Below, one piece after another: positions 1 to 64,000 of a stretch of 64,000 nucleotides of DNA; the stretch's first letter is position 1; the number at the start of each line of letters is the position of its first letter. The position numbers were made by a program, and so were the translations under genes. A model generated the notes under the pieces. That model did no database searches and was not told where the DNA came from. It was given only the letters and a program-made list of their open reading frames with translations. The stretch is from Exiguobacterium antarcticum DSM 14480 (GTDB lineage: Bacteria; Bacillota; Bacilli; Exiguobacteriales; Exiguobacteriaceae), in NCBI RefSeq assembly GCF_000685865.1, contig NZ_JMKS01000006.1, positions 124,001-188,000 on the forward strand, written 5' to 3'.

Positions 1-10
1 CGGGGTACAG

Positions 11-796
11 ATGGATGAGAACATAACACAGGACGATATCTGCCCGATTTGCACAGATGAACGGCAGTATGTGAATCCAAACGGTCAATCGTGGACGACA
101 CTTCCGGATCTGATTTCGTCCGGTACGTATCAGACGACCGTGACAGAAGAACAACCGGGAATTCAAAGTCTCGTCACGACACCGAAGTTCGGGATCGGGC
201 AGACGGCATATCTCGTCACGGGAACAAAACGGGTTCTTTGGGACTGCATCACCTATCTCGATCGGACAGTCATCGAGGAAGTGGGACAACTCGACGCGAT
301 GGCCTTGTCGCATCCGCACTATTACGCGACCCAGGTCGAGTGGGCGGAAACGTTTGAAATTCCGCTGTACATTCATGAAGCGGACAAGGAATGGGTAACC
401 CGGCCGAGTGAGCGGATTGTCTTTTGGTCCGGTGACCGTTTAGAGTTAGCTGACGATGTAGTGTTACACCGGATCGGCGGTCATTTTGACGGGGCGACCG
501 TGCTCGAATGGACGACCGGGGATGAAGGACTCGGGATTTTACTGACCGGAGACATCATCCGGGTCGTCGCTGACCGGGCGTGGGTCAGCTTTATGTACAG
601 TTATCCGAATTTGATTCCGTTACCGGCGGCGACCGTCGCTGAAATGGCGTTTGTCCTAGAAGACGTCCGCTTTAATCAAATCTACGATGCGTTCCATAAA
701 ATCGTCGTAACGGATGCCAAAGCCTCCGTTGCGCGTTCCGCTAGCCGCTACATCGAGGCGTTAAACGGACACGTCAAGGAACGTGAACGGCGATGA
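11..796 (+). CDS. MBL-fold metallo-hydrolase
   Basis: A 261-residue protein of the metallo-beta-lactamase fold. The order of motifs fits the family: SHPHYY at residues 100-105 (the H-x-H metal site, here without the usual trailing D-H), GGHFDG from residue 156 (third metal histidine) and TGD at 179-181 (bridging aspartate). Family members hydrolyse esters, thioesters or lactones in the cytosol; the substrate cannot be told from sequence. There is no signal peptide. The N-terminal Cys-x-x-Cys (CPIC) could be a small zinc site. The stop overlaps the start of the next gene by 4 nt (ATGA), so the two are probably translationally coupled. The start lies only 10 nt into the window, so an upstream start cannot be excluded. 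Confidence 0.8.
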   Translation: MDENITQDDICPICTDERQYVNPNGQSWTTLPDLISSGTYQTTVTEEQPGIQSLVTTPKFGIGQTAYLVTGTKRVLWDCITYLDRTVIEEVGQLDAMALSHPHYYATQVEWAETFEIPLYIHEADKEWVTRPSERIVFWSGDRLELADDVVLHRIGGHFDGATVLEWTTGDEGLGILLTGDIIRVVADRAWVSFMYSYPNLIPLPAATVAEMAFVLEDVRFNQIYDAFHKIVVTDAKASVARSASRYIEALNGHVKERERR

Positions 797-1269
797 TTCT
801 TGGCCTCTATGAAGCACATCTGCCCGTCCGCAATTTACAGCGGTCAATCGATTTTTATGCGGGACTCGGGTTGAAGCTTGATCACATCGTGGATGAAAAA
901 ATCGCCTTTCTCTGGATTGCCGAAGAGCAAAGCTGGCTCGGGCTCTGGCAAGCGGACCAAGTCGAGTTGCCGTACCATCCGTCAATCCGCCATATCGCGT
1001 TTCACGTGTCGCTCGCCGGTTTACGTGAATCGGTCGCTTGGCTGACGGAACGCGGGTTTACGCCGCGTAAAGCGTTTGGTTTTGAAGGAACGGAACCGTT
1101 CGTCATGCCGATCGCCCAGCATGCCCATGCGAAGATCCATTTCAATGATCTAGACGGCAACAGTCTCGAATTCATCACGAAGCTCGACAATCCACTCGGT
1201 GCGCAGGACTACATGTACTTAAGCGAATGGGAGACTCTTTTAAATGAGCATGGGTTCACCTTAGAATAA
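793..1269 (+). CDS. VOC (glyoxalase/bleomycin-resistance fold) protein
   Basis: A 158-residue protein opening with the typical VOC pattern (YEAHLPVRNLQRSIDFYAGLG) and closing with the second betaalphabetabetabeta module, DLDGNSLEFI. VOC proteins are metal-dependent lyases, dioxygenases or drug-sequestering proteins. The H near the N terminus, the HI in the middle and the E of LEFI are the likely metal ligands. It is coupled to the upstream MBL-fold gene by an ATGA overlap, which suggests a shared detoxification role (inference). A strong terminator follows directly. Confidence 0.85.
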   Translation: MILGLYEAHLPVRNLQRSIDFYAGLGLKLDHIVDEKIAFLWIAEEQSWLGLWQADQVELPYHPSIRHIAFHVSLAGLRESVAWLTERGFTPRKAFGFEGTEPFVMPIAQHAHAKIHFNDLDGNSLEFITKLDNPLGAQDYMYLSEWETLLNEHGFTLE

Positions 1270-1270
1270 G

Positions 1271-1314
1271 CAAGTCCTCCTCGATTCATCGTGAATCAGA
1301 GGAGGACTTTTTTG
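1271..1314 (+). terminator. Rho-independent terminator after VOC gene
   Basis: The stem AAGTCCTCCTC / GAGGAGGACTT, with inner pairing of GATTC/GAATC, is followed by a run of T. It ends the MBL-VOC operon. Confidence 0.9.
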
Positions 1315-1572
1315 ATAGTACATCTTATTCAGCTCTCATCATCCGATGAATATACATTTGGAACTATGCTGTAAAGATGGGGATTAATATTCCTGAAAAA
1401 GACCTGTTTTGAGCGATGGGTCAATGTTTTGAGACGTATGAGCAGAATGATGTGCACATAAATCATGGCTTGTTATGATAACAGCAGACGAAGAAACGTT
1501 CTGCTAAAAAATATCTTTTCTGCTCAATTTTTAAAAATCAAAGTATTATACGACCCGAAGGAGATTACCTAC
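1315..1572 (+). other. Intergenic leader before PAS-MCP gene
   Basis: No convincing gene lies here. The reading frame of the MCP gene is open back to 1465, but those residues look non-coding and the ribosome site supports a start at 1573. An AAGGAG at 1558-1563 is the Shine-Dalgarno sequence. No promoter could be placed with confidence. Confidence 0.5.
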
Positions 1573-2484
1573 GTGACGACACCGCTACCTACCAATCAGA
1601 CACTTGCCTCTACACATGTCCTTGAAGCCTTAAATACAAATGTCGCAATGATCCGTTTTGATACGCAACGCCGGGTTGTTGATGTCAACGACTTGTTTGC
1701 GAAGACGATGAAGTACAAACGCGATGAGATGATTGGCATGCATCATCATCTCTTCTGTACGACAGAGTTTGCGAACAGTGACAGCTATCAAAAATTATGG
1801 AACAAATTGTTGAGTGGTTTCAGCTCAGCCGATAAAATCGAACGGATTGATGCGCGCGGCGACTCCATCTGGTTAGAAGCGACTTATATGCCGATTTATG
1901 AAGCAAATCAAGTCGTCGGCGTCGTCAAAATCGCCTCCGATATCACGAGTCGCCAAGAGACGATCCAAGAATATGCCATATCTTTTGAAGGCATAGCAAC
2001 GGATCTTGATGACCGGTCCATGCAAGGCAAACAGGAGAGCCGTCAACTGAAACAAACAATCGAGAAGATGGCGGACGATGCCAAAGAAAATTTACGGACA
2101 CTCGCGAATCTGCAGGAACAGTCTTCCGAGATTACAAAGATCACCGGAACGATCAAAGAGATTGCCGCCCAAACCAACTTATTGTCGTTGAACGCCTCGA
2201 TCGAAGCAGCACGCGCCGGTGAGCACGGAAGCGGCTTTAACGTCGTCGCGACGGAAGTCCGCAATCTCTCGAAACTTGTTGAACTCGCCGTCATTAACGT
2301 CCGCGACACGACGGAACAGATGAACAAGGAACTGGAACGGATTCAACAGGGGATCACGCGGGCAAACGCCGATGCCTCGTCCAGTGTCTCCGTCATGGAA
2401 GAGACGTTACAACGGTTCGAGACCGTCAGCGAGTCGGCACATGAACTGAATGAAACGGCAAAAAAATTCACGACAGTCATTTAA
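1573..2484 (+). CDS. Cytoplasmic PAS-domain methyl-accepting chemotaxis-type signal transducer
   Basis: A 303-residue protein with a PAS domain (about residues 25-130, ending in the typical [17 protein letters not shown]) joined to a coiled-coil MCP signalling domain. The hairpin tip that binds CheA/CheW is seen at about residues 196-217 ([22 protein letters not shown]). There is no transmembrane segment, so it should be a soluble receptor sensing an internal cue such as redox or a ligand in the PAS pocket. The signalling domain is short and has little room for methylation helices. The GTG at 1573 was chosen as start because AAGGAG sits 9 nt upstream; an ATG at 1465 in the same frame has no good ribosome site and adds an unlikely N terminus. 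Confidence 0.85.
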
Positions 2485-2534
2485 ACGAACAAGTCATACG
2501 CTAAGCTCGGACATGATTTTAGACTGAAGACAAA

Positions 2535-2574
2535 GTAGCGGTTTTTCTCTTTATCGAGAAGGACCGCTTTTTTG
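2535..2574 (+). terminator. Terminator after PAS-MCP gene
   Basis: Stem AGCGGTttTTCTC / GAGAAggACCGCT followed by six T. Confidence 0.8.
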
Positions 2575-2682
2575 TTCGCTTCGAATCGTTTTCCTGGGAC
2601 AAGTTTCGTTGCACCAAATACTCCTTCTGTGTTTCCATTCATGATAGACGACGAGTTGTTCTAGAGGAGTATGGAGAGACTC

Positions 2683-3141
2683 TTATATGTCTTGAGATAA
2701 CCGAATCATATCTTTGCACCGGATACCGTTTTCTATGATGTCCTCTTCGTAATGCCGCAAGAAGAAATTTAGATCGACTCCAACAATACGAAATCCACAT
2801 TTTTGATAAAGAGCCAACTGGCCAATGCTTGAATTTCCTGTCCCGATTTCAATGGTTGTGTAGCCCATCGCTTGCGCGCTTTGGATTGCATGTTTTAAGA
2901 GATATTTTCCGACGCCGTTGCCTTGATACCGCTCGTCTATTGCAATATTTACGATTTCGATCGTTTGCGGTCTCGTGGGTAGAAGCACATGTACCCCGAT
3001 CAGTTGATTTCTTGTTTCAGCAACGAAACAACGACCTCTTTTCAAATATTCTTCGACTAGTTTCTGAGACGGGTCCGCTGTCAGCAAGAGCTCCATCGGA
3101 GGATTCTCATGAGCTGACAGTTGACGGATGTTTATATTCAT
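2683..3141 (-). CDS. GNAT-family N-acetyltransferase
   Basis: A 152-residue acetyltransferase. The acetyl-CoA pyrophosphate loop is seen as ERYQGNGVGKYLL (Q/R-x-x-G-x-G/A) at about residues 70-82, and the C-terminal ALYQKCGFRIVG is the usual GNAT beta5-alpha4 element. The substrate is unknown. The start has GAGGGG about 9 nt upstream. It lies downstream of the MFS gene on the same strand but is separated from it by a hairpin at 3233-3274, so it is probably transcribed on its own. Confidence 0.85.
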   Translation of the reverse strand: MNINIRQLSAHENPPMELLLTADPSQKLVEEYLKRGRCFVAETRNQLIGVHVLLPTRPQTIEIVNIAIDERYQGNGVGKYLLKHAIQSAQAMGYTTIEIGTGNSSIGQLALYQKCGFRIVGVDLNFFLRHYEEDIIENGIRCKDMIRLSQDI

Positions 3142-3232
3142 ACACGCATACCCCTCACGGATTAGTTTTGATGTATTCGCTTTTTTTCAATGGCTCAAGA
3201 TTTTTCGTTCCTGTTAATTCATTTCTACAAGT

Positions 3233-3274
3233 TAAAGTCATGTCCCCCTGAAACGGGACATAACTTTTTTGGAC
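3233..3274. terminator. Bidirectional terminator-like hairpin
   Basis: AAAGTcATGTCCC / GGGACATaACTTT stem with a 7-nt loop and A/T runs on both sides. On the minus strand it would end the ArsR-MFS operon. The stronger T run is on the plus strand. Confidence 0.7.
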
Positions 3275-3278
3275 GCGT

Positions 3279-4487
3279 TCACCTGATCCGGACAAAGGCA
3301 GTACACACCACAAAAACGATCCCGCAACCGCAGAACAAAAGAATCTGTTCGAGACGGATCTCAAACGACAGTGTGAGGGACAGCATGGCGTAAGACAATG
3401 GAACCAGACCGTTTGACGCGGCATTGACAAGGCTCATGACCCGTCCCATCATCTGTGGTCGTGTCGTTGTTTGAATCGTCGTCAAAATGAGGACATTGAT
3501 GATGGAGGAGATCCCTCCCATTGTCAGCAACAGCAGAACTCCATGCCAGACGTGTCCGATTTGTCCGAGTGATACAAGACCGACTCCAAGCAGACCAATC
3601 AGCGATAGCAACAGGCGAAAAGATTGATTGATTAGGTTGCTGAAGCCGATCCAGGCCGCACCAAGCAGCATGCCGAGCTGATACGCCCCTTGGAGATAAC
3701 TCAGATCAAGGGCTTGACCCAATAAAACCCGGTCGACCAACAGGGGAATCCCCATCAGCAACGGACCAAAAAAGAAGAAGTTGATGATAATCAGCAGGAA
3801 GAGGATTCGTTTTAAGTACGGGTCGGCAAAGACATAGTGAAACCCTTGAGCGAGTTCAAGCCAAGCAGAGGTCCGAGTCGGGTTGTCGACGGGATGTTCG
3901 CGAATGAAAAAGGTACCGAGCGATGCGAGCAAAAGAAACAGTGCAATCGTCAAAAATATGAAGTGAAACGAAGAGAAGGTCAGCAGTACGCCGCCAAGCA
4001 ACGGGCCGGAGAACAACGCCATCTGATTGGAGGTTTGAAGAATCGAATTGGCCCGTGTCAAATCTTCTTTCGAAACGAGAAGGGGCAACAGAGATGAACT
4101 GGCAGGGGAGAAAAAGGCATCGATGCAACCGAATAAAAAAGCAAATACAGCGAGTGGAACGATCGTCAACAGCTCGAAGTGATAGACGGACAGCAACAGC
4201 AGAACAAAGGTGAATCGTAGCAGACTGGAATATCGTAAAATGATTGATTTCTTGAATCGATCGGCAATCACGCCACCCACCACCATCAAGAATATCCGCG
4301 GCAACAACGTCAGCATCAAGACGAGACCTAAATAAGCATCAAGTTTTAAGACGCGGAGGATATACCATTGCTCGGCAAACAAGTAGGTCGATAGGGCGAG
4401 AAAGGAACAGGTACTGGCGAGCCAAAGTGCTCGAAACGAACGGTTCCGCAAGAGCGGTTGATGCGTTTTTTGCTCAGTCGCTTGCAT
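3279..4487 (-). CDS. MFS transporter (drug-efflux type)
   Basis: A 402-residue polytopic membrane protein with about 12 hydrophobic segments. The loop after the second segment (GGVIADRFKKSIILRYS) matches the MFS motif A, G-x-x-x-D-R-x-G/K-R/K. This subgroup exports drugs or metabolites by proton antiport. The start at 4487 has GAGGAGAG 5 nt upstream; the longer open frame to 4532 runs into the regulator gene and lacks a ribosome site. The start is 1 nt past the stop of the ArsR-like regulator, so the two form one operon and the exporter is probably controlled by that regulator. Confidence 0.88.
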   Translation of the reverse strand: MQATEQKTHQPLLRNRSFRALWLASTCSFLALSTYLFAEQWYILRVLKLDAYLGLVLMLTLLPRIFLMVVGGVIADRFKKSIILRYSSLLRFTFVLLLLSVYHFELLTIVPLAVFAFLFGCIDAFFSPASSSLLPLLVSKEDLTRANSILQTSNQMALFSGPLLGGVLLTFSSFHFIFLTIALFLLLASLGTFFIREHPVDNPTRTSAWLELAQGFHYVFADPYLKRILFLLIIINFFFFGPLLMGIPLLVDRVLLGQALDLSYLQGAYQLGMLLGAAWIGFSNLINQSFRLLLSLIGLLGVGLVSLGQIGHVWHGVLLLLTMGGISSIINVLILTTIQTTTRPQMMGRVMSLVNAASNGLVPLSYAMLSLTLSFEIRLEQILLFCGCGIVFVVCTAFVRIR

Positions 4488-4488
4488 G

Positions 4489-5091
4489 TCATCTCTCCTC
4501 ATCTCCTTGAAATAAAGGTGCATCAATCTCAAACGCCGTCGCCATCACGTAATATAATTTTTTGTCCGCTACAGCCGTCGACGGATCCTGTTCGATGTCC
4601 TGCAACAGTTCCCGGTACCGTTTCGTAAACGTCAAGAATTGCTCAGGTGAAAGTTGGATTTCTTGTTGCAGCGACAGGCTTTCCCAGTCCTCTACGTCAG
4701 AGGAACGTGGAGCAAACGACCGGTCGGGTGCGGTCAAAACCCGGGTCTTCGCCCGGTCGAGCACTTCGATGTACGACTGGCGTGTCGCCTGTTTCGTCTC
4801 GACTAGATTGAGCAGATGATCGGCCGGAATGAATCCGCGGGCAACCGCCTGATAATACTTCAGGACGTTGCCGCCCCGGATTTCTTCCTCGACAAGCCGG
4901 ATTAGTTGATACTTTTCGAGTTCCCGCAGATGATACAAAATTTTTGCCCGGGAGACGTCGAGCTTTTGCGCCAATTGCTGACCGGTATGTGGTTGTTCAA
5001 TCAGATGCATCAGCATTTTCGTCCGCATCGGATCACTGATGACTTTGAGTTGTTCGTACTGTTCGAGAATTAAAATCGGCTGTTGTTTCAT
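4489..5091 (-). CDS. ArsR-like winged-helix transcriptional regulator
   Basis: A 200-residue protein with an N-terminal winged HTH (LKVISDPMRTKMLMHLIEQ, then LAQKLDVSRAKILYHLRELEKYQLI, residues about 13-75) of the ArsR/HTH_20 type. It is followed by a helical domain of about 120 residues, likely for effector binding or dimerisation. There is no CxC metal site, so it is not a typical metal sensor. The start at 5091 (MKQQP) is preferred because GGAG lies 8 nt upstream. It heads the operon with the MFS gene. A perfect 12-bp palindrome just upstream is the probable autoregulatory operator. Confidence 0.85.
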   Translation of the reverse strand: MKQQPILILEQYEQLKVISDPMRTKMLMHLIEQPHTGQQLAQKLDVSRAKILYHLRELEKYQLIRLVEEEIRGGNVLKYYQAVARGFIPADHLLNLVETKQATRQSYIEVLDRAKTRVLTAPDRSFAPRSSDVEDWESLSLQQEIQLSPEQFLTFTKRYRELLQDIEQDPSTAVADKKLYYVMATAFEIDAPLFQGDEER

Positions 5092-5108
5092 TCTCATCTC
5101 TCCTTTTA

Positions 5109-5120
5109 TTAACCGGTTAA
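5109..5120. promoter_or_regulatory. Palindromic operator candidate TTAACCGGTTAA
   Basis: A perfect 12-bp palindrome lies 18 nt upstream of the regulator start, just before its Shine-Dalgarno sequence. Its position inside the transcribed leader fits autorepression. A second partial half (GTTAAC) occurs at about 5126-5131. Confidence 0.5.
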
Positions 5121-5252
5121 TTTCTGTTAACTGTAATCTTAGTATACCTGAATGATTGACAAAATAAACCATTTTTAAAAAGCAGGATTTGTTTCATTCG
5201 AACCGAACGTTAAACAAAGAACAGATTTTCTACTGACAAAGGAGTGGGGCAA

Positions 5253-5672
5253 ATGGAACAACCGCAAATTCTTGAAATCAACGCCGTCATTCAACGTCCG
5301 GTCGCAGATGTCTGGACGTATTGGACGGAACCGGACCACATCAAAGCCTGGAACGCGGCGTCTGACGATTGGCATACGACGGAAGCGACGAATGATGTCC
5401 AGGCGGGTGGCCGTTTTTCCAGCCACATGGCAGCCAAAGACGGCAGTATGGGGTTTGACTTCTCGGGCGTCTACCAGGAAGTCATCCTGTATGAAAAGCT
5501 TGCCTATACGCTCGAAGACGGACGGCATGTAACGGTACGGTTTACGGCAAACGGCGAGGAAACGGAAGTCGTGGAAACATTCGAGGCGGAGTCGATGAAT
5601 CCTCCGGAAATGCAACAAGCGGGCTGGCAGGCGATTCTTGACCGATTCAAGGCATACGCGGAACAACACTGA
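5253..5672 (+). CDS. SRPBCC/AHSA1-type START-fold protein
   Basis: A 139-residue protein that follows the AHSA1 pattern: I-x-A-V-I-Q-R-P-V-A-D-V-W-x-Y-W at the start, W...FSSHMAAKDGSMGFDFSGVY in the middle, and a C-terminal helix ending GWQAILDRFKAYAEQH. Such proteins have a hydrophobic ligand pocket; many Bacillales copies are uncharacterised stress or co-chaperone-like proteins. The ATG at 5253 is the start, with GGAG 8 nt upstream; the GTG at 5244 lies within the ribosome site. It stands alone and converges on the lipoprotein gene across a shared terminator. Confidence 0.85.
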   Translation: MEQPQILEINAVIQRPVADVWTYWTEPDHIKAWNAASDDWHTTEATNDVQAGGRFSSHMAAKDGSMGFDFSGVYQEVILYEKLAYTLEDGRHVTVRFTANGEETEVVETFEAESMNPPEMQQAGWQAILDRFKAYAEQH

Positions 5673-5686
5673 ATACGAGCAGACAG

Positions 5687-5718
5687 CAAAAAGCCCGTCC
5701 GATCTGGAACGGGTTTTT
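5687..5718. terminator. Shared bidirectional terminator
   Basis: The inverted repeat CAAAAAGCCCGT / ACGGGTTTTTCT lies between the converging SRPBCC gene and lipoprotein gene and has A/T tracts on both sides. Confidence 0.8.
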
Positions 5719-5725
5719 CTCATGT

Positions 5726-6805
5726 TCAGTTGTTGACTTGAATGATGCGGAAAGATACGGTTCCGTCATTCCGGACGACACTGTAACCAAGCTGACCGTT
5801 GGTGAAGACCGGTTTTGAGTATTCGCCTTCCTTGTCCGTCAACGGGACGACGGTTCCATTCGACAGGTCCGCATACAGAAGTTGATTGCGCTCTTCCCGG
5901 AAGACGATGTGATCCGGCGTCAGGAAACAAAACCCGTCAATCAGGTAATACGGTTCGGGTGTCTTGTAACGGTAGGACGTATGATTCGACACGTGAGCTT
6001 GAAATTCCGCAGATCCTTCCGCTCCCGTCGCCAGATAATGCTGTCCATAGGCGAAATCAAACGGCATCGTCGTCTTTTTGATGGCTTTTCCGGAAAGCGT
6101 CGTATAGACAGTCGTCTTTTCGTCCGCTTTGTATGTCGTTTGATCAAGAAGAATTCCCGCATCACCGTCCCGTAAGGACTGGGCATAGTCGCCGCTCCGG
6201 GTTGCTGATTCCTTCACTGTCAGCGTTTTTTGTGTCGTGACGTACCCGGTCGCTACATCATATTTTTGCACGAGTGACTGGGTCTGATCTTTCTCATGGG
6301 TATGTTTGATCCAAGAGACATGTGCCGTCGTGGCTTGGAGATCCGGATAAAAACGAGACGGTTCTCTTCCGTGGTCAAGTTGTTGAAGTGATCCGGTTGC
6401 TAGATCCATCACTTCGAGTGTCCAGTTGCTGTCCTCTCCGTTGTCCTGATAACGGATCCAGAACAATTGTCGTCCGACACCGACCAGTTTATAGATGGTT
6501 TGGCTCGTCGAATAGATTTTTTTAAGTTGTCGATTCGTCAGCGAGTAACGGAAAATCGAACTGTCTTTTTCGATTGAGGCATAAAAGTACACGGCTGCTT
6601 CATCAATATAGCTCGGACCGGACAGGTAAGGATATCGTTGATAGACAGCAGTTAAATCGTAACTGTTGCTTTGTCCGAGCGGCGAAAACGTCTCACTGCG
6701 GATCAATTCTTTTGGTACTGGAACCGGGGGCGTTGGTTCCGGTTGACTGCATCCTACAAGCAGCAGGACAAGGCTGAATAAGCTGAGTTTTAAAAAATAA
6801 GGCAT
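5726..6805 (-). CDS. Lipoprotein with beta-propeller-like repeats (intact paralogue)
   Basis: A 359-residue lipoprotein. A hydrophobic signal ends in the lipobox LVGC (Cys 19), so it should be anchored to the outer face of the membrane. The rest shows repeated beta-rich units with W/F-x-x-Y and D-x-x-T-G-x-x-x-x-L/I patterns (VMDLATGSLQQLDHG, ADLSNGTVVPLTDKEGEYSKPVF), as in TolB/DUF5050-like propellers. It is clearly homologous over its whole length to the gene at 19567-20754, which carries a stop codon. Function unknown; a binding or sensing role at the cell surface is an inference. It is alone on its strand. Confidence 0.8.
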   Translation of the reverse strand: MPYFLKLSLFSLVLLLVGCSQPEPTPPVPVPKELIRSETFSPLGQSNSYDLTAVYQRYPYLSGPSYIDEAAVYFYASIEKDSSIFRYSLTNRQLKKIYSTSQTIYKLVGVGRQLFWIRYQDNGEDSNWTLEVMDLATGSLQQLDHGREPSRFYPDLQATTAHVSWIKHTHEKDQTQSLVQKYDVATGYVTTQKTLTVKESATRSGDYAQSLRDGDAGILLDQTTYKADEKTTVYTTLSGKAIKKTTMPFDFAYGQHYLATGAEGSAEFQAHVSNHTSYRYKTPEPYYLIDGFCFLTPDHIVFREERNQLLYADLSNGTVVPLTDKEGEYSKPVFTNGQLGYSVVRNDGTVSFRIIQVNN

Positions 6806-6970
6806 AGCGAAAAACTCCCGTTCTGTTTAAAGAAAATGAAAACTCTCTTAGTTTAAAACGAAACTTCTTCATTACCCTAAATAAGAAAGGGAGATTACAA
6901 GAATGTAAGATGACGTTTCCTTAATGAATATTCTGAATATTCGTTTAGTAACTGAAAGACCGGGAATATA

Positions 6971-6997
6971 TATCTAAAAGATACTATCTAAAAGATA
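6971..6997. promoter_or_regulatory. Twin palindromic operator before padR
   Basis: Two identical copies of the 13-bp palindrome TATCTAAAAGATA occur at 6971-6983 and 6985-6997, with centres 14 bp apart. They end 12 nt before the PadR start, abutting the Shine-Dalgarno sequence. This is a plausible binding site for PadR itself, giving autorepression. Confidence 0.65.
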
Positions 6998-7009
6998 TAG
7001 GAGAATCCG

Positions 7010-7579
7010 ATGCCTAAAGAAAACATGACACGATATGCGATTTTAGGATTGCTGGCAAGCGGCTGTACGTCAGGCTACGAAATGAAGCATACGATTGATA
7101 CAAGTCTCAATCATTTTTGGAAGATCAGCTTCGGACAGGTTTATCCGATGCTGAAAACGTTGGCACAGGAAGGGTTAATCGTCGAAGACACCGGAGAGGG
7201 GGATGACCGGAAGACCTTTGTTCTGACACCGGACGGCGAGGTGGAACTCGGACGTTGGGTCCAGGAGCCGACGACCGAACTGCCGGTGCAACGGAACGAA
7301 CTGTTGCTGAAACTCTATTTTACCCGGCATGAATCAAAGGAAACGACGATTCAAAAAATCGATCAGCATGCCGCTCTGCTCCGGGAACGGTTGGAGACGT
7401 ACAACCTGATTGAACAATCGATTCGTGACTATCCTGAGACAAACGAAGCGATGTATTGGCTGCTGACGCTTGATTACGGCAAACGCAAGACACAGGCATT
7501 GCTCGAATGGTGTGTTGCATCGATTCAGACACTTGAAGGAGGAAAAGACGATGAAACGCGTGATCGCAACACCGAATGA
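7010..7579 (+). CDS. PadR-family transcriptional regulator
   Basis: A 189-residue protein of the PadR-s2 type. The N-terminal winged HTH is clear (RYAILGLLASGCTSGYEMK, then FGQVYPMLKTLAQEGLI, about residues 7-75), and a C-terminal helical dimerisation domain follows (VQRNELLLKLYF ... AMYWLLTLDYGKR). PadR proteins usually repress a neighbouring efflux or detoxification gene in response to a small aromatic ligand. The start has GGAG upstream. The twin palindromes before it suggest autoregulation. The gene overlaps the DUF4188 gene by 29 nt, so that protein is the likely co-regulated partner. Confidence 0.9.
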   Translation: MPKENMTRYAILGLLASGCTSGYEMKHTIDTSLNHFWKISFGQVYPMLKTLAQEGLIVEDTGEGDDRKTFVLTPDGEVELGRWVQEPTTELPVQRNELLLKLYFTRHESKETTIQKIDQHAALLRERLETYNLIEQSIRDYPETNEAMYWLLTLDYGKRKTQALLEWCVASIQTLEGGKDDETRDRNTE

Positions 7580-8006
7580 AGACGTCGTCGTATTTATCAT
7601 CGGCTTACGGATTAACCGTTTGCGAGCGGTCCGGAAGTGGTTACCGGCCGTTCGGGCGATGACTCCGATGATTGAGGAATGTTATGAGCAGCAGGTCGGG
7701 TTGTTGTCGCATGAGATGCTCGTCGGTTGGCGTTCGGTCACGTTGATTCAGTATTGGCGTTCCTCCGACGACCTGATTGCTTATTCGCTCGGCAACCGTC
7801 ACCTGACCGCGTGGAAACAGTTTAATCAGTCGGCCCGGGCAAGTAACGCCGTCGGTATTTTCCATGAGACGTTTGAAATCAGCAACTACGAGACGATGTA
7901 TGTCAATCTACCGACGCGTGGACTGGCGAAAGCGGTCGGCGAAAGTACGATTCAGAAACATCAGGAGCAGGCTACAGATAGATTGGCAGAGAAATCTGAC
8001 AAATGA
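7551..8006 (+). CDS. DUF4188 protein (monooxygenase-like)
   Basis: A 151-residue protein matching the DUF4188 pattern: VVFIIGLRINRLRAVRKWLPAV near the N terminus and LIQYWRSSDDLIAYSLGNRHLTAWKQFN in the middle. The fold is a dimeric alpha-beta barrel related to haem-dependent or antibiotic monooxygenases; activity is not established. The start at 7551 has GGAGG 9 nt upstream and lies inside the end of padR, so expression is coupled. The IS30 element begins 44 nt after its stop, so the 3' region and any terminator of this operon may have been displaced. Confidence 0.8.
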   Translation: MKRVIATPNEDVVVFIIGLRINRLRAVRKWLPAVRAMTPMIEECYEQQVGLLSHEMLVGWRSVTLIQYWRSSDDLIAYSLGNRHLTAWKQFNQSARASNAVGIFHETFEISNYETMYVNLPTRGLAKAVGESTIQKHQEQATDRLAEKSDK

Positions 8007-8044
8007 TTAAATTATTTAATTATTTATTTTCTTTCGACGGTTTG

Positions 8045-8983
8045 TCAAATTAAGTGCAACACTTCTTCCGAGAAGACCTCGTATGCAGTTTTCCAGTTGA
8101 GACATTTCCGTGGTCTCCCATTGATCCAGGCGAGCGCTTGAGCGAGTTCAGAACGACTGACCTTTCCGAAATCCGTCCCCTTCGGGAAAAATTCACGGAG
8201 AAGACCATTGGCGTTCTCGTTACTTCCACGTTGCCAAGAAGAATACGGATCCGCAAAATACATCGGTACGCCTAACGTTTCACGAATTCGTTCATGACAG
8301 CTAAACTCTTTTCCACGATCTGTCGTCGCGGTTTGAAACGTTCCCGACGGGAAGTAGAGATGCAATGCTTTAATCGCTGACTCCATCGAGGCAGCGGACC
8401 GATCCTCCATCGGCACAGCGAGATAGAAACGGCTCTTTCGCTCGACGAACGTTGCGACACATGCCTTGGATTTCCCTCTGGCTGAGACGACAGTATCCAG
8501 CTCCCAATGTCCAAACGTTTGGCGCCCTTTGACGTCGGCTGGACGTTTACTGATTGGTAATCCGACATTGAAGCGTCCACGCGTCTCACGTGGTTTCTGA
8601 CGCTTTCCCTTTTGGCGAAGAAAACTAGAATTGGCCTCGACGAGGCCCGTATAGATCCAGCGATAAATTGTCTTGAAGGATAGTCCTTCTTCTTGGAATA
8701 AACGTCCGGCAATCTGTTCAGGCGACCATGTCTCGCGTAACTTTTCGAGGATACGAACTCCTTTTTCTAGCGTGAACTTCGTCCGTGCACCGCACTTCTT
8801 TTTGCGCTCAACATAACGCTGGTCAGCACAGGAAGCATCATAGTAAGGGTTTCGTTTTAATTCTCGTGAAATCGTAGAAGGTTGACGCCCCAGGCGTCCC
8901 GCAATCTTTCGGACGGATAAACCTAAATCGAGATACGTTTCTATTTTGACTCTTTCTGATGTGGTAAGATGAATATAGCTCAT
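8045..8983 (-). CDS. IS30-family transposase
   Basis: A 312-residue transposase with an N-terminal HTH (LTTSERVKIETYLDLGLSVR, then PSTISRELKRN) and a DDE catalytic core: GHWELDTV (first D at about 163), the second D in TATTDRGKEF, and E in the WQRGSNENANGLLR segment. The gene looks intact and near full family length. The final codons (ATT TGA) fall past the inverted repeat, so the stop codon is supplied by flanking host DNA. Confidence 0.93.
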   Translation of the reverse strand: MSYIHLTTSERVKIETYLDLGLSVRKIAGRLGRQPSTISRELKRNPYYDASCADQRYVERKKKCGARTKFTLEKGVRILEKLRETWSPEQIAGRLFQEEGLSFKTIYRWIYTGLVEANSSFLRQKGKRQKPRETRGRFNVGLPISKRPADVKGRQTFGHWELDTVVSARGKSKACVATFVERKSRFYLAVPMEDRSAASMESAIKALHLYFPSGTFQTATTDRGKEFSCHERIRETLGVPMYFADPYSSWQRGSNENANGLLREFFPKGTDFGKVSRSELAQALAWINGRPRKCLNWKTAYEVFSEEVLHLI

Positions 8984-9073
8984 AACGAATCCTCCGTTGA
9001 ATGTGGTGTGGTAACTCCATTCTACACGAGGCCGTTATGGGCTTTTTGTGTTTTCCGTCAGGTGTTGCACTTA
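8051..9073 (-). mobile_element. IS30-family insertion sequence
   Basis: An element of about 1.02 kb with one transposase gene. The terminal inverted repeats are ATTAAGTGCAACAC at 8049-8062 and its complement at 9062-9075. The termini TTAAG make the exact borders ambiguous; a 2-bp AT target duplication fits the family. It lies at the left edge of the accessory island, between the DUF4188 gene and the ISL3 element. Confidence 0.85.
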
Positions 9074-9115
9074 ATATTACAATTCGTCTTTCAAAAAAAT
9101 TTTTTATACATAATT

Positions 9116-10425
9116 GGCTCATCACCATAAGGTGTGGTTGACACATAAAATCCATCGGATTTTAAATCGAACATAGAAAAAAAGCGAAAACCCCGGTATC
9201 GTAATTGTTGTCTAGACAAACCACGATTGGAGTTTTCGCCTTGTCCCAACAGTTTATCAAATTAATTCTTCCGCTTCCAGCCCTTTTTCAAATCCAGATG
9301 TCGTCCGATGAAGAACCGCACGTATTTCCTGTCATTCCTGATACACATGAAATCCCTTGTCCGCTATGCGAAAAAAAGACCATCCTGCATTCGAAAAAGC
9401 GTCGTCGTTTTCGACACGGTCATGCGTGGGGAGTCGGTGCCTTGTGGATCGAACTGGATGTCCCACGTCAAAGATGCCTCTCTTGTGATTTGACGTTCGT
9501 ATATGACTACGGTCTCGGACTCGTCCGTACTTCTACCGAAGTGTTCCGAAAAGGCATCACAGAACGGTGCCATGGCCGGACAATTTCAGATGTTGCGCAT
9601 GAATATGAACTTCCTTATACGACTGTGGAACGGTGGTTTTATCAGTACGCTTCAGTGGATACAGTGGGACAGGCGACACACATCCTCGTCGATGAGTTCG
9701 CCACGAGAAAAGGACACCACTATGCGACGATCGTTCTTGATGCCAAGACTGGACGTCTTCTGTCTATCGTCCCGGGCCGGGACGTATCGGCGATTACGGC
9801 TGCGCTTCAAGGTGTACTGGGAGATGTTCGTTCTGTCGTCAGTGATTTTGCACCTGCGATGGCGAAGGCAACTACTCGTGTCTTCCCGAATGCAGCGCAT
9901 GTGCTGGATCGTTTTCATCTCATCCAGTTCTTTACGGATGCTCTTCGCCGCCGGCGTCGTTTTTTGAACGAGGCAAGACGCCATCATCATGTTCGTGTGA
10001 TTGATCGTGCTCTCGCTTGTCGTCCGGAAGCATTGGCTCTTGAAGATCGAGAGGTCGCCCATTCTTGTATTCTAGAAGACTCGTTTACCCGGGATCTTTA
10101 TCAAGGACTCCAACATATTCGATATGTGTTGAAAGCAACGTGCGACGGGCAGGCATGCCGAAGACTGAAAGACTGGCTGGAACGTTATCAATTTCATCCA
10201 TGCGGACCTCTTGCGAAAATCGCGAAAGCGATTCGTGGCCGTGAAGAAGCGATGCGTCAAACCATTGTATCGACACTATCGAATGGGAAAATGGAAGGGA
10301 CGAACAATAAGATTAAGCTCATTAAACGTCGTGGTTATGGCTACCGAAACCTCGAACGATTCTTTTTGAGATTGCGCCTTGAGCTTGGTCGTTAAAATAG
10401 CAACCACGTGTTATGGTGATGAGCC
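9116..10425 (+). mobile_element. ISL3-family insertion sequence
   Basis: A 1310-bp element with imperfect 25-bp terminal repeats: GGCTCATCACCATAAggTGt... at 9116-9140 and its partner at 10401-10425. It is flanked by a perfect 8-bp target duplication, ACATAATT, at 9108-9115 and 10426-10433. Eight-bp duplications are typical of ISL3. The perfect duplication suggests a recent insertion. It landed about 50 bp upstream of the PHP-ATPase gene and reads towards it. Confidence 0.95.
9241..10395 (+). CDS. ISL3-family transposase
   Basis: A 384-residue transposase with an N-terminal zinc finger (CPLCEKK ... RQRCLSC), an HTH region (TISDVAHEYELPYTTVERWF) and a DDE core: ILVDEFATRKGHHYATIVLD, then SDFAPAMAKATTRVFPNAAHVLDRFH, and the closing GKMEGTNNKIKLIKRRGYGYRN. 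It appears intact. The start is set at the TTG at 9241 because GGAG lies 8 nt upstream; an upstream TTG at 9205 has no ribosome site. Confidence 0.93.
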   Translation: MSQQFIKLILPLPALFQIQMSSDEEPHVFPVIPDTHEIPCPLCEKKTILHSKKRRRFRHGHAWGVGALWIELDVPRQRCLSCDLTFVYDYGLGLVRTSTEVFRKGITERCHGRTISDVAHEYELPYTTVERWFYQYASVDTVGQATHILVDEFATRKGHHYATIVLDAKTGRLLSIVPGRDVSAITAALQGVLGDVRSVVSDFAPAMAKATTRVFPNAAHVLDRFHLIQFFTDALRRRRRFLNEARRHHHVRVIDRALACRPEALALEDREVAHSCILEDSFTRDLYQGLQHIRYVLKATCDGQACRRLKDWLERYQFHPCGPLAKIAKAIRGREEAMRQTIVSTLSNGKMEGTNNKIKLIKRRGYGYRNLERFFLRLRLELGR

Positions 10426-10439
10426 ACATAATTCCTTTT

Positions 10440-10471
10440 TTGAGATTTAATGTATAATATTTTTTGAGGTG
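10440..10471 (+). promoter_or_regulatory. Promoter -10 and ribosome site of PHP-ATPase gene
   Basis: A consensus TATAAT at 10453-10458 and GAGGTG at 10466-10471 precede the ATG at 10478. This leaves a leader of at most about 15 nt. The -35 region would fall at about 10430-10435 (AATTCC), directly at the ISL3 target duplication, and is poor. Transcription from the ISL3 end could add to expression. Confidence 0.45.
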
Positions 10472-10477
10472 AATACA

Positions 10478-13237
10478 ATGAATCTAGATAAAGGCTTGAA
10501 GTGGTATAAAACAGATTTACATTTGCACACGGTGACTAGTCCGTGTTTTAGTGACGCTCAGTCTTCTCCGGAAGATTGGGTAAAAAGATGTTTAGAGCAA
10601 AATCTAAACTGTGTAGCAGTTACGGATCATAATAATGGTGATGGTATCGACATTATAAAAAGTGTGGCAGGAGATAGATTAGTAGTTTTTCCTGGAGTAG
10701 AAGTAACATGTGATACTTCAAAAATTCATGTTCTTGTTTTATTTGATCCAAAACACGGAAGTAGTTACGTTAACGAATTTTTAGTTAAGTTAGATATTTA
10801 TCAAGAAGATCGTGGTAAAACAACTACATCAACGAATAAAAGTATTTTTGAAGTTGCAAAAATAGCTTCAGAAAGAAATGGTGTAGTTATTCCAGCTCAT
10901 ATAGACCAGTTTGCGGGTCTAGGATCATTATCTTATGAAGCAAAAAATAATATATTGAACGATGTCAATATACAAGCAGTCCAAATAGTACATGACTTTT
11001 TGTATAAAGAAGATTTAAATGACAATTTGTTACGTAGTAAATTTGAAAATTTATACTCGTCAATAGATGATTTGGAATGGAAGAAATGGAAAGAAGTAGC
11101 TTCATTTTTTAAAGATAAGGATATAGCTAAATTAACATTTTCTGATAACCCACTTGAAGAAAAATCAGCTAAACATGGGTTAAATGGTATCGGAAAAAGA
11201 TTTACTTGGATTAAAATGGATAATGAAGTAACAATCGAAAGTTTTAAACAAGCTTTATTAATGCCCTCTGTTCGAATAATTAACGACACTGTATATCAGG
11301 AAACACAAAAATTTCATGCGGATACTTATATAGAAAAACTAGAAATACACAAAACTATATATAATAACAACCAGGTAAACACAATTCATTTTAACCCACA
11401 ATTAACAACTATTATTGGAGGAAGAGGAACCGGGAAATCCAGTATTTTAAAGCTTTTAAGAATTTGCTTAAACCTATCAGATGAAATTGAAAAATATAAA
11501 GAAATATACAAAGACCATAGCGAATTTTCTCAAAAAAATGATGGTGAATTAGGTGTATTCACGGACGAATCAAGAATAGATTTAGTAATTAACGTTGGAA
11601 AGTCTAAATTTGAAGTGAAATATTTACATGAACAAGGTAAGGAAAATTTTAGTTTGATTGTACACTATGAAAATGGTGCGCGAGAGGATTTCGATAATTC
11701 AGCAACGATTGAAATATTAAAAGATTTAAAGATAAACTTATTTTCTCAAAAACAAGTTTATGAAATTTCGAAAAAACCTAATGCGCTACGTGACTTTATT
11801 GATTCCAATCTTGAAGATGAAGAAAACAAAAGTGAAGAGATAGATATCTTGATAAATGAGTATAATGCAAATTGCTTGAACATTTTTGAAATAGAAAAAA
11901 AAATCGCTCAAAAATCTTCTTTAGAAATCAAACTTAACGAGTTAAATATAAAAAAAAGAAATTTAAATATACCTCAAGTAAAAGACTTATTAGAAAAAAA
12001 TGAAATTTACGAAACAGAAGCAAAATATATAAGAAATTATTTGCTATTTTTAGATGATAAAATTATTAACTTAGAAAAAAACGTAAATGAAGCTTTTGTT
12101 TTTAATCAATATAACTTCCAATTAACTCATAAATTAGAATTAGACAATTTGTTAGCACATTCTTCTCACGTGTTGGGAGTAGTCAACGAGTCAATTCTAA
12201 AGGAAGTAGAAAAACTAAAAAACCATTATGATATTTTAAAAGATCAATTAAACAATTCTCAATGGAGTAAAGAATATATTAACTGTAAAGAACAGCTGGA
12301 AAAACTTAAGACTAAAGAAGTAAATTTAGACCGTCTTATAGTTGAAAATCAAAATACACAGTCAGAAATAAAAAATATCGAGAAAAACCTGGAGGATATT
12401 AAAAATATTGAATTAGTGGCATCCTCATTAAAAACTAAAAATAATAGTATTTTAATTAAAATTAAATCTTTAAGGCAAGAAATGAGAAACTACAGAAACA
12501 ATTATTTAAAACGAATATTAGCTGATAATGATATGTTGAAAGTTGAAGTAAACGGCTATCGAGATAAAATTCACTTTGAAAAAATTTTTAGAGAACATAT
12601 TGGAAGATCTAATGGCTTTGATGGAGATTTAGAAAAGATAATTAATTATTGTTTTAATGGACCAGCGATTGAAAAGATTGATAAATTTTATTCGACTATT
12701 CAAGAAGAGGTTCATACGGGAGCTAACAGTTTAGGATTAGGAATAAAATTTTTAAAACATTTGAACAGTTTAAGTATTTCTAAGTTATCAATGCTAAGTA
12801 CTCTTTTGCCAGAAGATGAAATATTAATAAAATATAAAACTATGGGATCAAACTCTTACAAACCGCTCAGTAATGCTTCCGCAGGACAAAAAACATCTGC
12901 AATTCTAACACTATTGTTAAGTTCGGGTAACACCCCATTAATCTTAGATCAACCGGAAGATGATTTAGATAATTCTTTGATATATTCTTTAATTGTAGAT
13001 AGAATATTAAAATCAAAAACTAATAGACAAATTATTATAGTTACACATAATGCTAATATTCCTGTAAATGCTGATTCTGAATTGATAAATGTTATGAACT
13101 CTGAGGAATTATCTTTTAATCCTGTCGGAACTGGTAGCATTGATAATAAAGAAGTAAAAGATTCTATATGTACAATTATGGAAGGTGGAGTGGAAGCTTT
13201 TAAATACAGAGCTAGAAAATATAATATTGAGGTATGA
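10478..13237 (+). CDS. TrlF-type protein: PHP phosphoesterase fused to SMC/RecN-like ATPase
   Basis: A 919-residue two-part protein. The N-terminal PHP domain keeps the metal-binding set: H15-x-H17 (TDLHLH), D50-H51-N52 (VTDHN), E75 (PGVEVTC), H141 (PAHID) and D223 (FSDNP). PHP domains hydrolyse phosphoesters and in some proteins act as nucleases. An ABC/SMC-type ATPase follows: Walker A GGRGTGKSS at about 313-321, a long charged coiled-coil middle (about 430-720), a signature-like SNASAGQK, and Walker B LILDQPEDD at about 821-829 with the switch ...TH after IIIVTHNAN. This layout is that of proteins annotated as TrlF-family ATPases. A role in DNA repair or phage defence is an inference from architecture and from its place among insertion sequences. 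The gene is far more AT-rich than its surroundings and uses A/T-ending codons, which points to horizontal transfer. It has no partner gene on either side. An ATG at 10478 is preferred to the GTG at 10469, which lies in the ribosome site. Confidence 0.88.
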   Translation: MNLDKGLKWYKTDLHLHTVTSPCFSDAQSSPEDWVKRCLEQNLNCVAVTDHNNGDGIDIIKSVAGDRLVVFPGVEVTCDTSKIHVLVLFDPKHGSSYVNEFLVKLDIYQEDRGKTTTSTNKSIFEVAKIASERNGVVIPAHIDQFAGLGSLSYEAKNNILNDVNIQAVQIVHDFLYKEDLNDNLLRSKFENLYSSIDDLEWKKWKEVASFFKDKDIAKLTFSDNPLEEKSAKHGLNGIGKRFTWIKMDNEVTIESFKQALLMPSVRIINDTVYQETQKFHADTYIEKLEIHKTIYNNNQVNTIHFNPQLTTIIGGRGTGKSSILKLLRICLNLSDEIEKYKEIYKDHSEFSQKNDGELGVFTDESRIDLVINVGKSKFEVKYLHEQGKENFSLIVHYENGAREDFDNSATIEILKDLKINLFSQKQVYEISKKPNALRDFIDSNLEDEENKSEEIDILINEYNANCLNIFEIEKKIAQKSSLEIKLNELNIKKRNLNIPQVKDLLEKNEIYETEAKYIRNYLLFLDDKIINLEKNVNEAFVFNQYNFQLTHKLELDNLLAHSSHVLGVVNESILKEVEKLKNHYDILKDQLNNSQWSKEYINCKEQLEKLKTKEVNLDRLIVENQNTQSEIKNIEKNLEDIKNIELVASSLKTKNNSILIKIKSLRQEMRNYRNNYLKRILADNDMLKVEVNGYRDKIHFEKIFREHIGRSNGFDGDLEKIINYCFNGPAIEKIDKFYSTIQEEVHTGANSLGLGIKFLKHLNSLSISKLSMLSTLLPEDEILIKYKTMGSNSYKPLSNASAGQKTSAILTLLLSSGNTPLILDQPEDDLDNSLIYSLIVDRILKSKTNRQIIIVTHNANIPVNADSELINVMNSEELSFNPVGTGSIDNKEVKDSICTIMEGGVEAFKYRARKYNIEV

Positions 13238-13370
13238 ATTTTCTTACAAATTTTAACGCTTAATTATATGATTAGTTAGCTTAAAATATGTAGAATTCCT
13301 ATTTCTGAAAAATATATGTAATTAAATCAGTATGAAATTTAGTAGCAAAATTATTTTAAATGTAGCAAGG
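13238..13370. other. AT-rich spacer between PHP-ATPase gene and IS21
   Basis: Very AT-rich DNA like the ATPase gene itself. No open frame or clear terminator was found. It holds the left copy of the IS21 target duplication (AGCAAGG) at 13364-13370. Confidence 0.5.
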
Positions 13371-13436
13371 GTGTATTTTGCAATAGGTTTGTGCAGTGAA
13401 TTGCAGAAAAAAGTACAGAACTTTGCCAGTAAATAT

Positions 13437-14153
13437 TTAATTTCTTGATAATGCATGTGTGACACGATAACTATCGCCTGTGAAGGTCAGAATGTGCGCA
13501 TGATGAATCACACGATCAACGAGTGCTGACGTTAATCTAGGATCTGCGAAAACACGATTCCATTGACTGAATTCTAGATTCGATGTGATGATGATACTTT
13601 TCTTTTCGTACCAGTCTGTAATGAGATGGAACAGGAGCTCTGCTGACTCTTTGGATAATGGAAGATAGCCCATTTCATCCAAGACGATAAGATCCGCAGA
13701 ATCGAGGCGTGTATGGAAGCTACTCAGCTTCCCATCACGCCATGCTTTGGTGAGTTGCTCTACGAGCTCCGAAACACGAAAGAAACGTACTTCTTTTCCT
13801 TTACGACAAGCTTCCCGTCCTAAACCAATCGCAAGATGTGTCTTACCAGTGCCGGGGGCACCTGTGAGCACTACGTTTTGCTGATGATCGATGAAAGAGA
13901 GCGACATCAATTCTTCTTTCTTGAGATGACGAGGAAAGTAGATGTTGTCATGCCAGCGATAGTCTTCAAGTGATTTATTGTTGATGAATTTTGCTTTTTT
14001 TATGAGCCTCTCTGCCTTCGCTTCTTCACGAAGTCTCATCTCCATTTCAAAAAGTGTCGTGAGAAACGTCTCGGACGATTCCATCGGAATCGATTCGTAA
14101 ATTTCAGCGACGTAAGCGAGCCGAAGGGATTTGCACATCTCTTTTAGATTCAC
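13437..14153 (-). CDS. istB: IS21 helper ATPase IstB
   Basis: A 238-residue AAA+ ATPase of the IstB/DnaC family. Walker A is GAPGTGKTH (about residues 97-105) and Walker B LIVLDEMGYL; the sensor region SNLEFSQW and the arginine-containing C-terminal RLTSALVDRVIHH are typical. In IS21 transposition it regulates target choice by the IstA transposase. The start overlaps the istA stop by 4 nt. It is not DnaC: it is paired with istA and bounded by the element ends. Confidence 0.93.
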   Translation of the reverse strand: MNLKEMCKSLRLAYVAEIYESIPMESSETFLTTLFEMEMRLREEAKAERLIKKAKFINNKSLEDYRWHDNIYFPRHLKKEELMSLSFIDHQQNVVLTGAPGTGKTHLAIGLGREACRKGKEVRFFRVSELVEQLTKAWRDGKLSSFHTRLDSADLIVLDEMGYLPLSKESAELLFHLITDWYEKKSIIITSNLEFSQWNRVFADPRLTSALVDRVIHHAHILTFTGDSYRVTHALSRN

Positions 14154-15577
14154 GGCTGCACCTCACTCTGCCATGGTCGATTCAAACTGTCATACTTACT
14201 CCAGTCGACATCGTAGGGATGCTCTTCGATGTCAGAATAGGCATCGCTCTGGCTCAGTAGCTCATACAATCGTTCATCGATTTCAGTGATTGAATGCAGG
14301 ACTAATCTAGATCGTAGCCATCCCAGTCTTTCTCTCCGTATCATCAGATTCTGGATGTTCAGATACTCTCGAATTCGTCCAGGGAGGTACTCTGCGTGGC
14401 GTGAATGACCATAACTACGCGGCTTTTTGTACCATTCGTTGAGAATGCTTTCCCAAGGTAACGCCCGTTTCGTCATCATATAAGGTCGCTTTTCTTCGTA
14501 CAGGATTTCTCCGTGACGAGAAATGATTTTCATATCGTCCCATTTTAGGATTGCTCTCACTTGTCCATGTCGAGAACCAGATGGAACGAGAATCTTCGTT
14601 TGATCGATGGTCACTTCTCCATATTTGTTTACCTTCAACAGTTCCTCCTTGAACACCGGAAAGTCTTCTTCCGGCAGTCGAAGGAGATGCTTTTTCTCTT
14701 CCACAACGAGATCCTTGATACGTACTTTCTTTTCATAATGTATACGTTCCATGTCATCCCTGAGGGATGATGCGAGGCGTCTGTTCAATGATTCGAAGTC
14801 ATTCATGACGGGAGAAGGAACCAGGAAGTTGTAACGGACATATCCAACCTTGTTTTCGACGCTTCCTTTCTCATTCCCACTATACGGATTACAGCTTTGA
14901 ACTTGGAAACCATAGTGCGTTACGAATTGCTGAAAAGCGTCCGTATAAATGGCATCTTCCTTTGTTGTCCGTACTTTAGCGACGGCTGCTGGGAGATTGT
15001 CGATTCGTAATTGTTGCGGCACGCCTCCGATTTCTTCGAACAGTCTCTTCAATCCGGTCAGGAAACATTCTTGGTTCTCTGCTGGTAATGCAACCGCAGC
15101 TGTTCGATTGCTATACGGCATGGATAGGATCAAGCAATGCACATCGACCGCATGACTGTCCTTCACGACTTCCATGACGCCAAAATCTACCTGTGCTTCT
15201 CCGGGCGGGTGGGCCAACCGCTCGAATCGACTATCGTTTTCTACATCGCGACCTAGGCGCCATTCTTTGATGAATTGACAGACGGTCCGGTAGGACCCTT
15301 CAAATCCATATGTACATAATGTCTCATATAGTTTTTTATTGGTTCGTCGTTGTTTCTTTTTCATCATCGCATCTTCCTGTAGCCAGTCCTCGATCATTTC
15401 GCCCCAACGGGTGCCATACATCATGCCACGCTTTGAAGAATGACTTTCTTTTGGTAGAAAAGACTCATCGGCATATTTTTTAGCAGTTCGCCAGTTCAGG
15501 TTAAGATCTTTCGCAATCTTATTGATGGAATAGGATTTATGGTTCCTTAAAAATTTGATACAATTGATTTCAGACAT
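14150..15577 (-). CDS. istA: IS21 transposase IstA
   Basis: A 475-residue transposase. It begins with HTH segments (SEINCIKFLRNHKSYSINKIAKDLNLNWRTAKKY), then an rve/DDE core: EAQVDFGVMEVV (first D), LRIDNLPAAV (second D) and the E in NEKGSVENKVGYVR. The start at 15577 is supported by AAAGG 9 nt upstream; the longer open frame to 15718 extends into the terminal repeat. The gene appears intact. Confidence 0.92.
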   Translation of the reverse strand: MSEINCIKFLRNHKSYSINKIAKDLNLNWRTAKKYADESFLPKESHSSKRGMMYGTRWGEMIEDWLQEDAMMKKKQRRTNKKLYETLCTYGFEGSYRTVCQFIKEWRLGRDVENDSRFERLAHPPGEAQVDFGVMEVVKDSHAVDVHCLILSMPYSNRTAAVALPAENQECFLTGLKRLFEEIGGVPQQLRIDNLPAAVAKVRTTKEDAIYTDAFQQFVTHYGFQVQSCNPYSGNEKGSVENKVGYVRYNFLVPSPVMNDFESLNRRLASSLRDDMERIHYEKKVRIKDLVVEEKKHLLRLPEEDFPVFKEELLKVNKYGEVTIDQTKILVPSGSRHGQVRAILKWDDMKIISRHGEILYEEKRPYMMTKRALPWESILNEWYKKPRSYGHSRHAEYLPGRIREYLNIQNLMIRRERLGWLRSRLVLHSITEIDERLYELLSQSDAYSDIEEHPYDVDWSKYDSLNRPWQSEVQP

Positions 15578-15735
15578 TGTTAGCATTCCTTTCATCTCCT
15601 TCACGTTCTTGTTTCGCAACTTAAACGTTAGGATGAATTTGTGGGTGCTGGCAAGTCTTTTTCTTTTTTCGCAAAAGGAGTGCAGAACTGTGTACGTTTC
15701 CGTCGCACAAGTCTGCACTCCTATTTTGCATTACA

Positions 15736-15774
15736 CAGCAAGGGAGCGGATTCCAATCATCCGCTCCCTTGCTG
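15736..15774 (-). terminator. Terminator stem of the DUF1272 gene, hit by IS21
   Basis: A perfect 15-bp stem, CAGCAAGGGAGCGGA / TCCGCTCCCTTGCTG, lies just past the DUF1272 stop codon. The IS21 element joins directly at its base, and half of the target duplication is stem sequence, so the natural tail after the stem now lies on the far side of the element. Confidence 0.8.
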
Positions 15775-15780
15775 TATGTA

Positions 15781-15939
15781 TTACTGTTCTACCCGGACTA
15801 ATGTTTCTCCGCAATTTTGACAAATCGAATTCATTGTCTCGGTACACTCTTTGCAAAAGGTACAGTTGTGCGAACAGTGGTACGTTTCCTGACCTTCTTC
15901 AAATGTCTCAGCACAGCGGGTGCAATTTGTTGCCTGCAT
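15781..15939 (-). CDS. DUF1272 small zinc-ribbon protein
   Basis: A 52-residue cysteine-rich protein: C-x2-C, C-x-H-x-C-x2-C-x2-C, then C-x2-C, arranged as in DUF1272 (NCTRCAETF, SHNCTFCKEC, CQNCGETLVR). It should bind two zinc ions; function is unknown. The start at 15939 has AGGTGA 6 nt upstream. A longer frame to 16146 is open but overlaps the leader of the divergent Lrp gene and lacks a ribosome site. Confidence 0.88.
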   Translation of the reverse strand: MQATNCTRCAETFEEGQETYHCSHNCTFCKECTETMNSICQNCGETLVRVEQ

Positions 15940-16088
15940 ATCGTTCACCTCACTTATTTTTGATCTGTCTTTATTGTACGAAAGAAGAACGTGACCAGAC
16001 AGACGGTTTTCCTTGTTTTTCAGTAGCTTCACCTGAAAATGAATGGTAATTTTAAGATATGTCTTCATAATATTAGGAGGGTGAAAAA

Positions 16089-16532
16089 ATGGACGAAATT
16101 GATTATGCGATTCTCCATGCGTTACAAGCGGACGGACGGATGTCATGGACGGAACTCGGCAAAACGGTTGGTCTTTCGACGCCTGCCGTCAACGAGCGGG
16201 TTAAGAAACTGGAGGACCGCGGTGTCATCGAAGGATACCGGGCAGTCATCAATCCCGTTGCGCTTGAAAAAACCATCATGGCGATTTTGATGTTCGAAGA
16301 CACAAAATGCGACGCATTTATTGCGTTTTGCAGAGAGCATCCGGATGTCGTCGAGTGCCACCGGCTCGCCGGAACGTTTAATTTCATGGTCAAATTGTAC
16401 ACGCCGTCGGTCGAGACACTGGAAACGTTTATCGATGCCTCGATGAAGTACGGAAAACCGTCGACCTGGATTCGGTTGTCGTCACCCGTCGCGTTCAAGG
16501 CGTTTACGGTCGGGGATGGAATGCTGATATGA
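16089..16532 (+). CDS. Lrp/AsnC-family transcriptional regulator
   Basis: A 147-residue regulator with the N-terminal HTH (DEIDYAILHALQADGRMSWTELGKTVGLSTPAVNERVKKLEDRGVIEGY) and the C-terminal RAM ligand-binding domain (AILMFEDTKCDAFIAFCREHPDVVECHRLAGTFNFMVKLY). Such proteins sense amino acids or related metabolites and form octamers. AGGAGGG precedes the start. It overlaps the APH-fold kinase gene by 4 nt (ATGA), so the pair is co-expressed. It is divergent from the DUF1272 gene. Confidence 0.93.
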   Translation: MDEIDYAILHALQADGRMSWTELGKTVGLSTPAVNERVKKLEDRGVIEGYRAVINPVALEKTIMAILMFEDTKCDAFIAFCREHPDVVECHRLAGTFNFMVKLYTPSVETLETFIDASMKYGKPSTWIRLSSPVAFKAFTVGDGMLI

Positions 16533-17293
16533 AATGTGTTATCAGACAACGGATCGAGCAACAAGTCGGTTTGATTCATTCGATCCATCCCGTTGCCGTG
16601 CAAGGGGGAACAGCCGTCGTCTACTACGTAAAAACGTTAGACGGCACCTATATCCTCAAACAGGCAAGCTTACCCCGATACCGCGAGTGGTTGGCGCAGG
16701 AAGCGACAGTGATGCAGACGTTCAAGCCGCAAAATCATATTATTATTCCGACGTATATTGATTATATGGAAGACGAGCAACAGGATTATTTATTGATGTC
16801 ACATATAGCAGGTGAGACGTTGACAACGGCACTGGCGAATGCTTCTGAACTGCAGCGTCTTGAGCTGATTCGTACATTTGGACGGTTCCTCAGACAGCTT
16901 CATACGAGCGAGACTAGCTCTACCCATTCTTCACAAGATTGGCTGGATAAACAGCTGCTTCAGGCCGATCACTACATTAAACAGGGATGGACAAATGGTT
17001 CGCGCAAGTTACTTAACGCGTTATCCACCAAGCAGCCGGAACCTGTTCCGGCGACGTGGATACACGGAGATTGTACGACGGACAATCTGTTGGTCCGAGA
17101 CAATGAAATCGTTGCGTTTATTGATCTAGCCGGAATGACGGTCGGCGACCCCCGCTACGATGAAGCCTTGGCGACACGGTCTTTTCGAAAGGATATCCAG
17201 ATGCTCGATGCGTTCTATTCCGGATATGGATTTCCACCAATCTCAGAAGAAACATTCCGCTATTTCGATAATGGATTGTATGAATTTTATTGA
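16529..17293 (+). CDS. Aminoglycoside-phosphotransferase-fold kinase
   Basis: A 254-residue protein of the APH/choline-kinase fold. The catalytic loop is WIHGDCTTDNLL (HGD-x4-N) and the metal site is FIDLAGMTVGDPRYDEAL. The N-terminal lobe has GGTAVVYYVKTLDGTYILKQ with the ATP-binding lysine. The substrate is unknown; pairing with an Lrp regulator suggests a metabolite such as an amino alcohol, not an antibiotic (inference). Translation is coupled to lrp. A weak hairpin follows at 17312-17347. Confidence 0.85.
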   Translation: MKCVIRQRIEQQVGLIHSIHPVAVQGGTAVVYYVKTLDGTYILKQASLPRYREWLAQEATVMQTFKPQNHIIIPTYIDYMEDEQQDYLLMSHIAGETLTTALANASELQRLELIRTFGRFLRQLHTSETSSTHSSQDWLDKQLLQADHYIKQGWTNGSRKLLNALSTKQPEPVPATWIHGDCTTDNLLVRDNEIVAFIDLAGMTVGDPRYDEALATRSFRKDIQMLDAFYSGYGFPPISEETFRYFDNGLYEFY

Positions 17294-17311
17294 AAAATTT
17301 AGAAATAAAAA

Positions 17312-17347
17312 ACGGCTATTCCCTAAACTTTTAAAGGAAATAACCGT
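17312..17347 (+). terminator. Weak terminator-like hairpin
   Basis: ACGGcTATTcCC / GGaAATAaCCGT stem with a 10-nt loop, no strong T run. It would end the Lrp-APH operon. Confidence 0.5.
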
Positions 17348-17363
17348 ATGATTATGTTTTAAA

Positions 17364-17564
17364 TTAAGTACAACACTTCGTTGCTTCTTCGATCTGATTT
17401 TTCGGAATCAGAACTTGACCGTCTTTGACCGTAAACTCAATATCATGAGCTTTCAGCCGCTCGATTTGAGCCGGTGTATCTTCTCCCCATGGAACGGTTT
17501 TTGGATGCTCAGAAGCACATCCGGCGAGAAACAAACTGCTTGCGAGCAAGAAAGGTCTTAGCAT
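17364..17564 (-). CDS. Small lipoprotein
   Basis: A 66-residue protein with a signal peptide and lipobox LAGC (Cys 15), followed by about 50 polar residues that end in KCCT. The mature part resembles small lipoproteins of unknown function. A helical segment TPAQIERLKAHDIEFTVKDGQVLIP is seen. Its start is 14 nt from the stop of the M50 protease gene, and the two are probably co-transcribed. Confidence 0.75.
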   Translation of the reverse strand: MLRPFLLASSLFLAGCASEHPKTVPWGEDTPAQIERLKAHDIEFTVKDGQVLIPKNQIEEATKCCT

Positions 17565-17578
17565 GAAATCATCTCCTG

Positions 17579-18049
17579 TCAGTCAGTCCGTGAGTTTTTG
17601 TTAAAGAACAACCGTTTTAATTGCAGTCCGTCGCTTGGAAAGCCACTAGTCAAGCGAATTGGAATCAGATTAAATAAAATGAAAATGATGGATATCTGTA
17701 TAAATGGTGGAGCCAATAGATGCATGACCGGACTTGGAAAGAGCTGACTTAATCCGGCGACGAACAATCCGGCTATAAAATTCGCGAAAATCCCGCCGAG
17801 TAACAAGACAGCTCTTTGTCCACGGCGAAGCGGGACTGTTGGAGGATATGATTGATACAAGCCTTCCCATATCTGCTTTTTGGCGACGGAAAAATGACCG
17901 ATTCGTAAGAATGGTTCACCTTTGCCGATGGAAACTGATTTTAGCCTCAGACCGATCAAACGACCGACGAGCGCATGACCGTATTCGTGCAGAATCAGAC
18001 TCGGTAAGTAAAAGGCAAACATGATTAGATTGAACCATAGTAAACCCAT
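17579..18049 (-). CDS. M50-family (site-2-protease-like) membrane metalloprotease
   Basis: A 156-residue membrane protein. HEYGH at residues 21-25 is the zinc motif H-E-x-x-H inside the first hydrophobic segment, and NLIPIRLTSGFPSDG near the C terminus matches the N-x-x-P...DG motif that gives the third ligand. The size fits the minimal S2P core with three to four membrane spans. These proteases cut membrane-bound substrates within the bilayer; the target is unknown. The start at 18049 has GAGGAGG 6 nt upstream. It is followed by the small lipoprotein gene. Confidence 0.85.
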   Translation of the reverse strand: MGLLWFNLIMFAFYLPSLILHEYGHALVGRLIGLRLKSVSIGKGEPFLRIGHFSVAKKQIWEGLYQSYPPTVPLRRGQRAVLLLGGIFANFIAGLFVAGLSQLFPSPVMHLLAPPFIQISIIFILFNLIPIRLTSGFPSDGLQLKRLFFNKNSRTD

Positions 18050-18153
18050 GTTCTTCCTCCTCTCATTAACAAACATAACAAAAATTGGATGTTGAAAGCA
18101 ACTTACATAATTGTCATTTATTCATCTAGAGATTGAAAAAGGAGACTTATTAA

Positions 18154-18858
18154 ATGAACCTGTTAACTGATTCAACTTTGCCAATTCGCATATTTCCAGC
18201 TCAGCGTCAGGATTACCGCAAAATCATCTGTTTGTACCACGGCTGGGGATCAAGCGTGACAAAATATGAAGAATTCGCCCGGATGCTTTCGGAACAAGGG
18301 TTTACGGTCGTTGTGCCGGAAGTCCACCTGCATGACAGCCGTGATGCGTTAGCAACGTATTTTAACCCGGGCGTCGTCGGACGTCACTTTTGGGAAGTCG
18401 TGTTTCAAAGCATCGAGGAATCAAGCACACTCGTTCAGCAGCTGAACGTTCCAAGAGAGGACATTATTTGGCTTGGTGTCTCGATGGGAGGATTCATCGC
18501 AAGCGGTGCTGCTGCTAAACTCAACGGTAGCGCAGGGGTGATTAACATAAACGGGTCCGGCTCCTTCCTCTTTTCGGAACAGCTTTTCCGAAGCCGTGAC
18601 AAAAGAGACGATTTAACGGTAGAAGAAGAACGACGCTTGCGGGCGTATGATCCTGTCCTGCAAGAACAGTCTACACCAACGTTATTCGTACATGGACAAC
18701 GCGATGCGGTCATTCCGATTGAAACGCAAGAACACTATGTACAGCAGTCTGCTGGAACGAACAATGATTTGACGTTTTTCAAATATCCATTCATCAACCA
18801 TACCGTGTCGGATCAGATGATAACGGACATCTTCGTTTGGTTGGAAGAGCGCTTTTAA
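18154..18858 (+). CDS. Alpha/beta hydrolase (YitV-like)
   Basis: A 234-residue serine hydrolase. The oxyanion loop is HGWGSS, the nucleophile elbow GVSMGG (Ser 110), the acid is in FVHGQRDAVIP and the base is the His in YPFINHTVSDQ. It resembles the uncharacterised Bacillus YitV family of esterase-like proteins. GGAG precedes the start. It is a single-gene unit, divergent from the M50 gene and ended by the terminator at 18875. Confidence 0.85.
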   Translation: MNLLTDSTLPIRIFPAQRQDYRKIICLYHGWGSSVTKYEEFARMLSEQGFTVVVPEVHLHDSRDALATYFNPGVVGRHFWEVVFQSIEESSTLVQQLNVPREDIIWLGVSMGGFIASGAAAKLNGSAGVININGSGSFLFSEQLFRSRDKRDDLTVEEERRLRAYDPVLQEQSTPTLFVHGQRDAVIPIETQEHYVQQSAGTNNDLTFFKYPFINHTVSDQMITDIFVWLEERF

Positions 18859-18874
18859 CGAGGATAGACAGAAG

Positions 18875-18908
18875 AACCGGACACCTGCTTGAGGTGCCCG
18901 GTTTTTTA
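18875..18908 (+). terminator. Terminator after YitV-like hydrolase
   Basis: ACCGGacACCT / AGGTgcCCGGT stem followed by six T. It overlaps the stop codon of the converging small membrane gene. Confidence 0.85.
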
Positions 18909-19085
18909 ATAACGTGTCATCAGAAGCGATGCCGTACCGAAGATGATGATCAACGAGGTAAAGACCGCTTTCGTGCGGGGAGAAAGCGGGATGCCTTCTT
19001 GTTTTTTCTGAAAATAGACATAGCCGTAAAAACCGCTCATTAACATTGTGACGAGAGCGAAGAGTGACGCAATGGTAGTCAGCAT
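18906..19085 (-). CDS. Small two-span membrane protein
   Basis: A 59-residue protein with two hydrophobic segments (TIASLFALVTMLMSGFYGYVY and VFTSLIIIFGTASLLM) joined by a short polar loop. No family recognised. The ATG at 19085 has AGGAGG upstream. It lies 22 nt downstream of the DUF2200 gene and is probably in the same transcript. Confidence 0.7.
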   Translation of the reverse strand: MLTTIASLFALVTMLMSGFYGYVYFQKKQEGIPLSPRTKAVFTSLIIIFGTASLLMTRY

Positions 19086-19107
19086 ACGATTTTTCCTCCT
19101 TAGATTC

Positions 19108-19455
19108 TTACCGTAAGATTTTTTCGAACGCTTTTCCTTTTGCCAATTCATCAATCAACTTATCAAGATAGCGGATTTCCCGCATCAACGGATCTTCGAC
19201 GTTTTCGACCCGGACGCCGCAGACGACACCTTTGATTAATAATCGACGTTCCTGCATATCCGGCGCATCCGCAAAAAAGGCTTCGAATGTCGTCTGATCT
19301 GTTGCCAGCGTTGCGAGTTGTTGCTCCGAGTAACCGGTCAGCCAGCAAATGATCGTATCGACTTCCTGTTTCGTCCGACCCTTGCGTTCCGCTTTTGTCA
19401 CGTAAAGCGGATAGACACTCGAAAACGCTGTCGTGTACAACCGATGTTTCGTCAT
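19108..19455 (-). CDS. DUF2200 protein
   Basis: A 115-residue cytosolic protein that matches DUF2200 along its length: [40 protein letters not shown], then [36 protein letters not shown]. Its function is unknown; the fold is expected to be helical. GGAGG precedes the start. Confidence 0.85.
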
Positions 19456-19534
19456 CGTATTTCCTCCTCATGACTAATTATTACTAAAATTGTAGCATAC
19501 CGAACGCTCGAAATGGCCCCCTCCTGATAAAACA

Positions 19535-19568
19535 AAGACCGTCCTTTTCGCACGAAAAGAACGGCCTT
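19535..19568. terminator. Bidirectional terminator after lipoprotein pseudogene
   Basis: AAGaCCGTcCTTTTCG / CGAAAAGaACGGcCTT stem with flanking A and T tracts. It overlaps the stop codon of the minus-strand lipoprotein pseudogene. Confidence 0.75.
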
Positions 19569-20754
19569 AACCAATCATTTTTTTTAAAACGATGACATGG
19601 AATTCAATCTGTTCGTCGTTCGATACCCCGTATGCCAGCTTCCCGTTCGCATAAATCGGTTTGGACGTTGTATCGGTCATTTCCGTCAAGGGAGCAACGG
19701 TGCCGCGCGCAAGATCGGCGTACCAGAGTCGCGTCATACTCTCTCGGAAAATGACCCGGTCAGCCGATAAAAAGCGGAATGCATCAACCGTCAAGCGGTT
19801 GTCCGACGGTTTGAACTGGTACCCCGGTTGTTGTCCTTTCTTAGGCATGAAGAGGGCGGAGCCTTCTTCGCCGATCGCAACGTACTTTTTGTTGTGTTCA
19901 AAATCAATCAGTCCGTTCATCCGTCGTTTAAACGTACCGTCAAACGTCTCGAGCGTCGGTGTTTTATGACCGTTCTTAAAAGTACTTGTATGCAAAATCA
20001 GCCCGGCATCGCTCCGGCGGAAGTCAAACGGATACTGCCCATTCCGTTTTTCGCCTTCTTTTAACATATACTGCTGATGGATAATGATGGCGTCTTCCGC
20101 GACATCAAACGACTTGAGGATGGTTTTCGTTCGGGTCGGTGTCGCTTCATGCGTCATCCAGGATACCCGTTTTGGCGACGTATCCAGATAAGGAATCGCC
20201 GTGTCATAACGGCTGATGCCTTGATCAAGCGTATTGATGTTTCCCGTCTTCAAGTCCATCAAGCGAATCGCCCATTTTTGTCCGGACTTGGTTTGATTGT
20301 ATTCGACCCAAAACAGGTAATGCGACACTCCGGTCATCATACCGATCGTCCGGTTGACCGTATGCAGCACTTGGTTATCGTTCGACCCTTGGCTGTAGCG
20401 GTAAATGTAACTGTTAATGGTGGTATCACTCGTTTGTTTAACATGCGTATAGTAGATCGATTGCTCATACAGATAGTCCGGAGCAATCAGGACGTTTTGA
20501 CCGGTAAAAAACGACGATAAATTGTATGTCTGATGTGTTCCGAGCGAAATCTGGTCTGTCTTTTTCTTCAGCGGCACATATTTTCCATAGTCGGACAAAG
20601 GGGTACTGACCGGTTCGAGATTTGGCGTCAGCTAAGCCACCTGCGGATCTGCCTTGATTTTCGACGGTTGCTTGGCTGAATCAGAATCGGTACATCCTGC
20701 GGTGAAGACGAGCGACACCATTAAAGCTGCCGTAAGAGCTGTTTTCCAGTGCAT
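19567..20754 (-). pseudogene. Propeller-like lipoprotein gene with in-frame amber codon
   Basis: Reading from the ATG at 20754 (AGGAG upstream) gives a lipoprotein signal with the lipobox FTAGC, then about 20 residues to a TAG at 20634-20632 (codon 41). The same frame continues without further breaks to 19567, for a full length of 395 codons. The body is homologous to the intact lipoprotein at 5726-6805 (shared GDAGILLDQT/SDAGLILHTS, DHIVFRE/DRVIFRE and YADLSNGTVVPLT/YADLARGTVAPLT blocks). The only defect is one stop codon in a linker region. Internal starts at 20598 would make a cytosolic protein with no signal, which is unlikely to be useful. Confidence 0.85.
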
Positions 20755-20785
20755 GATCTGTGTCTCCTTTTAGTCGAAGTGGTCA

Positions 20786-21025
20786 TCATCTACGGTTTTG
20801 TTTTCTTCTCCAACGCATCGAGACCAAAAAAGCGGAAATTCCGGACATCACAATCAGATATAACAAAAAGACGAAGGCGAATTCGCCATAATCTTCAAGA
20901 CTGTTGAATGGATTTTCTGTAATGAACGGCTCGGGTAGAATCCCGATCAAAAATAGCGGAATGAACAGCAGGAAAAACCGTTTCCAAAAATAATACTTGT
21001 ACGGGGTGCCGGTACGTATGTCCAT
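20786..21025 (-). CDS. Small membrane protein, unknown
   Basis: A 79-residue protein with two hydrophobic segments (FFLLFIPLFLIGILP and FAFVFLLYLIVMSGISAFLV) and a positive C-terminal tail (RWRRKQNRR). No family recognised. It lies upstream of the lipoprotein pseudogene on the same strand with a 31-nt gap and may have been its operon partner. Confidence 0.65.
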   Translation of the reverse strand: MDIRTGTPYKYYFWKRFFLLFIPLFLIGILPEPFITENPFNSLEDYGEFAFVFLLYLIVMSGISAFLVSMRWRRKQNRR

Positions 21026-21125
21026 CTACTTGCTCCTTCCGGTTAGTAAAAGTTAACATCCTTTATTTTACATAATAGCTTATTTTATACTTCGCTTGAG
21101 AGTCGGATTTAAATAAAACATCAAT

Positions 21126-21178
21126 ACAAAAACAGTCAATAAACACCAGTATGTCCGGTGTTTCTTGACTGTTTGAAC
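21126..21178 (-). terminator. Terminator after MDR oxidoreductase
   Basis: AAACAGTCAAtAAACACC / GGTGTTTcTTGACTGTTT, a long stem just past the stop codon of the minus-strand oxidoreductase gene. Confidence 0.8.
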
Positions 21179-21181
21179 GGT

Positions 21182-22180
21182 TTATTTGATTTTTAAGACG
21201 ACTTTTCCTTTAGCCCGAACGGACTCTGAATACTCGAGCGCCGCTTGGGCGTCTTCAAACGGATACACCCGGTCGATGACCGGTTTGATTTGTCCGCTCT
21301 CGATCCATTCCGTGATGTGTTCGAGTTGTCGACCACTTGGTCGCATGAACAAAAACGTATAGGTGACATCATGTTTTCGTTCAAGAAGTGTCTCGCGGAG
21401 AGTCAACAGTCTAAATAATGACGTCTTGAGAAAACCGGACCGGTAGGATTTACCGAACCGGCCGTTCGGCAGTCCGGAAACCGAGACGATGTGTCCACCC
21501 GGACGGACAACCTTAAACGACCGTCGGAGTGTCTCGCCGCCAATCGTATCGTAGACGCCGTCATAATCGTGCAACAGGTCCTCGAAGGCTTCGGTCCGGT
21601 AATTAATGATTTTATCGGCTCCAAGTGACTGGACAAGCTCATGTCCGGCGGGGCTTGCCGTCGTTGCGACATATAGACCCATCGCTTTCGCCAGTTGGAT
21701 CGCAAACGTTCCGACGCCTCCGGCACCGGCGTGAATCAAAATTTTTTGTCCGGGTGTCAGTTGCAGAATGTCATGTAACGTCTGATAGGATGTCAAGCCG
21801 ACCAGCGGAATCGAAGCCGCTTCCTCAAACGAAAGTGTGGCTGGTTTCAAAGCAAGCATCTGTTCATCGATTGCGATGTATTCAGCAAACGTGCCGATCC
21901 GGTTCTTCTCGGCACGACCGTAAACGGCATCTCCGATCTGAAACTTCGTGACGGCAGAACCGATTTCAGTAACGACACCGGAAAAATCATTGCCGAGAAT
22001 CAACGGGAACTGATAGGGAATCAACAGTTTGACGTTCCCGTCCCGAATCTTAAAATCAACCGGATTGATGCTTGCGGCATTAATTTCGATGAGCACATCG
22101 TAGGGATTGACCTGCGGACGGGGCTGTTCTGTAAGTTCAAGCGGGACGTGACCGTATTGTGTGATGGTCATGGCTTTCAT
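21182..22180 (-). CDS. Zinc-independent MDR NADP-dependent oxidoreductase
   Basis: A 332-residue medium-chain reductase of the quinone-oxidoreductase type. An N-terminal GroES-like domain (INAASINPVDFKIRDG, LGNDFSGVVTEIG) is followed by a Rossmann domain with the nucleotide loop AGAGGVGTFAIQLAKAMG. The zinc ligands of alcohol dehydrogenases are absent. Such enzymes reduce quinones or enones with NADPH. The start at 22180 has GGAG 9 nt upstream. It is monocistronic. Confidence 0.9.
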   Translation of the reverse strand: MKAMTITQYGHVPLELTEQPRPQVNPYDVLIEINAASINPVDFKIRDGNVKLLIPYQFPLILGNDFSGVVTEIGSAVTKFQIGDAVYGRAEKNRIGTFAEYIAIDEQMLALKPATLSFEEAASIPLVGLTSYQTLHDILQLTPGQKILIHAGAGGVGTFAIQLAKAMGLYVATTASPAGHELVQSLGADKIINYRTEAFEDLLHDYDGVYDTIGGETLRRSFKVVRPGGHIVSVSGLPNGRFGKSYRSGFLKTSLFRLLTLRETLLERKHDVTYTFLFMRPSGRQLEHITEWIESGQIKPVIDRVYPFEDAQAALEYSESVRAKGKVVLKIK

Positions 22181-22315
22181 GAATATCGACTCCATTTCCT
22201 GACTTTTCTATCCTTTAGTCTACCAGTTGGCAAGGCCGGCGAACACTTTGAGTGATCGACCCAGACATGATAAGCTAGTCAAGAACAGGGAAATTTTAGG
22301 GTGTAAGGGGATGGA

Positions 22316-22558
22316 ATGATGAGTAAGACAGGTGAACGCTTGTTACGGATCTGGATTCGCGTCCCGCGTTTCATTAAACGAATGATTCCGCTCAGTATCA
22401 CGCTGTATGTCATCGGGTTGGTGATCACGAACGGGGTTGACACGTTGTTGCATTTTGACTTCGCGTTGGTCAAAGGAAGCGATCTTGTCATCAGTTTAGT
22501 CGGAGCGTCGATTCTCGTCGCGGCACTGAGTCAACGGAAAGGGGAGGATACCACATGA
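22316..22558 (+). CDS. Small membrane protein
   Basis: An 80-residue protein with two hydrophobic segments (MIPLSITLYVIGLVITNGV and DLVISLVGASILVAALS) and a basic N-terminal amphipathic stretch (LLRIWIRVPRFIKRM). No family recognised. The start may be 22316 or 22319, both close after AAGGGG. It overlaps the next gene by 4 nt. Confidence 0.7.
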   Translation: MMSKTGERLLRIWIRVPRFIKRMIPLSITLYVIGLVITNGVDTLLHFDFALVKGSDLVISLVGASILVAALSQRKGEDTT

Positions 22559-23352
22559 CACAACCTGAGCGGGAAGAACAATTGACGGGCGGGAACGTCT
22601 CCGACGTCTCACGGATTGGGGATACAGTCAGACGCGAACAAAAACCGGACAGTGAACGGATTCATCGGTTGTTACACCATCTTGAGAAAAGAGGGTTTAC
22701 AGGGAGTCCACGGTTTTTAGGGATTGACGCACAAAATCGAGAAATCGTCTCGTACATTAAAGGCGAGGCCGGGAATTATCCGCTCGAGCCATACATGCGC
22801 TCGGATACCGTTCTTGAAGAAACGGCACGCCTATTGCGTGCTTATCACGAAGCCGTCGCGGATTTTCCAATCCCACATGATTGGCCACCGCTCGACGGAA
22901 CACCGGAACCGCTCGAACTCATCTGTCATAATGATTTTGCCGTCTATAACGTCATTTTTCAAAATGAACGGCCGATCGGCATCATCGATTTCGACGTTGC
23001 TGCCCCGGGACCGCGGATTTGGGATATCGCTTATACGATGTACACTTTTGTTCCGTTAAGTCGGCATCAGATGACGGAAGCAGGGGAACCGACTCTTTAT
23101 GATCCGTTCAACGATCAGGAACGGATCCGGCACCGGATCAATCTGTTTTTGTCTACCTACGGCAAAATGGAGCTAAAGGGCGAGATGTACGAAACCGTGC
23201 TGCTTCGCGTGGAAGCGTTGATCAAAACGATTCACCGGAAAGTAGCGGAAGGCGACGAAGCGTTTCAACGGATGATCGAAGAGGGGCACGTCACACATTA
23301 CGAACAAGAACTCGATTTTCTCGAACGCGAGGGAGCCGACTGGTTCCGGTGA
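22555..23352 (+). CDS. APH-fold phosphotransferase
   Basis: A 265-residue protein of the aminoglycoside/homoserine kinase superfamily. The catalytic loop is CHNDFAVYNVIF (H-N-D-x4-N) and the metal site IIDFDVAAPGPRIWDIAY. The N-terminal lobe is short and its glycine loop is poor (GGNVSDVSRIGDTVRREQK). Family members phosphorylate antibiotics or small metabolites; the substrate is unknown. Coupled to the small membrane gene upstream by an ATGA overlap. Confidence 0.85.
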   Translation: MTQPEREEQLTGGNVSDVSRIGDTVRREQKPDSERIHRLLHHLEKRGFTGSPRFLGIDAQNREIVSYIKGEAGNYPLEPYMRSDTVLEETARLLRAYHEAVADFPIPHDWPPLDGTPEPLELICHNDFAVYNVIFQNERPIGIIDFDVAAPGPRIWDIAYTMYTFVPLSRHQMTEAGEPTLYDPFNDQERIRHRINLFLSTYGKMELKGEMYETVLLRVEALIKTIHRKVAEGDEAFQRMIEEGHVTHYEQELDFLEREGADWFR

Positions 23353-23411
23353 ACCGGAAATGTTGAAAGGGTGCGCCGCCGGTTTAAACGGACGAAGAAT
23401 GGAGAATCATC

Positions 23412-23795
23412 ATGTTGGAAAAATTGAAGGATACCGCGAAAAAAATAAAAAAACAGATTTTTATTTTGTATTTTTCCTATCAGGACGACCGGATCGCCTG
23501 GTATACCAAATTATTTACGGCTTGTGTTGTCGCTTATGCATTCAGTCCGATTGACTTGTTTCCAGATTTCATCCCGGTGTTAGGGTATCTGGACGATCTC
23601 ATTCTTGTCCCTTTAGGTATCCTGCTCGCGTTAAGGATGTTACCGCAGGAAGTCATCGACGATTCTGCCGTAAAGGCAGAACAATGGATGGGGGCGGATA
23701 AACCGAAAAATTGGTTTGTCGGTGCGTTGATCCTGTTACTTTGGTGCACGCTGACCGTCTGGATGGGTCTAAAGATTTATGATGCCGTCCGATAG
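23412..23795 (+). CDS. DUF1232 (YkvA-like) membrane protein
   Basis: A 127-residue protein with the DUF1232 core, KLFTACVVAYAFSPIDLFPDFIPVLGYLDDLI, a hydrophobic hairpin with conserved S/P-x-D. A second membrane span lies at the C terminus (VGALILLLWCTLTVWMGL). Function is unknown. It follows the APH gene by 59 nt on the same strand. Confidence 0.88.
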   Translation: MLEKLKDTAKKIKKQIFILYFSYQDDRIAWYTKLFTACVVAYAFSPIDLFPDFIPVLGYLDDLILVPLGILLALRMLPQEVIDDSAVKAEQWMGADKPKNWFVGALILLLWCTLTVWMGLKIYDAVR

Positions 23796-23807
23796 GGCTC
23801 GCATCCA

Positions 23808-24329
23808 TTACGGATATAGTTTCTGATAGGCAGATTTGATTTGTTTGTACATTGCGTCCGTCGATAAGGCAGCATCGATTTGAATGACGGGAGAAGCGGA
23901 TTGTTCCATTTGAAGACGGTGCTCCGCTAACGTCCCAATCATCGCCGGATCGGTCGCCGTCAAGTAAGTCCCGCACCAATCGAGAAATTCATTGGATCCG
24001 TTGAAATCAGGATACCGTTCTTGTTCCCGTTTGATTAAACGGTTCATCCGTGTGGCTTCATCCAAGCGTAAAAAAACAAGCAACTCCCGGTTGTCGAAGC
24101 CGTCCGAATTCCACGAAAAGACGGAACCGGAGACGTCATACTGTTGGTGGTTTTCGATATCCGGTGTATATAAGGCATACCGCTCCGCGACCGATCGTTT
24201 TTCGGTAAAGGTGTGGTCTGTCCACAGGTAATGATCACTGTCAATCCAGGGGATGCCTTCTTGTTGCCCGATCCACTTGCCGAGCGTGCTTTTTCCGGTG
24301 CCGGAACCGCCGATGATTTGAATACGCAT
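23808..24329 (-). CDS. P-loop kinase-like protein (topology-modulation/adenylate-kinase type)
   Basis: A 173-residue P-loop NTPase. Walker A is GGSGTGKST (residues 7-15), followed by IPWIDSDHYLW, an arrangement seen in shikimate- or adenylate-kinase-like proteins often named FlaR or topology modulation protein. A lid-like region RLIKREQERYP is present. The substrate is unknown. The start at 24329 has GAGGAGG 7 nt upstream. It converges with the DUF1232 gene. Confidence 0.82.
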   Translation of the reverse strand: MRIQIIGGSGTGKSTLGKWIGQQEGIPWIDSDHYLWTDHTFTEKRSVAERYALYTPDIENHQQYDVSGSVFSWNSDGFDNRELLVFLRLDEATRMNRLIKREQERYPDFNGSNEFLDWCGTYLTATDPAMIGTLAEHRLQMEQSASPVIQIDAALSTDAMYKQIKSAYQKLYP

Positions 24330-24448
24330 TTTTCTGACCTCCTCTAAAGTAGATGAATGTTTTGCAGGAACCTTCATATTACCTTATTCTATTGTTCAAA
24401 ATAAGGGAGTGGACATACAGATTGGAAACCGAACTAGAGGATGGACGT

Positions 24449-24487
24449 AAAGGGAGACGATTTAAGAATCGTTCTTCCTTTTTTCGG
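24449..24487 (+). other. Orphan terminator-like hairpin in the K+ channel leader
   Basis: AAgGGAgaCGATT / AATCGttCTTCCTT stem followed by six T, on the plus strand, about 65 nt before the channel gene. No plus-strand gene ends here (the gene to the left is divergent). It could be a leader attenuator or the end of a small RNA; nothing recognisable as a riboswitch was seen. Confidence 0.4.
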
Positions 24488-24552
24488 GTAATTCAATAGA
24501 TAAGGTAAAGGAACGATAGTCGTTACGTGTCAAGTCTGCTTGTGAGGAGAGG

Positions 24553-24909
24553 ATGGATGCGATGATTGCCTTTTTCATTCTATTACGCAATATGTATTAC
24601 GTCCTGAAAATCCTATTTCGGCAGGACGAACAAAAAGCTGTCATGTTCTCCGTCGCTTTTCTCCTTGCGGTCGGGATGTTTTTTTATCACAGCGTCGAAC
24701 AACTGAGTTATCTGGATGCGCTGTACTTTTCCGTCATGACGCTGACGACGGTCGGATATGGTGATATTCATCCGGTCACGCCGATCGGCAAGATTTTTAC
24801 GATGGGTTATGTCTTGCTTGGGATTGGTGTCATCAGTGCCCTGATCGTCAATTTCAACCGGGCGTTAAAAGAGTTCCATTTAAATAAAAACAAATCAAAC
24901 CGGAAGTGA
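24553..24909 (+). CDS. Two-TM potassium channel
   Basis: A 118-residue ion channel with a pore signature TLTTVGYGDIHP: the selectivity filter TVGYG lies between two hydrophobic spans (AVMFSVAFLLAVGMFFYHS and IFTMGYVLLGIGVISALIV). It is like KcsA-type Ion_trans_2 channels, with a short C-terminal tail and no RCK regulatory domain. The start could be 24553 or 24562, since AGGAG lies 3 and 12 nt upstream respectively. It is followed 34 nt later by a ClC-type gene, a setting that suggests joint control of membrane potential or osmotic balance (inference). Confidence 0.9.
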   Translation: MDAMIAFFILLRNMYYVLKILFRQDEQKAVMFSVAFLLAVGMFFYHSVEQLSYLDALYFSVMTLTTVGYGDIHPVTPIGKIFTMGYVLLGIGVISALIVNFNRALKEFHLNKNKSNRK

Positions 24910-24943
24910 CAGGCTTTTTTTCTTGGGCTGAGGAGTGATGCGG

Positions 24944-26167
24944 ATGAACTTTAATCTGGTATTCGTCCTGTACAGTTGTTTGCTTGGTTTTCTCGTTGGT
25001 GCACTCGCATCATTGTTTCTGGCATTGTCGAATCTGCTGATTCATCTTGTCTGGACGACGATTCCTGGACAGCTGGACATCACGTTTTATCCGTTTTGGA
25101 TTTGTCTGTTTGGTGGACTGCTGATCGGACTGTTTCAAACGTATATCGGCGACTATCCCCGGACGATGCATCAGACGCTTGAGGAATTCAAGACGACGGG
25201 ACGGGTCGCGTATGAAGGGACGGTTGTTAAAAATATCGTGGCTGCCTTACTCGTCCTGACGTTTGGAGCAAGTCTCGGACCGGAAGCGGCATTGATCAGC
25301 ATCCTCGGCGGATGGATGACGTGGGCTGGTGACCGGATGACCTGGACGTTGCAGAAGAAAAAAGAGTTGCTTGATCTTGGGATCGGAGCGATGTTATCGA
25401 CGATTTTTTATGCGCCGTTGATCGGCGTCAGTGAAGCTCTCGAAGACGGGGTGAACCGGTCCAACTTCAAGCGTAAATCCATCAAAGTCTTGTTGTATGG
25501 GTTGACGACGGCTTGTGGTATTTTCGCGTTTACGACATTGAATCGACTGTTCCCGCACGAAGTCCTGTTTTCGATCAGCACACCGAAAGTCAACTGGACG
25601 ACGGAGGTGATGTACTTCCTGCTTCCGGCAGTCATGATCGGGACCGGATTCGGGTATCTATTTGTAATGTTTGGTCGCTGGACGGATGCGGTGGCACGGA
25701 AGTATCCGCATCCACTGGGGCTGGCTCTGACAGCCGGTGCAATCTTAGGTCTGTTCGGCAGCATGTCGTCCTATTTCTTATTTTCCGGCGAACAAAAAAT
25801 TCTTGAGTTCTCGCGGATTGCCTTCGATCAATCGGTCTTATTCTTAATCAGCATCGCCATCGGGAAAGCGCTTTTGACCCATGTCTGTTTTTCGTTCGGA
25901 TGGCGGGGCGGAAAAATCTTTCCGGCGGTCTTTTCCAGTACAGCGATGGCATTTGCCTTAGCGTCCGTTTTCCCGTATACACCGGGCCTGCTGATCGCAG
26001 TCAGCGTCGCCGCCAGTTGTACGGTCATCCTCAAGCAACCGTTTGTCACCGCAACCTTGCTGTTGTTTTTGTTTCCGTTACAATTCTTCCCGTTCATCTT
26101 GGTGGTTGCTTGGCTCATCCACCAGGGGACGACGCGCCTGACGAACCACATGACCAGAACGACCTGA
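24944..26167 (+). CDS. ClC-family chloride channel/transporter
   Basis: A 407-residue polytopic protein of the ClC fold. The anion-site motif GASLGPEAAL matches G-K/R-E-G-P of ClC with the conserved glutamate of the gate. Later helices include the CFSFGWRGGKIFPAVF segment (equivalent to the GxFxP motif). No CBS domains. It moves chloride or similar anions, with or without proton coupling. The start at 24944 has AGGAG 8 nt upstream. It ends in a terminator. Confidence 0.88.
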   Translation: MNFNLVFVLYSCLLGFLVGALASLFLALSNLLIHLVWTTIPGQLDITFYPFWICLFGGLLIGLFQTYIGDYPRTMHQTLEEFKTTGRVAYEGTVVKNIVAALLVLTFGASLGPEAALISILGGWMTWAGDRMTWTLQKKKELLDLGIGAMLSTIFYAPLIGVSEALEDGVNRSNFKRKSIKVLLYGLTTACGIFAFTTLNRLFPHEVLFSISTPKVNWTTEVMYFLLPAVMIGTGFGYLFVMFGRWTDAVARKYPHPLGLALTAGAILGLFGSMSSYFLFSGEQKILEFSRIAFDQSVLFLISIAIGKALLTHVCFSFGWRGGKIFPAVFSSTAMAFALASVFPYTPGLLIAVSVAASCTVILKQPFVTATLLLFLFPLQFFPFILVVAWLIHQGTTRLTNHMTRTT

Positions 26168-26202
26168 AGACCGGACCTCGTATGTCGAGAGCCGGCCTTC
26201 AT
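26166..26202. terminator. Terminator after ClC gene
   Basis: AAGaCCGGacCTCG / CGAGaGCCGGcCTT stem followed by a T-rich stretch. Confidence 0.75.
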
Positions 26203-26220
26203 TTTGTCTACTGATTTTGA

Positions 26221-28695
26221 TTATCCTGCATCTTTCAATTCCTGATAGGGATTGACGCGTGCTGCGATTTGCGCCGGCAGGAGCGAAGCGATCGTTCCGA
26301 ATAGCACCGGCAGAAGCAGGGAGACAGCAATCAACAGCGGCTCATCCCACGGGACGAGATCATACAAGACATAAATCGTGATGTAGGAAATGCTCAGTCC
26401 GACGATTCCGGCAACGAAACCGATCAGCATCCCTTCTAACACAATCAATTGACGGACGGAGCGATTCGTCCAACCGACCGCTTTTAAAATCGCGAGCGAC
26501 GCCCGTCGATCGGTGACGTTTTGCCACATGATTTTGCCGGTCGTTAGAATGGCGATCGTAATCGCAACGCCCATCGTTACGTAATGCATCGGCCCGACCT
26601 GTAACGCGACAAACTGACCGAGCCATGACGTGTAAAGCACCCCTTGCAGGTGGAACGTCACGAACAGGAAGAACGTCAACAGAGCCGTCGGTAAAGCAAT
26701 CGATAAAATCGACAATGCATTGCGTTTCCACTTGCCAAAGATTTCTTTTAGCGCCAGTGTCCAGGTCGAACGAAGACCCAGTTTGACATGAGATGACGAC
26801 GCATATTCACCCGTCTTAATCGCTTCGTACGGGGAAATTTTCCGGATCGTAAAGGCAGACCAGGCGGCACCGGCAAAGTAAATCACGAGACTGAACAGGG
26901 TAATCCAAAGTAAGCTCCACCCGTTCATCGTTTCGTTTCGGACATACGAGAAAATGCTTTCGACGAGTAACGCAATGACCGAGACAAATCCAGCAAGGAG
27001 CACGGCTTCAATCAAAACAATCCGGTACAAGTCTTTTGTCCGCCAGCCGAGTGCCAGCAACACAGCAAATTCTTTCCGCCGGGCGAGCATCGAAACGTAA
27101 CTCGTCGCAAGGACATAGACGATCGCAACAGCAAGCATCGCAAAGATGACACCGGAGAAGCCGACACTCGTTTCGCGGAAGATTGTCATCGCGGCGCCGA
27201 TGTGAACCCACGGCTGTTCAATCCAGCCGAGTGTCTTACCGTTATCGACGACTTTCGTCACGACCGGTTGCGGCGATGAACCTTTCGTGATCGTGGCAAT
27301 CAGTCCGGTTTCCTGTTCGATTTGTGTCTTGACGTCTTGTAGGAGTTGTTCCGACTCTTCACTGACGGTCGTTGCGCCTTTGACTTTCAGGCGGATGGAA
27401 GAAATCGATTTTTCACCATAGATGGCGCGAGCACTGTCGAGTGTCGTTAAGATATTTGGTGAGTTCGTCAACAGTCCAACTGGGTTCCCGGACGATCGGA
27501 TCTTTCGTGCCGGATTGATTGGCTGTTGATCGGCATCCAGTACTAAATCGGCAGTCGACGGACGATACGTTTCCATTGGTAATTCATTCAAAGGATCTTT
27601 CGAGACTTTAATTTTGTTTGATTCGTATTGTCCTATAATATCCATCGACACATAGGGGACGACGTAAGGAAGTATATCCGGATCATTTGACTTCGTTTTC
27701 TTGCCGTTCGATTGGATTGATCGATACCCGTATTTCGGGATATTAGAAGTAGAGAATGACCAATTGTTCAATTTGGTTGGTTCTGTTTTGACTTCATAAG
27801 CATGTGACCAACGGGCTTTAAAGGGACTTGTGATTGAATCGTAAGTAAGTGGACTTGTTTTGAAAAATAATCCGGCTTCATTGGTGCCTGAAGCGTCACG
27901 GTTCATATAGCGTGTTGTCTTCCCATGAAGTGAATTAAAGTAAATGTGTTGCATATCTTTGACCGGAACGGTGACTTTTTGCAGGACTTTTGAAGGATAT
28001 GTGTTTAAGGACGAATCAAACATCGATTTTTTTTGATCGTCTTTTAAGAGTTTATTGACGATTTTTTGTTGATCTTGCTCAGTCGAATAGGGTACTTCTA
28101 ATTTTTCGACTGTGAATTCAAAGTTTCCGGCGCTGACAGCATCCGGATTGATGAGGACGGGAATGTAATGGCGACCATCATCTCCTCCTACACGATAGCG
28201 ATCGGAATCCGTAAAGTAGCGAGAATTTTGTTGATCTAAAATGCTTTTATCTAAGCCAACGAGCTTTGCTTCCGCAACGGGCTCAATCGCAACGAGTAGC
28301 GTCAGATGGTTCAAATAAAGGTTTGAAAATTCTTTGAGCGGCCGTGTCGACATGCTGCTTTTTTCGGGCATGACAATCTTTGTTCCTTGTGCGACATGAT
28401 ACGTCTGATCATACAAGCGCTCTTTTTTTATCCCCGAATCATCGTATTCTCTCGTAGTAAGGCGATAGATCCCATTTCCTTTCGGGAATTTCAGTATTTG
28501 ACTGCCTTTTGGCCGGACGACGATATCGTACGCGGACGACCATTTTTTCTGTAACGTCTGTTCGACCGTTCCTTGACTCGAATCGGTCAGGTTGAACATC
28601 AGACTTAGTCCGGCACTGATGATGAGCGCTCCGACAAGTGTCAGGATGAACTTAAACCGTTGTCGGCGCCATTGATTCATGACAAAACGTAACAA
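26221..28695 (-). CDS. FtsX/MacB-like ABC transporter permease
   Basis: An 824-residue permease. One span lies near the N terminus (FILTLVGALIISAGLSLMF), then a large extracytoplasmic domain of about 450 residues, three spans with an FtsX domain (about 510-620), and a second FtsX domain at the C terminus (ITIAILTTGKIMW, VGWTNRSVRQLIVLEGMLIGFVAGIVGL, LLPVLFGTIASLLPA). MacB-type permeases act as mechanotransmitters for export or signalling; they do not form a simple pore. The partner is the ATPase gene 26 nt upstream, whose Walker A loop is damaged. Confidence 0.88.
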   Translation of the reverse strand: MLRFVMNQWRRQRFKFILTLVGALIISAGLSLMFNLTDSSQGTVEQTLQKKWSSAYDIVVRPKGSQILKFPKGNGIYRLTTREYDDSGIKKERLYDQTYHVAQGTKIVMPEKSSMSTRPLKEFSNLYLNHLTLLVAIEPVAEAKLVGLDKSILDQQNSRYFTDSDRYRVGGDDGRHYIPVLINPDAVSAGNFEFTVEKLEVPYSTEQDQQKIVNKLLKDDQKKSMFDSSLNTYPSKVLQKVTVPVKDMQHIYFNSLHGKTTRYMNRDASGTNEAGLFFKTSPLTYDSITSPFKARWSHAYEVKTEPTKLNNWSFSTSNIPKYGYRSIQSNGKKTKSNDPDILPYVVPYVSMDIIGQYESNKIKVSKDPLNELPMETYRPSTADLVLDADQQPINPARKIRSSGNPVGLLTNSPNILTTLDSARAIYGEKSISSIRLKVKGATTVSEESEQLLQDVKTQIEQETGLIATITKGSSPQPVVTKVVDNGKTLGWIEQPWVHIGAAMTIFRETSVGFSGVIFAMLAVAIVYVLATSYVSMLARRKEFAVLLALGWRTKDLYRIVLIEAVLLAGFVSVIALLVESIFSYVRNETMNGWSLLWITLFSLVIYFAGAAWSAFTIRKISPYEAIKTGEYASSSHVKLGLRSTWTLALKEIFGKWKRNALSILSIALPTALLTFFLFVTFHLQGVLYTSWLGQFVALQVGPMHYVTMGVAITIAILTTGKIMWQNVTDRRASLAILKAVGWTNRSVRQLIVLEGMLIGFVAGIVGLSISYITIYVLYDLVPWDEPLLIAVSLLLPVLFGTIASLLPAQIAARVNPYQELKDAG

Positions 28696-28721
28696 CTTAA
28701 ACCTCCTTTATTATTATTTTT

Positions 28722-29417
28722 TCACACACTTCGGACAGTTTGTTTCCGTCGATCTTTGACAATTCGCCCATCCTGCATGAACAAAATCCGTTCCGCCCGC
28801 TCAGCGAGTGCCAAATCGTGCGTGACGAACAGAATACCGCATTGTTCTTCCTGATGGAGGTCAAGCAACAGTTGAAAGATCATCTCCCCGTTAACCGAAT
28901 CGAGATTGCCGGTCGGTTCGTCGGCGAGAATCCAGCGTGGCCGATTGATCAGGGCTCGGGCGATCGCGACCCGTTGCTGTTGCCCGCCGGACAATTGAGC
29001 CGGCAAGACATCCTGTTTCGCTGTCAATCCGACTTTTTCCAAGATTTCCGTAATCCGGTCTTCTTTGTTGAAGTCGGTTTTTTGTTTCAGTAAGGGAACG
29101 AGCAGGTTTTCTTTGACCGTCAAAGCGGGCAAAAGGTGAAACTGTTGGAATACAAAACCGATTTCCTGCGCCCGGAACTTCGACAATTGCCGGTTCTTCC
29201 ACTTCGTGATGTCTTGTCCGTCATAGTCGATTTGCCCCGATGTCGGCCGGTCGAGCGAGCCGATCAAACTTAAAAACGTCCATTTGCCTAATCCAGACGG
29301 ACCGACGAGGGCGGTGATATCACTCGTAGAAAACTGACACGTCAACGCTTTTAAGACTTCACTCTGTAATCCTGCCTGGCTGAATGTATGCGAGACGTCT
29401 TTGACCAAAATATCCAT
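28722..29417 (-). CDS. ABC transporter ATPase with altered Walker A motif
   Basis: A 231-residue MacB/LolD-type ATPase. The signature [15 protein letters not shown], Walker [13 protein letters not shown] and the H-loop FVTHD are canonical, but the Walker A reads GPSGLGKWT in place of GPSGSGKST. Residue 46, which should be the Mg-binding Ser/Thr, is Trp (TGG, codon at 29282-29280) and residue 43 is Leu. Each change is one base from a serine codon. ATP hydrolysis should be impaired or lost. A closely similar ATPase with an intact loop is at 42910-43602. The gene is the first of the operon with the large permease; GGGGTGG precedes the start. Confidence 0.88.
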
Positions 29418-29544
29418 CAAACCACCCCCTTTACAAATTAAGGTAAAATTAGTGTAGTATTATTTGAAAATTTTGTCTATTTAAAAAAGATTTATTAAAT
29501 AGAGAATAGAAAATCGAAACAGAAGTTTCCGGTTGAATGAGAAT

Positions 29545-29576
29545 AAAAAAATCAGCTAAACGTTGTGTTTAGCTGA
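29545..29576 (-). terminator. Terminator after deoxyribosyltransferase-like gene
   Basis: CAGCTAAAC / GTTTAGCTG stem followed on the minus strand by seven T. Confidence 0.85.
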
Positions 29577-29618
29577 GGCATATTAACACTTTGGCAGATT
29601 CGTTCTTTCAGCACAATC

Positions 29619-30023
29619 TCACCGGACAGTCTGCTCGTTCATTGCGTCTAGAATAGTCTGGACCCAGCCTTTGGGAGGACCGATACACTTCATAATGCCG
29701 TCAATATGATAAAATGTGCTCGCTTCCGGACCGATCCAACAAGTTTCGTCCGTCATGCAAAGAAAAATCGGAATCTGATTGGCAAGGGCAATCCCGAGCT
29801 CGACGTGGCTTCCTTTTCCGGCAGGGAGCACTAAAATCAAGCAATCGCTCGACTGGACGGCATTCAGTTCCAGCTGTCCGATTCGTTGCAGGACAGCCGG
29901 TGTATCGACCCGTTCCGATTGTGTCCAGTCGTACGTCAGACAATGACCTCGCTTGATCAGTTGGTCGTTTATGAATTGGACATCTTTGATGTTGCGGAAG
30001 CTGCTGGGCGTGTAAAAATTCAT
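29619..30023 (-). CDS. Nucleoside 2-deoxyribosyltransferase-like protein
   Basis: A 134-residue protein of the nucleoside 2-deoxyribosyltransferase/Rossmann-like fold. SSDCLILVLPAGKGSHVELGIALA carries the catalytic glutamate in the family motif (GxxxExG). The N-terminal part (FYTPSSFRN, VQFINDQLIKRGHCLTYDWT) also fits. Such enzymes exchange or hydrolyse bases of deoxynucleosides; some relatives only bind nucleotides. It is monocistronic, divergent from the ECF sigma gene. Confidence 0.8.
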   Translation of the reverse strand: MNFYTPSSFRNIKDVQFINDQLIKRGHCLTYDWTQSERVDTPAVLQRIGQLELNAVQSSDCLILVLPAGKGSHVELGIALANQIPIFLCMTDETCWIGPEASTFYHIDGIMKCIGPPKGWVQTILDAMNEQTVR

Positions 30024-30060
30024 TTGAATATCCCCCTGCCTTATATTTTTTACAGATTTT

Positions 30061-30088
30061 TGAAACTAAATTGGTACATAATCAGTCT
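30061..30088 (+). promoter_or_regulatory. ECF-type promoter candidate of the sigma operon
   Basis: TGAAAC at 30061-30066, a 16-nt spacer and CAGTCT at 30083-30088. This resembles the -35 (TGAAAC) and -10 (CGTCT-like) elements of ECF sigma factors and lies 31 nt before the sigma gene, as expected for autoregulation. Confidence 0.6.
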
Positions 30089-30118
30089 AATGATATAGAA
30101 AGGAAAGGGAGGAGTGCT

Positions 30119-30646
30119 GTGTTCCGTAAAAAAATCGCCGGGAGTTGGACGGATGATGTGTTTCTCGCAGCGTTATATGCCGAAGAACGCTATATTTACC
30201 GGATGTCGTATCTGTATTTAAATCACAAGCAGGAAGCGCTCGAAAACGTGCAGGAAGTCGCTTTTCGCGCCTGGAAGTACCGGAAGTCGCTGCAGGATGT
30301 CACCTATTTTAAGACTTGGCTGACCCGGATCACGATCAATGCAGCACTCGATCATCTTAAGAAATACCAAGTGCTGGTCTGGACAAACGATACGGCACAG
30401 GATAGGAGTGAGCCGCAAATCCCGTCGTTTGAACATCTGGTCGTTGATCAACTGTACCTGACTGATTTACTTGAACGACTCGATGTCAAGGAACGGTCGT
30501 TAGTCACGTTACGTTATCAAGCCGATTATTCCTTTCAGGAAATCGCTGATTTACTCGACATTCCGGTCAGTACGGTGAAAAGTACGTTATACCGGGCGAT
30601 TCAAAAACTGCAACGGCACCAAGCGAAAGGAGGAGAGTCCGGATGA
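30119..30646 (+). CDS. ECF-type RNA polymerase sigma factor
   Basis: A 175-residue sigma-70 family ECF factor. Region 2 is seen as AALYAEERYIYRMSYLYLNHKQEALENVQEVAFRAWKYRKSL and YFKTWLTRITINAALD, and region 4 as LVTLRYQADYSFQEIADLLDIPVSTVKSTLYRAIQKLQ. The GTG at 30119 is the start, with GGGAGGAG 5 nt upstream; earlier codons in frame overlap the promoter. It overlaps the next gene by 4 nt (ATGA), the usual layout of a sigma factor with its anti-sigma factor. The trigger is unknown, but cell-envelope stress is typical of such pairs. Confidence 0.93.
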   Translation: MFRKKIAGSWTDDVFLAALYAEERYIYRMSYLYLNHKQEALENVQEVAFRAWKYRKSLQDVTYFKTWLTRITINAALDHLKKYQVLVWTNDTAQDRSEPQIPSFEHLVVDQLYLTDLLERLDVKERSLVTLRYQADYSFQEIADLLDIPVSTVKSTLYRAIQKLQRHQAKGGESG

Positions 30647-31482
30647 AACAGCAACTTGAGACAGTATTAAAAGACATTCCCGTACCGGATACCGTTCACG
30701 CCCGGATGGAGCAGGGACTCTACCGGACAAAGTGGGATCGCTTATTACCACGACTGGCTGTAGCGGCTGTGCTCGTGCTCGGCGTCCTGCAATACGACCG
30801 GATGGAGTCCTGGATCCAGCCGCCGATCGACCAATCGACCGCCTCGATGATTCCAGGACTTGTCTACCAGAAAGCGATATACCTGCAAAGTGATACGACA
30901 ATCGCCGAAGAAACGGAGTTTCAGTTGCGTGGACAAAAGTTAGGTGTCTCCCAAAACACCTGGACCGAAGGCGCGGAAGCCGTTAACGTCAAGCAATCAC
31001 TTGGATCGAATCTAGAGAATTACACGATTTACGTCGTAAAAGGATATGATCCCGCAATCCGACTGCTCGCGGTCGGACAGGAAGACGGGGCTGAAATCGT
31101 CCGCGTGCTGGACCGGTCGACATTCCGTCCGGATTATTTCCAACAGCTTCACCTGCAACAGACAATTCTTCGTGCTAATTATCAAACGTTCTCGACATGG
31201 GAATCGACCAGCTCGGAACCGATTTCAGCAGGATCCCAGCTGCGACAATTATTTGCTGAATTGAGCAAGACGGTTCCGTTACGCGAGTCGGATCTTGCGG
31301 CAGATGTCGTCGAGTATCAAAATGACACCGACCTGCGGATTCTGAACGTGACGATGGCAGACGGGGTGACGAACCAATTCCGGTTGATTCGTGAAGGCTA
31401 TGTTTATTATGAACCGCTCGACCGTTACTTTGCCGTCAACGGTCCAGTATTTGATGATGTCTGGGGGCAGTTGAACCAGTAA
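30643..31482 (+). CDS. Membrane-anchored anti-sigma factor-like protein
   Basis: A 279-residue protein with a short cytosolic N terminus (about 35 residues), one membrane span (LLPRLAVAAVLVLGVLQY) and a large outer domain. The cytosolic part is too short for a full zinc-binding anti-sigma domain and lacks H-x3-C-x2-C, as in the DUF4179-type anti-sigma proteins of Bacillus. Its place, coupled by ATGA overlap to an ECF sigma gene, supports the role of inhibitor and sensor (inference). Confidence 0.75.
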   Translation: MKQQLETVLKDIPVPDTVHARMEQGLYRTKWDRLLPRLAVAAVLVLGVLQYDRMESWIQPPIDQSTASMIPGLVYQKAIYLQSDTTIAEETEFQLRGQKLGVSQNTWTEGAEAVNVKQSLGSNLENYTIYVVKGYDPAIRLLAVGQEDGAEIVRVLDRSTFRPDYFQQLHLQQTILRANYQTFSTWESTSSEPISAGSQLRQLFAELSKTVPLRESDLAADVVEYQNDTDLRILNVTMADGVTNQFRLIREGYVYYEPLDRYFAVNGPVFDDVWGQLNQ

Positions 31483-31488
31483 CACCAA

Positions 31489-31884
31489 TTACTCAAAGGA
31501 CTTCCGAAAGCCGTAAAACGGGCGAAATGCCTGACCGCGGTAAAAACTTTCCGAGCTGCTTGACGCCAGGACCTCAATCCGGGTTGTCGGATACCAGTCA
31601 TGGAGACGGGCGAACAGCTGTTGACCGAGCCCTCTCCCGCGGAAATCAGCATCAATTAGTAATTCACAGATGTACAATGTGACCTGGGTGTCTGTCATTC
31701 CGCGGACATAACCGATGACGTCCCCCGCATGTTCGACGACAAGCGCTACGTTTGAGTGTTGCCAAGCGAGTTGGGTCCGTTCATGCAGACGAACGAGCTG
31801 GTTCCAGCCTTCCGCAGCATTTAAGCGCTGGATGGCGGGGAAGTCATGTTCTTGGTACGGGCGAATCTGATAAGCAGTTGTCAT
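31489..31884 (-). CDS. GNAT-family N-acetyltransferase
   Basis: A 131-residue acetyltransferase with the acetyl-CoA loop DADFRGRGLGQQLF (R-G-x-G-L-G) and a C-terminal SSSESFYRGQAFRPFYGFRKS. The start overlaps the stop of the HAD-like gene by 4 nt, so the two are co-expressed. Substrate unknown. It converges with the anti-sigma gene with no clear terminator between them. Confidence 0.88.
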   Translation of the reverse strand: MTTAYQIRPYQEHDFPAIQRLNAAEGWNQLVRLHERTQLAWQHSNVALVVEHAGDVIGYVRGMTDTQVTLYICELLIDADFRGRGLGQQLFARLHDWYPTTRIEVLASSSSESFYRGQAFRPFYGFRKSFE

Positions 31885-32549
31885 GAGCGTGACCTTCTTT
31901 CTGAATGAAGTTGTATGAGAATGGGTTCAAGTTCCGACCAATCGTTCACCGTATAGGAGGACGGACTGGCGGCGACCGAATGATCTGTTTTTAAGATGAC
32001 CGTCATCCCGACTGCTTCTGCTCCTTTGATGTCATGAAGCGGATGATCCCCGATAAATAAAACATTTTCCGGCGCAAGTCCCCAGTTGATCAATGGGCGT
32101 AAGAACAGCTCGGGATTCGGCTTGGAAAGACCCACTTCTTCCGAAATCATAATCGGGTCAAAAAATGTCTGCAGCTGATGATGTACGATGACGGCACGTT
32201 GCAAGTCACTCCGACCGTTCGTTATGAGACCCAGCCGGTATGACGCGCGAAGTTGCTTCAGCATGTGGCATGTCTCAGGGAACAGAACACTCGTCTTTGC
32301 AAACTCGGAGATGTAGTCGTGCAGCAACTCGGAAACGGTAACACCTTTAAGCTGCAAGTGGGCGATTAATTGTTGATAGACGATATCCTTCCAAACGTGA
32401 CCGTTTTGATCAAGTGCCAGAAAAAGTTGTTGATACAGATCAAGCGGACAAGTGGAACGTGGTGCAATTCGCTTTTCGTGTTGCACCGCCAAAAAGCGCC
32501 GTAAAGAGGTGGCGCGATCGAGATAAAATAAAACAGCCGAGAGAGTCAT
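31881..32549 (-). CDS. HAD-superfamily hydrolase lacking nucleophile motif I
   Basis: A 222-residue HAD protein of the pyrophosphatase/YfnB-like group. Motif II is GLITNGRSD, motif III LSKPNPELF, and motif IV VLFIGDHPLHDIKGA. Motif I, which should read F-D-x-D-x-T-L near residue 8, is replaced by AVLFYLDRATSLRRF. The flanking residues match the family on both sides (AVLF before, YLDRATSLRRFL after), as if five or six codons carrying the catalytic aspartates were lost in frame, or the first Asp became Tyr. Without the nucleophile the protein should be catalytically dead. No strong Shine-Dalgarno sequence precedes the ATG. Overlaps the GNAT gene downstream. Confidence 0.8.
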   Translation of the reverse strand: MTLSAVLFYLDRATSLRRFLAVQHEKRIAPRSTCPLDLYQQLFLALDQNGHVWKDIVYQQLIAHLQLKGVTVSELLHDYISEFAKTSVLFPETCHMLKQLRASYRLGLITNGRSDLQRAVIVHHQLQTFFDPIMISEEVGLSKPNPELFLRPLINWGLAPENVLFIGDHPLHDIKGAEAVGMTVILKTDHSVAASPSSYTVNDWSELEPILIQLHSERRSRS

Positions 32550-32699
32550 GAGATGGAAACTTCTATCTATTATGTATATTTCATTTACCGTAATTTTATA
32601 CTTAATTATTTAAGTAAGGTAAAAAGGATATCTTAAATCTATACAGAACATCACTATATCCGTCTATTACGTCAGGACAACTGTAAAAGGAGATCCACC

Positions 32700-33599
32700 A
32701 TGCGCACAGAAACGTCTTTATTTCATCCAGCACAGTACCTGGATACACAAACAGCCGGCACACCCATCGTGATTTTGACCGGAATGAACAGTTCTTATGA
32801 CGAGTGGCATGAGATTGTCCAAACACTGCAAACTACCAATCGGGTGCTTAGCTTCCACCGGCATTCATGGCGGGAAGGGGACGGGATTCACCGGACCAGT
32901 CACGCTGTCCAACAACTGCAAAAACTGTTGACCCATTGCGGCGTAGGCGAACCGATTCTCTTAGTCGGTCATTCCTATGGGGGATTGATTGCCCAAGAGT
33001 TCGCAATCCGGTATCCCGATCAGTTAAAAGGGCTGCTATTGGTCGATTCGACGTCGGTTGACTTACACGAACTCGATGCCCTCGATACGCCCGTGCTCGA
33101 TACCCTGTCATCCGATGCCACTTGGATCGAACAATGCCGGTATTATGCGACGCAAACGAACGACCAGTTACGTCTTTTGATTCAACCGACACTGACGCCG
33201 GCGCAACACCGATTACCGCTGACGATTCAGTCGGCGCTGCTCAACTTCCAGATTGAACCGGCTTTGTATGCGATGATGGCGTCAGAAGTTCAGCACTGGA
33301 AAACCGATGCACAACGGATAAAAAGAAGTCCTTTTCCCGACCTGCCGCTGGTCGTCCTCGGTCGGGATCAAAGGCAAGCCATTGCAGAAGGACTGCAGGA
33401 CGGATTACCGGAAGCGGAAGTGCGTCAACTGGAAGAAACGTGGCATCAACTCCTCTTGCGACAGGCGAACCTGACAAAAACGGCAACGATTCGGTTTGCT
33501 GAAAGAGCGAGCCATACCATTCACCTCGATCGACCGGAGCTCGTCATTTCTGCAATCCGACAGCTTGACCAAGCTCCAACGAAGGATGTGTTGACATGA
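32700..33599 (+). CDS. Alpha/beta hydrolase
   Basis: A 299-residue hydrolase. Motifs: ILTGMNSSYDEW (oxyanion region), GHSYGG nucleophile elbow (Ser 92), and a final FAERASHTIHLDRPELV with the catalytic His. The acid is probably in VVLGRDQRQ. GGAG lies upstream. It overlaps a second alpha/beta hydrolase gene by 4 nt (ATGA). Substrate unknown. Confidence 0.87.
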   Translation: MRTETSLFHPAQYLDTQTAGTPIVILTGMNSSYDEWHEIVQTLQTTNRVLSFHRHSWREGDGIHRTSHAVQQLQKLLTHCGVGEPILLVGHSYGGLIAQEFAIRYPDQLKGLLLVDSTSVDLHELDALDTPVLDTLSSDATWIEQCRYYATQTNDQLRLLIQPTLTPAQHRLPLTIQSALLNFQIEPALYAMMASEVQHWKTDAQRIKRSPFPDLPLVVLGRDQRQAIAEGLQDGLPEAEVRQLEETWHQLLLRQANLTKTATIRFAERASHTIHLDRPELVISAIRQLDQAPTKDVLT

Positions 33600-34282
33600 A
33601 ACGGATTTACTTTTTACACGGATTTATGGGAACAGGGAAAACCCACTTCGACCAACAAACTGTGCATTTTGAACAAGACTATGACGTCATTTTGATGGAT
33701 TTACCCGGTCACGGGACGTCACCTAATGATGCCGCAGTCGATTATGTGGATCAGGCAGTACATCACGTCATTGAGCACATGCGTAGAACAGGACCTGGCT
33801 ATCTCGTCGGTCTGTCGCTCGGCGCATCGCTTGCGATCCAAGTCGCACTCGCAGAACCCACGCTGGTCGATGGCATCATTTTGACCGGGTATACTCCAAG
33901 CGTTCCGGCAGAACTGACGGACGTCATGGTGCAGCAATACGACTATTTCCTGGACATCGAACAACATGAACCGTTGATTGCGGCCCAGTTTGCGGCCCTT
34001 CACGGGGAACGATGGCAGAGGACGATGCAACGGGTGTTGCACCAAATGACGTTTCGTTATCCAACCCTGTCTGCGGAAACGTTACAAGGACTACACGTTC
34101 CCGTCTATATTTTGAACGGAACGGAGCAGGCACATGAAGTGGCAGGAGCTGAACTGATAAAGGAGGCTTATCCAACAGCAGTGATTGACTTGATTCCGGG
34201 TGCCGGTCATACAGCGAACCTGGACCAGCCGAAGCTGTTTAATGAAAGGCTCGAACGCATATTGATTCATTCAAACGAGTGA
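33596..34282 (+). CDS. Alpha/beta hydrolase (MenH-like size)
   Basis: A 228-residue hydrolase with HGFMGTGKT, the elbow GLSLGA (Ser 74) and PGAGHTANLDQP with the catalytic His. The early LHGFMGTG is also reminiscent of MenH-type enzymes, but there is no menaquinone gene nearby. Translation is coupled to the first hydrolase. Two different hydrolases in one operon suggest successive steps on related esters or lactones (inference). The end overlaps the converging diguanylate cyclase gene by 12 nt. Confidence 0.85.
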   Translation: MKRIYFLHGFMGTGKTHFDQQTVHFEQDYDVILMDLPGHGTSPNDAAVDYVDQAVHHVIEHMRRTGPGYLVGLSLGASLAIQVALAEPTLVDGIILTGYTPSVPAELTDVMVQQYDYFLDIEQHEPLIAAQFAALHGERWQRTMQRVLHQMTFRYPTLSAETLQGLHVPVYILNGTEQAHEVAGAELIKEAYPTAVIDLIPGAGHTANLDQPKLFNERLERILIHSNE

Positions 34283-35173
34283 TTTAGTTCGCTGCTTCTC
34301 GCGGTACATCGCTTGATCCGCTTTTTGAAATACGTTCACTAAATCGGTTGTCGCTTCTACATACGAACAACCAATGGCAATCGACAATTCATGTTTGAGA
34401 AACTCGTTCCGTAATTGATCAATCAAAAGCAGAAACTCTTGTTCCGTGTAACCCTGACAGACGATGACGAATTCATCTCCACCAAGACGGAATGCTTCTT
34501 GGCTGAAACGGGATAAACAAAGGGCCGTCTGTTGGAGCAAGGCGTCACCCGCGATATGACCAAACCGATCATTGACCCGTTTTAGATCGTTCAGATCCAA
34601 CGTGATGACACCAAGCGGAATGGGATTAGGAGAATGCATCTCTTCAATCAGACAATCAAATGCGTGCCGATTGTAGAGCCCGGTCAACGTATCCCGCTGA
34701 CATAGTTGTTCGAGTTCCTGCTGCCTGGCTTTAGCTGCGTCCATATTTCGAATTACTCCTTGAACAGCAACGATTTCGCCGTTCTCATAAATCGGTGTCG
34801 TATATTCCTCAAACCAAATATATGTACCAACGTTCGTCCGCCAACGTTGTAGAAACGGTTCGTCGTAGTTGCAGTTACCCGAGATTTTCGACATCAAAAT
34901 CTCGATATCTTCCGGATGAATCCGGTCAAAACATTCCGATGGATCGGCATAACTGGCCTCGACGGTTCCGGCACCGATATGATCATCCAATGATGGACTG
35001 ATGTAACGGAAACGATAATCCGGCTTGACTTCAAAGATATACATGATGTCCTTGGAGTGATTCCCGAAGGTGGCAATCGTCGAAGAGGCAGCGAACGGCG
35101 TCAGGTATTTCTTAAAAAACCATCTTCCAAGCAAGGTGCATCCGATTCCAATCGTGATTCCAATCCATAACAA
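34271..35173 (-). CDS. Membrane-bound PAS-GGDEF diguanylate cyclase
   Basis: A 300-residue protein with one N-terminal membrane span (LWIGITIGIGCTLLGRWFF), a PAS domain (about residues 40-135, ending GEIVAVQGVIRNMD) and a GGDEF domain with the intact active-site loop LGGDEFVIV (GGDEF at 231-235). It should make cyclic di-GMP. The inhibitory RxxD I-site five residues before GGDEF is absent (sequence is FSQEAFR). The start is a TTG at 35173 with GGTGA upstream. Its 3' end overlaps the hydrolase gene on the other strand. Confidence 0.9.
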   Translation of the reverse strand: MLWIGITIGIGCTLLGRWFFKKYLTPFAASSTIATFGNHSKDIMYIFEVKPDYRFRYISPSLDDHIGAGTVEASYADPSECFDRIHPEDIEILMSKISGNCNYDEPFLQRWRTNVGTYIWFEEYTTPIYENGEIVAVQGVIRNMDAAKARQQELEQLCQRDTLTGLYNRHAFDCLIEEMHSPNPIPLGVITLDLNDLKRVNDRFGHIAGDALLQQTALCLSRFSQEAFRLGGDEFVIVCQGYTEQEFLLLIDQLRNEFLKHELSIAIGCSYVEATTDLVNVFQKADQAMYREKQRTKSLV

Positions 35174-35321
35174 ACGTGTTCACCTACCTTATGTTTTCAT
35201 ACTTTTGATAGAATAATGGAATTATTTACGAATGATTCACACTAAAGTATAGCAAATAAAAATCATTATATATACAAAAAATACCATTTTTAGTTCTTTT
35301 ATCTTCAAGAGTCATACGCAT

Positions 35322-35362
35322 AAAAAGCACGGCATCCGAAAAATCGGATGCCGTGCTTTTAG
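35322..35362. terminator. Strong bidirectional terminator
   Basis: AAAAAGCACGGCATCCGA / TCGGATGCCGTGCTTTT stem. It lies past the end of the ABC-2 operon on the minus strand and before the GGDEF gene, so it isolates the two. Confidence 0.9.
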
Positions 35363-35420
35363 TAAAAGTTAGAATGTAAATATAGAAAGGGGAGGATTAT
35401 CAATTTTTAAGAATTTACGT

Positions 35421-36188
35421 TTAGATTCTTTTTAGCTTCATAGTGGCCCATACAAGATGAGAAATAGTGAACAACAGACAAGATACAACACTTAGATGGT
35501 GAAAATCATGAGCATCTGATATTTGATGTGCTGCCACGTTTAAAATGGATGACGGTAAAAGATAAGAGAACGTTGGGTTAAAGTTATTGATGAATAGAAG
35601 AACAAAGGTAATCCCGATTGTCGAAACAGCAATGAGGACCTGATGTTTAATATATATGCTGATGACGATGACAAGACTAACAAGATAAAGAATCCAAAGA
35701 CTGTACAGGAATGAAAAAGAAATCAGTTTTAACAGGGAGAAAGAACCGAATAAATACACCGTGTAGAAGTATGATATAAGAATCCCGAATAAGATACTAA
35801 ACATACTGATCAACCAATGAGCAATAAGCTTTGCATATACATAACTGTAAATCGATACCGGTCGTGTCAAAATAAAATCTTGCATCCCATTTTCGCGATC
35901 AGCTGCTATCAGACTCATGAAACTGATAATTAAGATAACAAGACCGATTTGATTAAATTGACCGGAGATGGTCGACAAAAAAATTTCATTTGAAGTTGGG
36001 GAGGGTTTGTTTGGGTCTAACATGACTCCAAAAGTACCACCCAACTGTTGCAGAATGATCTCTAGATACATATTGATCAGGGGTTGCGTAAGACCAAGTA
36101 TGATAAAAAAGATTGTCAACCAAACATATTTATATTCCTTTGCCGCTTCCGTTAATTCCACTCGGATAAGGATCGCTAAATTGTTCAT
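35421..36188 (-). CDS. ABC-2 type transporter permease (YxlG-like)
   Basis: A 255-residue permease with six hydrophobic segments and the ABC-2 hallmark ADRENGMQDFILTRPVSIYSYVYAKLIAHW. It follows its ATPase with a 4-nt overlap. The three-gene set of a PLDc_N small membrane protein, ATPase and ABC-2 permease has the same order as yxlE-yxlF-yxlG of Bacillus subtilis, but no sigY-like gene is present here. The cargo is unknown; export of a peptide or lipid is typical. Confidence 0.87.
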   Translation of the reverse strand: MNNLAILIRVELTEAAKEYKYVWLTIFFIILGLTQPLINMYLEIILQQLGGTFGVMLDPNKPSPTSNEIFLSTISGQFNQIGLVILIISFMSLIAADRENGMQDFILTRPVSIYSYVYAKLIAHWLISMFSILFGILISYFYTVYLFGSFSLLKLISFSFLYSLWILYLVSLVIVISIYIKHQVLIAVSTIGITFVLLFINNFNPTFSYLLPSSILNVAAHQISDAHDFHHLSVVSCLLFTISHLVWATMKLKRI

Positions 36189-37075
36189 ATATCTGCCGCC
36201 AGTTCGAGAAACATGTCTTCTAATCCTTTTTCATAAAAACCAATCGATATCACTTCAATCTTGTTAAAAGAAAAAGCGGTTATGACTTTTTTTAAATCGA
36301 ATGCTTCCGCTCCTGTTACGAGAAATGTATCTTGTGTTAATTCTTCCAAACAGACAAATTCCAAATATTCTCGAGTTTCGTTTATTTGGGCAGGGTCTTT
36401 CAATTTAACAAGCAGCTGTTTAGAGTCGAATGGTTGATCGCCTTGATTAATGTTACCAATAATCTGACCATTTTTCATGACGATATAGCGGTCACAAATG
36501 TAATTTGTATCGTGCAAAATATGCGTCGAAAGAAGAATGGTCATTCGTTGTTTCAAATGCATGATGAGCTTTCGTATCTCACTTCGGCCTATCGGATCAA
36601 GTGATGCGACAGGTTCATCTAGAATTAAAAACCGTGGATTGTGTAGAATCGCTTGGGCAATTCCAAGACGTTGCTTCATCCCACCAGATAGTTGTTCTAC
36701 TTTAAAATGTTGCTTTTCATACAAACCAACTTCTTTTAAGGTTTCTTGAATCCTGTTTTCTAATGTTTCTTTTTTTACACCTGACAATTTCCCGAAAAAG
36801 AGAAGTGATTCTTTGCAAGTCATCCATGCTTTAAAATCTGTATATTGTGATAGATAGCCGATATGTTTTTTACATGTTTCGATGGGTTGAGTGTCAAATA
36901 AAACATCACCCGATTCGTATGAAAGAATACCCATCAGACATTTAAGAAGGGTTGTTTTTCCTGCTCCGTTTGGACCAATCAATCCAACACATTCATTTTC
37001 CTTGATTGAAAGATGAATACCGCTAAGAATCTTTTGTTTGTCGATCGTTTTATGCAGATTATGAATCGTAATCAT
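36185..37075 (-). CDS. ABC transporter ATPase (YxlF-like)
   Basis: A 296-residue ATPase with Walker A GPNGAGKTT, signature LSGGMKQRLGIAQAIL, Walker B FLILDEPVASLD and H-loop LLSTHIL, all intact. The C-terminal 80 residues form the extra domain found in ABC-2 exporters. It overlaps the small membrane gene upstream by 17 nt and the permease gene downstream by 4 nt. Confidence 0.93.
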   Translation of the reverse strand: MITIHNLHKTIDKQKILSGIHLSIKENECVGLIGPNGAGKTTLLKCLMGILSYESGDVLFDTQPIETCKKHIGYLSQYTDFKAWMTCKESLLFFGKLSGVKKETLENRIQETLKEVGLYEKQHFKVEQLSGGMKQRLGIAQAILHNPRFLILDEPVASLDPIGRSEIRKLIMHLKQRMTILLSTHILHDTNYICDRYIVMKNGQIIGNINQGDQPFDSKQLLVKLKDPAQINETREYLEFVCLEELTQDTFLVTGAEAFDLKKVITAFSFNKIEVISIGFYEKGLEDMFLELAADI

Positions 37076-37301
37076 GACGGACGTTTCTCCTTCCTACCAT
37101 TAAGTACAGAATTGGACCAATCATTTGCATACTTACAATGATCAATAGCCACATGTATGGCAGAACAATTTGATTTTTTCTTTTATACCAATCTAAAAGG
37201 GTAATTCCAATCAACAACACATTTAAGAAAAGGATAGGAATGATGAGAGGAAGCAGTTGAAGCCAATCGATTTCTAGTAAAGGAGCTATATCTATGTTCA
37301 T
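37059..37301 (-). CDS. PLDc_N-domain small membrane protein (YxlE-like)
   Basis: An 80-residue protein with two membrane spans (LLPLIIPILFLNVLLIGITLLDW and LPYMWLLIIVSMQMIGPILYLMVG) and the closing GPILYLMVGRR that defines the PLD nuclease N-terminal domain. No catalytic HKD motif is present; such short forms act as transporter accessory or immunity-like proteins. The start at 37301 has GAGGTG 7 nt upstream. First gene of the ABC operon. Confidence 0.85.
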   Translation of the reverse strand: MNIDIAPLLEIDWLQLLPLIIPILFLNVLLIGITLLDWYKRKNQIVLPYMWLLIIVSMQMIGPILYLMVGRRNVRHDYDS

Positions 37302-37317
37302 GCTTTCACCTCTTTCT

Positions 37318-37341
37318 ATTATCATTATCAATAATGATAAT
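37318..37341. promoter_or_regulatory. Fur-like palindromic operator between ABC operon and regulator
   Basis: A perfect inverted repeat ATTATCATTA / TAATGATAAT with a 4-nt spacer. It can be read as an array of GATAAT-like hexamers as in Fur boxes. It lies 17 nt upstream of the ABC operon start and could equally be the binding site of the divergent regulator. Confidence 0.5.
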
Positions 37342-37525
37342 TAATAAGTCAACCAGTTTTTTACTGTTTATGAAATCAACGAAATTTAAAAAATCAGGAT
37401 AGACATATGGTATGTTCATGTAGCAGGAATAACAAAAGAACATCCAGCAAAAGATTATCTTTTTGAATAGACAGCCTCAACCAAGGTATATAGCGAAAAT
37501 AATATCGAACGAAGGGATAGATAAA

Positions 37526-38050
37526 ATGAATTTAGATTTATTTAAAAACCAAATCAGGTTCAAAATTGCGTTGGAATTAATTGATCGCGATAAAGGATTG
37601 TCCATTATGCAACTAAATAAATTACTCTCGGATGTTCCACAAGCTACACTGTACCGCCATGTGAATGCGATGCTCAAAGATTCTTTATTGAAAGTGGTTG
37701 GCATTCAGCGCGTAGGAAAAGTCGAGGAAAAGATTTATGCACTGAATACCTCCGGATACAAAATTAAAGAAGAAGACTGGGCTTCAGCGACATATGACGA
37801 GAAAGTTAATTTTGTCTCGTTCTATTTTATGTACATTTTACAAAAATATAAAAATTATCATGACAAGCTGACTACAACAGATTCTCCGGATAAAGCAACA
37901 TTTTCATTAGTTAAATTAAATTTGTCCGATGAAATTTTTCATTCATTTCAATCAGAACTTGGTACTTTGTTAGAAAAATATTATGAGTTATCAACAAAAA
38001 AAGAAGAGGATGAGACAAAAAGAACAGTATCGCTAGTCATTATTCCGTAA
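37526..38050 (+). CDS. Winged-helix transcriptional regulator
   Basis: A 174-residue protein with an N-terminal HTH (KIALELIDRDKGLSIMQLNKLLSDVPQATLYRHVNAMLKDSLLKVV) followed by a wing (YALNTSGYKIKE) and a helical C-terminal half. It resembles ArsR/HTH_20 regulators but was not placed in a named family. GAAGGG lies upstream of the ATG at 37526. It is divergent from the ABC operon and likely controls it. The gene is noticeably AT-rich, as is the ABC operon. Confidence 0.8.
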   Translation: MNLDLFKNQIRFKIALELIDRDKGLSIMQLNKLLSDVPQATLYRHVNAMLKDSLLKVVGIQRVGKVEEKIYALNTSGYKIKEEDWASATYDEKVNFVSFYFMYILQKYKNYHDKLTTTDSPDKATFSLVKLNLSDEIFHSFQSELGTLLEKYYELSTKKEEDETKRTVSLVIIP

Positions 38051-38065
38051 TAGTGTCAATCAACA

Positions 38066-38106
38066 ATAAGCGGTGCCTACTTGTTATAGTGAGCACCGCT
38101 TATTCA
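38066..38106. terminator. Bidirectional terminator
   Basis: AATAAGCGGTGC / GCACCGCTTATT stem between the converging regulator and DUF4256 genes. Confidence 0.8.
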
Positions 38107-38112
38107 AATCGT

Positions 38113-38643
38113 TTATAGAACGAAATATGTCCGAAAACCCCGATTCGCATAATAGGAATCCGCTCCATTGTGATACACGAAAACGTGATCATACCGCCGG
38201 TCGCAATAGAGGGCACCACCTTGTGTCCGAATCGTCTCCGGCGTTTCAATCCAACTCGATGTCTTCAAATCAAATTCACCTAACGTTTGCAGATGACGAT
38301 AGTCGTCCTCTGTTAATAACGCGACACCGTGTGCCGTTGCTGTCGCGACCGCACTGCCGGATGGTTTGTTTTTCTTCCGTTTTTCGAGTGCCAGATCGTC
38401 GTAACACAAACTTCTTCGTCCCGCCGGACTTTCCGGTGCGCAATCGATCATAAGCAGGCGACCGTCCGGCATCGATATGACATCCGGTTCTCCACCAGTC
38501 TGTTCCATCCAATCTAATGACTGAAGAGTCGCTACCGACAACTTCGTTTGAACCTCATTCCATGCGACAGTGGGGTGACGATGAATGTGTGCTTCAAACC
38601 GTTTTTGTAAGGTTTCCTGTAACGCGTTAAAATCGTTTACCAT
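38113..38643 (-). CDS. DUF4256 protein
   Basis: A 176-residue protein matching DUF4256: LQKRFEAHIHRHPTVAW near the start, DWMEQTGGEPDVI, FIDCAPESPAGRRSLCYDDLALEKRKKNKP-like block in the middle, and a C-terminal YYANRGFR. Function is unknown. It is monocistronic, with a terminator-like stem on each side. Confidence 0.88.
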   Translation of the reverse strand: MVNDFNALQETLQKRFEAHIHRHPTVAWNEVQTKLSVATLQSLDWMEQTGGEPDVISMPDGRLLMIDCAPESPAGRRSLCYDDLALEKRKKNKPSGSAVATATAHGVALLTEDDYRHLQTLGEFDLKTSSWIETPETIRTQGGALYCDRRYDHVFVYHNGADSYYANRGFRTYFVL

Positions 38644-38661
38644 GGTTTATTCTCCTCTCTA

Positions 38662-38709
38662 TTAGAAAACGATCCCTTTCGCGAATGACTGTGTGCGAGG
38701 GATCGTTTG
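38662..38709 (-). terminator. Terminator after resolvase-like pseudogene
   Basis: AAACGATCCCT / AGGGATCGTTT stem with a long loop; a short T run follows on the minus strand. Confidence 0.65.
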
Positions 38710-38712
38710 TCT

Positions 38713-39251
38713 TCATTGCTCTAAATATCGGTAGAGCGTACTTTTGCTAATTCCCGTTTGTTCACGGATATCGGCTAAGCTATACGGTTTGCTTTGATGC
38801 ATCTCAATCGCGCGTTTCACGTTTTCATCTGCTTTTCGGGGACGTCCGGTCTGTTTGCCAAGTTCTTTTGCTTTTGACAACCCTTCGCGTGTCGTCATGC
38901 TGACGACGTCACTTTGCAGCGCAACAAGGTGCTGGACGATCTCTCGGAACGAATGGTGTAACGGACGGCGGGTATCAATTTCCTCACGAACACACCAGAG
39001 AAACGCTTGTTTCGTCTCAAGCAGATCCAAAATCTCGATTAAATGACGGGTCGAATCTGCTAATACATAGAGATGGGAAACAAGTAAGACGTCACCAGGT
39101 GCTATATGCTCCAAAATTTGATTGAGGGCGATACGCCGTTTCGCAGAACCATGTTTTTCCTGACGTCATCGGTCTCGTATGATGCGAGTACAAACGCCTG
39201 TATCTCACATGCCGGATCTTCAAAAAATGGTCGCATATAGCCAATAATCAT
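38713..39251 (-). pseudogene. Degenerate serine-recombinase-like gene, frameshifted
   Basis: From the ATG at 39251 (GAGGAG upstream) the frame gives MIIGYMRPFFEDPACEIQAF and about 10 more residues, then goes out of frame near 39165. The rest (EKHGSAKRRIALNQILEHIAPGD... to SLADIREQTGISKSTLYRYLEQ) is in another frame that has a TGA just before it. A single missing base explains the break. The whole is like a small resolvase with a C-terminal HTH. Even before the frameshift, the catalytic Ser (R-V-S-T) and the DRLxR arginines are not present (GYMRPFF, SHLYVLAD), so the ancestor may already have been only a DNA-binding protein. Confidence 0.8.
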
Positions 39252-39377
39252 GGTTTTCTCCTCACTCTAAACGTAATACAAACCCGAAATGAATATATGC
39301 ATACATAGTCCTTTTAAAAAAGAAGTGACGCGTAATAGACTGACCTAGCGATATGAGACACATATAAAACACCTTGA

Positions 39378-40211
39378 TTAGGCTGCCAGTACACCGTATT
39401 TTAGCGGTGTCAGGTAGCCTAATTTTTCTTGAATTCGTTCTTCGTTATAGTAGTTTAAATAGTGAATAACCCGCTCAGAGACCTCCTGGTCTCCCAACGA
39501 ATTGAATTTGACGTACTGGAACTCCTCAGACTTCAAGTTGGAATGAAACGATTCGATCACCGCATTATCCCAACAGTTTCCTCTACGAGACATGCTACTC
39601 GTCAGGTGGTTCCTCTTGACGAAATCTTGAAAGACATAGGACGTATAGACACTTCCTTGATCCGAATGAATGATGACCCCCTCGGGGTGATTTCGATTCG
39701 CTATCGCCATTTGTAATGTATCGATGACGAGGGGCGTCTGTTGATGGTCGTATAGCTTATAGGCCACGATCTCGTTATTGAATAGATCCATGACTGTCGA
39801 AAGATACTTTGTCGTACTACCATATTGGATATAGGTGATGTCCGTCACCCACTTCTGGTTCGGTTCACTCGCCGTGAAGTCACGCTGAAGCAGGTTAGGA
39901 GCTATGATGACGCTCTCCCCCCGAGATTTCCATCTTCGTTTAGGCTTGATCCGACACTGAAGATGGTGCTTTTGCATGATTTTTTGGACAGTATTCCGAT
40001 TTGCTGCCAGTTGGTAGATTTGCTGTAACAGCGCCTTTATTTTCCGGTGTCCGTTTCGGTACTTTGTGTTTTTGCAGAGTTCGAAGATTGCTTGTTTTAG
40101 CACCGAAGGGTGCTTCACGGGTTCTTTAACCCAACGATAATAGGTTGCCCGTGATACGTCTAGGACACTTAGGATGGTAGTGACTGTATACTTCGTCCTC
40201 ATAAAATCCAC
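39378..40211 (-). CDS. IS3 transposase OrfB (rve/DDE integrase)
   Basis: A 277-residue DDE protein. Motifs: HLQCRIKPKRRWKS, then NQKWVTDITYI (first D), VIIHSDQGSVYTS (second D) and CWDNAVIESFHSNLKSE (E). Probably made as an OrfAB fusion by -1 slippage at 40226-40232, since the frame is open across that site; a GTG at 40211 could also start it alone. The gene is intact. Confidence 0.92.
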   Translation of the reverse strand: MDFMRTKYTVTTILSVLDVSRATYYRWVKEPVKHPSVLKQAIFELCKNTKYRNGHRKIKALLQQIYQLAANRNTVQKIMQKHHLQCRIKPKRRWKSRGESVIIAPNLLQRDFTASEPNQKWVTDITYIQYGSTTKYLSTVMDLFNNEIVAYKLYDHQQTPLVIDTLQMAIANRNHPEGVIIHSDQGSVYTSYVFQDFVKRNHLTSSMSRRGNCWDNAVIESFHSNLKSEEFQYVKFNSLGDQEVSERVIHYLNYYNEERIQEKLGYLTPLKYGVLAA

Positions 40212-40222
40212 GATGTTTAGGA

Positions 40223-40540
40223 CTACTTTTTTCTCAACTCTCTTTCGATTTCCATGTACTTTTTTAAGATTTCGTTCTCCATCTTCAGGTGAGACATTTG
40301 TCGTTCTTTCTTGTCATCCTCACTCGCAGAATCAGGACCATGTCCGTAGGTATATTGCTTTCCGATTGGCTGATCAAATCGATAGATCTCGTTTGCTCGA
40401 TACCATCTCATCCATGTCTCAATCTGAGATTTGTTTTTGATTCCGTACTTTTCCATGATTTCTTTAGTCGTTAGCTCACCACTCAGTTTGTCTTTCACAA
40501 CTGCCCATTTCACTTCGCTTGAATATACGTTTTTGCCCAT
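40223..40540 (-). CDS. IS3 transposase OrfA (HTH protein)
   Basis: A 105-residue protein with an HTH (YSSEVKWAVVKDKLSGELTTKEIMEKYGIKNKSQIETWMRWY) and a C-terminal leucine-zipper-like coil (MSHLKMENEILKKYMEIERELRKK). It binds the element ends. Its last codons contain the A-AAA-AAG slip site followed at once by TAG. Confidence 0.9.
   Translation of the reverse strand: MGKNVYSSEVKWAVVKDKLSGELTTKEIMEKYGIKNKSQIETWMRWYRANEIYRFDQPIGKQYTYGHGPDSASEDDKKERQMSHLKMENEILKKYMEIERELRKK
40226..40232 (-). other. Programmed -1 frameshift site (A AAA AAG)
   Basis: Slippery heptamer at the end of orfA, immediately before its TAG stop. Slipping by one base joins orfA to orfB. Confidence 0.8.
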
Positions 40541-40723
40541 GCAAAAACACCTCCGATACTAGTACTTTTTTTTAGTGTACCACTCCGAAGGTGTTTTATA
40601 TTGTCTCATAAATTTAGGTTAGCCCATAAACGAAATTCATCCAGTAGACTTTTTTTAATTCATCCTTTACTAGTATAAGGGAAAACCAAGAGGGATGAAA
40701 GTGGAGGTGCCAGGGTCTGGAAT

Positions 40724-41095
40724 TCAGCGAATCAAATGTTCCGTTAAGCTTTGGCGGAATATCGGACGAAAATCGATTTCAATTGTTTGACGGACTTCCT
40801 CTTTGTCTAAAAGGAGACGAATCATCGATTTTTTTCGATCATCTTGTATGATTTCAAATGATGTTACTTGTTTCAAGGATAGATAGGAAATGAGATGTTT
40901 CGTCACCGATTGGTTCACTTGAATGGTCACTTCATCCATCGAAGGAAAGAGGGTGACGATAAAGTCTTCTGTAGGGGTCGAGAAACGATAGCTCGATTCT
41001 TGATAAAAAAGATCCAAACCTTCCGTCAAATCTATAACGATTGGTTCGACACGAAACAAAGCGAGTAACGCGAGTTCATCTGGAAAATGAGACAA
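40724..41095 (-). CDS. Hypothetical protein
   Basis: A 123-residue protein with no recognised family, no signal peptide and no membrane span. It is acidic to neutral with alternating beta-like segments (IVIDLTEGLDLFY, DFIVTLFPSMDEVTIQV, MIRLLLDKEEVRQTIEIDF). AGGAGG lies upstream of the start. It lies between the IS3 element and the ywnB gene. Confidence 0.65.
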   Translation of the reverse strand: MSHFPDELALLALFRVEPIVIDLTEGLDLFYQESSYRFSTPTEDFIVTLFPSMDEVTIQVNQSVTKHLISYLSLKQVTSFEIIQDDRKKSMIRLLLDKEEVRQTIEIDFRPIFRQSLTEHLIR

Positions 41096-41148
41096 TTTAT
41101 ATACCTCCTATTTGGATTTTTTCTTAATTAATTTAGTATAACGTACAA

Positions 41149-41187
41149 AAAAGCTGACTCTCTCAAAACATGAGAAAGTCAGCTTCA
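41149..41187 (-). terminator. Terminator after ywnB-like gene
   Basis: AGCTGACTcTCTC / GAGAaAGTCAGCT stem with A/T flanks. Confidence 0.8.
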
Positions 41188-41191
41188 TCTT

Positions 41192-41818
41192 TTATTTTGA
41201 AACAACGGAAATCCGTTCTTTATCATGACGATGGTGCTCGACTTCGTCCGCCAAAGCGATGGCATAGTCCGAATAACTGACGTAACTGTCACCGGCAGCA
41301 TTCACCGTCAGGACGTCTTGCGCCAATTGATACTGACCGGTCCGTTCGCCTGCCGGATCAAAAAACGCAGCCGGACTGATGAACGTCCAGTGCAAATCCG
41401 TCGTCTGTTGTAAATCTGTTAGATTTTTCGCCTGATTTTTCGCGGTTGGCAGGTAAGGCGCCGGGAAGTCCGGTGTATCCGCCAATTGTACCGTTTTTGC
41501 TGGATCGACGTACAGGCTGCCGGCCCCTCCGACGATAATCAGTCGTGTCGACGTACCGCGCAATTGATCAATCAAGTGCCGACCGAGATCGACATGTTGG
41601 TGTTCGTTCCCTGGAGCTGCTCCAAACGCATTGATAACGACGTCAAAATCCGTCAACTCCTCCGTCGTCAGTTCAAACGCATTCTTTTCGAGTACGGTAT
41701 CGTGCTCCGTTCGTGTTGAATCACGGACGATCGCCGTCAAGGCATGACCCCGTTCCGCCAGTTCCTCTAATATGATACGACCTGCTTTTCCACTGGCTCC
41801 AATAATCGCAATCTTCAT
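41192..41818 (-). CDS. ywnB: NAD(P)H-binding oxidoreductase (YwnB-like)
   Basis: A 208-residue Rossmann protein of the atypical SDR/NmrA-like group. The nucleotide loop is IGASGKAGRIILEEL (G-A-S-G-x-x-G) at residues 6-20, and INAFGAAPGNEHQHVDLGRHLIDQL follows. It is divergent from an Rrf2 regulator, as in the ywnA-ywnB locus of Bacillus, so the symbol is by homology and context. AGGAGG lies upstream of the ATG at 41818. The substrate is unknown. Confidence 0.8.
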   Translation of the reverse strand: MKIAIIGASGKAGRIILEELAERGHALTAIVRDSTRTEHDTVLEKNAFELTTEELTDFDVVINAFGAAPGNEHQHVDLGRHLIDQLRGTSTRLIIVGGAGSLYVDPAKTVQLADTPDFPAPYLPTAKNQAKNLTDLQQTTDLHWTFISPAAFFDPAGERTGQYQLAQDVLTVNAAGDSYVSYSDYAIALADEVEHHRHDKERISVVSK

Positions 41819-41849
41819 CAGAAACGCCTCCTTCGATGGTATGTACCTC

Positions 41850-41873
41850 TTACATGTAATTAGTTTAGTTACA
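41850..41873. promoter_or_regulatory. Operator candidate in the ywnA/ywnB gap
   Basis: The palindrome TTACATGTAA (41850-41859) and the inverted repeat TGTAA-N10-TTACA (about 41854-41873) overlap between the divergent genes. They are likely sites for the Rrf2 regulator. Confidence 0.5.
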
Positions 41874-41946
41874 GAAATTGCGATTGTCAAGCCAATTGAC
41901 ATTAAACGTCGAGCTCATTAAACTGAAAGCATTGGTGGTGAAAGAA

Positions 41947-42363
41947 ATGATTAATAGTCGTTTAGCGGTTTCCGTTCATATCTTGGCGTTAATCGCCACC
42001 CATCCGGGTCAAGCCTTGTCTTCCGAATATATCGCCGGGAGCGTCAATACGAATCCGGTCGTCATTCGCCGTCTGACCGGATTGTTACGACAAGCGGGTC
42101 TACTTCAGACCGTCGCCGGAAAAACGGGTGCGACGTTGACGAAAGATCCGGCTGCCATTACGTTATTGATGGTTTACCGCGCAGTCGAACCAAAGGAGAC
42201 TTTATTTTCGATGCATGACCGACCGAACCCAGCTTGTCCGGTCGGTCGGAATATCCAATCGACGCTCGACGATACCTTCGTGCGTGCACAACAGGCACTC
42301 GAGGCGGAACTCGAAGTCGAAACCTTATCTGATGTCATTCATCGTCTTGCGTCAGCAAGATGA
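41947..42363 (+). CDS. ywnA: Rrf2-family transcriptional regulator (YwnA-like)
   Basis: A 138-residue Rrf2 regulator with the HTH SRLAVSVHILALIATHPGQALSSEYIAGSVNTNPVVIRRLTGLLRQAGLL. It has one cysteine, in NPACPVGRNIQ, so it lacks the three-cysteine Fe-S set of IscR/NsrR and is like the Cys-poor YwnA group. It is divergent from the ywnB-like gene it probably represses. GGTGGTGAAAG precedes the start. Confidence 0.85.
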   Translation: MINSRLAVSVHILALIATHPGQALSSEYIAGSVNTNPVVIRRLTGLLRQAGLLQTVAGKTGATLTKDPAAITLLMVYRAVEPKETLFSMHDRPNPACPVGRNIQSTLDDTFVRAQQALEAELEVETLSDVIHRLASAR

Positions 42364-42418
42364 TGGTCGTCTGTCTTTTTTTGAAAACGCCTTCACTTTT
42401 GAAAGGAGAAATGTCGTC

Positions 42419-42817
42419 ATGCGTCTGGTCAGTTATTCAGCCGTCAGTGCAATTGGATCCTTTTTATTGTTCACTGCGTATGCCTTCTTAACAAATGTCG
42501 AAAATGAGTTTTTATATCAATTCGGCACGTTTGCGACGACGTTGTTTACGTTCGCCGTTGGTCTGCCGATGTTATGGATCGCGCAACGTTACCCGTTCCC
42601 TTTACGGGTATTGATCTATTTGACGGCCGGCATCTTTACGATTCTGTTGTTCATTGGTTTTTATGATTATTTCGGACAGATGACATTCGTCGAATCAAGA
42701 AGTAATCTCAGCGGAATCATCCAGTTTGCAACGCTTGCCTGTCTGTTTTATATCGTGCCGTATGAACTGATGTATCAAAAAAAGATGTCGTCCAATCGAC
42801 CTTCGATGTCATCGTAA
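42419..42817 (+). CDS. Four-span membrane protein, unknown
   Basis: A 132-residue protein with four hydrophobic segments and short polar ends. No family recognised. The start at 42419 has AAAGGAG 10 nt upstream; a nearer ATG at 42411 is out of frame. It lies 55 nt after ywnA and may share its transcript. Confidence 0.72.
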   Translation: MRLVSYSAVSAIGSFLLFTAYAFLTNVENEFLYQFGTFATTLFTFAVGLPMLWIAQRYPFPLRVLIYLTAGIFTILLFIGFYDYFGQMTFVESRSNLSGIIQFATLACLFYIVPYELMYQKKMSSNRPSMSS

Positions 42818-42818
42818 G

Positions 42819-42851
42819 CAGACCTTCTGAAAAAGAAGGCCTTTTTTTGCA
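42819..42851 (+). terminator. Terminator after four-span membrane protein
   Basis: GACCTTCT / AGAAGGCC stem followed by seven T. Confidence 0.85.
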
Positions 42852-42909
42852 GGAATTCCCAATAAAAAGGAGAAATAGGTAGACATCTACTTACTTGAGG
42901 AGGGAAAAC

Positions 42910-43602
42910 ATGCAAGATACATTCATCTGTCAACAGATCGGAAAATCCTTTACCGGTGACGGGATCGAGACCCATGCGTTGTCGGATATCAATCTCACGC
43001 TCGAAGCAGGTGATTTCATCTCAATTATCGGACCGTCGGGGTCGGGAAAATCGACGCTACTGAGCTTAATCGGGACACTCGATCGTCCGACGAGTGGCAC
43101 GTTATCATACGGCGGTCAATCGATTCATCAGCTAAAGAGCCGGGAGCTGTCTGATTTCCGGTTCGAGAACGTCGGCTTCATCTTTCAACAGTTCCATCTG
43201 ATTCCAACGCTGACGGCGCTTGAAAACGTCATGGCGCCGTTGTTTGGACGGAAAGTAGCATACGACAAAAAAGAGCGGGCCTTATCCTTGCTTGAGAAAG
43301 TCGGACTCGCGGACAAAGCCGGCTCATTGCCGTCACAACTATCCGGCGGTCAGCAACAACGGGTTGCCGTCGCACGGGCGCTTGTCCACGAACCGAAATG
43401 GTTGCTTGCGGATGAGCCGACCGGCAATTTGGACACGGAAACGGGCGAAATCATCTTTAACCTGTTGCGCTCCCTCAATGAAGAGAAGGGCTGCGGCGTC
43501 TTGTTCGTCACCCATGATCCGGCTCTCGCCGAACGGGCGAACCGGAAAATCGAGATGCGTGATGGTCTGATCATCGAAGACCGTCGGCTGGTCCGCGTCT
43601 GA
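42910..43602 (+). CDS. Orphan MacB/LolD-type ABC ATPase
   Basis: A 230-residue ATPase with every motif intact: Walker A GPSGSGKST, signature [15 protein letters not shown], Walker [13 protein letters not shown]-loop FVTHD. It is closely similar along its whole length to the damaged ATPase at 28722-29417 (same SLIGxLDRPTSG and FQQFHL blocks). No permease gene lies beside it, which is unusual for this family. GAGGAGGG precedes the ATG. A possible partner is the permease at 26221-28695 (inference). Confidence 0.92.
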   Translation: MQDTFICQQIGKSFTGDGIETHALSDINLTLEAGDFISIIGPSGSGKSTLLSLIGTLDRPTSGTLSYGGQSIHQLKSRELSDFRFENVGFIFQQFHLIPTLTALENVMAPLFGRKVAYDKKERALSLLEKVGLADKAGSLPSQLSGGQQQRVAVARALVHEPKWLLADEPTGNLDTETGEIIFNLLRSLNEEKGCGVLFVTHDPALAERANRKIEMRDGLIIEDRRLVRV

Positions 43603-43666
43603 CGATACCTTCTTTTTGAATTCAGTGCAACGACCGCTTACACTGAACAGGTGAGGAGGCGAGCGT

Positions 43667-44671
43667 ATGCGCTTAGGAATATTGGATCAAGTCCCGCTCC
43701 ATGAAGGAGATACGATCGAACAGACGATGGAAGCGACGAAACGTCTTGTCCTCGAGGCAGAACGTCTCGGGTACGAACGCTATTGGTTTGCTGAACATCA
43801 CAATACGAACGGACTGCTCAGTGCCGCACCGGAATTATTCATCGCCCGGATGGGGGATGCAACCTCCCGGATCAAACTCGGGTCCGGCGGGGTGTTATTA
43901 CCTCAGTACCGTCCGTTAAAAATCGCTGAGACGTTTTCGACACTGGCTGCGTTTTATCCGAACCGGATTGAACTCGGAATCGGCAATTCACCGGGCGGCA
44001 GTGAACGGACCCGGCGTGCGTTGACAGACGGAGCAGATAACGCGGCTGCTGAATTTCCGCGGTTACTCGACGAGGTTGAAGGTTTTTTGACAGATTCCTT
44101 GTCGTCGCGTCATCCGTACCGGATCGTCAAGACGACGCCGCGTGTCGAGGAACGGATCCCGTTATCCGTGCTCGGACTGTCGCCGCGCAGTGCCTCACTG
44201 GCCGCTGAACGGGGACACGGACTGGTCTTTGGTCACTTCATCAATCCGGACAAGTGGAAAGAGACGTTACAGACCTACCGGGATGAATTCGTTCCGGTCG
44301 ACGGACGGACACCCAACGTCATCGTCTGTGTCTTCGTCATCTGTGCCGAGACGATGGACGAGGCGGAAGCATTGGCACGGACGCAAGATGCCTGGATTCA
44401 AGGAATCCGGCTTGGCCATTCGATTGTCCCGTCGTTTGCGACGACTGAAACGAAACAGTGGAACGAAGAACAGCAACGGCGTATTCAAAACGACCGCCGG
44501 CGGTCGATCGTCGGAACACCGGAGACCGTCGCTAAAGAACTGCAGGACTTGTCCGACCGGTATCAGACCGATCAGTTTCTGTTGATCAACAACGCCTTTG
44601 ATCAGGACAAACGGCTCCGGTCCTATCAGCTGATTGCGGAACGATTACTCCATAAAAAAAACACCGCCTGA
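43667..44671 (+). CDS. LLM-class flavin-dependent monooxygenase
   Basis: A 334-residue luciferase-like oxidoreductase. It opens with LGILDQVPLHEGDT, has RYWFAEHHNTNG near residue 40, and IKLGSGGVLLPQYRPLKIAE and ELGIGNSPGGSERT in the flavin/phosphate region. It uses reduced FMN from a partner reductase to oxidise an unknown substrate. Separate from the ATPase gene by 64 nt. AGGAGG precedes the start. Confidence 0.92.
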   Translation: MRLGILDQVPLHEGDTIEQTMEATKRLVLEAERLGYERYWFAEHHNTNGLLSAAPELFIARMGDATSRIKLGSGGVLLPQYRPLKIAETFSTLAAFYPNRIELGIGNSPGGSERTRRALTDGADNAAAEFPRLLDEVEGFLTDSLSSRHPYRIVKTTPRVEERIPLSVLGLSPRSASLAAERGHGLVFGHFINPDKWKETLQTYRDEFVPVDGRTPNVIVCVFVICAETMDEAEALARTQDAWIQGIRLGHSIVPSFATTETKQWNEEQQRRIQNDRRRSIVGTPETVAKELQDLSDRYQTDQFLLINNAFDQDKRLRSYQLIAERLLHKKNTA

Positions 44672-44690
44672 ATCAGGCGGTGTTCGTTTT
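44655..44690. terminator. Bidirectional terminator
   Basis: AACACCGCCTGA / TCAGGCGGTGTT, a near-perfect stem with A and T tracts, between the converging LLM and SDR genes. Confidence 0.9.
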
Positions 44691-44693
44691 GAC

Positions 44694-45422
44694 TTATTGT
44701 TGTGCTGTCGGACGGATTAAGATTTCGTTGACGGCTACGTCGTCCGGTTCATTGACGGCGTAGGCAATCGCCCGAGCAATCGCACCTGCGTCCATCGCTT
44801 TTAAGTTACCGATGCCTTGTTTAATTTCTTCGTCCGTGATGTGATCTTTCAATTCGGTATCGACCGCTCCCGGTGAAATGATTGTCGCCCGGATGTTATT
44901 CTCAACCGATTCTTCTTTTCTAAGACCTTCCGTGATGGCACGGACCGCAAACTTCGTCCCGCTGTAGACGGCACTCGATGGCATGACATCGTGTCCGGCA
45001 ATCGAGGAGATATTGATGATGTGTCCGCGTTTCTGCTCGCGCATGTACGGCAAGACGGCACCGATGCCATAGAGAACGCCTTTGATGTTGACGTCGACCA
45101 TCTTGTTCCATTCATCCTGTTTATTTTTGTTCAGTTTCGATAACGGCATCAAGCCCGCATTGTTGACGAGAACATCGACCGCACCAAACGTGTCTTGCGC
45201 AAGCTTTGCCAGTTGCTCGACTTGTGCTGAATCCGTTACGTCCGTTACTTGATAGACGGCTTTACCGCCCAGTTGTTCGATTTCCTGTTGCAAGGTTTTC
45301 AAACGATCTTCCCGGCGTGCTGCGAGGACCAGTTGCGCGCCTTGTTTAGCCAGTAACTTGGCAGTGGCTTCCCCGATGCCACTTGATGCTCCTGTAATGA
45401 TGACGACTTTGTTTTCGATCAT
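44694..45422 (-). CDS. SDR-family NAD(P)-dependent oxidoreductase
   Basis: A 242-residue classical short-chain dehydrogenase. The cofactor loop is TGASSGIGEATAK (residues 10-22), NNAG occurs near 87, the active-site pair is S...Y-S-G-T-K (Ser-Tyr-Lys), and the closing SPGAVDTEL is typical. AGGAGG precedes the start. Substrate unknown. Monocistronic. Confidence 0.93.
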   Translation of the reverse strand: MIENKVVIITGASSGIGEATAKLLAKQGAQLVLAARREDRLKTLQQEIEQLGGKAVYQVTDVTDSAQVEQLAKLAQDTFGAVDVLVNNAGLMPLSKLNKNKQDEWNKMVDVNIKGVLYGIGAVLPYMREQKRGHIINISSIAGHDVMPSSAVYSGTKFAVRAITEGLRKEESVENNIRATIISPGAVDTELKDHITDEEIKQGIGNLKAMDAGAIARAIAYAVNEPDDVAVNEILIRPTAQQ

Positions 45423-45529
45423 TCAAAAAACCTCCTACATATTTTTTAACTCAACCCTAGAAGTATTAACCTCTTTTAAGCATAAGCAAACCTCGGACGG
45501 ACAGTTCAAAGGCAGAAAGGACAAAAACG

Positions 45530-45970
45530 ATGCGAAAAGGATTTTGGCTTATTCTTTTATTAGTCGGCGGATTGATTTTATTTTTTGAACCGTTCCGCGG
45601 TGCACCACCGGAACCGGAGGTCACTGTTAAAGGAACCTCTCTCGAGACGACAAGTGGTTCCTATTGTTGGCATAGTCTTTTGCGGGGACAATGCGTCGAC
45701 TACATCTATACGACGCCACTCGAAATGACGGCAAAACAAACACCGACCGTCATCAAACCGGGTGCGATCATCGATGTCACTTACAACGATGGTCCGACGC
45801 CAAAACGAATTAAAGTTGAGGAGTGGCAACAGGACGGCACCCGAAAAAAGGTGCGATTGAAAGATAACCAGCTGACCGTTCCAACGGAGAAAGGTCTCTA
45901 CACGTATCATGTGTCGGCTTGGTGGGGAAAAGGAGACGGGAACGTCGCTTTTTTAATCGAAGTAAAATGA
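45530..45970 (+). CDS. Exported or membrane-anchored hypothetical protein
   Basis: A 146-residue protein with one N-terminal hydrophobic segment (FWLILLLVGGLILFF) and a polar outer domain. The block SGSYCWHSLLRGQCVDYIY has two cysteines that could form a disulfide and resembles the YCW...C-V-D block of some unclassified Bacillales surface proteins. Function unknown. Confidence 0.7.
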   Translation: MRKGFWLILLLVGGLILFFEPFRGAPPEPEVTVKGTSLETTSGSYCWHSLLRGQCVDYIYTTPLEMTAKQTPTVIKPGAIIDVTYNDGPTPKRIKVEEWQQDGTRKKVRLKDNQLTVPTEKGLYTYHVSAWWGKGDGNVAFLIEVK

Positions 45971-46119
45971 CATTGACAGAGGACTATCCATGTCTTGGGA
46001 AAAATTGAGTCGTCCATTTCTATTAAAGTTCCTGTTTTTTTGTCCAGTCGTCTTGACTTGTCGACTGTTTAGTCAAAAAAAGGGAAAAGACAAACTCAAA
46101 CGGAAAGGGTGAGTTATTC

Positions 46120-46452
46120 ATGCGTTTAGAAGGAAAAGTCATTATCGTCACGGGAGCAGCTTCCGGTATGGGCAAGGCAATGGCAGAAATATTTTCGGCC
46201 GAAGGGGCCAAAGTCGTTATTTCTAATATTCATGGTGACGGAGCAAATCAGGTCGCTGAGGCAATCACATGACGCGGGGAAACAGCCCATGCCATCAAGA
46301 CGGATAAGCGGCAGTCCGTCAGCTGATTGACGAAACGATTACCACGTACGGAAAACTGGATGTTCTCATCAACAATACCGGGAACAAGGACATAGCATTA
46401 TCCTCAATAACATTTCGATTGGCGGTCTGAACGGGGCACGCGCCGGACCCCG
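46120..46452 (+). pseudogene. Decayed SDR-family gene
   Basis: The frame from the ATG at 46120 reads RLEGKVIIVTGAASGMGKAM (the SDR cofactor loop TGAASGMG) but stops at a TGA at 46270, codon 51. Further downstream, in another frame, GKLDVLINNTGNKD is seen, then a jump to NISIGGLNGARA, so most of the middle and all of the active-site region is gone. There is AAAGGG before the start. A stop, a frameshift and a deletion leave no function. Confidence 0.85.
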
Positions 46453-46463
46453 TTTCGTACTTA

Positions 46464-46524
46464 ACGATAAAAGAACGAACCTTCCTGTCAGCGGTCAACA
46501 GTGAAGATTCGTTCTTTTATCGTA
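46464..46524 (-). terminator. Long terminator-like stem overlapping lipoprotein 3' end
   Basis: ACGATAAAAGAACGAA (46464-46479) pairs with TTCGTTCTTTTATCGT (46508-46523). The coding region's last 11 codons lie inside the right arm and loop, and the stop codon (46490-46488) is in the loop. Confidence 0.65.
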
Positions 46525-46871
46525 TTACTTTTGATTTGTTTTCGTGCATCGATCGAGTCCCGGATATGTATGATGTACCGGCGACCCTTTTGGTAACCGG
46601 AGCGGGGCGGTTTGATCCGCAGTTCCTTGCCATCGATGACTTCGAGTTCCGTCTGCATCCGTTCCCCGGTCGAATCCGTGATCGTGACGGTCCGGTTCGA
46701 GACCTGGTCCGGTCGTAAGCCTTTTGAAAATTCGATGTCAAACGTATGGTACTTCGAGATCGTTCGGGCACGAGACTTGAAGTGGGGACCTTCCGTTTGC
46801 TCGTCGAGTGTACAGTAACAGCCCGTAAAAATTAAACAAATCGTCAGGATAATGGAAAATAACGGTTTCAC
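46488..46871 (-). CDS. Small lipoprotein, beta-rich (Big_5-like)
   Basis: A 127-residue protein. It starts at a GTG (46871), with AAAGGAG 8 nt upstream, and has the signal KPLFSIILTICLIFTGC with lipobox FTGC. The mature domain has FDIEFSKGLRPDQVSNRTVTITDSTGERM, a pattern like the Big_5/Ig-like bacterial domain. An upstream ATG at 46910 would put extra residues before the signal and is less likely. Function unknown. Its 3' end overlaps a long hairpin. Confidence 0.7.
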   Translation of the reverse strand: MKPLFSIILTICLIFTGCYCTLDEQTEGPHFKSRARTISKYHTFDIEFSKGLRPDQVSNRTVTITDSTGERMQTELEVIDGKELRIKPPRSGYQKGRRYIIHIRDSIDARKQIKSNTIKERIFTVDR

Positions 46872-47013
46872 AATCGGGCTCCTTTCATCATATTTTTCAT
46901 TATAAGCCAAATAATAGGAGGTTTCAATCGTTCTTGGGACGGATTGTGAAATAACCCTTCAAGACATGCCACGAGTGATGTATACTCAAGCGAGAGAAAG
47001 GCAGTGGTAGAAT

Positions 47014-47418
47014 ATGCAACAAACTGATCAACGCGAAATCATCGTCTCCATCCGGACGAGTTATGATTTCAAAGCCGATGAAGGACGTGCGGTCCGGGTC
47101 GTCGAATTTCACGGACGCCGGACGACTGTCATCGATACATTTAAAAAATCAACACCAAAACGGATGATTTTAGTTGAAATGATCCGCGCCGTCCAATCGT
47201 TTAAGGAACCGTTTCATATCATCTTCAATGTCGAATGCAACTTCGGTTTCAAGTATCTCAACGATGAACGCCAGTGGGAAAACCGCGATCTGGGAGATAC
47301 GTTCAACGAATTGATTCAAGCAGGCGGACATACGATTGAGCTCCGCGATTGTTCGTTTTATGAAGGCGGCAAAGACTTGCAGAAGTGGTTGCTGAACATC
47401 CTGAAAAAAGCGAATTGA
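47014..47418 (+). CDS. Hypothetical protein with RNase-H-like pattern
   Basis: A 134-residue soluble protein of unknown function. The order of segments recalls RNase HI: a beta hairpin at the start (EGRAVRVVEFHGRRTTVID), a long helix (PKRMILVEMIRAVQSFKE), a strand (FHIIFNVECNF) and NRDLGDTFNELIQAGGHTIELRDC at the end. The catalytic D-E-D-D set is not conserved, so if related it is degenerate. This is a guess from pattern only. Confidence 0.6.
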   Translation: MQQTDQREIIVSIRTSYDFKADEGRAVRVVEFHGRRTTVIDTFKKSTPKRMILVEMIRAVQSFKEPFHIIFNVECNFGFKYLNDERQWENRDLGDTFNELIQAGGHTIELRDCSFYEGGKDLQKWLLNILKKAN

Positions 47419-47424
47419 CCTTTT

Positions 47425-47466
47425 AAGACAGATGACGTTCATGGGACGGTCATCTGTTTTTTTGTT
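47425..47466 (+). terminator. Terminator
   Basis: ACAGATGACgT / gACgGTCATCTGT stem followed by seven T. Confidence 0.85.
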
Positions 47467-47566
47467 GCCTCTCCCGTCGTCTGCTAATATGTGGTAAATT
47501 TAAAAGAAAGAAACATGACACCAAGGTCGGCATCACCGTCAACTATTTCGTGAAGAGGTGGAACTT

Positions 47567-48049
47567 ATGAATAAAGAAGATCATCAAATCGCCCGTAAGC
47601 TCGTTTCTACTTATTTGACCGGGACTCAAATTTCGACGATTCATCTGACCGGCTTCATCAGCATTGAACTGATCAATCTCTATGATGCGACGATTCCAGA
47701 TATCTCAATCCGGATCGAGACTGACCGTTTGTATTACGGAAATGTCGAATCGTCGAAGGACTGGGTCGTTCGCCATATGCCAAAAGAAGAGATGCTTCAC
47801 CTGATTGTGACATTACATACAGAACGAATCATTGCCGTCCGGATCGGAAAAGCTGCTCCGCATCTGTTCATTACGTTCAGTTCAGGGAAAACGCTGGTCA
47901 TCAACGGGTCGGATACATATTACGAATCCTGGGCCATCGACATGACGTTACCGGATAAAGGTCTTGTCTCGATCGTCGCCGTACCGGGCGATGAATTGGC
48001 TGTTTTTGCTTCCGATAACACGATGTTACACAACCAGCCCCATGAATGA
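47567..48049 (+). CDS. Hypothetical protein
   Basis: A 160-residue soluble protein, no family recognised. The predicted structure is mixed alpha/beta. The start at 47567 has GAGGTG 6 nt upstream; the GTG at 47558 lies in that ribosome site. Its end overlaps the nucleotidyltransferase gene by 8 nt, so the two are linked. Confidence 0.65.
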   Translation: MNKEDHQIARKLVSTYLTGTQISTIHLTGFISIELINLYDATIPDISIRIETDRLYYGNVESSKDWVVRHMPKEEMLHLIVTLHTERIIAVRIGKAAPHLFITFSSGKTLVINGSDTYYESWAIDMTLPDKGLVSIVAVPGDELAVFASDNTMLHNQPHE

Positions 48050-48755
48050 TCAAGTGTCACGTGCCAAGCAGAGTGCCCGTTTGGTTATCGAGACCCGCTA
48101 TCCGGATTGTGACGCTGCGTTACTTGCCGGGAGTTTTGTCCGGGGACAAGCGACCGTGACGTCCGATTTAGATCTGATCGTCTTCAACGAATCCGTTGCG
48201 GACTCTTACCGGGAATCGTTCACCAGTGATGGGTATCCGGTTGAAGCGTTCATCCATTCAAGTACGACCATCCGGGAGTTCTTCCGGCAGGACTGGGAAC
48301 GTGGACGTCCTTCGATACAACGGATGGTCACCGAAGGACTCGTCCTGAGGAATCACGCACTGCTTGCACCGCTGAAAGCACAAGCGGAAACGGAGCTGCT
48401 CGCCGGTCCACCGGTTCTGTCGGCTGCCGAAACGGACCGTGCGCGTTACTTCCTGACCGATCTGCTGGATGATTTCATCGGTGTGACGGAGCGGTCGGAA
48501 GGACTCGGAATCGCTGCCCGCTTGCTCGAGCAGGCGACGGATTTCCGTTTGCGGACGTCCGGTCACTGGACAGGGCAGGGCAAATGGCTGATTCGCAGTC
48601 TGTCAATCGTCGATCCGGTGGAGGCCAAACGATTGACAGACGCCTTTGAAGCGTATTTCCGGTTGGATGAAAAACAAGCCGTCATCGGTTTGCTCGAACA
48701 GTGGCTCGATGCGCAAGGCGGTCGTTACTTCGAAGGTTTTTCAATCGGAAAATGA
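48042..48755 (+). CDS. Nucleotidyltransferase-fold protein
   Basis: A 237-residue protein of the DNA polymerase beta-like nucleotidyltransferase fold. GSFVRGQATVTSDLDLIVF holds the G-S/G and D-x-D catalytic motif, followed by a helical C-terminal domain. Substrates of this group are antibiotics, tRNAs, proteins or nothing known. No HEPN partner gene is nearby, so a MNT-HEPN toxin-antitoxin pair is not supported. Translation overlaps the upstream gene. Confidence 0.85.
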   Translation: MNDQVSRAKQSARLVIETRYPDCDAALLAGSFVRGQATVTSDLDLIVFNESVADSYRESFTSDGYPVEAFIHSSTTIREFFRQDWERGRPSIQRMVTEGLVLRNHALLAPLKAQAETELLAGPPVLSAAETDRARYFLTDLLDDFIGVTERSEGLGIAARLLEQATDFRLRTSGHWTGQGKWLIRSLSIVDPVEAKRLTDAFEAYFRLDEKQAVIGLLEQWLDAQGGRYFEGFSIGK

Positions 48756-48772
48756 GAAAGGGGGAAACGCGG

Positions 48773-49225
48773 ATGCTGACAATTCGGGAAGGGACGGAAG
48801 AATCCGCTCCCTACAAAACATTTCTGCAAGAAAAAATCCGGGCGTATAATGATGAACAATCCCCGCACCATGCCAAAAAGCGCCATACTGCAGTACGTCC
48901 TGTTCATGTGATGGTATTCGAGGAAGAGCACATTGTCGGAGGAATCTACGGAGAAATCTATTGGGATTGGCTCGAGGTAGAATTTCTTTATCTCCCGGAC
49001 TCCTTACGCACACAAGGTCTTGGCAGCCAACTGTTGCACCGAATTGAAACATTGGCGAGTCAATCCGGGGTCGACCGTGTTCTTGTGACGACCTTTTCTT
49101 TTCAGGCCTATGCCTTTTATAAAAAACACGGATACGAGACGGTCGGTGTGATTGCGGACTATCCACCAGGTTCCTCGCAGTACAAACTCGTCAAACAACT
49201 TGTTCCGTCTTCAGGATCAGCATGA
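48773..49225 (+). CDS. GNAT-family N-acetyltransferase
   Basis: A 150-residue acetyltransferase with VEFLYLPDSLRTQGLGSQLLHRIE (acetyl-CoA loop) and FSFQAYAFYKKHGYETVGVI. AAAGGGGGA lies 10 nt before the ATG at 48773. It lies 17 nt after the nucleotidyltransferase gene and overlaps the next gene by 4 nt, so 47567-49833 is likely one operon. Confidence 0.87.
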   Translation: MLTIREGTEESAPYKTFLQEKIRAYNDEQSPHHAKKRHTAVRPVHVMVFEEEHIVGGIYGEIYWDWLEVEFLYLPDSLRTQGLGSQLLHRIETLASQSGVDRVLVTTFSFQAYAFYKKHGYETVGVIADYPPGSSQYKLVKQLVPSSGSA

Positions 49226-49833
49226 AAAAACGAATTGGGTTGTTCTTAACCGTCACCTTTCTCGTTGGTGTGCTGGTCTCACCATTGAAACAGACGGCAC
49301 AGCCCGTCGTTTACGGCGTGACCCCTCAAGCGCTGGTCGAAGTCATGGAGCAGCAACCGGAAAAGATTCCGTTCTCGACCAGACAAGTCTACTGGATCGA
49401 ACCGCTTGGTAACACGCATACGATCGCTTTCGTCAAGACGTCGGAAGCGCAGTTTTTGCTTATCTTAAAACAAACGGATTCCACTTATCGTGTCGTCCAT
49501 CTGATTCGCCAAGCACCGCAACCGATCGACTGGTTTGAGGGACGGTTACTGGAAGTCGATCAAAAACGTTATTTTGTCGTCTATGGTGAAAATAAATCGA
49601 ACACGATGCGACGCTTAGTGTTCGATCCGTATAAAGTCACGTCCGTCGGGAAACATGAGCGAACTTTGCCACTAAAAGATATCAAGCGGACGCTTGATAT
49701 CGGGCGAAAGGATCATTTCCATACGATTCAAGCGTTGCCGAAAGCCTTTCCCCGTTCGCTCTTTTTTGATATTCAGGCTGTCGACCGACAAGGCAACGAA
49801 CAGTTGCGCCGGTTGTCGAATACGCTCGATTGA
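49222..49833 (+). CDS. Exported hypothetical protein
   Basis: A 203-residue protein with an N-terminal signal or anchor (RIGLFLTVTFLVGVLVSP) but no lipobox. The mature part is beta-rich and basic. No family recognised. It overlaps the GNAT gene by ATGA. Confidence 0.68.
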   Translation: MKKRIGLFLTVTFLVGVLVSPLKQTAQPVVYGVTPQALVEVMEQQPEKIPFSTRQVYWIEPLGNTHTIAFVKTSEAQFLLILKQTDSTYRVVHLIRQAPQPIDWFEGRLLEVDQKRYFVVYGENKSNTMRRLVFDPYKVTSVGKHERTLPLKDIKRTLDIGRKDHFHTIQALPKAFPRSLFFDIQAVDRQGNEQLRRLSNTLD

Positions 49834-49904
49834 AGTCCTCTCAGTGGGAAGATGATCTAGTCGTTCGGTATACTGAATATAGTCAAGAAAGAGGGGGATC
49901 TAGT

Positions 49905-50228
49905 ATGTGGATTGTGATGAACCAATTGCGTGTACAAAACGGGAAAGCCGATCAAGTCGCGGCACGTTTTCAGACGACTAAAGGAATTGAGCAGATGGAA
50001 GGATTTATCCGGATGCAGGTCTTAATGGATCTTAGTCAGGACGAGCATGATATCGTCACGATCATGACGACGTGGGAAAAACAAGCGAATTTCCATGCCT
50101 GGCAAGCGAGCCAAGCCTATAAAGGCGTCCATAAGAAACGGGACGAGGGGACATCGGAAGTCAAACCGCTGGTCCTGTCAAACGCCGTGACGGAATATGC
50201 CGTCGTCGCCGATCATACGCATGCCTAA
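49905..50228 (+). CDS. IsdG/HmoA-like haem-degrading monooxygenase
   Basis: A 107-residue ABM-fold protein. WIVMNQLRVQNGKADQVAARF, QMEGFIRMQVLMD, and MTTWEKQANFHAWQASQAYKGVHKK match the antibiotic-biosynthesis-monooxygenase domain of HmoA/IsdG, which dimerises and opens haem to release iron. The His in AYKGVHKK is the expected haem-ligand position. The start at 49905 has GAGGGGG 6 nt upstream. Haem activity is inferred by family only. Confidence 0.8.
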   Translation: MWIVMNQLRVQNGKADQVAARFQTTKGIEQMEGFIRMQVLMDLSQDEHDIVTIMTTWEKQANFHAWQASQAYKGVHKKRDEGTSEVKPLVLSNAVTEYAVVADHTHA

Positions 50229-50272
50229 ACAAAACCGTCTTTTCCCATGAGTGGGGAATAGACGGTTTTTTC
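50229..50272 (+). terminator. Terminator after HmoA-like gene
   Basis: AAAACCGTCTttTCCC / GGGGaATAGACGGTTTTT stem followed by T. Confidence 0.85.
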
Positions 50273-50338
50273 GTCTAGAATGGATTAACCGGAAAGCGGG
50301 TAAAAGGATTAAAACTGAACCTCGAGAGGTGAGGGAAG

Positions 50339-50569
50339 ATGACGACACGTAAAGGCATCGTTTCAGGATTAACGGTCTGGTTCGGCATGATTTTCATCAT
50401 CGGTTTTTTCCTGTCCGGCGGTTTTGTCTACCTGTATTTTTTTGCACTGCTGATTGCCTGTGCATCTTTTTTGCGGGAACAGTTGACCCGCGAAGAGTGG
50501 TTACACGAAGGGATCGCCTTCATCTTATTTTGCGGTGTCATCTTCGCTGTCGAACATCTGGTATTTTAA
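50339..50569 (+). CDS. Small membrane protein
   Basis: A 76-residue protein with three hydrophobic stretches (MIFIIGFFLSGGFVYLYFFALLIACASF and IAFILFCGVIFAVEHLVF) separated by a polar REQLTREEW. No family recognised. GAGGTGAGGGAAG precedes the start. It converges on the tandem lipoprotein genes with only 1 nt between stops. Confidence 0.7.
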   Translation: MTTRKGIVSGLTVWFGMIFIIGFFLSGGFVYLYFFALLIACASFLREQLTREEWLHEGIAFILFCGVIFAVEHLVF

Positions 50570-50570
50570 A

Positions 50571-51791
50571 TCATTTGATGTGGTACGTATCAAGCAATAC
50601 GTCGCGTCCTGCAGCAGACAGCTTAAAGCTGATCTTCCGGTGGACATCTTCGAGATAGACATCGGTTTTTTTGATTCGCCGGTCGAGATAAATCTTGAAC
50701 TGTTGTGCTTTCCCTTTATTCAGTAACGTCAAATACTGCCGCTCGGCCAATCGTCCTTTTGGCTCTGCCTCTTCACTGTCCTCAATCAGTCGGACCAACT
50801 GTTTTGATTCTTCGAGTGACGTCTCGATGTAGGCTTCGGGTGAGAGCGGCTCCGCCATGTCTAAATCGCCCTTCACAAATTTCAACTTTCCGAGCGGCCG
50901 GTCATGGAATAGCGCGAAACGCGGTAAAGAATAGTCCGCGTCGTACAGTTCGTCCGGCGGCACGTCAAGATTAGGCGGAAGTTGTTGTTCGTGCTTGACG
51001 GTCAGCTTGTAGCGGGTAGTCTTTCCGGTTTTTTCTTTGACCGTGACCGTACCGTAAGTGCCGTCTGTATGCGGTGCCTGCTTGAACTGGATCGTACTTC
51101 GCTCTTTCGACGAATGGATCGACGCGCGATAACGGATTTGTCCCATCAGGTTCAGCTGGACCTCATACGGTTCTTGAATCTGAATATTTGATTCGAGGAC
51201 AAGCGGGACGGGTCCGACAAACGGTGTCAGTTCCATGATGTTCGTGACGACCGTCTGCTTCGTTTGTTCATTTGTTGCCCGGACGACGAGATAGCCGGTT
51301 GTCGGGACCGTCAGCTGTCGCGCGGATTTCATCAAGGATCTGCCGGAGAGACGGACACTTTCTTCGATGTTGGAAGATAACTTCTGAAACTCCACCTGAT
51401 TTTTAGGAGTGACCAGGTGTTTGGATGAAAAACGGTCCTGTTTTCGTGTCAATTTGTGATAACCCGGTTTTGACACATAATCATGGCAATACAAAAAACG
51501 ACCCTGTTTGGTTTTCAGATAGACGGCCTGCTCGCCCATCGATTCCGGAAACTGACTGACGAGATTAACGAAATACTGTTTGCCGATTGCATACTCTTTC
51601 GGTGCGGCAACCGGTTTCGTCGCGCACACCTGTTTAATGAGAACACCAAGCTTCGGATCATCTTTCTTGAAGTCAGTCAGGTTCAACGTATCATACACTT
51701 CCGGTAAGTAGGTGTATTGGATCGGTTTTGCCTCCGGACTGCATCCGCTCAACAGGACGGCTCCAAGCACTATTGGAATCAGTTGACGCAT
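50571..51791 (-). CDS. Lipoprotein, tandem paralogue 2
   Basis: A 406-residue lipoprotein. The signal MRQLIPIVLGAVLLSGC has the lipobox LSGC. The mature region is beta-rich, with a C-terminal block YLTLLNKGKAQQFKIYLDRRIKKTDVYLEDV that matches the upstream neighbour (YMTLIQNGKSQSFELYVKARANKTDIYVKDT). The two genes are tandem paralogues 2 nt apart in one operon. Function unknown. The absence of a catalytic pattern fits a structural or binding role. Confidence 0.75.
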   Translation of the reverse strand: MRQLIPIVLGAVLLSGCSPEAKPIQYTYLPEVYDTLNLTDFKKDDPKLGVLIKQVCATKPVAAPKEYAIGKQYFVNLVSQFPESMGEQAVYLKTKQGRFLYCHDYVSKPGYHKLTRKQDRFSSKHLVTPKNQVEFQKLSSNIEESVRLSGRSLMKSARQLTVPTTGYLVVRATNEQTKQTVVTNIMELTPFVGPVPLVLESNIQIQEPYEVQLNLMGQIRYRASIHSSKERSTIQFKQAPHTDGTYGTVTVKEKTGKTTRYKLTVKHEQQLPPNLDVPPDELYDADYSLPRFALFHDRPLGKLKFVKGDLDMAEPLSPEAYIETSLEESKQLVRLIEDSEEAEPKGRLAERQYLTLLNKGKAQQFKIYLDRRIKKTDVYLEDVHRKISFKLSAAGRDVLLDTYHIK

Positions 51792-51793
51792 GG

Positions 51794-53029
51794 TTATTCC
51801 TCCACTTCTGTCAGGAGGTCGGCTGCGACTTCACCGGACAGTTTCGCTGTTTTTTTCGTTTTCGTATCTTTGACATAGATATCGGTCTTGTTGGCGCGTG
51901 CTTTTACGTACAGTTCAAACGATTGGCTTTTCCCGTTTTGAATCAACGTCATATACCGGATGCCCGCCTGTTTCCCTTGGGTTTTTTCAAGCGTTACTTC
52001 CTTTAAATCGTTCGAAACCTGCTTGGCAAGCTTGTCCGGTAACAGAGATAATTGCCGGAAGTTTCCGTCTTTGAGTGCAGCGTCGTTCGGATGCAGAAAT
52101 CCATGGATTTCCTTGTTATCATTTCCAATCCCGTTAAAGCCGCGGACACGAATATCTTTTACTGTTGTCTCATAACGCAGAGAAATCGTCTTATTCAGCG
52201 GCTTTTCCGTGTCTTTTGATTGGAAGGTCACGTACGGAATCGTCTTGTTCACCGGTAAGACGTCAGGAAGCGGGTGATAGGTCAACTCAATGGATTGTTT
52301 GCCCATCCTGTTTACGATGTCTTCTTGATTAAAGTACTGGTCTGACTTGATCACAAGTGCATAGGTCATAGACGGCAGCCCATCCGTCGTCTTTTCAAAT
52401 GACAGTTCAATTTCCGGATAGGAAAACGATGCCGGTAAGCCAAAAAGGGGCTTCTGTTGTCCGTCTTCTTCTTTTTCCAAGAACACGATCTGCCCTGTCA
52501 CCGGAAACTCGATTGACAGACGCTGCACGTTCTTTGATACACCTAGAACCTCTTCCTTCCGTTTTGCTGCCTTGTTATATGTACGGACGGTTAAAGCCGG
52601 TTCTGTGATCGGTGTACGTTCTTGACCTGAAGTTGGTTTCAGCCAAGGATGCTTTTTTAATTGAATCAGGTGCGCCGTCAGCCGATTCGTTTTCGGTGAA
52701 CGACACGTTAAGTAGTACGTATCTCCTGTTGCGATGTATTGCAATTCAACCGGCGGGGTATAGGTGCCGATTTGTTGTAAGTTAAAGTAAAGTCCATATT
52801 CACCAAGCGTTCGGTATCGCTTCGGCAGGGGAGCCGTCTTTTTTGTGTTTTCGCATGTTTTTAAGAGGTAGGCTGACTGTTGTTTTGGTACCGGTTCAAA
52901 TAATTCATCCGAAAAGTTTACAGCTTCCCAGTAATTCGGATTGCGTTCTAACTGTAATAAGGATTCTGTCCCGCATCCCGTCAGGAACAGGCTGCTGGCA
53001 AAACTGATTGCGAGTACAGATTTCTTGAT
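51794..53029 (-). CDS. Lipoprotein, tandem paralogue 1, with non-standard start
   Basis: The open frame codes for a lipoprotein of about 411 residues, opening KKSVLAISFASSLFLTGCGTE (lipobox LTGC), which is what the paralogue at 50571-51791 also has. No ATG, GTG or TTG precedes the signal: the frame has a TAA eight codons upstream of position 53029, and the only near-cognate start codons are an ATC (53029, 8 nt after GGAAGGGG) and an ATT two codons earlier. Internal starts such as the TTG at 52744 would lose the signal peptide and 95 residues. Either ATC/ATT is used, or the ATG was mutated (ATG to ATC is one base), or there is a sequence error. Confidence 0.7.
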   Translation of the reverse strand: MKKSVLAISFASSLFLTGCGTESLLQLERNPNYWEAVNFSDELFEPVPKQQSAYLLKTCENTKKTAPLPKRYRTLGEYGLYFNLQQIGTYTPPVELQYIATGDTYYLTCRSPKTNRLTAHLIQLKKHPWLKPTSGQERTPITEPALTVRTYNKAAKRKEEVLGVSKNVQRLSIEFPVTGQIVFLEKEEDGQQKPLFGLPASFSYPEIELSFEKTTDGLPSMTYALVIKSDQYFNQEDIVNRMGKQSIELTYHPLPDVLPVNKTIPYVTFQSKDTEKPLNKTISLRYETTVKDIRVRGFNGIGNDNKEIHGFLHPNDAALKDGNFRQLSLLPDKLAKQVSNDLKEVTLEKTQGKQAGIRYMTLIQNGKSQSFELYVKARANKTDIYVKDTKTKKTAKLSGEVAADLLTEVEE

Positions 53030-53290
53030 GGTAATCGCCCCTTCCTTCTTTTAACAATATTTTACCATGAGGACACCCTTTCACTTCCAATAAAATTCAA
53101 ATTTGAAAATAGAAAGTTGGTATAATCCAATCCAGTGAGGCGTTGGACAATATGGACCAAGCTATATAAACAGGCATATGAACTGTCAAATAAAGACCAA
53201 ATAGAGCCCTTTAACGCACTTAAAAAAGACCTATTCCCCGAAGAATGAACTGCTCCCCGTCAAGTAGACAGGCGAAATAATAAAAATCTT

Positions 53291-54199
53291 TTAAACGGCT
53301 TGAGCCCTGAATTCCAGCGGACTCAAGCCGTTTAGTCGTTCTTGGTATCGTTCTTCGTTATAGAATCGAATGTATTGCTGAATCGCATGACAGAGTTCGT
53401 CGAACTCCTCAAACTTATGTAGATAATAACTCTCACACTTCAATGCGCCCCAGAACGATTCCATCGGACCATTATCGATGCATTTACCGACACGAGACAT
53501 ACTTTGTGTAATGCCTGCTGCTTTCGTCATTCGACGGAAAGCATGCGACGTATATTGAAACCCACGATCGCTATGTAGAAGTGGTTGGCTTTCTGGTGCG
53601 CCCTGAAGGGCGCGTTCAAGCGTATCGAACACGAGTTGATTGTTATTCGAATGACCGATGACAAACGAACGAATGGATCCGTCGTACAGGTCTAGAATGG
53701 CACTTAGATACGCCTTTTGGGATGCGCCATACTTCAGTTCCGTGACATCCGTTACCCATTTCTGATTCGGTCCCGCCGCATGGAAATCACGATTCAGGAT
53801 ATTCTCTGTCGTCTGTTGAGGAAGGTGGCGCATATATTTGGGACGCTTTCGACGGATGACACAGTAGATTCGGGCAACGCCCATCAAGCGACGGATTCGC
53901 TTCGAGTTGACGTTTCTGCCAAAGCGACGTTTCAGGTTCAGTGTCATTCGGCGGTATCCGTAAATTCCGTTCACCGAATAGTGAATCTGGCACATCTCTT
54001 CGATGATCCGTGTGTTCTCGGTCTCCCGTACCGTCGGTACACGATGTAACCATTTATAGTAAGCTGCACGCGAGATACCCGCAAGGTCACATAAGGCTAC
54101 GATGGGATAACCGAATTGCGCTGCGAATGACTGGATCGCCTCGTATTTATCTCGATTACGAACTTGGCTTAACGTGACCTCCTCTCGATCTCCTCTAAC
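53291..54199 (-). CDS. IS3 transposase OrfB
   Basis: About 302 residues in the -1 frame relative to orfA, reached by slippage at 54199-54205. The core has NQKWVTDVTELKYG (first D), LLHSDRGFQYTS (second D) and CIDNGPMESFWGALKCE (E). The N-terminal HTH_21 segment KYEAIQSFAAQFGYPIVALC and the following DLAGISRAAYYKWLHR lie between the slip site and 53995, before the first standard start codon, so the fusion is the likely product. It is intact. Confidence 0.9.
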   Translation of the reverse strand, partial: VRGDREEVTLSQVRNRDKYEAIQSFAAQFGYPIVALCDLAGISRAAYYKWLHRVPTVRETENTRIIEEMCQIHYSVNGIYGYRRMTLNLKRRFGRNVNSKRIRRLMGVARIYCVIRRKRPKYMRHLPQQTTENILNRDFHAAGPNQKWVTDVTELKYGASQKAYLSAILDLYDGSIRSFVIGHSNNNQLVFDTLERALQGAPESQPLLHSDRGFQYTSHAFRRMTKAAGITQSMSRVGKCIDNGPMESFWGALKCESYYLHKFEEFDELCHAIQQYIRFYNEERYQERLNGLSPLEFRAQAV

Positions 54200-54846
54200 T
54201 TTTTTAGGAAAGCGTTCTCCATTCGCAGACGCTCATTTTCTTTCTCGAGTTGTTTCATTTCAATAGTGAAACGTTCTCCAGCGGTCAATTCTTCCTTCGG
54301 TTTCCGACGTCCCCGGCGGTCCAACAGTGCGTCTATCCCGTCTTTCTCGAACTTCCTTACCCAGCTGTAGATTTGTTGATACGAGACCCGATGGGTCTTC
54401 ATGGTGTGTTGATAGTCTTTCCCGTTCTGTATGCAGTCCATAACTGCCTCGACGCGCTCTTCGAATGTTGTTTTTCTTGCTTTGGTCATAGTGAATCGCT
54501 CCTTCAACGGTTTCCCTTGAGTACTATGACCAGTATACTGGCTAATCCATCTTTGAAGCACGCTCTTACTCGAGATGCCGAATCTTAGCGTGGCACTCCT
54601 GAGTGATTCCTCACGGTCTAGCACTGCGCGTACGGCCTGTGTTTTCAGTTCTTCTGAATAGCGTGTCCATCCCGTTCTATTACTTAGAGCTGAGGCACCA
54701 CCGTGACGGTATCGTCTTCGCCAAGTATTCAACGTATCGAGTGAAAGCTCGAAGAGCGACGCAATCTCCTTTAACGTATATGTTCCGTTATCGTACATCT
54801 GTATGATGTGTATTTTTTCATCAAGCAAAAATTTAGATGTGGCCAT
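54169..54846 (-). CDS. IS3 transposase OrfA
   Basis: A 225-residue protein with two HTH segments (KIHIIQMYDNGTYTLKEIASLF and ERVEAVMDCIQNGKDYQHTM) and a leucine-rich C-terminal coil (MKQLEKENERLRMENAFLKKL). The ATG at 54846 has GGGAG upstream. The slip site lies within its last codons. Confidence 0.9.
   Translation of the reverse strand: MATSKFLLDEKIHIIQMYDNGTYTLKEIASLFELSLDTLNTWRRRYRHGGASALSNRTGWTRYSEELKTQAVRAVLDREESLRSATLRFGISSKSVLQRWISQYTGHSTQGKPLKERFTMTKARKTTFEERVEAVMDCIQNGKDYQHTMKTHRVSYQQIYSWVRKFEKDGIDALLDRRGRRKPKEELTAGERFTIEMKQLEKENERLRMENAFLKKLEEIERRSR
54199..54205 (-). other. Programmed -1 frameshift site (A AAA AAG)
   Basis: Heptamer CT-A-AAA-AAG-TTA within the 3' part of orfA; slipping by one base enters the orfB frame, which is open from here. 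Confidence 0.8.
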
Positions 54847-55216
54847 AGAAAAAGCTCCCTTCAAAAGTAGACAGTTTTGTTATTTCAACTGTCTACTTTT
54901 GTGGGAGCATATCAGAACCAGATAAGATAACAAAGCTGTTAAATCACATTCGTGAAAGCCGGTTTAATAGCGGGATGGCTTGCGTCCATTGCGGCAGCAC
55001 AGCGGCCAAAAGAAACGGAAAATATAAAACGCGTCAACGCTGTCTCTGTAAGGGTTGCAATAAAACCTTCAATGAAATGACCAAAACGCCATTTTCAGGG
55101 TCCAGATATCCTGATATTTATGGAGATGATGGTAGGAGGTTATACATTGTCTAAAATCGCTAAAAGGAGCGGCATACATATATCTACCGTGTTTTATTGG
55201 AGGCATAAAGTTTTGT

Positions 55217-55522
55217 ACGCATTGCACTGAGAGTGGGAACAGGTCGGGTAAGAGCAGAGGAAATTGATGCCGTAATCGGAAAGTAAATTGACCTAAAATA
55301 ACCTGAAATTTTTGCTTTGTACGGACACAGTTAAGAACTATAAGAAATTTGCGAAGTTGAGCCTGTCAAAAATCGAATAAAACCACAGTGGAGTTCTTAA
55401 GGATAGTAAAGAAGGATCACCTATTGATGGTCCTTCTTTACTTAAAGCCCGCGATAGTTTAAGTGAATCACTTCACAAATATTATTATTTTCTTTTATGC
55501 GAATTGATTATTGAGAATTAGT
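55217..55522. other. Non-coding stretch with terminator hairpin
   Basis: Remnant DNA after the IS1595-like pseudogene. A hairpin AGTAAAGAAGGATC / GGTCCTTCTTTACT lies at 55408-55441, able to act in both directions. No gene was found. Confidence 0.6.
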
Positions 55523-55996
55523 TCACATCTTTTGTAAATCCAATATATATATATGTTCTCCTTCATCTGAAGATAGAAAAGTAAATTTAAGCTTTTTAAG
55601 TAAGTTGATTGAAGGAAGATTTTCAGGTGACACACTCGCATTTATTCTGACACAACCTTTTTGCTTGACCCAGGCTACAATTGCGGCAAGTACTTCATAT
55701 GCATAGCCTTGCTTAGCGTGAAAAGGACTTATAGTGTATCCAACCCAAAAAGTGCAATGATCCCTTTTTAAATAAATATCACCAATCAATCGATTAGTTG
55801 TATTGTTGATTATAGCAAGTTGTACACCTTTTAAAAGAGAGGGTTCGCTAAGTAATTCTTTAGCATACATTTGCTTGGTCAATCCTTTGAATCCTTGAAA
55901 CTGCATCCAGTTTTCATCATTTCTATATTGCATAAAATCATCAAGATTTTCTTTTTCAAACCGACGTACAGTACATCGTTTAGTTTTTATCTCCAT
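55523..55996 (-). CDS. RimJ/RimL-type GNAT acetyltransferase
   Basis: A 157-residue acetyltransferase: MEIKTKRCTVRRFEKENLDDFMQYRNDENW at the start and FWVGYTISPFHAKQGYAYEVLAAIV with the acetyl-CoA loop, then INASVSPENLPSINLLKKLKF. It is of the type that acetylates protein N termini or antibiotics. The gene is more AT-rich than its neighbours and lies beside the IS relic, which suggests transfer. Confidence 0.87.
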   Translation of the reverse strand: MEIKTKRCTVRRFEKENLDDFMQYRNDENWMQFQGFKGLTKQMYAKELLSEPSLLKGVQLAIINNTTNRLIGDIYLKRDHCTFWVGYTISPFHAKQGYAYEVLAAIVAWVKQKGCVRINASVSPENLPSINLLKKLKFTFLSSDEGEHIYILDLQKM

Positions 55997-56224
55997 AGAA
56001 CCTACCGCCTTTTCTGCATATTTCCATTCATCAATCCTGCCCTGTTAGTTGAATAATACCTATTTCCATTATGTGTTATTTTAAAAATAAATCAATAACC
56101 CTTTCAAAAACGACAGACTTTGCGAAAACAGTTTAAAATTAAGATGTTAGTTTCCTGTTATAACCGGGTATCTTCTAATTGTGCACGGAAGTTACATCAA
56201 TTAAAACAACGGGGGTTTTTACAG

Positions 56225-57043
56225 ATGGGTACATTTATTCAGGCAGTCGACGGAACGAAGATTTATGTAGAAGATATCGGTTCAGGACAACCGGTCGTCA
56301 TGCTTCACGGATGGCCAGCAAACAATAACATGTTCGAATACCAAAAAAACCGCCTTCTTGAAGAAGGATACCGCTATATCGGCGTCGATTACCGGGGCTA
56401 CGGAAAATCAGATGCACCGGCCACTGGATATGATTATACGACGATGGCTTCCGACATCAACGAAGTCATTCAGCAATTAAAATTGACGAATGTCACGTTG
56501 CTTGGTTTCTCGATGGGAGGCGGCATCGCTTTGAAATACCTCTTGAATCACGGTGAATCCAACGTCTCGAAACTGATTTTAGCGGGAGCAGCCGCACCGG
56601 TCTTCACACAACGCGATGGTTACCCGTACGGGATGACAAAAGACGAAGTCGATGCATTGATCGGAGATACGAAACAAGATCGCCCGTCGATGCTGAAAGG
56701 ATTCGGGGAAATCTTCTTTGCGAAAGAACATCCGGAACCGCTTCAACAATGGTTCCATAACTTGAGTGTCGTCGCTTCATCTCACGGAACGATCCAATCG
56801 GCGATTGCCTTACGTGATGAAGATTTACGCGACGGTCTGCCGAAGATTACGGTTGATACGCTCATCATGCACGGTAAAAAAGACCAAGTCTGCCCGTTTG
56901 AATTCGCGGAAGTCATGCATGAAAACATCGCGGGTTCACGTCTCGAAGTATTCGAAGAGAGCGGACATGGGATGTTCCTCGACGAACGTGAAAAATTCAC
57001 GGAAACACTTGTTTCATACGTCAAATCAAGCCAAACGGTCTAA
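56225..57043 (+). CDS. Alpha/beta hydrolase (chloroperoxidase-like)
   Basis: A 272-residue hydrolase. Oxyanion region HGWPANNNMFEYQ, GVDYRGYGKSDAP, nucleophile elbow GFSMGGG (Ser 96), acid in MHGKKDQVCP, His in EESGHGMFLDE. The pattern is typical of the non-haem haloperoxidase/esterase group. The start at 56225 has GGGGG upstream; an earlier in-frame start at 56120 adds an unrelated leader. Confidence 0.88.
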   Translation: MGTFIQAVDGTKIYVEDIGSGQPVVMLHGWPANNNMFEYQKNRLLEEGYRYIGVDYRGYGKSDAPATGYDYTTMASDINEVIQQLKLTNVTLLGFSMGGGIALKYLLNHGESNVSKLILAGAAAPVFTQRDGYPYGMTKDEVDALIGDTKQDRPSMLKGFGEIFFAKEHPEPLQQWFHNLSVVASSHGTIQSAIALRDEDLRDGLPKITVDTLIMHGKKDQVCPFEFAEVMHENIAGSRLEVFEESGHGMFLDEREKFTETLVSYVKSSQTV

Positions 57044-57056
57044 CTGTAAAAGACAC

Positions 57057-57101
57057 AAAACCCCATCTGCTTTTCCTCCGGGAGAAGCAGATGGGGTTTT
57101 G
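57057..57101 (+). terminator. Strong terminator
   Basis: AAAACCCCATCTGCTTtTCC / GGgAGAAGCAGATGGGGTTTT stem. Confidence 0.92.
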
Positions 57102-57120
57102 TTCGTTTCATCAGCAAGAT

Positions 57121-58173
57121 TTAGTTTGTATACTTCTTGATAAATCGCTGGTCAATCCATTGTTTGAGGCACCAGCTGAGATGGTTGGTCTGATGGTGAC
57201 GCCCGTACAGCAATGTCGCTTGTTCACCGCCGAGGGCAAGTATCGTCAAATAACGCCGTTGTGGCCGAAACGTCACCAGACGCTCTTGATTCACGAACCG
57301 AAGTAGGTTTGTCAATAAGACCGGTGCCTGACGAACGGCCGTCACCCCGTTTTTAGGTGTGTCCGGATACGCAGTCAGCGTCGCACAGTCACCGACGGCA
57401 AAAATCGACGGATTCTCTAGTGCCTGCAACGTCTCATGGACGAGCAGGAAACCACGCGCGTCACAGTACAAATCCGATTCTTGAAACAGTTTGCTCGCAC
57501 GGGCACCGCCTAAAAATAAAAGGGCATCCGTCTGGAGCGACTGACCGGACCGCAAGCGAGCCGTTTGATCGTCCAGCGTGTCAAACCGATCGACGATTCG
57601 TTTGACCCCCAGTTGATCGAGTCGTTTCGCAATTTTCATACCTGCCGGATGACCACTGAGCAACGGTTCTTCGTGGATCAAGGTGACCGGGGTACCGTTC
57701 GACTGAAACGACGCCGCCATCTCGACTGCCGCGGCACCGCTACCGATGATGACAGGGGAGACCGCTTTCCTGAACGTCTCGAGTGCTTGATCAATCTGAT
57801 AATTCGGTTTGATCGTCACCCGTGCCGGTGCACCGGCAACATCCCAGTCGCGCGAGCCGATGTTGCACGACACGATATCATACGACAGGAACTGTCCGGA
57901 CTGGCAAATCACCTGTTTATTCGCCGAGTCAATCCGAGTGACCCGGTCCTCGATCCACGTCTTACCGTAGCGCTCACACAAAGCTTTGACATCAATCCGG
58001 GTTTCATCGAGCGTATAGGTTCCGTCGGCTAACCCCGAAAACATCCCGGAATAATACTGATAGCGCGAAGGATTGATGACAATCCAGTCGACATCCGGAT
58101 GACTGCCTTGTTTGATACATTCTAAATGCGCATGACCCGCACCTACTAAGACGATTCGTTTCACGACGTTCAC
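57121..58173 (-). CDS. FAD-dependent pyridine-nucleotide oxidoreductase (NDH-2-like)
   Basis: A 350-residue two-dinucleotide-fold enzyme. The FAD loop is VLVGAGHAHLECIK (G-x-G-H-A-H-L) at residues 8-21, the NAD(P) loop VIIGSGAAAVEMAASF near 140, and IFAVGDCATLTAYPDTPKNGVTAVRQAPVL is the second FAD motif. The GAGHAHLE start is that of the NADH dehydrogenase-like proteins that sometimes join SelD. There is no membrane span. The start has AGGTGAACG upstream. Its 5' end lies near the ykoCDE operon end but is not linked. Confidence 0.87.
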   Translation of the reverse strand: MNVVKRIVLVGAGHAHLECIKQGSHPDVDWIVINPSRYQYYSGMFSGLADGTYTLDETRIDVKALCERYGKTWIEDRVTRIDSANKQVICQSGQFLSYDIVSCNIGSRDWDVAGAPARVTIKPNYQIDQALETFRKAVSPVIIGSGAAAVEMAASFQSNGTPVTLIHEEPLLSGHPAGMKIAKRLDQLGVKRIVDRFDTLDDQTARLRSGQSLQTDALLFLGGARASKLFQESDLYCDARGFLLVHETLQALENPSIFAVGDCATLTAYPDTPKNGVTAVRQAPVLLTNLLRFVNQERLVTFRPQRRYLTILALGGEQATLLYGRHHQTNHLSWCLKQWIDQRFIKKYTN

Positions 58174-58211
58174 CTACTTTTTTGAATTCTTTGCGTCTGT
58201 GATTGTATTTC

Positions 58212-58248
58212 CCTGATGTAGCGGGATGTAATCTTCCGCTACATCAGG
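58212..58248. terminator. Hairpin at the end of ykoC
   Basis: CCTGATGTAGCGGGA / TCCGCTACATCAGG stem, overlapping the ykoC stop codon. There is no long T run, so termination is less sure. Confidence 0.5.
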
Positions 58249-58969
58249 CAAAAAGACGAAGCGACGTCGCGATGCTGCTGACGAGACCGAAAAATAACAG
58301 ATCGAAGCGGGTGACGATTGGTCGGACATAATACGTCCGGTTCGTTTGGAACTGACGCGCTTCCATCGCAATCGCAATCTGTTCCGACCGGATGATGCTC
58401 GTCGTAAAGAGCGGCAGACTGATATCAAAAAATGTTTGCCAGGGCCAGATCGACCGTTGCCGGCGGACACGTCGGGCTTGACGAATGGCCCGGATCGCTT
58501 GCCGAAAAATCGGAATAAAGCGAAGACCGGCTAAAAATCCGTAGGCCAGACGAACCGGCAGGCGACACTGATGAATCAGACTCATGACGAACCGTGTCGG
58601 ATCGGTCGTCGCAACGAACGTCAAGCTCAGGAAGACAAAAGCGAGCATCCGGGTCGCAATCAACCAGGCATGATCGAGACTTTCTTCCGTAATCCGAAAC
58701 CAGCCGAACGTCCAAAGTTCGGTGCTGCCTTTGCCAAACGCCGCCATCATCCAAAACGTCAACAAAAACAAGAGACCGTAGGGAGCCAAACGCAGAAGAA
58801 GCGTCGGCAAACGCCAACCGGAACTGCAGACCCCGACGGCAGCAAGTACCGATAAGGCAAGCGTCACTTGCAGACTCGACGTCGTAATCAGCAACACCAT
58901 CACATAGAGGAGCGTTCCGAGCTTGACTGCCGGATTAATACGCGTGAGCGGTGTGTCGTTTTCCTGCAC
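58244..58969 (-). CDS. ykoC: ECF transporter T component (YkoC)
   Basis: A 241-residue membrane protein of the EcfT/CbiQ family with five hydrophobic segments. The cytosolic coupling helices carry the A-R-x/A-R-G-like motifs (IRAIRQARRVRRQRS, MEARQFQTNRTYY). In the ykoEDC system it links the ATPase to the S component. It overlaps ykoD by 35 nt. Confidence 0.88.
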   Translation of the reverse strand: MQENDTPLTRINPAVKLGTLLYVMVLLITTSSLQVTLALSVLAAVGVCSSGWRLPTLLLRLAPYGLLFLLTFWMMAAFGKGSTELWTFGWFRITEESLDHAWLIATRMLAFVFLSLTFVATTDPTRFVMSLIHQCRLPVRLAYGFLAGLRFIPIFRQAIRAIRQARRVRRQRSIWPWQTFFDISLPLFTTSIIRSEQIAIAMEARQFQTNRTYYVRPIVTRFDLLFFGLVSSIATSLRLFA

Positions 58970-60494
58970 GGTGCTTCACCTCCTCGAGTTGTTGATAGAG
59001 AAACGATACCGGACGGAACAGTTGGTTTCGTTCCAAAAGTTCTTCTTCCTGAAACAATTCCAGCGGCGTCCCGTCAAACTGGACACGCTCCTCGCCGATG
59101 ACGACAACACGGTCGGCGTAACGTTGGACCAGCTCCATATCGTGCGTCACCATGATCACGGTCGTTCCTGCCTCCCGGGCTTGATGCAGCACGTCGATGA
59201 TGTGTGCCGTCGTCTCAGCGTCTTGTCCAAAGGTCGGTTCATCGAGCAACAAGACTGCTTTTCGTTCGAGTAACATCGTCGCGACACTCAACCGTCTTTT
59301 TTGTCCGAGACTGAGCGCGAGGGGAGACTGATCCGCGACATCGGTCAGTCGATAATGACGCAAGGCGGTCTGGACCCGTTCCGGATCAAAGGCGGCACAG
59401 CTGATGGCAAGTTCGTCCGCGACTGTCTGTTTGAGGAACTGGAAGTCCGGTTGCTGAAAAACAAATCCAACTTGTTGGTAATACGTCCGGTCCGCCCATT
59501 TCCGAAGCGGGGTGTCGAACAAACGGATATCGCCTTGGGACGGAAGCAATTTCGCCAGTGTCTCAAGGACCGTGCTTTTTCCAGCCCCGTTGCGTCCGAC
59601 GAGCATGATCCATTGACCGGAAAAGGTCGTCCATGAAAAATCGTTAAGAATCGTCCGTTTCCCCCGTTTGACACGGACCCGCGTCAGCTCAAATGTCCGC
59701 TCCGTTACAACCGCTCGACGTTCAACCGGACGTTTCTTCAGATGACAGGCTTGTCCGGACAGTTCCGGTAATGTCTCGAGCCCATATGGATAGAGGAGTG
59801 GCATCGCGATACCAAGCGCCAACATCACTTCCCGCTGTTGATGAAACACGTCATACGGCGTTCCGTCGAGCAACAAGCGACCGCCCCCAAAGACGAGTAC
59901 CCGGTCGGCAAACGTCACGCACTGATCGAGCTGATGTTCGATCAAAACGAGCGTCAAGTCGGGGTCATGATGCAATTCTTCAATCAGGTGCATCATCGTC
60001 CGTTGACCACTCGGGTCCAGTTGCGCCGTCGGTTCATCCAGCAATAAGATGTCCGGTTCAAGGGCAAGGACACAGGCCAAAGCGAGCCGTTGCTTCATCC
60101 CGCCGGAAAGTTCGGCAATCGGTGTCGTCAAGGCGAGATCAAGTCCGACCCGCGCTAACAGCAACTGGATCCGTCCCTCCATCTCACTGCGGGCAATCTG
60201 CCGATTCTCGAGACTAAAGGCGATTTCTGCCCCGACCGTCTGCATACAAAACTGATCGTCCGGTTGTTGGAACAAAATTCCGATCGTTCCCTCGGTCAAC
60301 CAGTGACCGGTGACATCTGCTTCAATCGTGTCCGGCAACAGACCGGCAAGGACGTGTAAAAAGGTCGTTTTGCCACTGCCGCTTGGACCGACGAGCAAGG
60401 TCGTTTCTCCTTTATCTATCGTGATCGACAAGTCGTGTAAGACCGGTGAATCCTGGTCGGGATAGTGGACTGACAGGTGCTCGCACTGCATCAT
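58935..60494 (-). CDS. ykoD: ECF transporter ATPase with two ABC domains (YkoD)
   Basis: A 519-residue protein with two ABC units. First unit: Walker A GPSGSGKTT (residues about 36-44), signature LSGGMKQRLALACV, Walker B ILLLDEPTAQLD. Second unit: Walker A GRNGAGKST (about 306-314), signature-like LSLGQKRRLSVATM, Walker B VLLLDEPTFGQD. Such fused ATPases power ECF-type vitamin uptake. It overlaps ykoE by 4 nt and ykoC by 35 nt. Confidence 0.92.
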   Translation of the reverse strand: MMQCEHLSVHYPDQDSPVLHDLSITIDKGETTLLVGPSGSGKTTFLHVLAGLLPDTIEADVTGHWLTEGTIGILFQQPDDQFCMQTVGAEIAFSLENRQIARSEMEGRIQLLLARVGLDLALTTPIAELSGGMKQRLALACVLALEPDILLLDEPTAQLDPSGQRTMMHLIEELHHDPDLTLVLIEHQLDQCVTFADRVLVFGGGRLLLDGTPYDVFHQQREVMLALGIAMPLLYPYGLETLPELSGQACHLKKRPVERRAVVTERTFELTRVRVKRGKRTILNDFSWTTFSGQWIMLVGRNGAGKSTVLETLAKLLPSQGDIRLFDTPLRKWADRTYYQQVGFVFQQPDFQFLKQTVADELAISCAAFDPERVQTALRHYRLTDVADQSPLALSLGQKRRLSVATMLLERKAVLLLDEPTFGQDAETTAHIIDVLHQAREAGTTVIMVTHDMELVQRYADRVVVIGEERVQFDGTPLELFQEEELLERNQLFRPVSFLYQQLEEVKHRAGKRHTAHAY

Positions 60495-61066
60495 GCGGCA
60501 CTCTGCTTCCGTTGCCGTCCGACCGCATAGCCGTTCAGTGTCCCTGTCTTGACGAGGGCGTCGACGATGATTTTCGCGAGTAAGCCGCCAAGCAGAGCAC
60601 CGCTGACAAGTTGTAAGGAAAACGTCAACAGCAGGGTCGTCGTCGTATAGTAGGCAAATCCATTCACGATGATGCTGTAGACCATACTTCCGACGGCGGC
60701 AAAAACACCGGACAACATCAAGGTGAACGTATTAAACGTCCGGTAGCCGAATATGGCAAAGGCAACTTCCGCTCCAATCCCTTGCGCCAGTCCGATTAAT
60801 AAAGCGGACAAGCCGAAATGACTACCGGTAAACAATTCGACGGCAGCGGCGACGACTTCCGCAATCAACGCCGCGCCCGGTTTTTGAATGATGTAGGCGA
60901 CTAGGGGACTGGCGATGACCCAGATGCCGAACATCCAGTTTGATCCGACCGGTCCGAAGATGGCCGAGATCGGCAACCATAACGTCGACCATCCTAAGTA
61001 AAGGACACCACAGGCGACCGCAAGCATCATCATGACGATGATTTCTTTCATTTTCCAACTGTTCAT
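60491..61066 (-). CDS. ykoE: Thiamine-precursor (HMP) ECF S component (YkoE)
   Basis: A 191-residue integral membrane protein with about six hydrophobic segments: substrate-binding S component of the YkoE family (hydroxymethylpyrimidine/thiamine). It follows a TPP riboswitch and is the first gene of ykoEDC. The start at 61066 has AAAGGAG 7 nt upstream; the longer frame to 61108 is in the leader. Confidence 0.9.
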   Translation of the reverse strand: MNSWKMKEIIVMMMLAVACGVLYLGWSTLWLPISAIFGPVGSNWMFGIWVIASPLVAYIIQKPGAALIAEVVAAAVELFTGSHFGLSALLIGLAQGIGAEVAFAIFGYRTFNTFTLMLSGVFAAVGSMVYSIIVNGFAYYTTTTLLLTFSLQLVSGALLGGLLAKIIVDALVKTGTLNGYAVGRQRKQSAA

Positions 61067-61107
61067 AATCACTTCTCCTTTGAATGCACACCCACAAAGA
61101 AACCACA

Positions 61108-61141
61108 AAAAGACCGCCCTCTATGAAAAGAGAGCGGTCGT
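61108..61141 (-). terminator. Riboswitch-controlled terminator
   Basis: CGACCGCTCTC / GAGgGCGGTC stem, followed on the minus strand by five T. It lies between the aptamer and ykoE. Confidence 0.8.
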
Positions 61142-61163
61142 GTAACCTGCTAGGCGCAGAAAA

Positions 61164-61262
61164 AGAGCACGATGATTCCGCTCCACTTTCCTACGCTAGT
61201 ATGAACTAGATCAGGTTCAAAGGGTCCGAAGTAAATCGTCTCAGCCAAATGGGCTCCCCTAG
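61164..61262 (-). promoter_or_regulatory. TPP riboswitch (THI box)
   Basis: The minus-strand RNA reads GGGGAGCCCATTTGGCTGAGA near the 5' end, then GGACCCTTTGAACCTGATC and TAGCGTAGGAAAGTGGAG; these are the conserved THI-box blocks CTGAGA, ACCTGATC and GCGTAGGgAAG. It precedes ykoEDC and a terminator, so thiamine pyrophosphate should switch transcription off. Confidence 0.95.
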
Positions 61263-61325
61263 TGGATGTGTAAATGATGTGTACCTTCTTCACTGTACGG
61301 CTGTCGCCCGGACTTGTCAATATAC

Positions 61326-61354
61326 ATAAAAAAACCCTCCACGAGGGGAGGGGA
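61326..61354 (-). terminator. Terminator after ctc
   Basis: CCCTCCCCTCGTGGAGGG stem followed on the minus strand by seven T. Confidence 0.85.
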
Positions 61355-61361
61355 GAAAAGA

Positions 61362-62030
61362 TTACTCTTTGTCTTCTTTGTTTTCTTCAGCTTGCTCTTC
61401 AGAAGTTTTTTCTGAATCATCTGCTGTATCCGCTTCAGCTGCTTGTGCCTCAGCTTCTTCGATTTCTTCAAGGTCAGCTTCAAGTGTCGATTCGACGACA
61501 GCTGCGACTTGAATGTCACCTTCTGTGACAACGCGGAAATCTTTTTCTTCCGGAAGATCAGCAACTGTAATTGAATCTCCGATTGCAAGATCCGTTACAT
61601 CAACTTCGATGCGTTCCGGTAATTTATCTGGTGTTGCTGCAACTGTTACTTTAAAGAGTGTTTGTGAAAGGAATCCGCCAAGTTTCGCGCCAGCCGATTC
61701 GCCGACAAGGACGATATCCGTTTCGACTTCTGTTTCTTCATCCATTTTAACTGCGATGAATTCCACGTGTTTGATTGTTGGTGTAAAGATGTCCATATCG
61801 AGCTTGTTGATCAACGTGTTGACTTTTTTGCCGCCGATTTGAAGGGCAACCAAGACGTTTTCACCGTGATCGCGGACGACTTTGACCAATTCTTTTTCAT
61901 CGAATGAAATCGGTGTGCTTTCCACTTTGTAACCATACACGACACCAAGAGCTTTTCCTTCATGACGTAATTGCTTTCTAAGTGAGCGTGGGCGTACTTC
62001 GCGTTCTTCTACTTTTAATGTTACTGACAT
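61362..62030 (-). CDS. ctc: 50S ribosomal protein L25 / general stress protein Ctc
   Basis: A 222-residue protein of the L25/TL5/Ctc family: the N-terminal 5S-rRNA-binding domain ([32 protein letters not shown]) plus the C-terminal beta domain ([33 protein letters not shown]) and a very acidic tail. It binds 5S rRNA. The start at 62030 is set 8 nt after GGGGG; the ATG at 62036 lies too near. A sigma-B-like promoter lies 220 nt upstream, matching the known general-stress control of ctc in Bacillus. Confidence 0.93.
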
Positions 62031-62036
62031 GTTCAT

Positions 62037-62249
62037 TTCCCCCTTGAATTTGGTATAGCTCTCAAAAGGTAATGAATGTAGGAGTGGAACAAGATGTTCC
62101 GGTACAGATAATCTACGAATGCTATTTCAAATTGATTTCATCGATAATGAAGATCTAAGTGAACAAGTAGCATTTCTCTCCCAGGTCATTACGCTGATAT
62201 TGAGAAAAAATGTTGAAAAGCGACCGTGTTGTACGGTGCTAATGTAGAT
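62037..62249 (-). other. Long ctc leader
   Basis: About 210 nt of transcribed leader between the sigma-B-like promoter and the ctc start. No gene is seen; it may hold another promoter nearer the gene, but none could be placed with confidence. Confidence 0.4.
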
Positions 62250-62275
62250 ATACCCCCGTTTTTCAAAAGTTAAAA
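62250..62275 (-). promoter_or_regulatory. Sigma-B-type promoter of ctc
   Basis: On the minus strand: TTTTAA (62275-62270), a 14-nt spacer and GGGTAT (62255-62250). The consensus is GTTTAA-N13/15-GGGTAT. The expected start point is near 62243. Confidence 0.75.
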
Positions 62276-62296
62276 CCTCTTTTTATGAATTTGATT

Positions 62297-62343
62297 GTCG
62301 AAAGACCTTCAAACCTGTTGATAGGCAACGGCTTGAAGGTCTT
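62297..62343. terminator. Terminator-like hairpin after SNF2 gene
   Basis: GAAAGACCTTCAA / TTGAAGGTCTTTC stem with a 20-nt loop. A T-run follows on the plus strand, a weaker one on the minus strand. Confidence 0.6.
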
Positions 62344-62376
62344 TCATTTTTTTGAGATTTTCTTCTGTTTCCGTTG

Positions 62377-64000
62377 TTAATCGGCTGATGGATCGACTGA
62401 AACAGGGGAATCGAGCAGACGGACGAGTTCACGAATCGTTAAAATATCCGGCTTTTGGTCCGACAAGACGGCATCGATCATCGTTGCCTTTCGGTCCTGC
62501 AATTCCGCCATCTTTTCCTCGATCGTCCCGGTCATCAATAACTTGATTACTTCAACCGGCGATTGCTGTCCCAAGCGGTGGGCCCGGTCAGCCGCTTGTT
62601 GTTCGACGGCCGGATTCCACCAACTGTCATATAAAATCACGGTATCCGCTGTCGCCAGGTTCAGACCGGTTCCGCCGGCCTTTAAGGAAATCAAAAATAA
62701 GTCGACTTCGCCGGCATTGAACCGGTCACACATCAATACCCGGTCTTCCACCGGCGTCTCACCCGTCAGCAAAAAGTGCTTAAGCTGCCTCTCCGCCAGC
62801 CGTTCTTGGATTCGTCCGAGCATCTTCGTATACTGGGAAAAAATCAACAGCCGATGTCCGGCTGCTAGTTTTTCTTCAATCAACATCAACAATCGTTCCA
62901 GTTTCGTCGATTCACCGGTATACCCGTCGATAAATAACGCCGGATCACAGCAAATCTGCCGCAACCGGGTCAAACCGGCAAGCAGCTTGATCCGGTCCTC
63001 GCGTTTCGTTTCATCAAGATGACTCAACGTTTCTAGTTGCAGTTTCGCCAAGTAGGAAGCATAAAGTTTTTTCTGCGTCGGACCGAGCTCTGTATAATGG
63101 TGGACAATCTGTTTTTGCGGTAAATCCTGCAAGACTTCGGCTTTTGTCCGTCGCATCAAAAATGGTCGAACGAATCGTTTGATCTCGTCGTGCGACCACG
63201 TTTGAAACGTCTGTAAGTCCGGCAGCAAGGAGGGGAAGATGACCCGGAAAATCGACCAGAGATCATCGGTCCGGTTTTCGAGCGGTGTGCCGGTCAACGC
63301 AAAGCGGCGTTTCGCCCGGAGCTTGCGCAATCGGACAGCTGTCTCGGACGTCGGATTTTTCATCTGTTGTGCCTCATCAAAAATAGCGACGTCATATTCG
63401 ACGGTTTGGTGGGCCTCGATATCTGCCCGTAAGGACGGGTAGGAAATTAGAAAAATCCCGTCTGCTGGTAACGTCTCGAGTCGGGTCAACCGTTGTTTCC
63501 GTGCTCCGTTCAACAGGTGAACCGTTCTTGCCGGTGCAAATCGTGCCAGTTCCGCCTGCCAATTATGGAGCAGGGAGGCAGGTGCGACAATCAACATCCG
63601 GCCCGGCGGAAGCGTCTCGAGATACCCGATCGCTTGGATCGTCTTCCCGAGCCCCATCTCATCGGCTAAAATCCCGTGTCCGTCATGTCCGGCGAGATTC
63701 GCCATGAACTGAATCCCTGCCCGTTGATACGGATACAAGGAGTGGTCGAGCGTCTCCGGGAATGTCAGATAAACACCTGTTCCGTTTTTCAGTTCGAGCC
63801 ACCGTTCTGTCAATTGTTTATGGACGTGCAAGAAGGAGGCTCCGACCAAATGTTTGAGGTTCGGCAGGGCCGGCGTCCGGAGAATCGCTTCAAGCTTGTC
63901 TTGTTCCGCTGCTTCGAGTTGCCGGAACACACGTTGCAACTGTTCAAACGCCCGGGTCTCAAACGAGACAAACTGACCGCTCCGCAATCGGTGATAGGTC
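62377..64000 (-). CDS. SNF2-family DEAD/DEAH helicase, partial (5' end outside window)
   Basis: The reading frame is open to the window edge (position 63999), so at least 541 residues are the C-terminal part of a Swi2/Snf2 ATPase. The helicase core is visible: motif I DEMGLGKTIQA, motif Ia LIVAPASLLHNW, motif II DEAQQMKN (Walker B, DEAQ), motif III LTGTPLENR, and the C-terminal RecA domain with FSQYTKMLGRI, FLISLKAGGTGLNLATADTVI and DRAHRLGQ. Full family length is usually 900-1100 residues with an N-terminal SWIM zinc domain. The TTG at 63987 is not a likely start. It acts on DNA-protein complexes such as RNA polymerase or nucleoid proteins. Confidence 0.9.
   Translation of the reverse strand, partial: TYHRLRSGQFVSFETRAFEQLQRVFRQLEAAEQDKLEAILRTPALPNLKHLVGASFLHVHKQLTERWLELKNGTGVYLTFPETLDHSLYPYQRAGIQFMANLAGHDGHGILADEMGLGKTIQAIGYLETLPPGRMLIVAPASLLHNWQAELARFAPARTVHLLNGARKQRLTRLETLPADGIFLISYPSLRADIEAHQTVEYDVAIFDEAQQMKNPTSETAVRLRKLRAKRRFALTGTPLENRTDDLWSIFRVIFPSLLPDLQTFQTWSHDEIKRFVRPFLMRRTKAEVLQDLPQKQIVHHYTELGPTQKKLYASYLAKLQLETLSHLDETKREDRIKLLAGLTRLRQICCDPALFIDGYTGESTKLERLLMLIEEKLAAGHRLLIFSQYTKMLGRIQERLAERQLKHFLLTGETPVEDRVLMCDRFNAGEVDLFLISLKAGGTGLNLATADTVILYDSWWNPAVEQQAADRAHRLGQQSPVEVIKLLMTGTIEEKMAELQDRKATMIDAVLSDQKPDILTIRELVRLLDSPVSVDPSAD

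Follow-up and report, generated by a model that had tools for sequence, protein, structure and literature searches.

The closest described counterparts of the locus analysed here are bacterial nonsense pseudogenes, annotated as "internal stop", in which one premature stop codon interrupts a full-length conserved frame that has intact orthologues. Exiguobacterium species of this kind commonly carry pseudogenes, with 78 annotated for Exiguobacterium antarcticum B7 (PMC4247613) and 43 for Exiguobacterium sp. KRL4 (PMC8143284). Those pseudogene accounts, in the sections considered, do not name the lipoprotein gene described below (PMC4247613, PMC8143284). Our literature search found no paper on a nonsense mutation in an Exiguobacterium lipoprotein, and none on amber readthrough of bacterial nonsense pseudogenes.

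The window, a stretch of 64,000 nucleotides from E. antarcticum DSM 14480, contains such an interrupted gene. Nothing essential distinguishes it from the described nonsense pseudogenes; it is apparently young and shows little other decay. We consider it, with a probability of about 0.8, to be a nonsense allele through which a lineage-restricted and probably dispensable gene for an Exiguobacterium cell-surface lipoprotein has recently lost its function. As one more young nonsense pseudogene, it matters little by itself.

Layout of the interrupted frame and its locus

The frame runs from 19567 to 20754 on the reverse strand and comprises 396 codons, including the final TAA. Direct translation gives a single internal stop, a TAG at codon 41 (20632 to 20634, reverse strand), which lies in the variable linker between the lipobox and the body and removes most of the lipoprotein, in agreement with the original prediction of a lipoprotein frame broken by one amber codon. 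Upstream of the stop, positions 20692 to 20754 (reverse strand) would encode a signal peptide with the lipid-attachment cysteine at codon 21, in a Thr-Ala-Gly-Cys motif that we take to be the lipobox. Read from the sequence, this N-terminal signal with a lipidation cysteine at position 21 marks the product as a putative lipoprotein, and the Gly-Cys pair is invariant in all 21 aligned family members. A Shine-Dalgarno-like AAAGGAG (20764 to 20770, reverse strand) can be read directly nine bases 5' of the ATG.

Six close orthologues were compared, with one genome per species (G004, G008, G012, which is KRL4, G013, G014, and G018, which is E. undae). In the part behind the stop, identity over the best aligned segments is 96% with KRL4, 95% with E. 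undae, and 91% with E. sibiricum. All six loci compared have a hydrophobic 79-aa ORF adjoining the gene upstream (20786 to 21025, reverse strand, in the window) together with an alcohol dehydrogenase, and on the downstream side lie a DUF2200 gene and one for an alpha/beta hydrolase. The high identity behind the stop and the shared neighbours indicate one orthologous locus rather than a chance frame. The frame is unbroken in four of the six close orthologues (G008, G013, G014, and G018), and these intact copies occupy the same locus with the flanking genes present, as a nonsense pseudogene presupposes. The orthologue of E. undae DSM 14481 shares locus and neighbours with the window gene, but has an unbroken 392-residue frame that ends at its native TGA. 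Within the species, strains may be polymorphic at the TAG.

The frame had also been described as intact apart from the amber codon. This holds for the signal, Cys 21, and the open body; two further differences had been missed. Codon 42 is likewise unlike that of E. undae, G008, and KRL4, and an A8 tract near the 3' end (19578 to 19585, reverse strand) carries one inserted base that none of the six close orthologues has. The insertion alters the natural end, with the native TGA gone and three residues gained before the TAA. It is taken from the multi-orthologue alignment; the pairwise alignment with the E. undae frame ended at the E. undae stop, with no indel visible.

Directly 3' of the gene lies a likely intrinsic terminator with a 15-pair stem and a T-rich tail (19535 to 19568, reverse strand), found by a pattern match that gave 6 sites in the region against 2.5 expected from shuffles. 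A scan of positions 19400 to 21300 yielded no promoter for the lipoprotein gene; its two promoter-like sites are both on the opposite strand and are fewer than the 2.7 expected. Since the lipoprotein gene is the last before the likely terminator, its truncation should not harm the downstream neighbour.

We infer that the TAG base is real. Translation would then start normally and end at codon 41, giving a 40-residue precursor that consists of the signal and about 20 residues from the lipidated cysteine onward. The body of the lipoprotein would not be made, and no downstream gene would be affected.

Decoding of the amber codon

The stop at codon 41 is absent from all six close orthologues, being found in one of the seven close genomes, that of the window. 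Translation traced the flags raised by the genus search to other stops: the one TAG in KRL4 follows the frameshift of that gene, and the one TGA in several relatives is the native stop. Neither is a counterpart of codon 41. The amber codon had been attributed to a one-base change from CAG. E. undae, G008, and KRL4 align well at this position and have a glutamate codon there, whereas the linker of the other three close orthologues has gaps and different residues, so codon 41 is not strictly comparable in them. With glutamate in each of the three comparable relatives, a CAG ancestor encoding glutamine is not supported, and we rejected it.

The original prediction listed amber suppression among the explanations and pointed to suppressor tRNAs as something to look for. 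Suppression, or alternatively a programmed readthrough, would yield the full-length lipoprotein, and the frame conserved after the stop is what such decoding would leave. The rarity of TAG as a gene end is also favourable to it: among 351 ORFs of at least 150 aa in 464 kb of sequence including the window (47% G+C), TAG ends 10, TAA 199, and TGA 142, these being mechanical ORFs rather than curated genes, and within the window TAG ends 1 of 67 ORFs of at least 120 aa. A suppressor would cost little where so few genes end in TAG. However, a CUA anticodon is missing from all 62 tRNAs found (Rfam tRNA search, 150 of 181 first-look candidates scored; anticodons read for all 62 with ARAGORN, run on the 17 stretches containing them), and release factor 1 (RF1) is encoded, with a match above the cut-off. 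Nor is the stop conserved among the orthologues, in which codon 41 is a sense codon or falls in a linker with gaps and other residues. In addition, none of the ten TAG-ended ORFs in the 464 kb has an in-frame extension of at least 60 codons free of other ORFs, although this is a weak test with few ORFs; the same scan gave three such extensions behind TGA and two behind TAA, and three extensions behind TAG overlapped other ORFs. We therefore regard suppression or programmed readthrough as extremely unlikely. A reassigned amber codon was also rejected, RF1 being encoded and TAG still ending ORFs, though rarely. A scan of the 464 kb for frame interruptions found non-overlapping stretches set off before ORFs by TAG in 8 cases, by TAA in 10, and by TGA in 14, which is not informative.

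A related reading, to which we give hardly any weight, is that the stop acts as a tolerated, partly read-through switch in a TAG-poor genome, so that the strain would make the short lipopeptide for the most part and the full-length lipoprotein in small amounts.

The signal and the lipidation cysteine lie intact upstream of the stop, which would be compatible with a short lipopeptide that has a use of its own; alternatively, the body could be restarted internally as a cytosolic protein. Upstream of the in-frame start codons after codon 41, at most 4 of the 6 bases of AGGAGG are matched, so that no restart codon comes with a good ribosome-binding site and internal restart was rejected. A body restarted in the cytosol would also be made without export, and the short form occurs in none of the six close orthologues. 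Both variants thus appear very improbable, and a nonsense allele remains our preferred reading of the interrupted frame.

Selection on the frame and repeated interruption

The frame of the window gene still shows purifying selection. Its dN/dS is 0.17 against E. undae and 0.13 against KRL4, inside the range of 0.08 to 0.35 over all 21 pairs, where the first 75 codons were omitted from the E. sibiricum pairs because the frame is shifted there. Compared with E. undae, G008, and KRL4, the window gene has 13 silent changes and 9 amino-acid replacements of its own, in addition to the stop. The 9 replacements among 22 changes are fewer than the neutral expectation (binomial P of 0.0002 if 77.5% of sites are assumed to be replacement sites, and of 0.004 at 70%). 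An old, decayed pseudogene was ruled out by these values. Relaxed selection is not visible in the frame, but dN/dS also averages over the time before the lesion, and the same numbers would be expected if the protein were still made. Constraint has acted on the frame for most of its recent past, which implies that the lesion is recent or else that the protein is still made. Given the persisting constraint, we judge the lesion to be probably young. Very recent inactivation, one of the options first offered, fits best among them, in view of the low dN/dS, the private lesion, and the other lesions found in relatives.

These other lesions differ from one another. The KRL4 orthologue has a one-base insertion (+1) near codon 293, within a small scrambled patch. 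One base is missing from the E. sibiricum 255-15 orthologue near codon 62, and one from the gene of the more distant relative G003 near codon 231. Including the window gene, interruptions affect three of the seven close orthologues and 4 of the 18 carriers in the genus, and no two of them are alike. The different frameshifts in two close orthologues and one distant relative make the gene look dispensable, and we consider that it probably is.

An error in sequencing or assembly, or a change acquired by the isolate in culture, would leave the gene intact in nature. The constrained frame, and a stop that only one of the seven genomes carries, would both be consistent with such an origin. The assembly is good, however, with a 3.22-Mb genome in seven contigs and 100% completeness, and codon 42 and the 3' A-tract are privately different as well. 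The loss of the same gene in other lineages also speaks against an error, although the frameshifts of the relatives could be errors too. An error or culture change is an unlikely explanation, though a less remote one than readthrough or restart, and we continue to favour a genuine, recent nonsense allele.

The window also carries an intact, distant paralogue of the same family, a 359-aa lipoprotein at 5726 to 6805 on the reverse strand. It had been put forward as an unbroken homologue, which translation confirms, with the qualification that it is only 32% identical to the part of the focal gene behind the stop. This paralogue was found in seven genomes and is open in each of them, as are the eight members found among the 19 sister-genus genomes. 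The comparison of three interruptions in seven for the focal gene with none in seven for the paralogue comes from a sample too small to carry weight. The window gene contributes a small data point, namely that an uncharacterised, clade-restricted Exiguobacterium lipoprotein family has been lost more than once while a paralogue was kept. Such a pattern would fit a conditional or strain-specific role at the cell surface.

As a separate observation, the paralogue is nearly identical between the window and KRL4 (dS 0.016), whereas the focal genes of the same two genomes have a dS of 0.16. This contrast suggests recombination between the two lineages.

The intact protein and the range of its family

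The Pfam and NCBIfam searches gave nothing over the cut-off for the lipoprotein family, and a sequence search of the PDB gave one weak match (E 0.018), confined to the N-terminal lipoprotein part. The structure of the E. undae orthologue was predicted with AlphaFold2 from a three-sequence alignment, which resulted in a poor, all-beta model with a mean pLDDT of 51. Among the best 50 of 893 Foldseek rows, the query TM scores are about 0.14 to 0.28 and the identities about 10%; we recognised most of these 50 as propellers or propeller-containing proteins, such as TolB, kelch domains, and S9 peptidases. The likeness to the beta-propellers TolB and kelch is in fold only, the modelled orthologue being all-beta with repeated strands, but with the low pLDDT, the low TM scores, the identity near 10%, and no Pfam family over the cut-off, it is a lead and not a membership. 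The likeliest reading of the model, held with low confidence, is that the intact protein would be lipid-anchored, extracytoplasmic, all-beta, and propeller-like. The gene product is probably a membrane-anchored surface protein of an environmental bacterium.

A family member was found in 18 of the 19 genomes of the genus, with no family match in the remaining one (G005). The profile search gave matches in 26 of 38 genomes from the order and in 29 of the 398 genomes sampled from the class; the three matches outside the order are all partial. The order-wide matches, with just these three partial hits beyond, suggest that the family is largely confined to the order, within the class sampled. In the alignment of the close orthologues, the G014 gene appears as a mosaic, with a first part resembling E. 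sibiricum and a remainder resembling G008.
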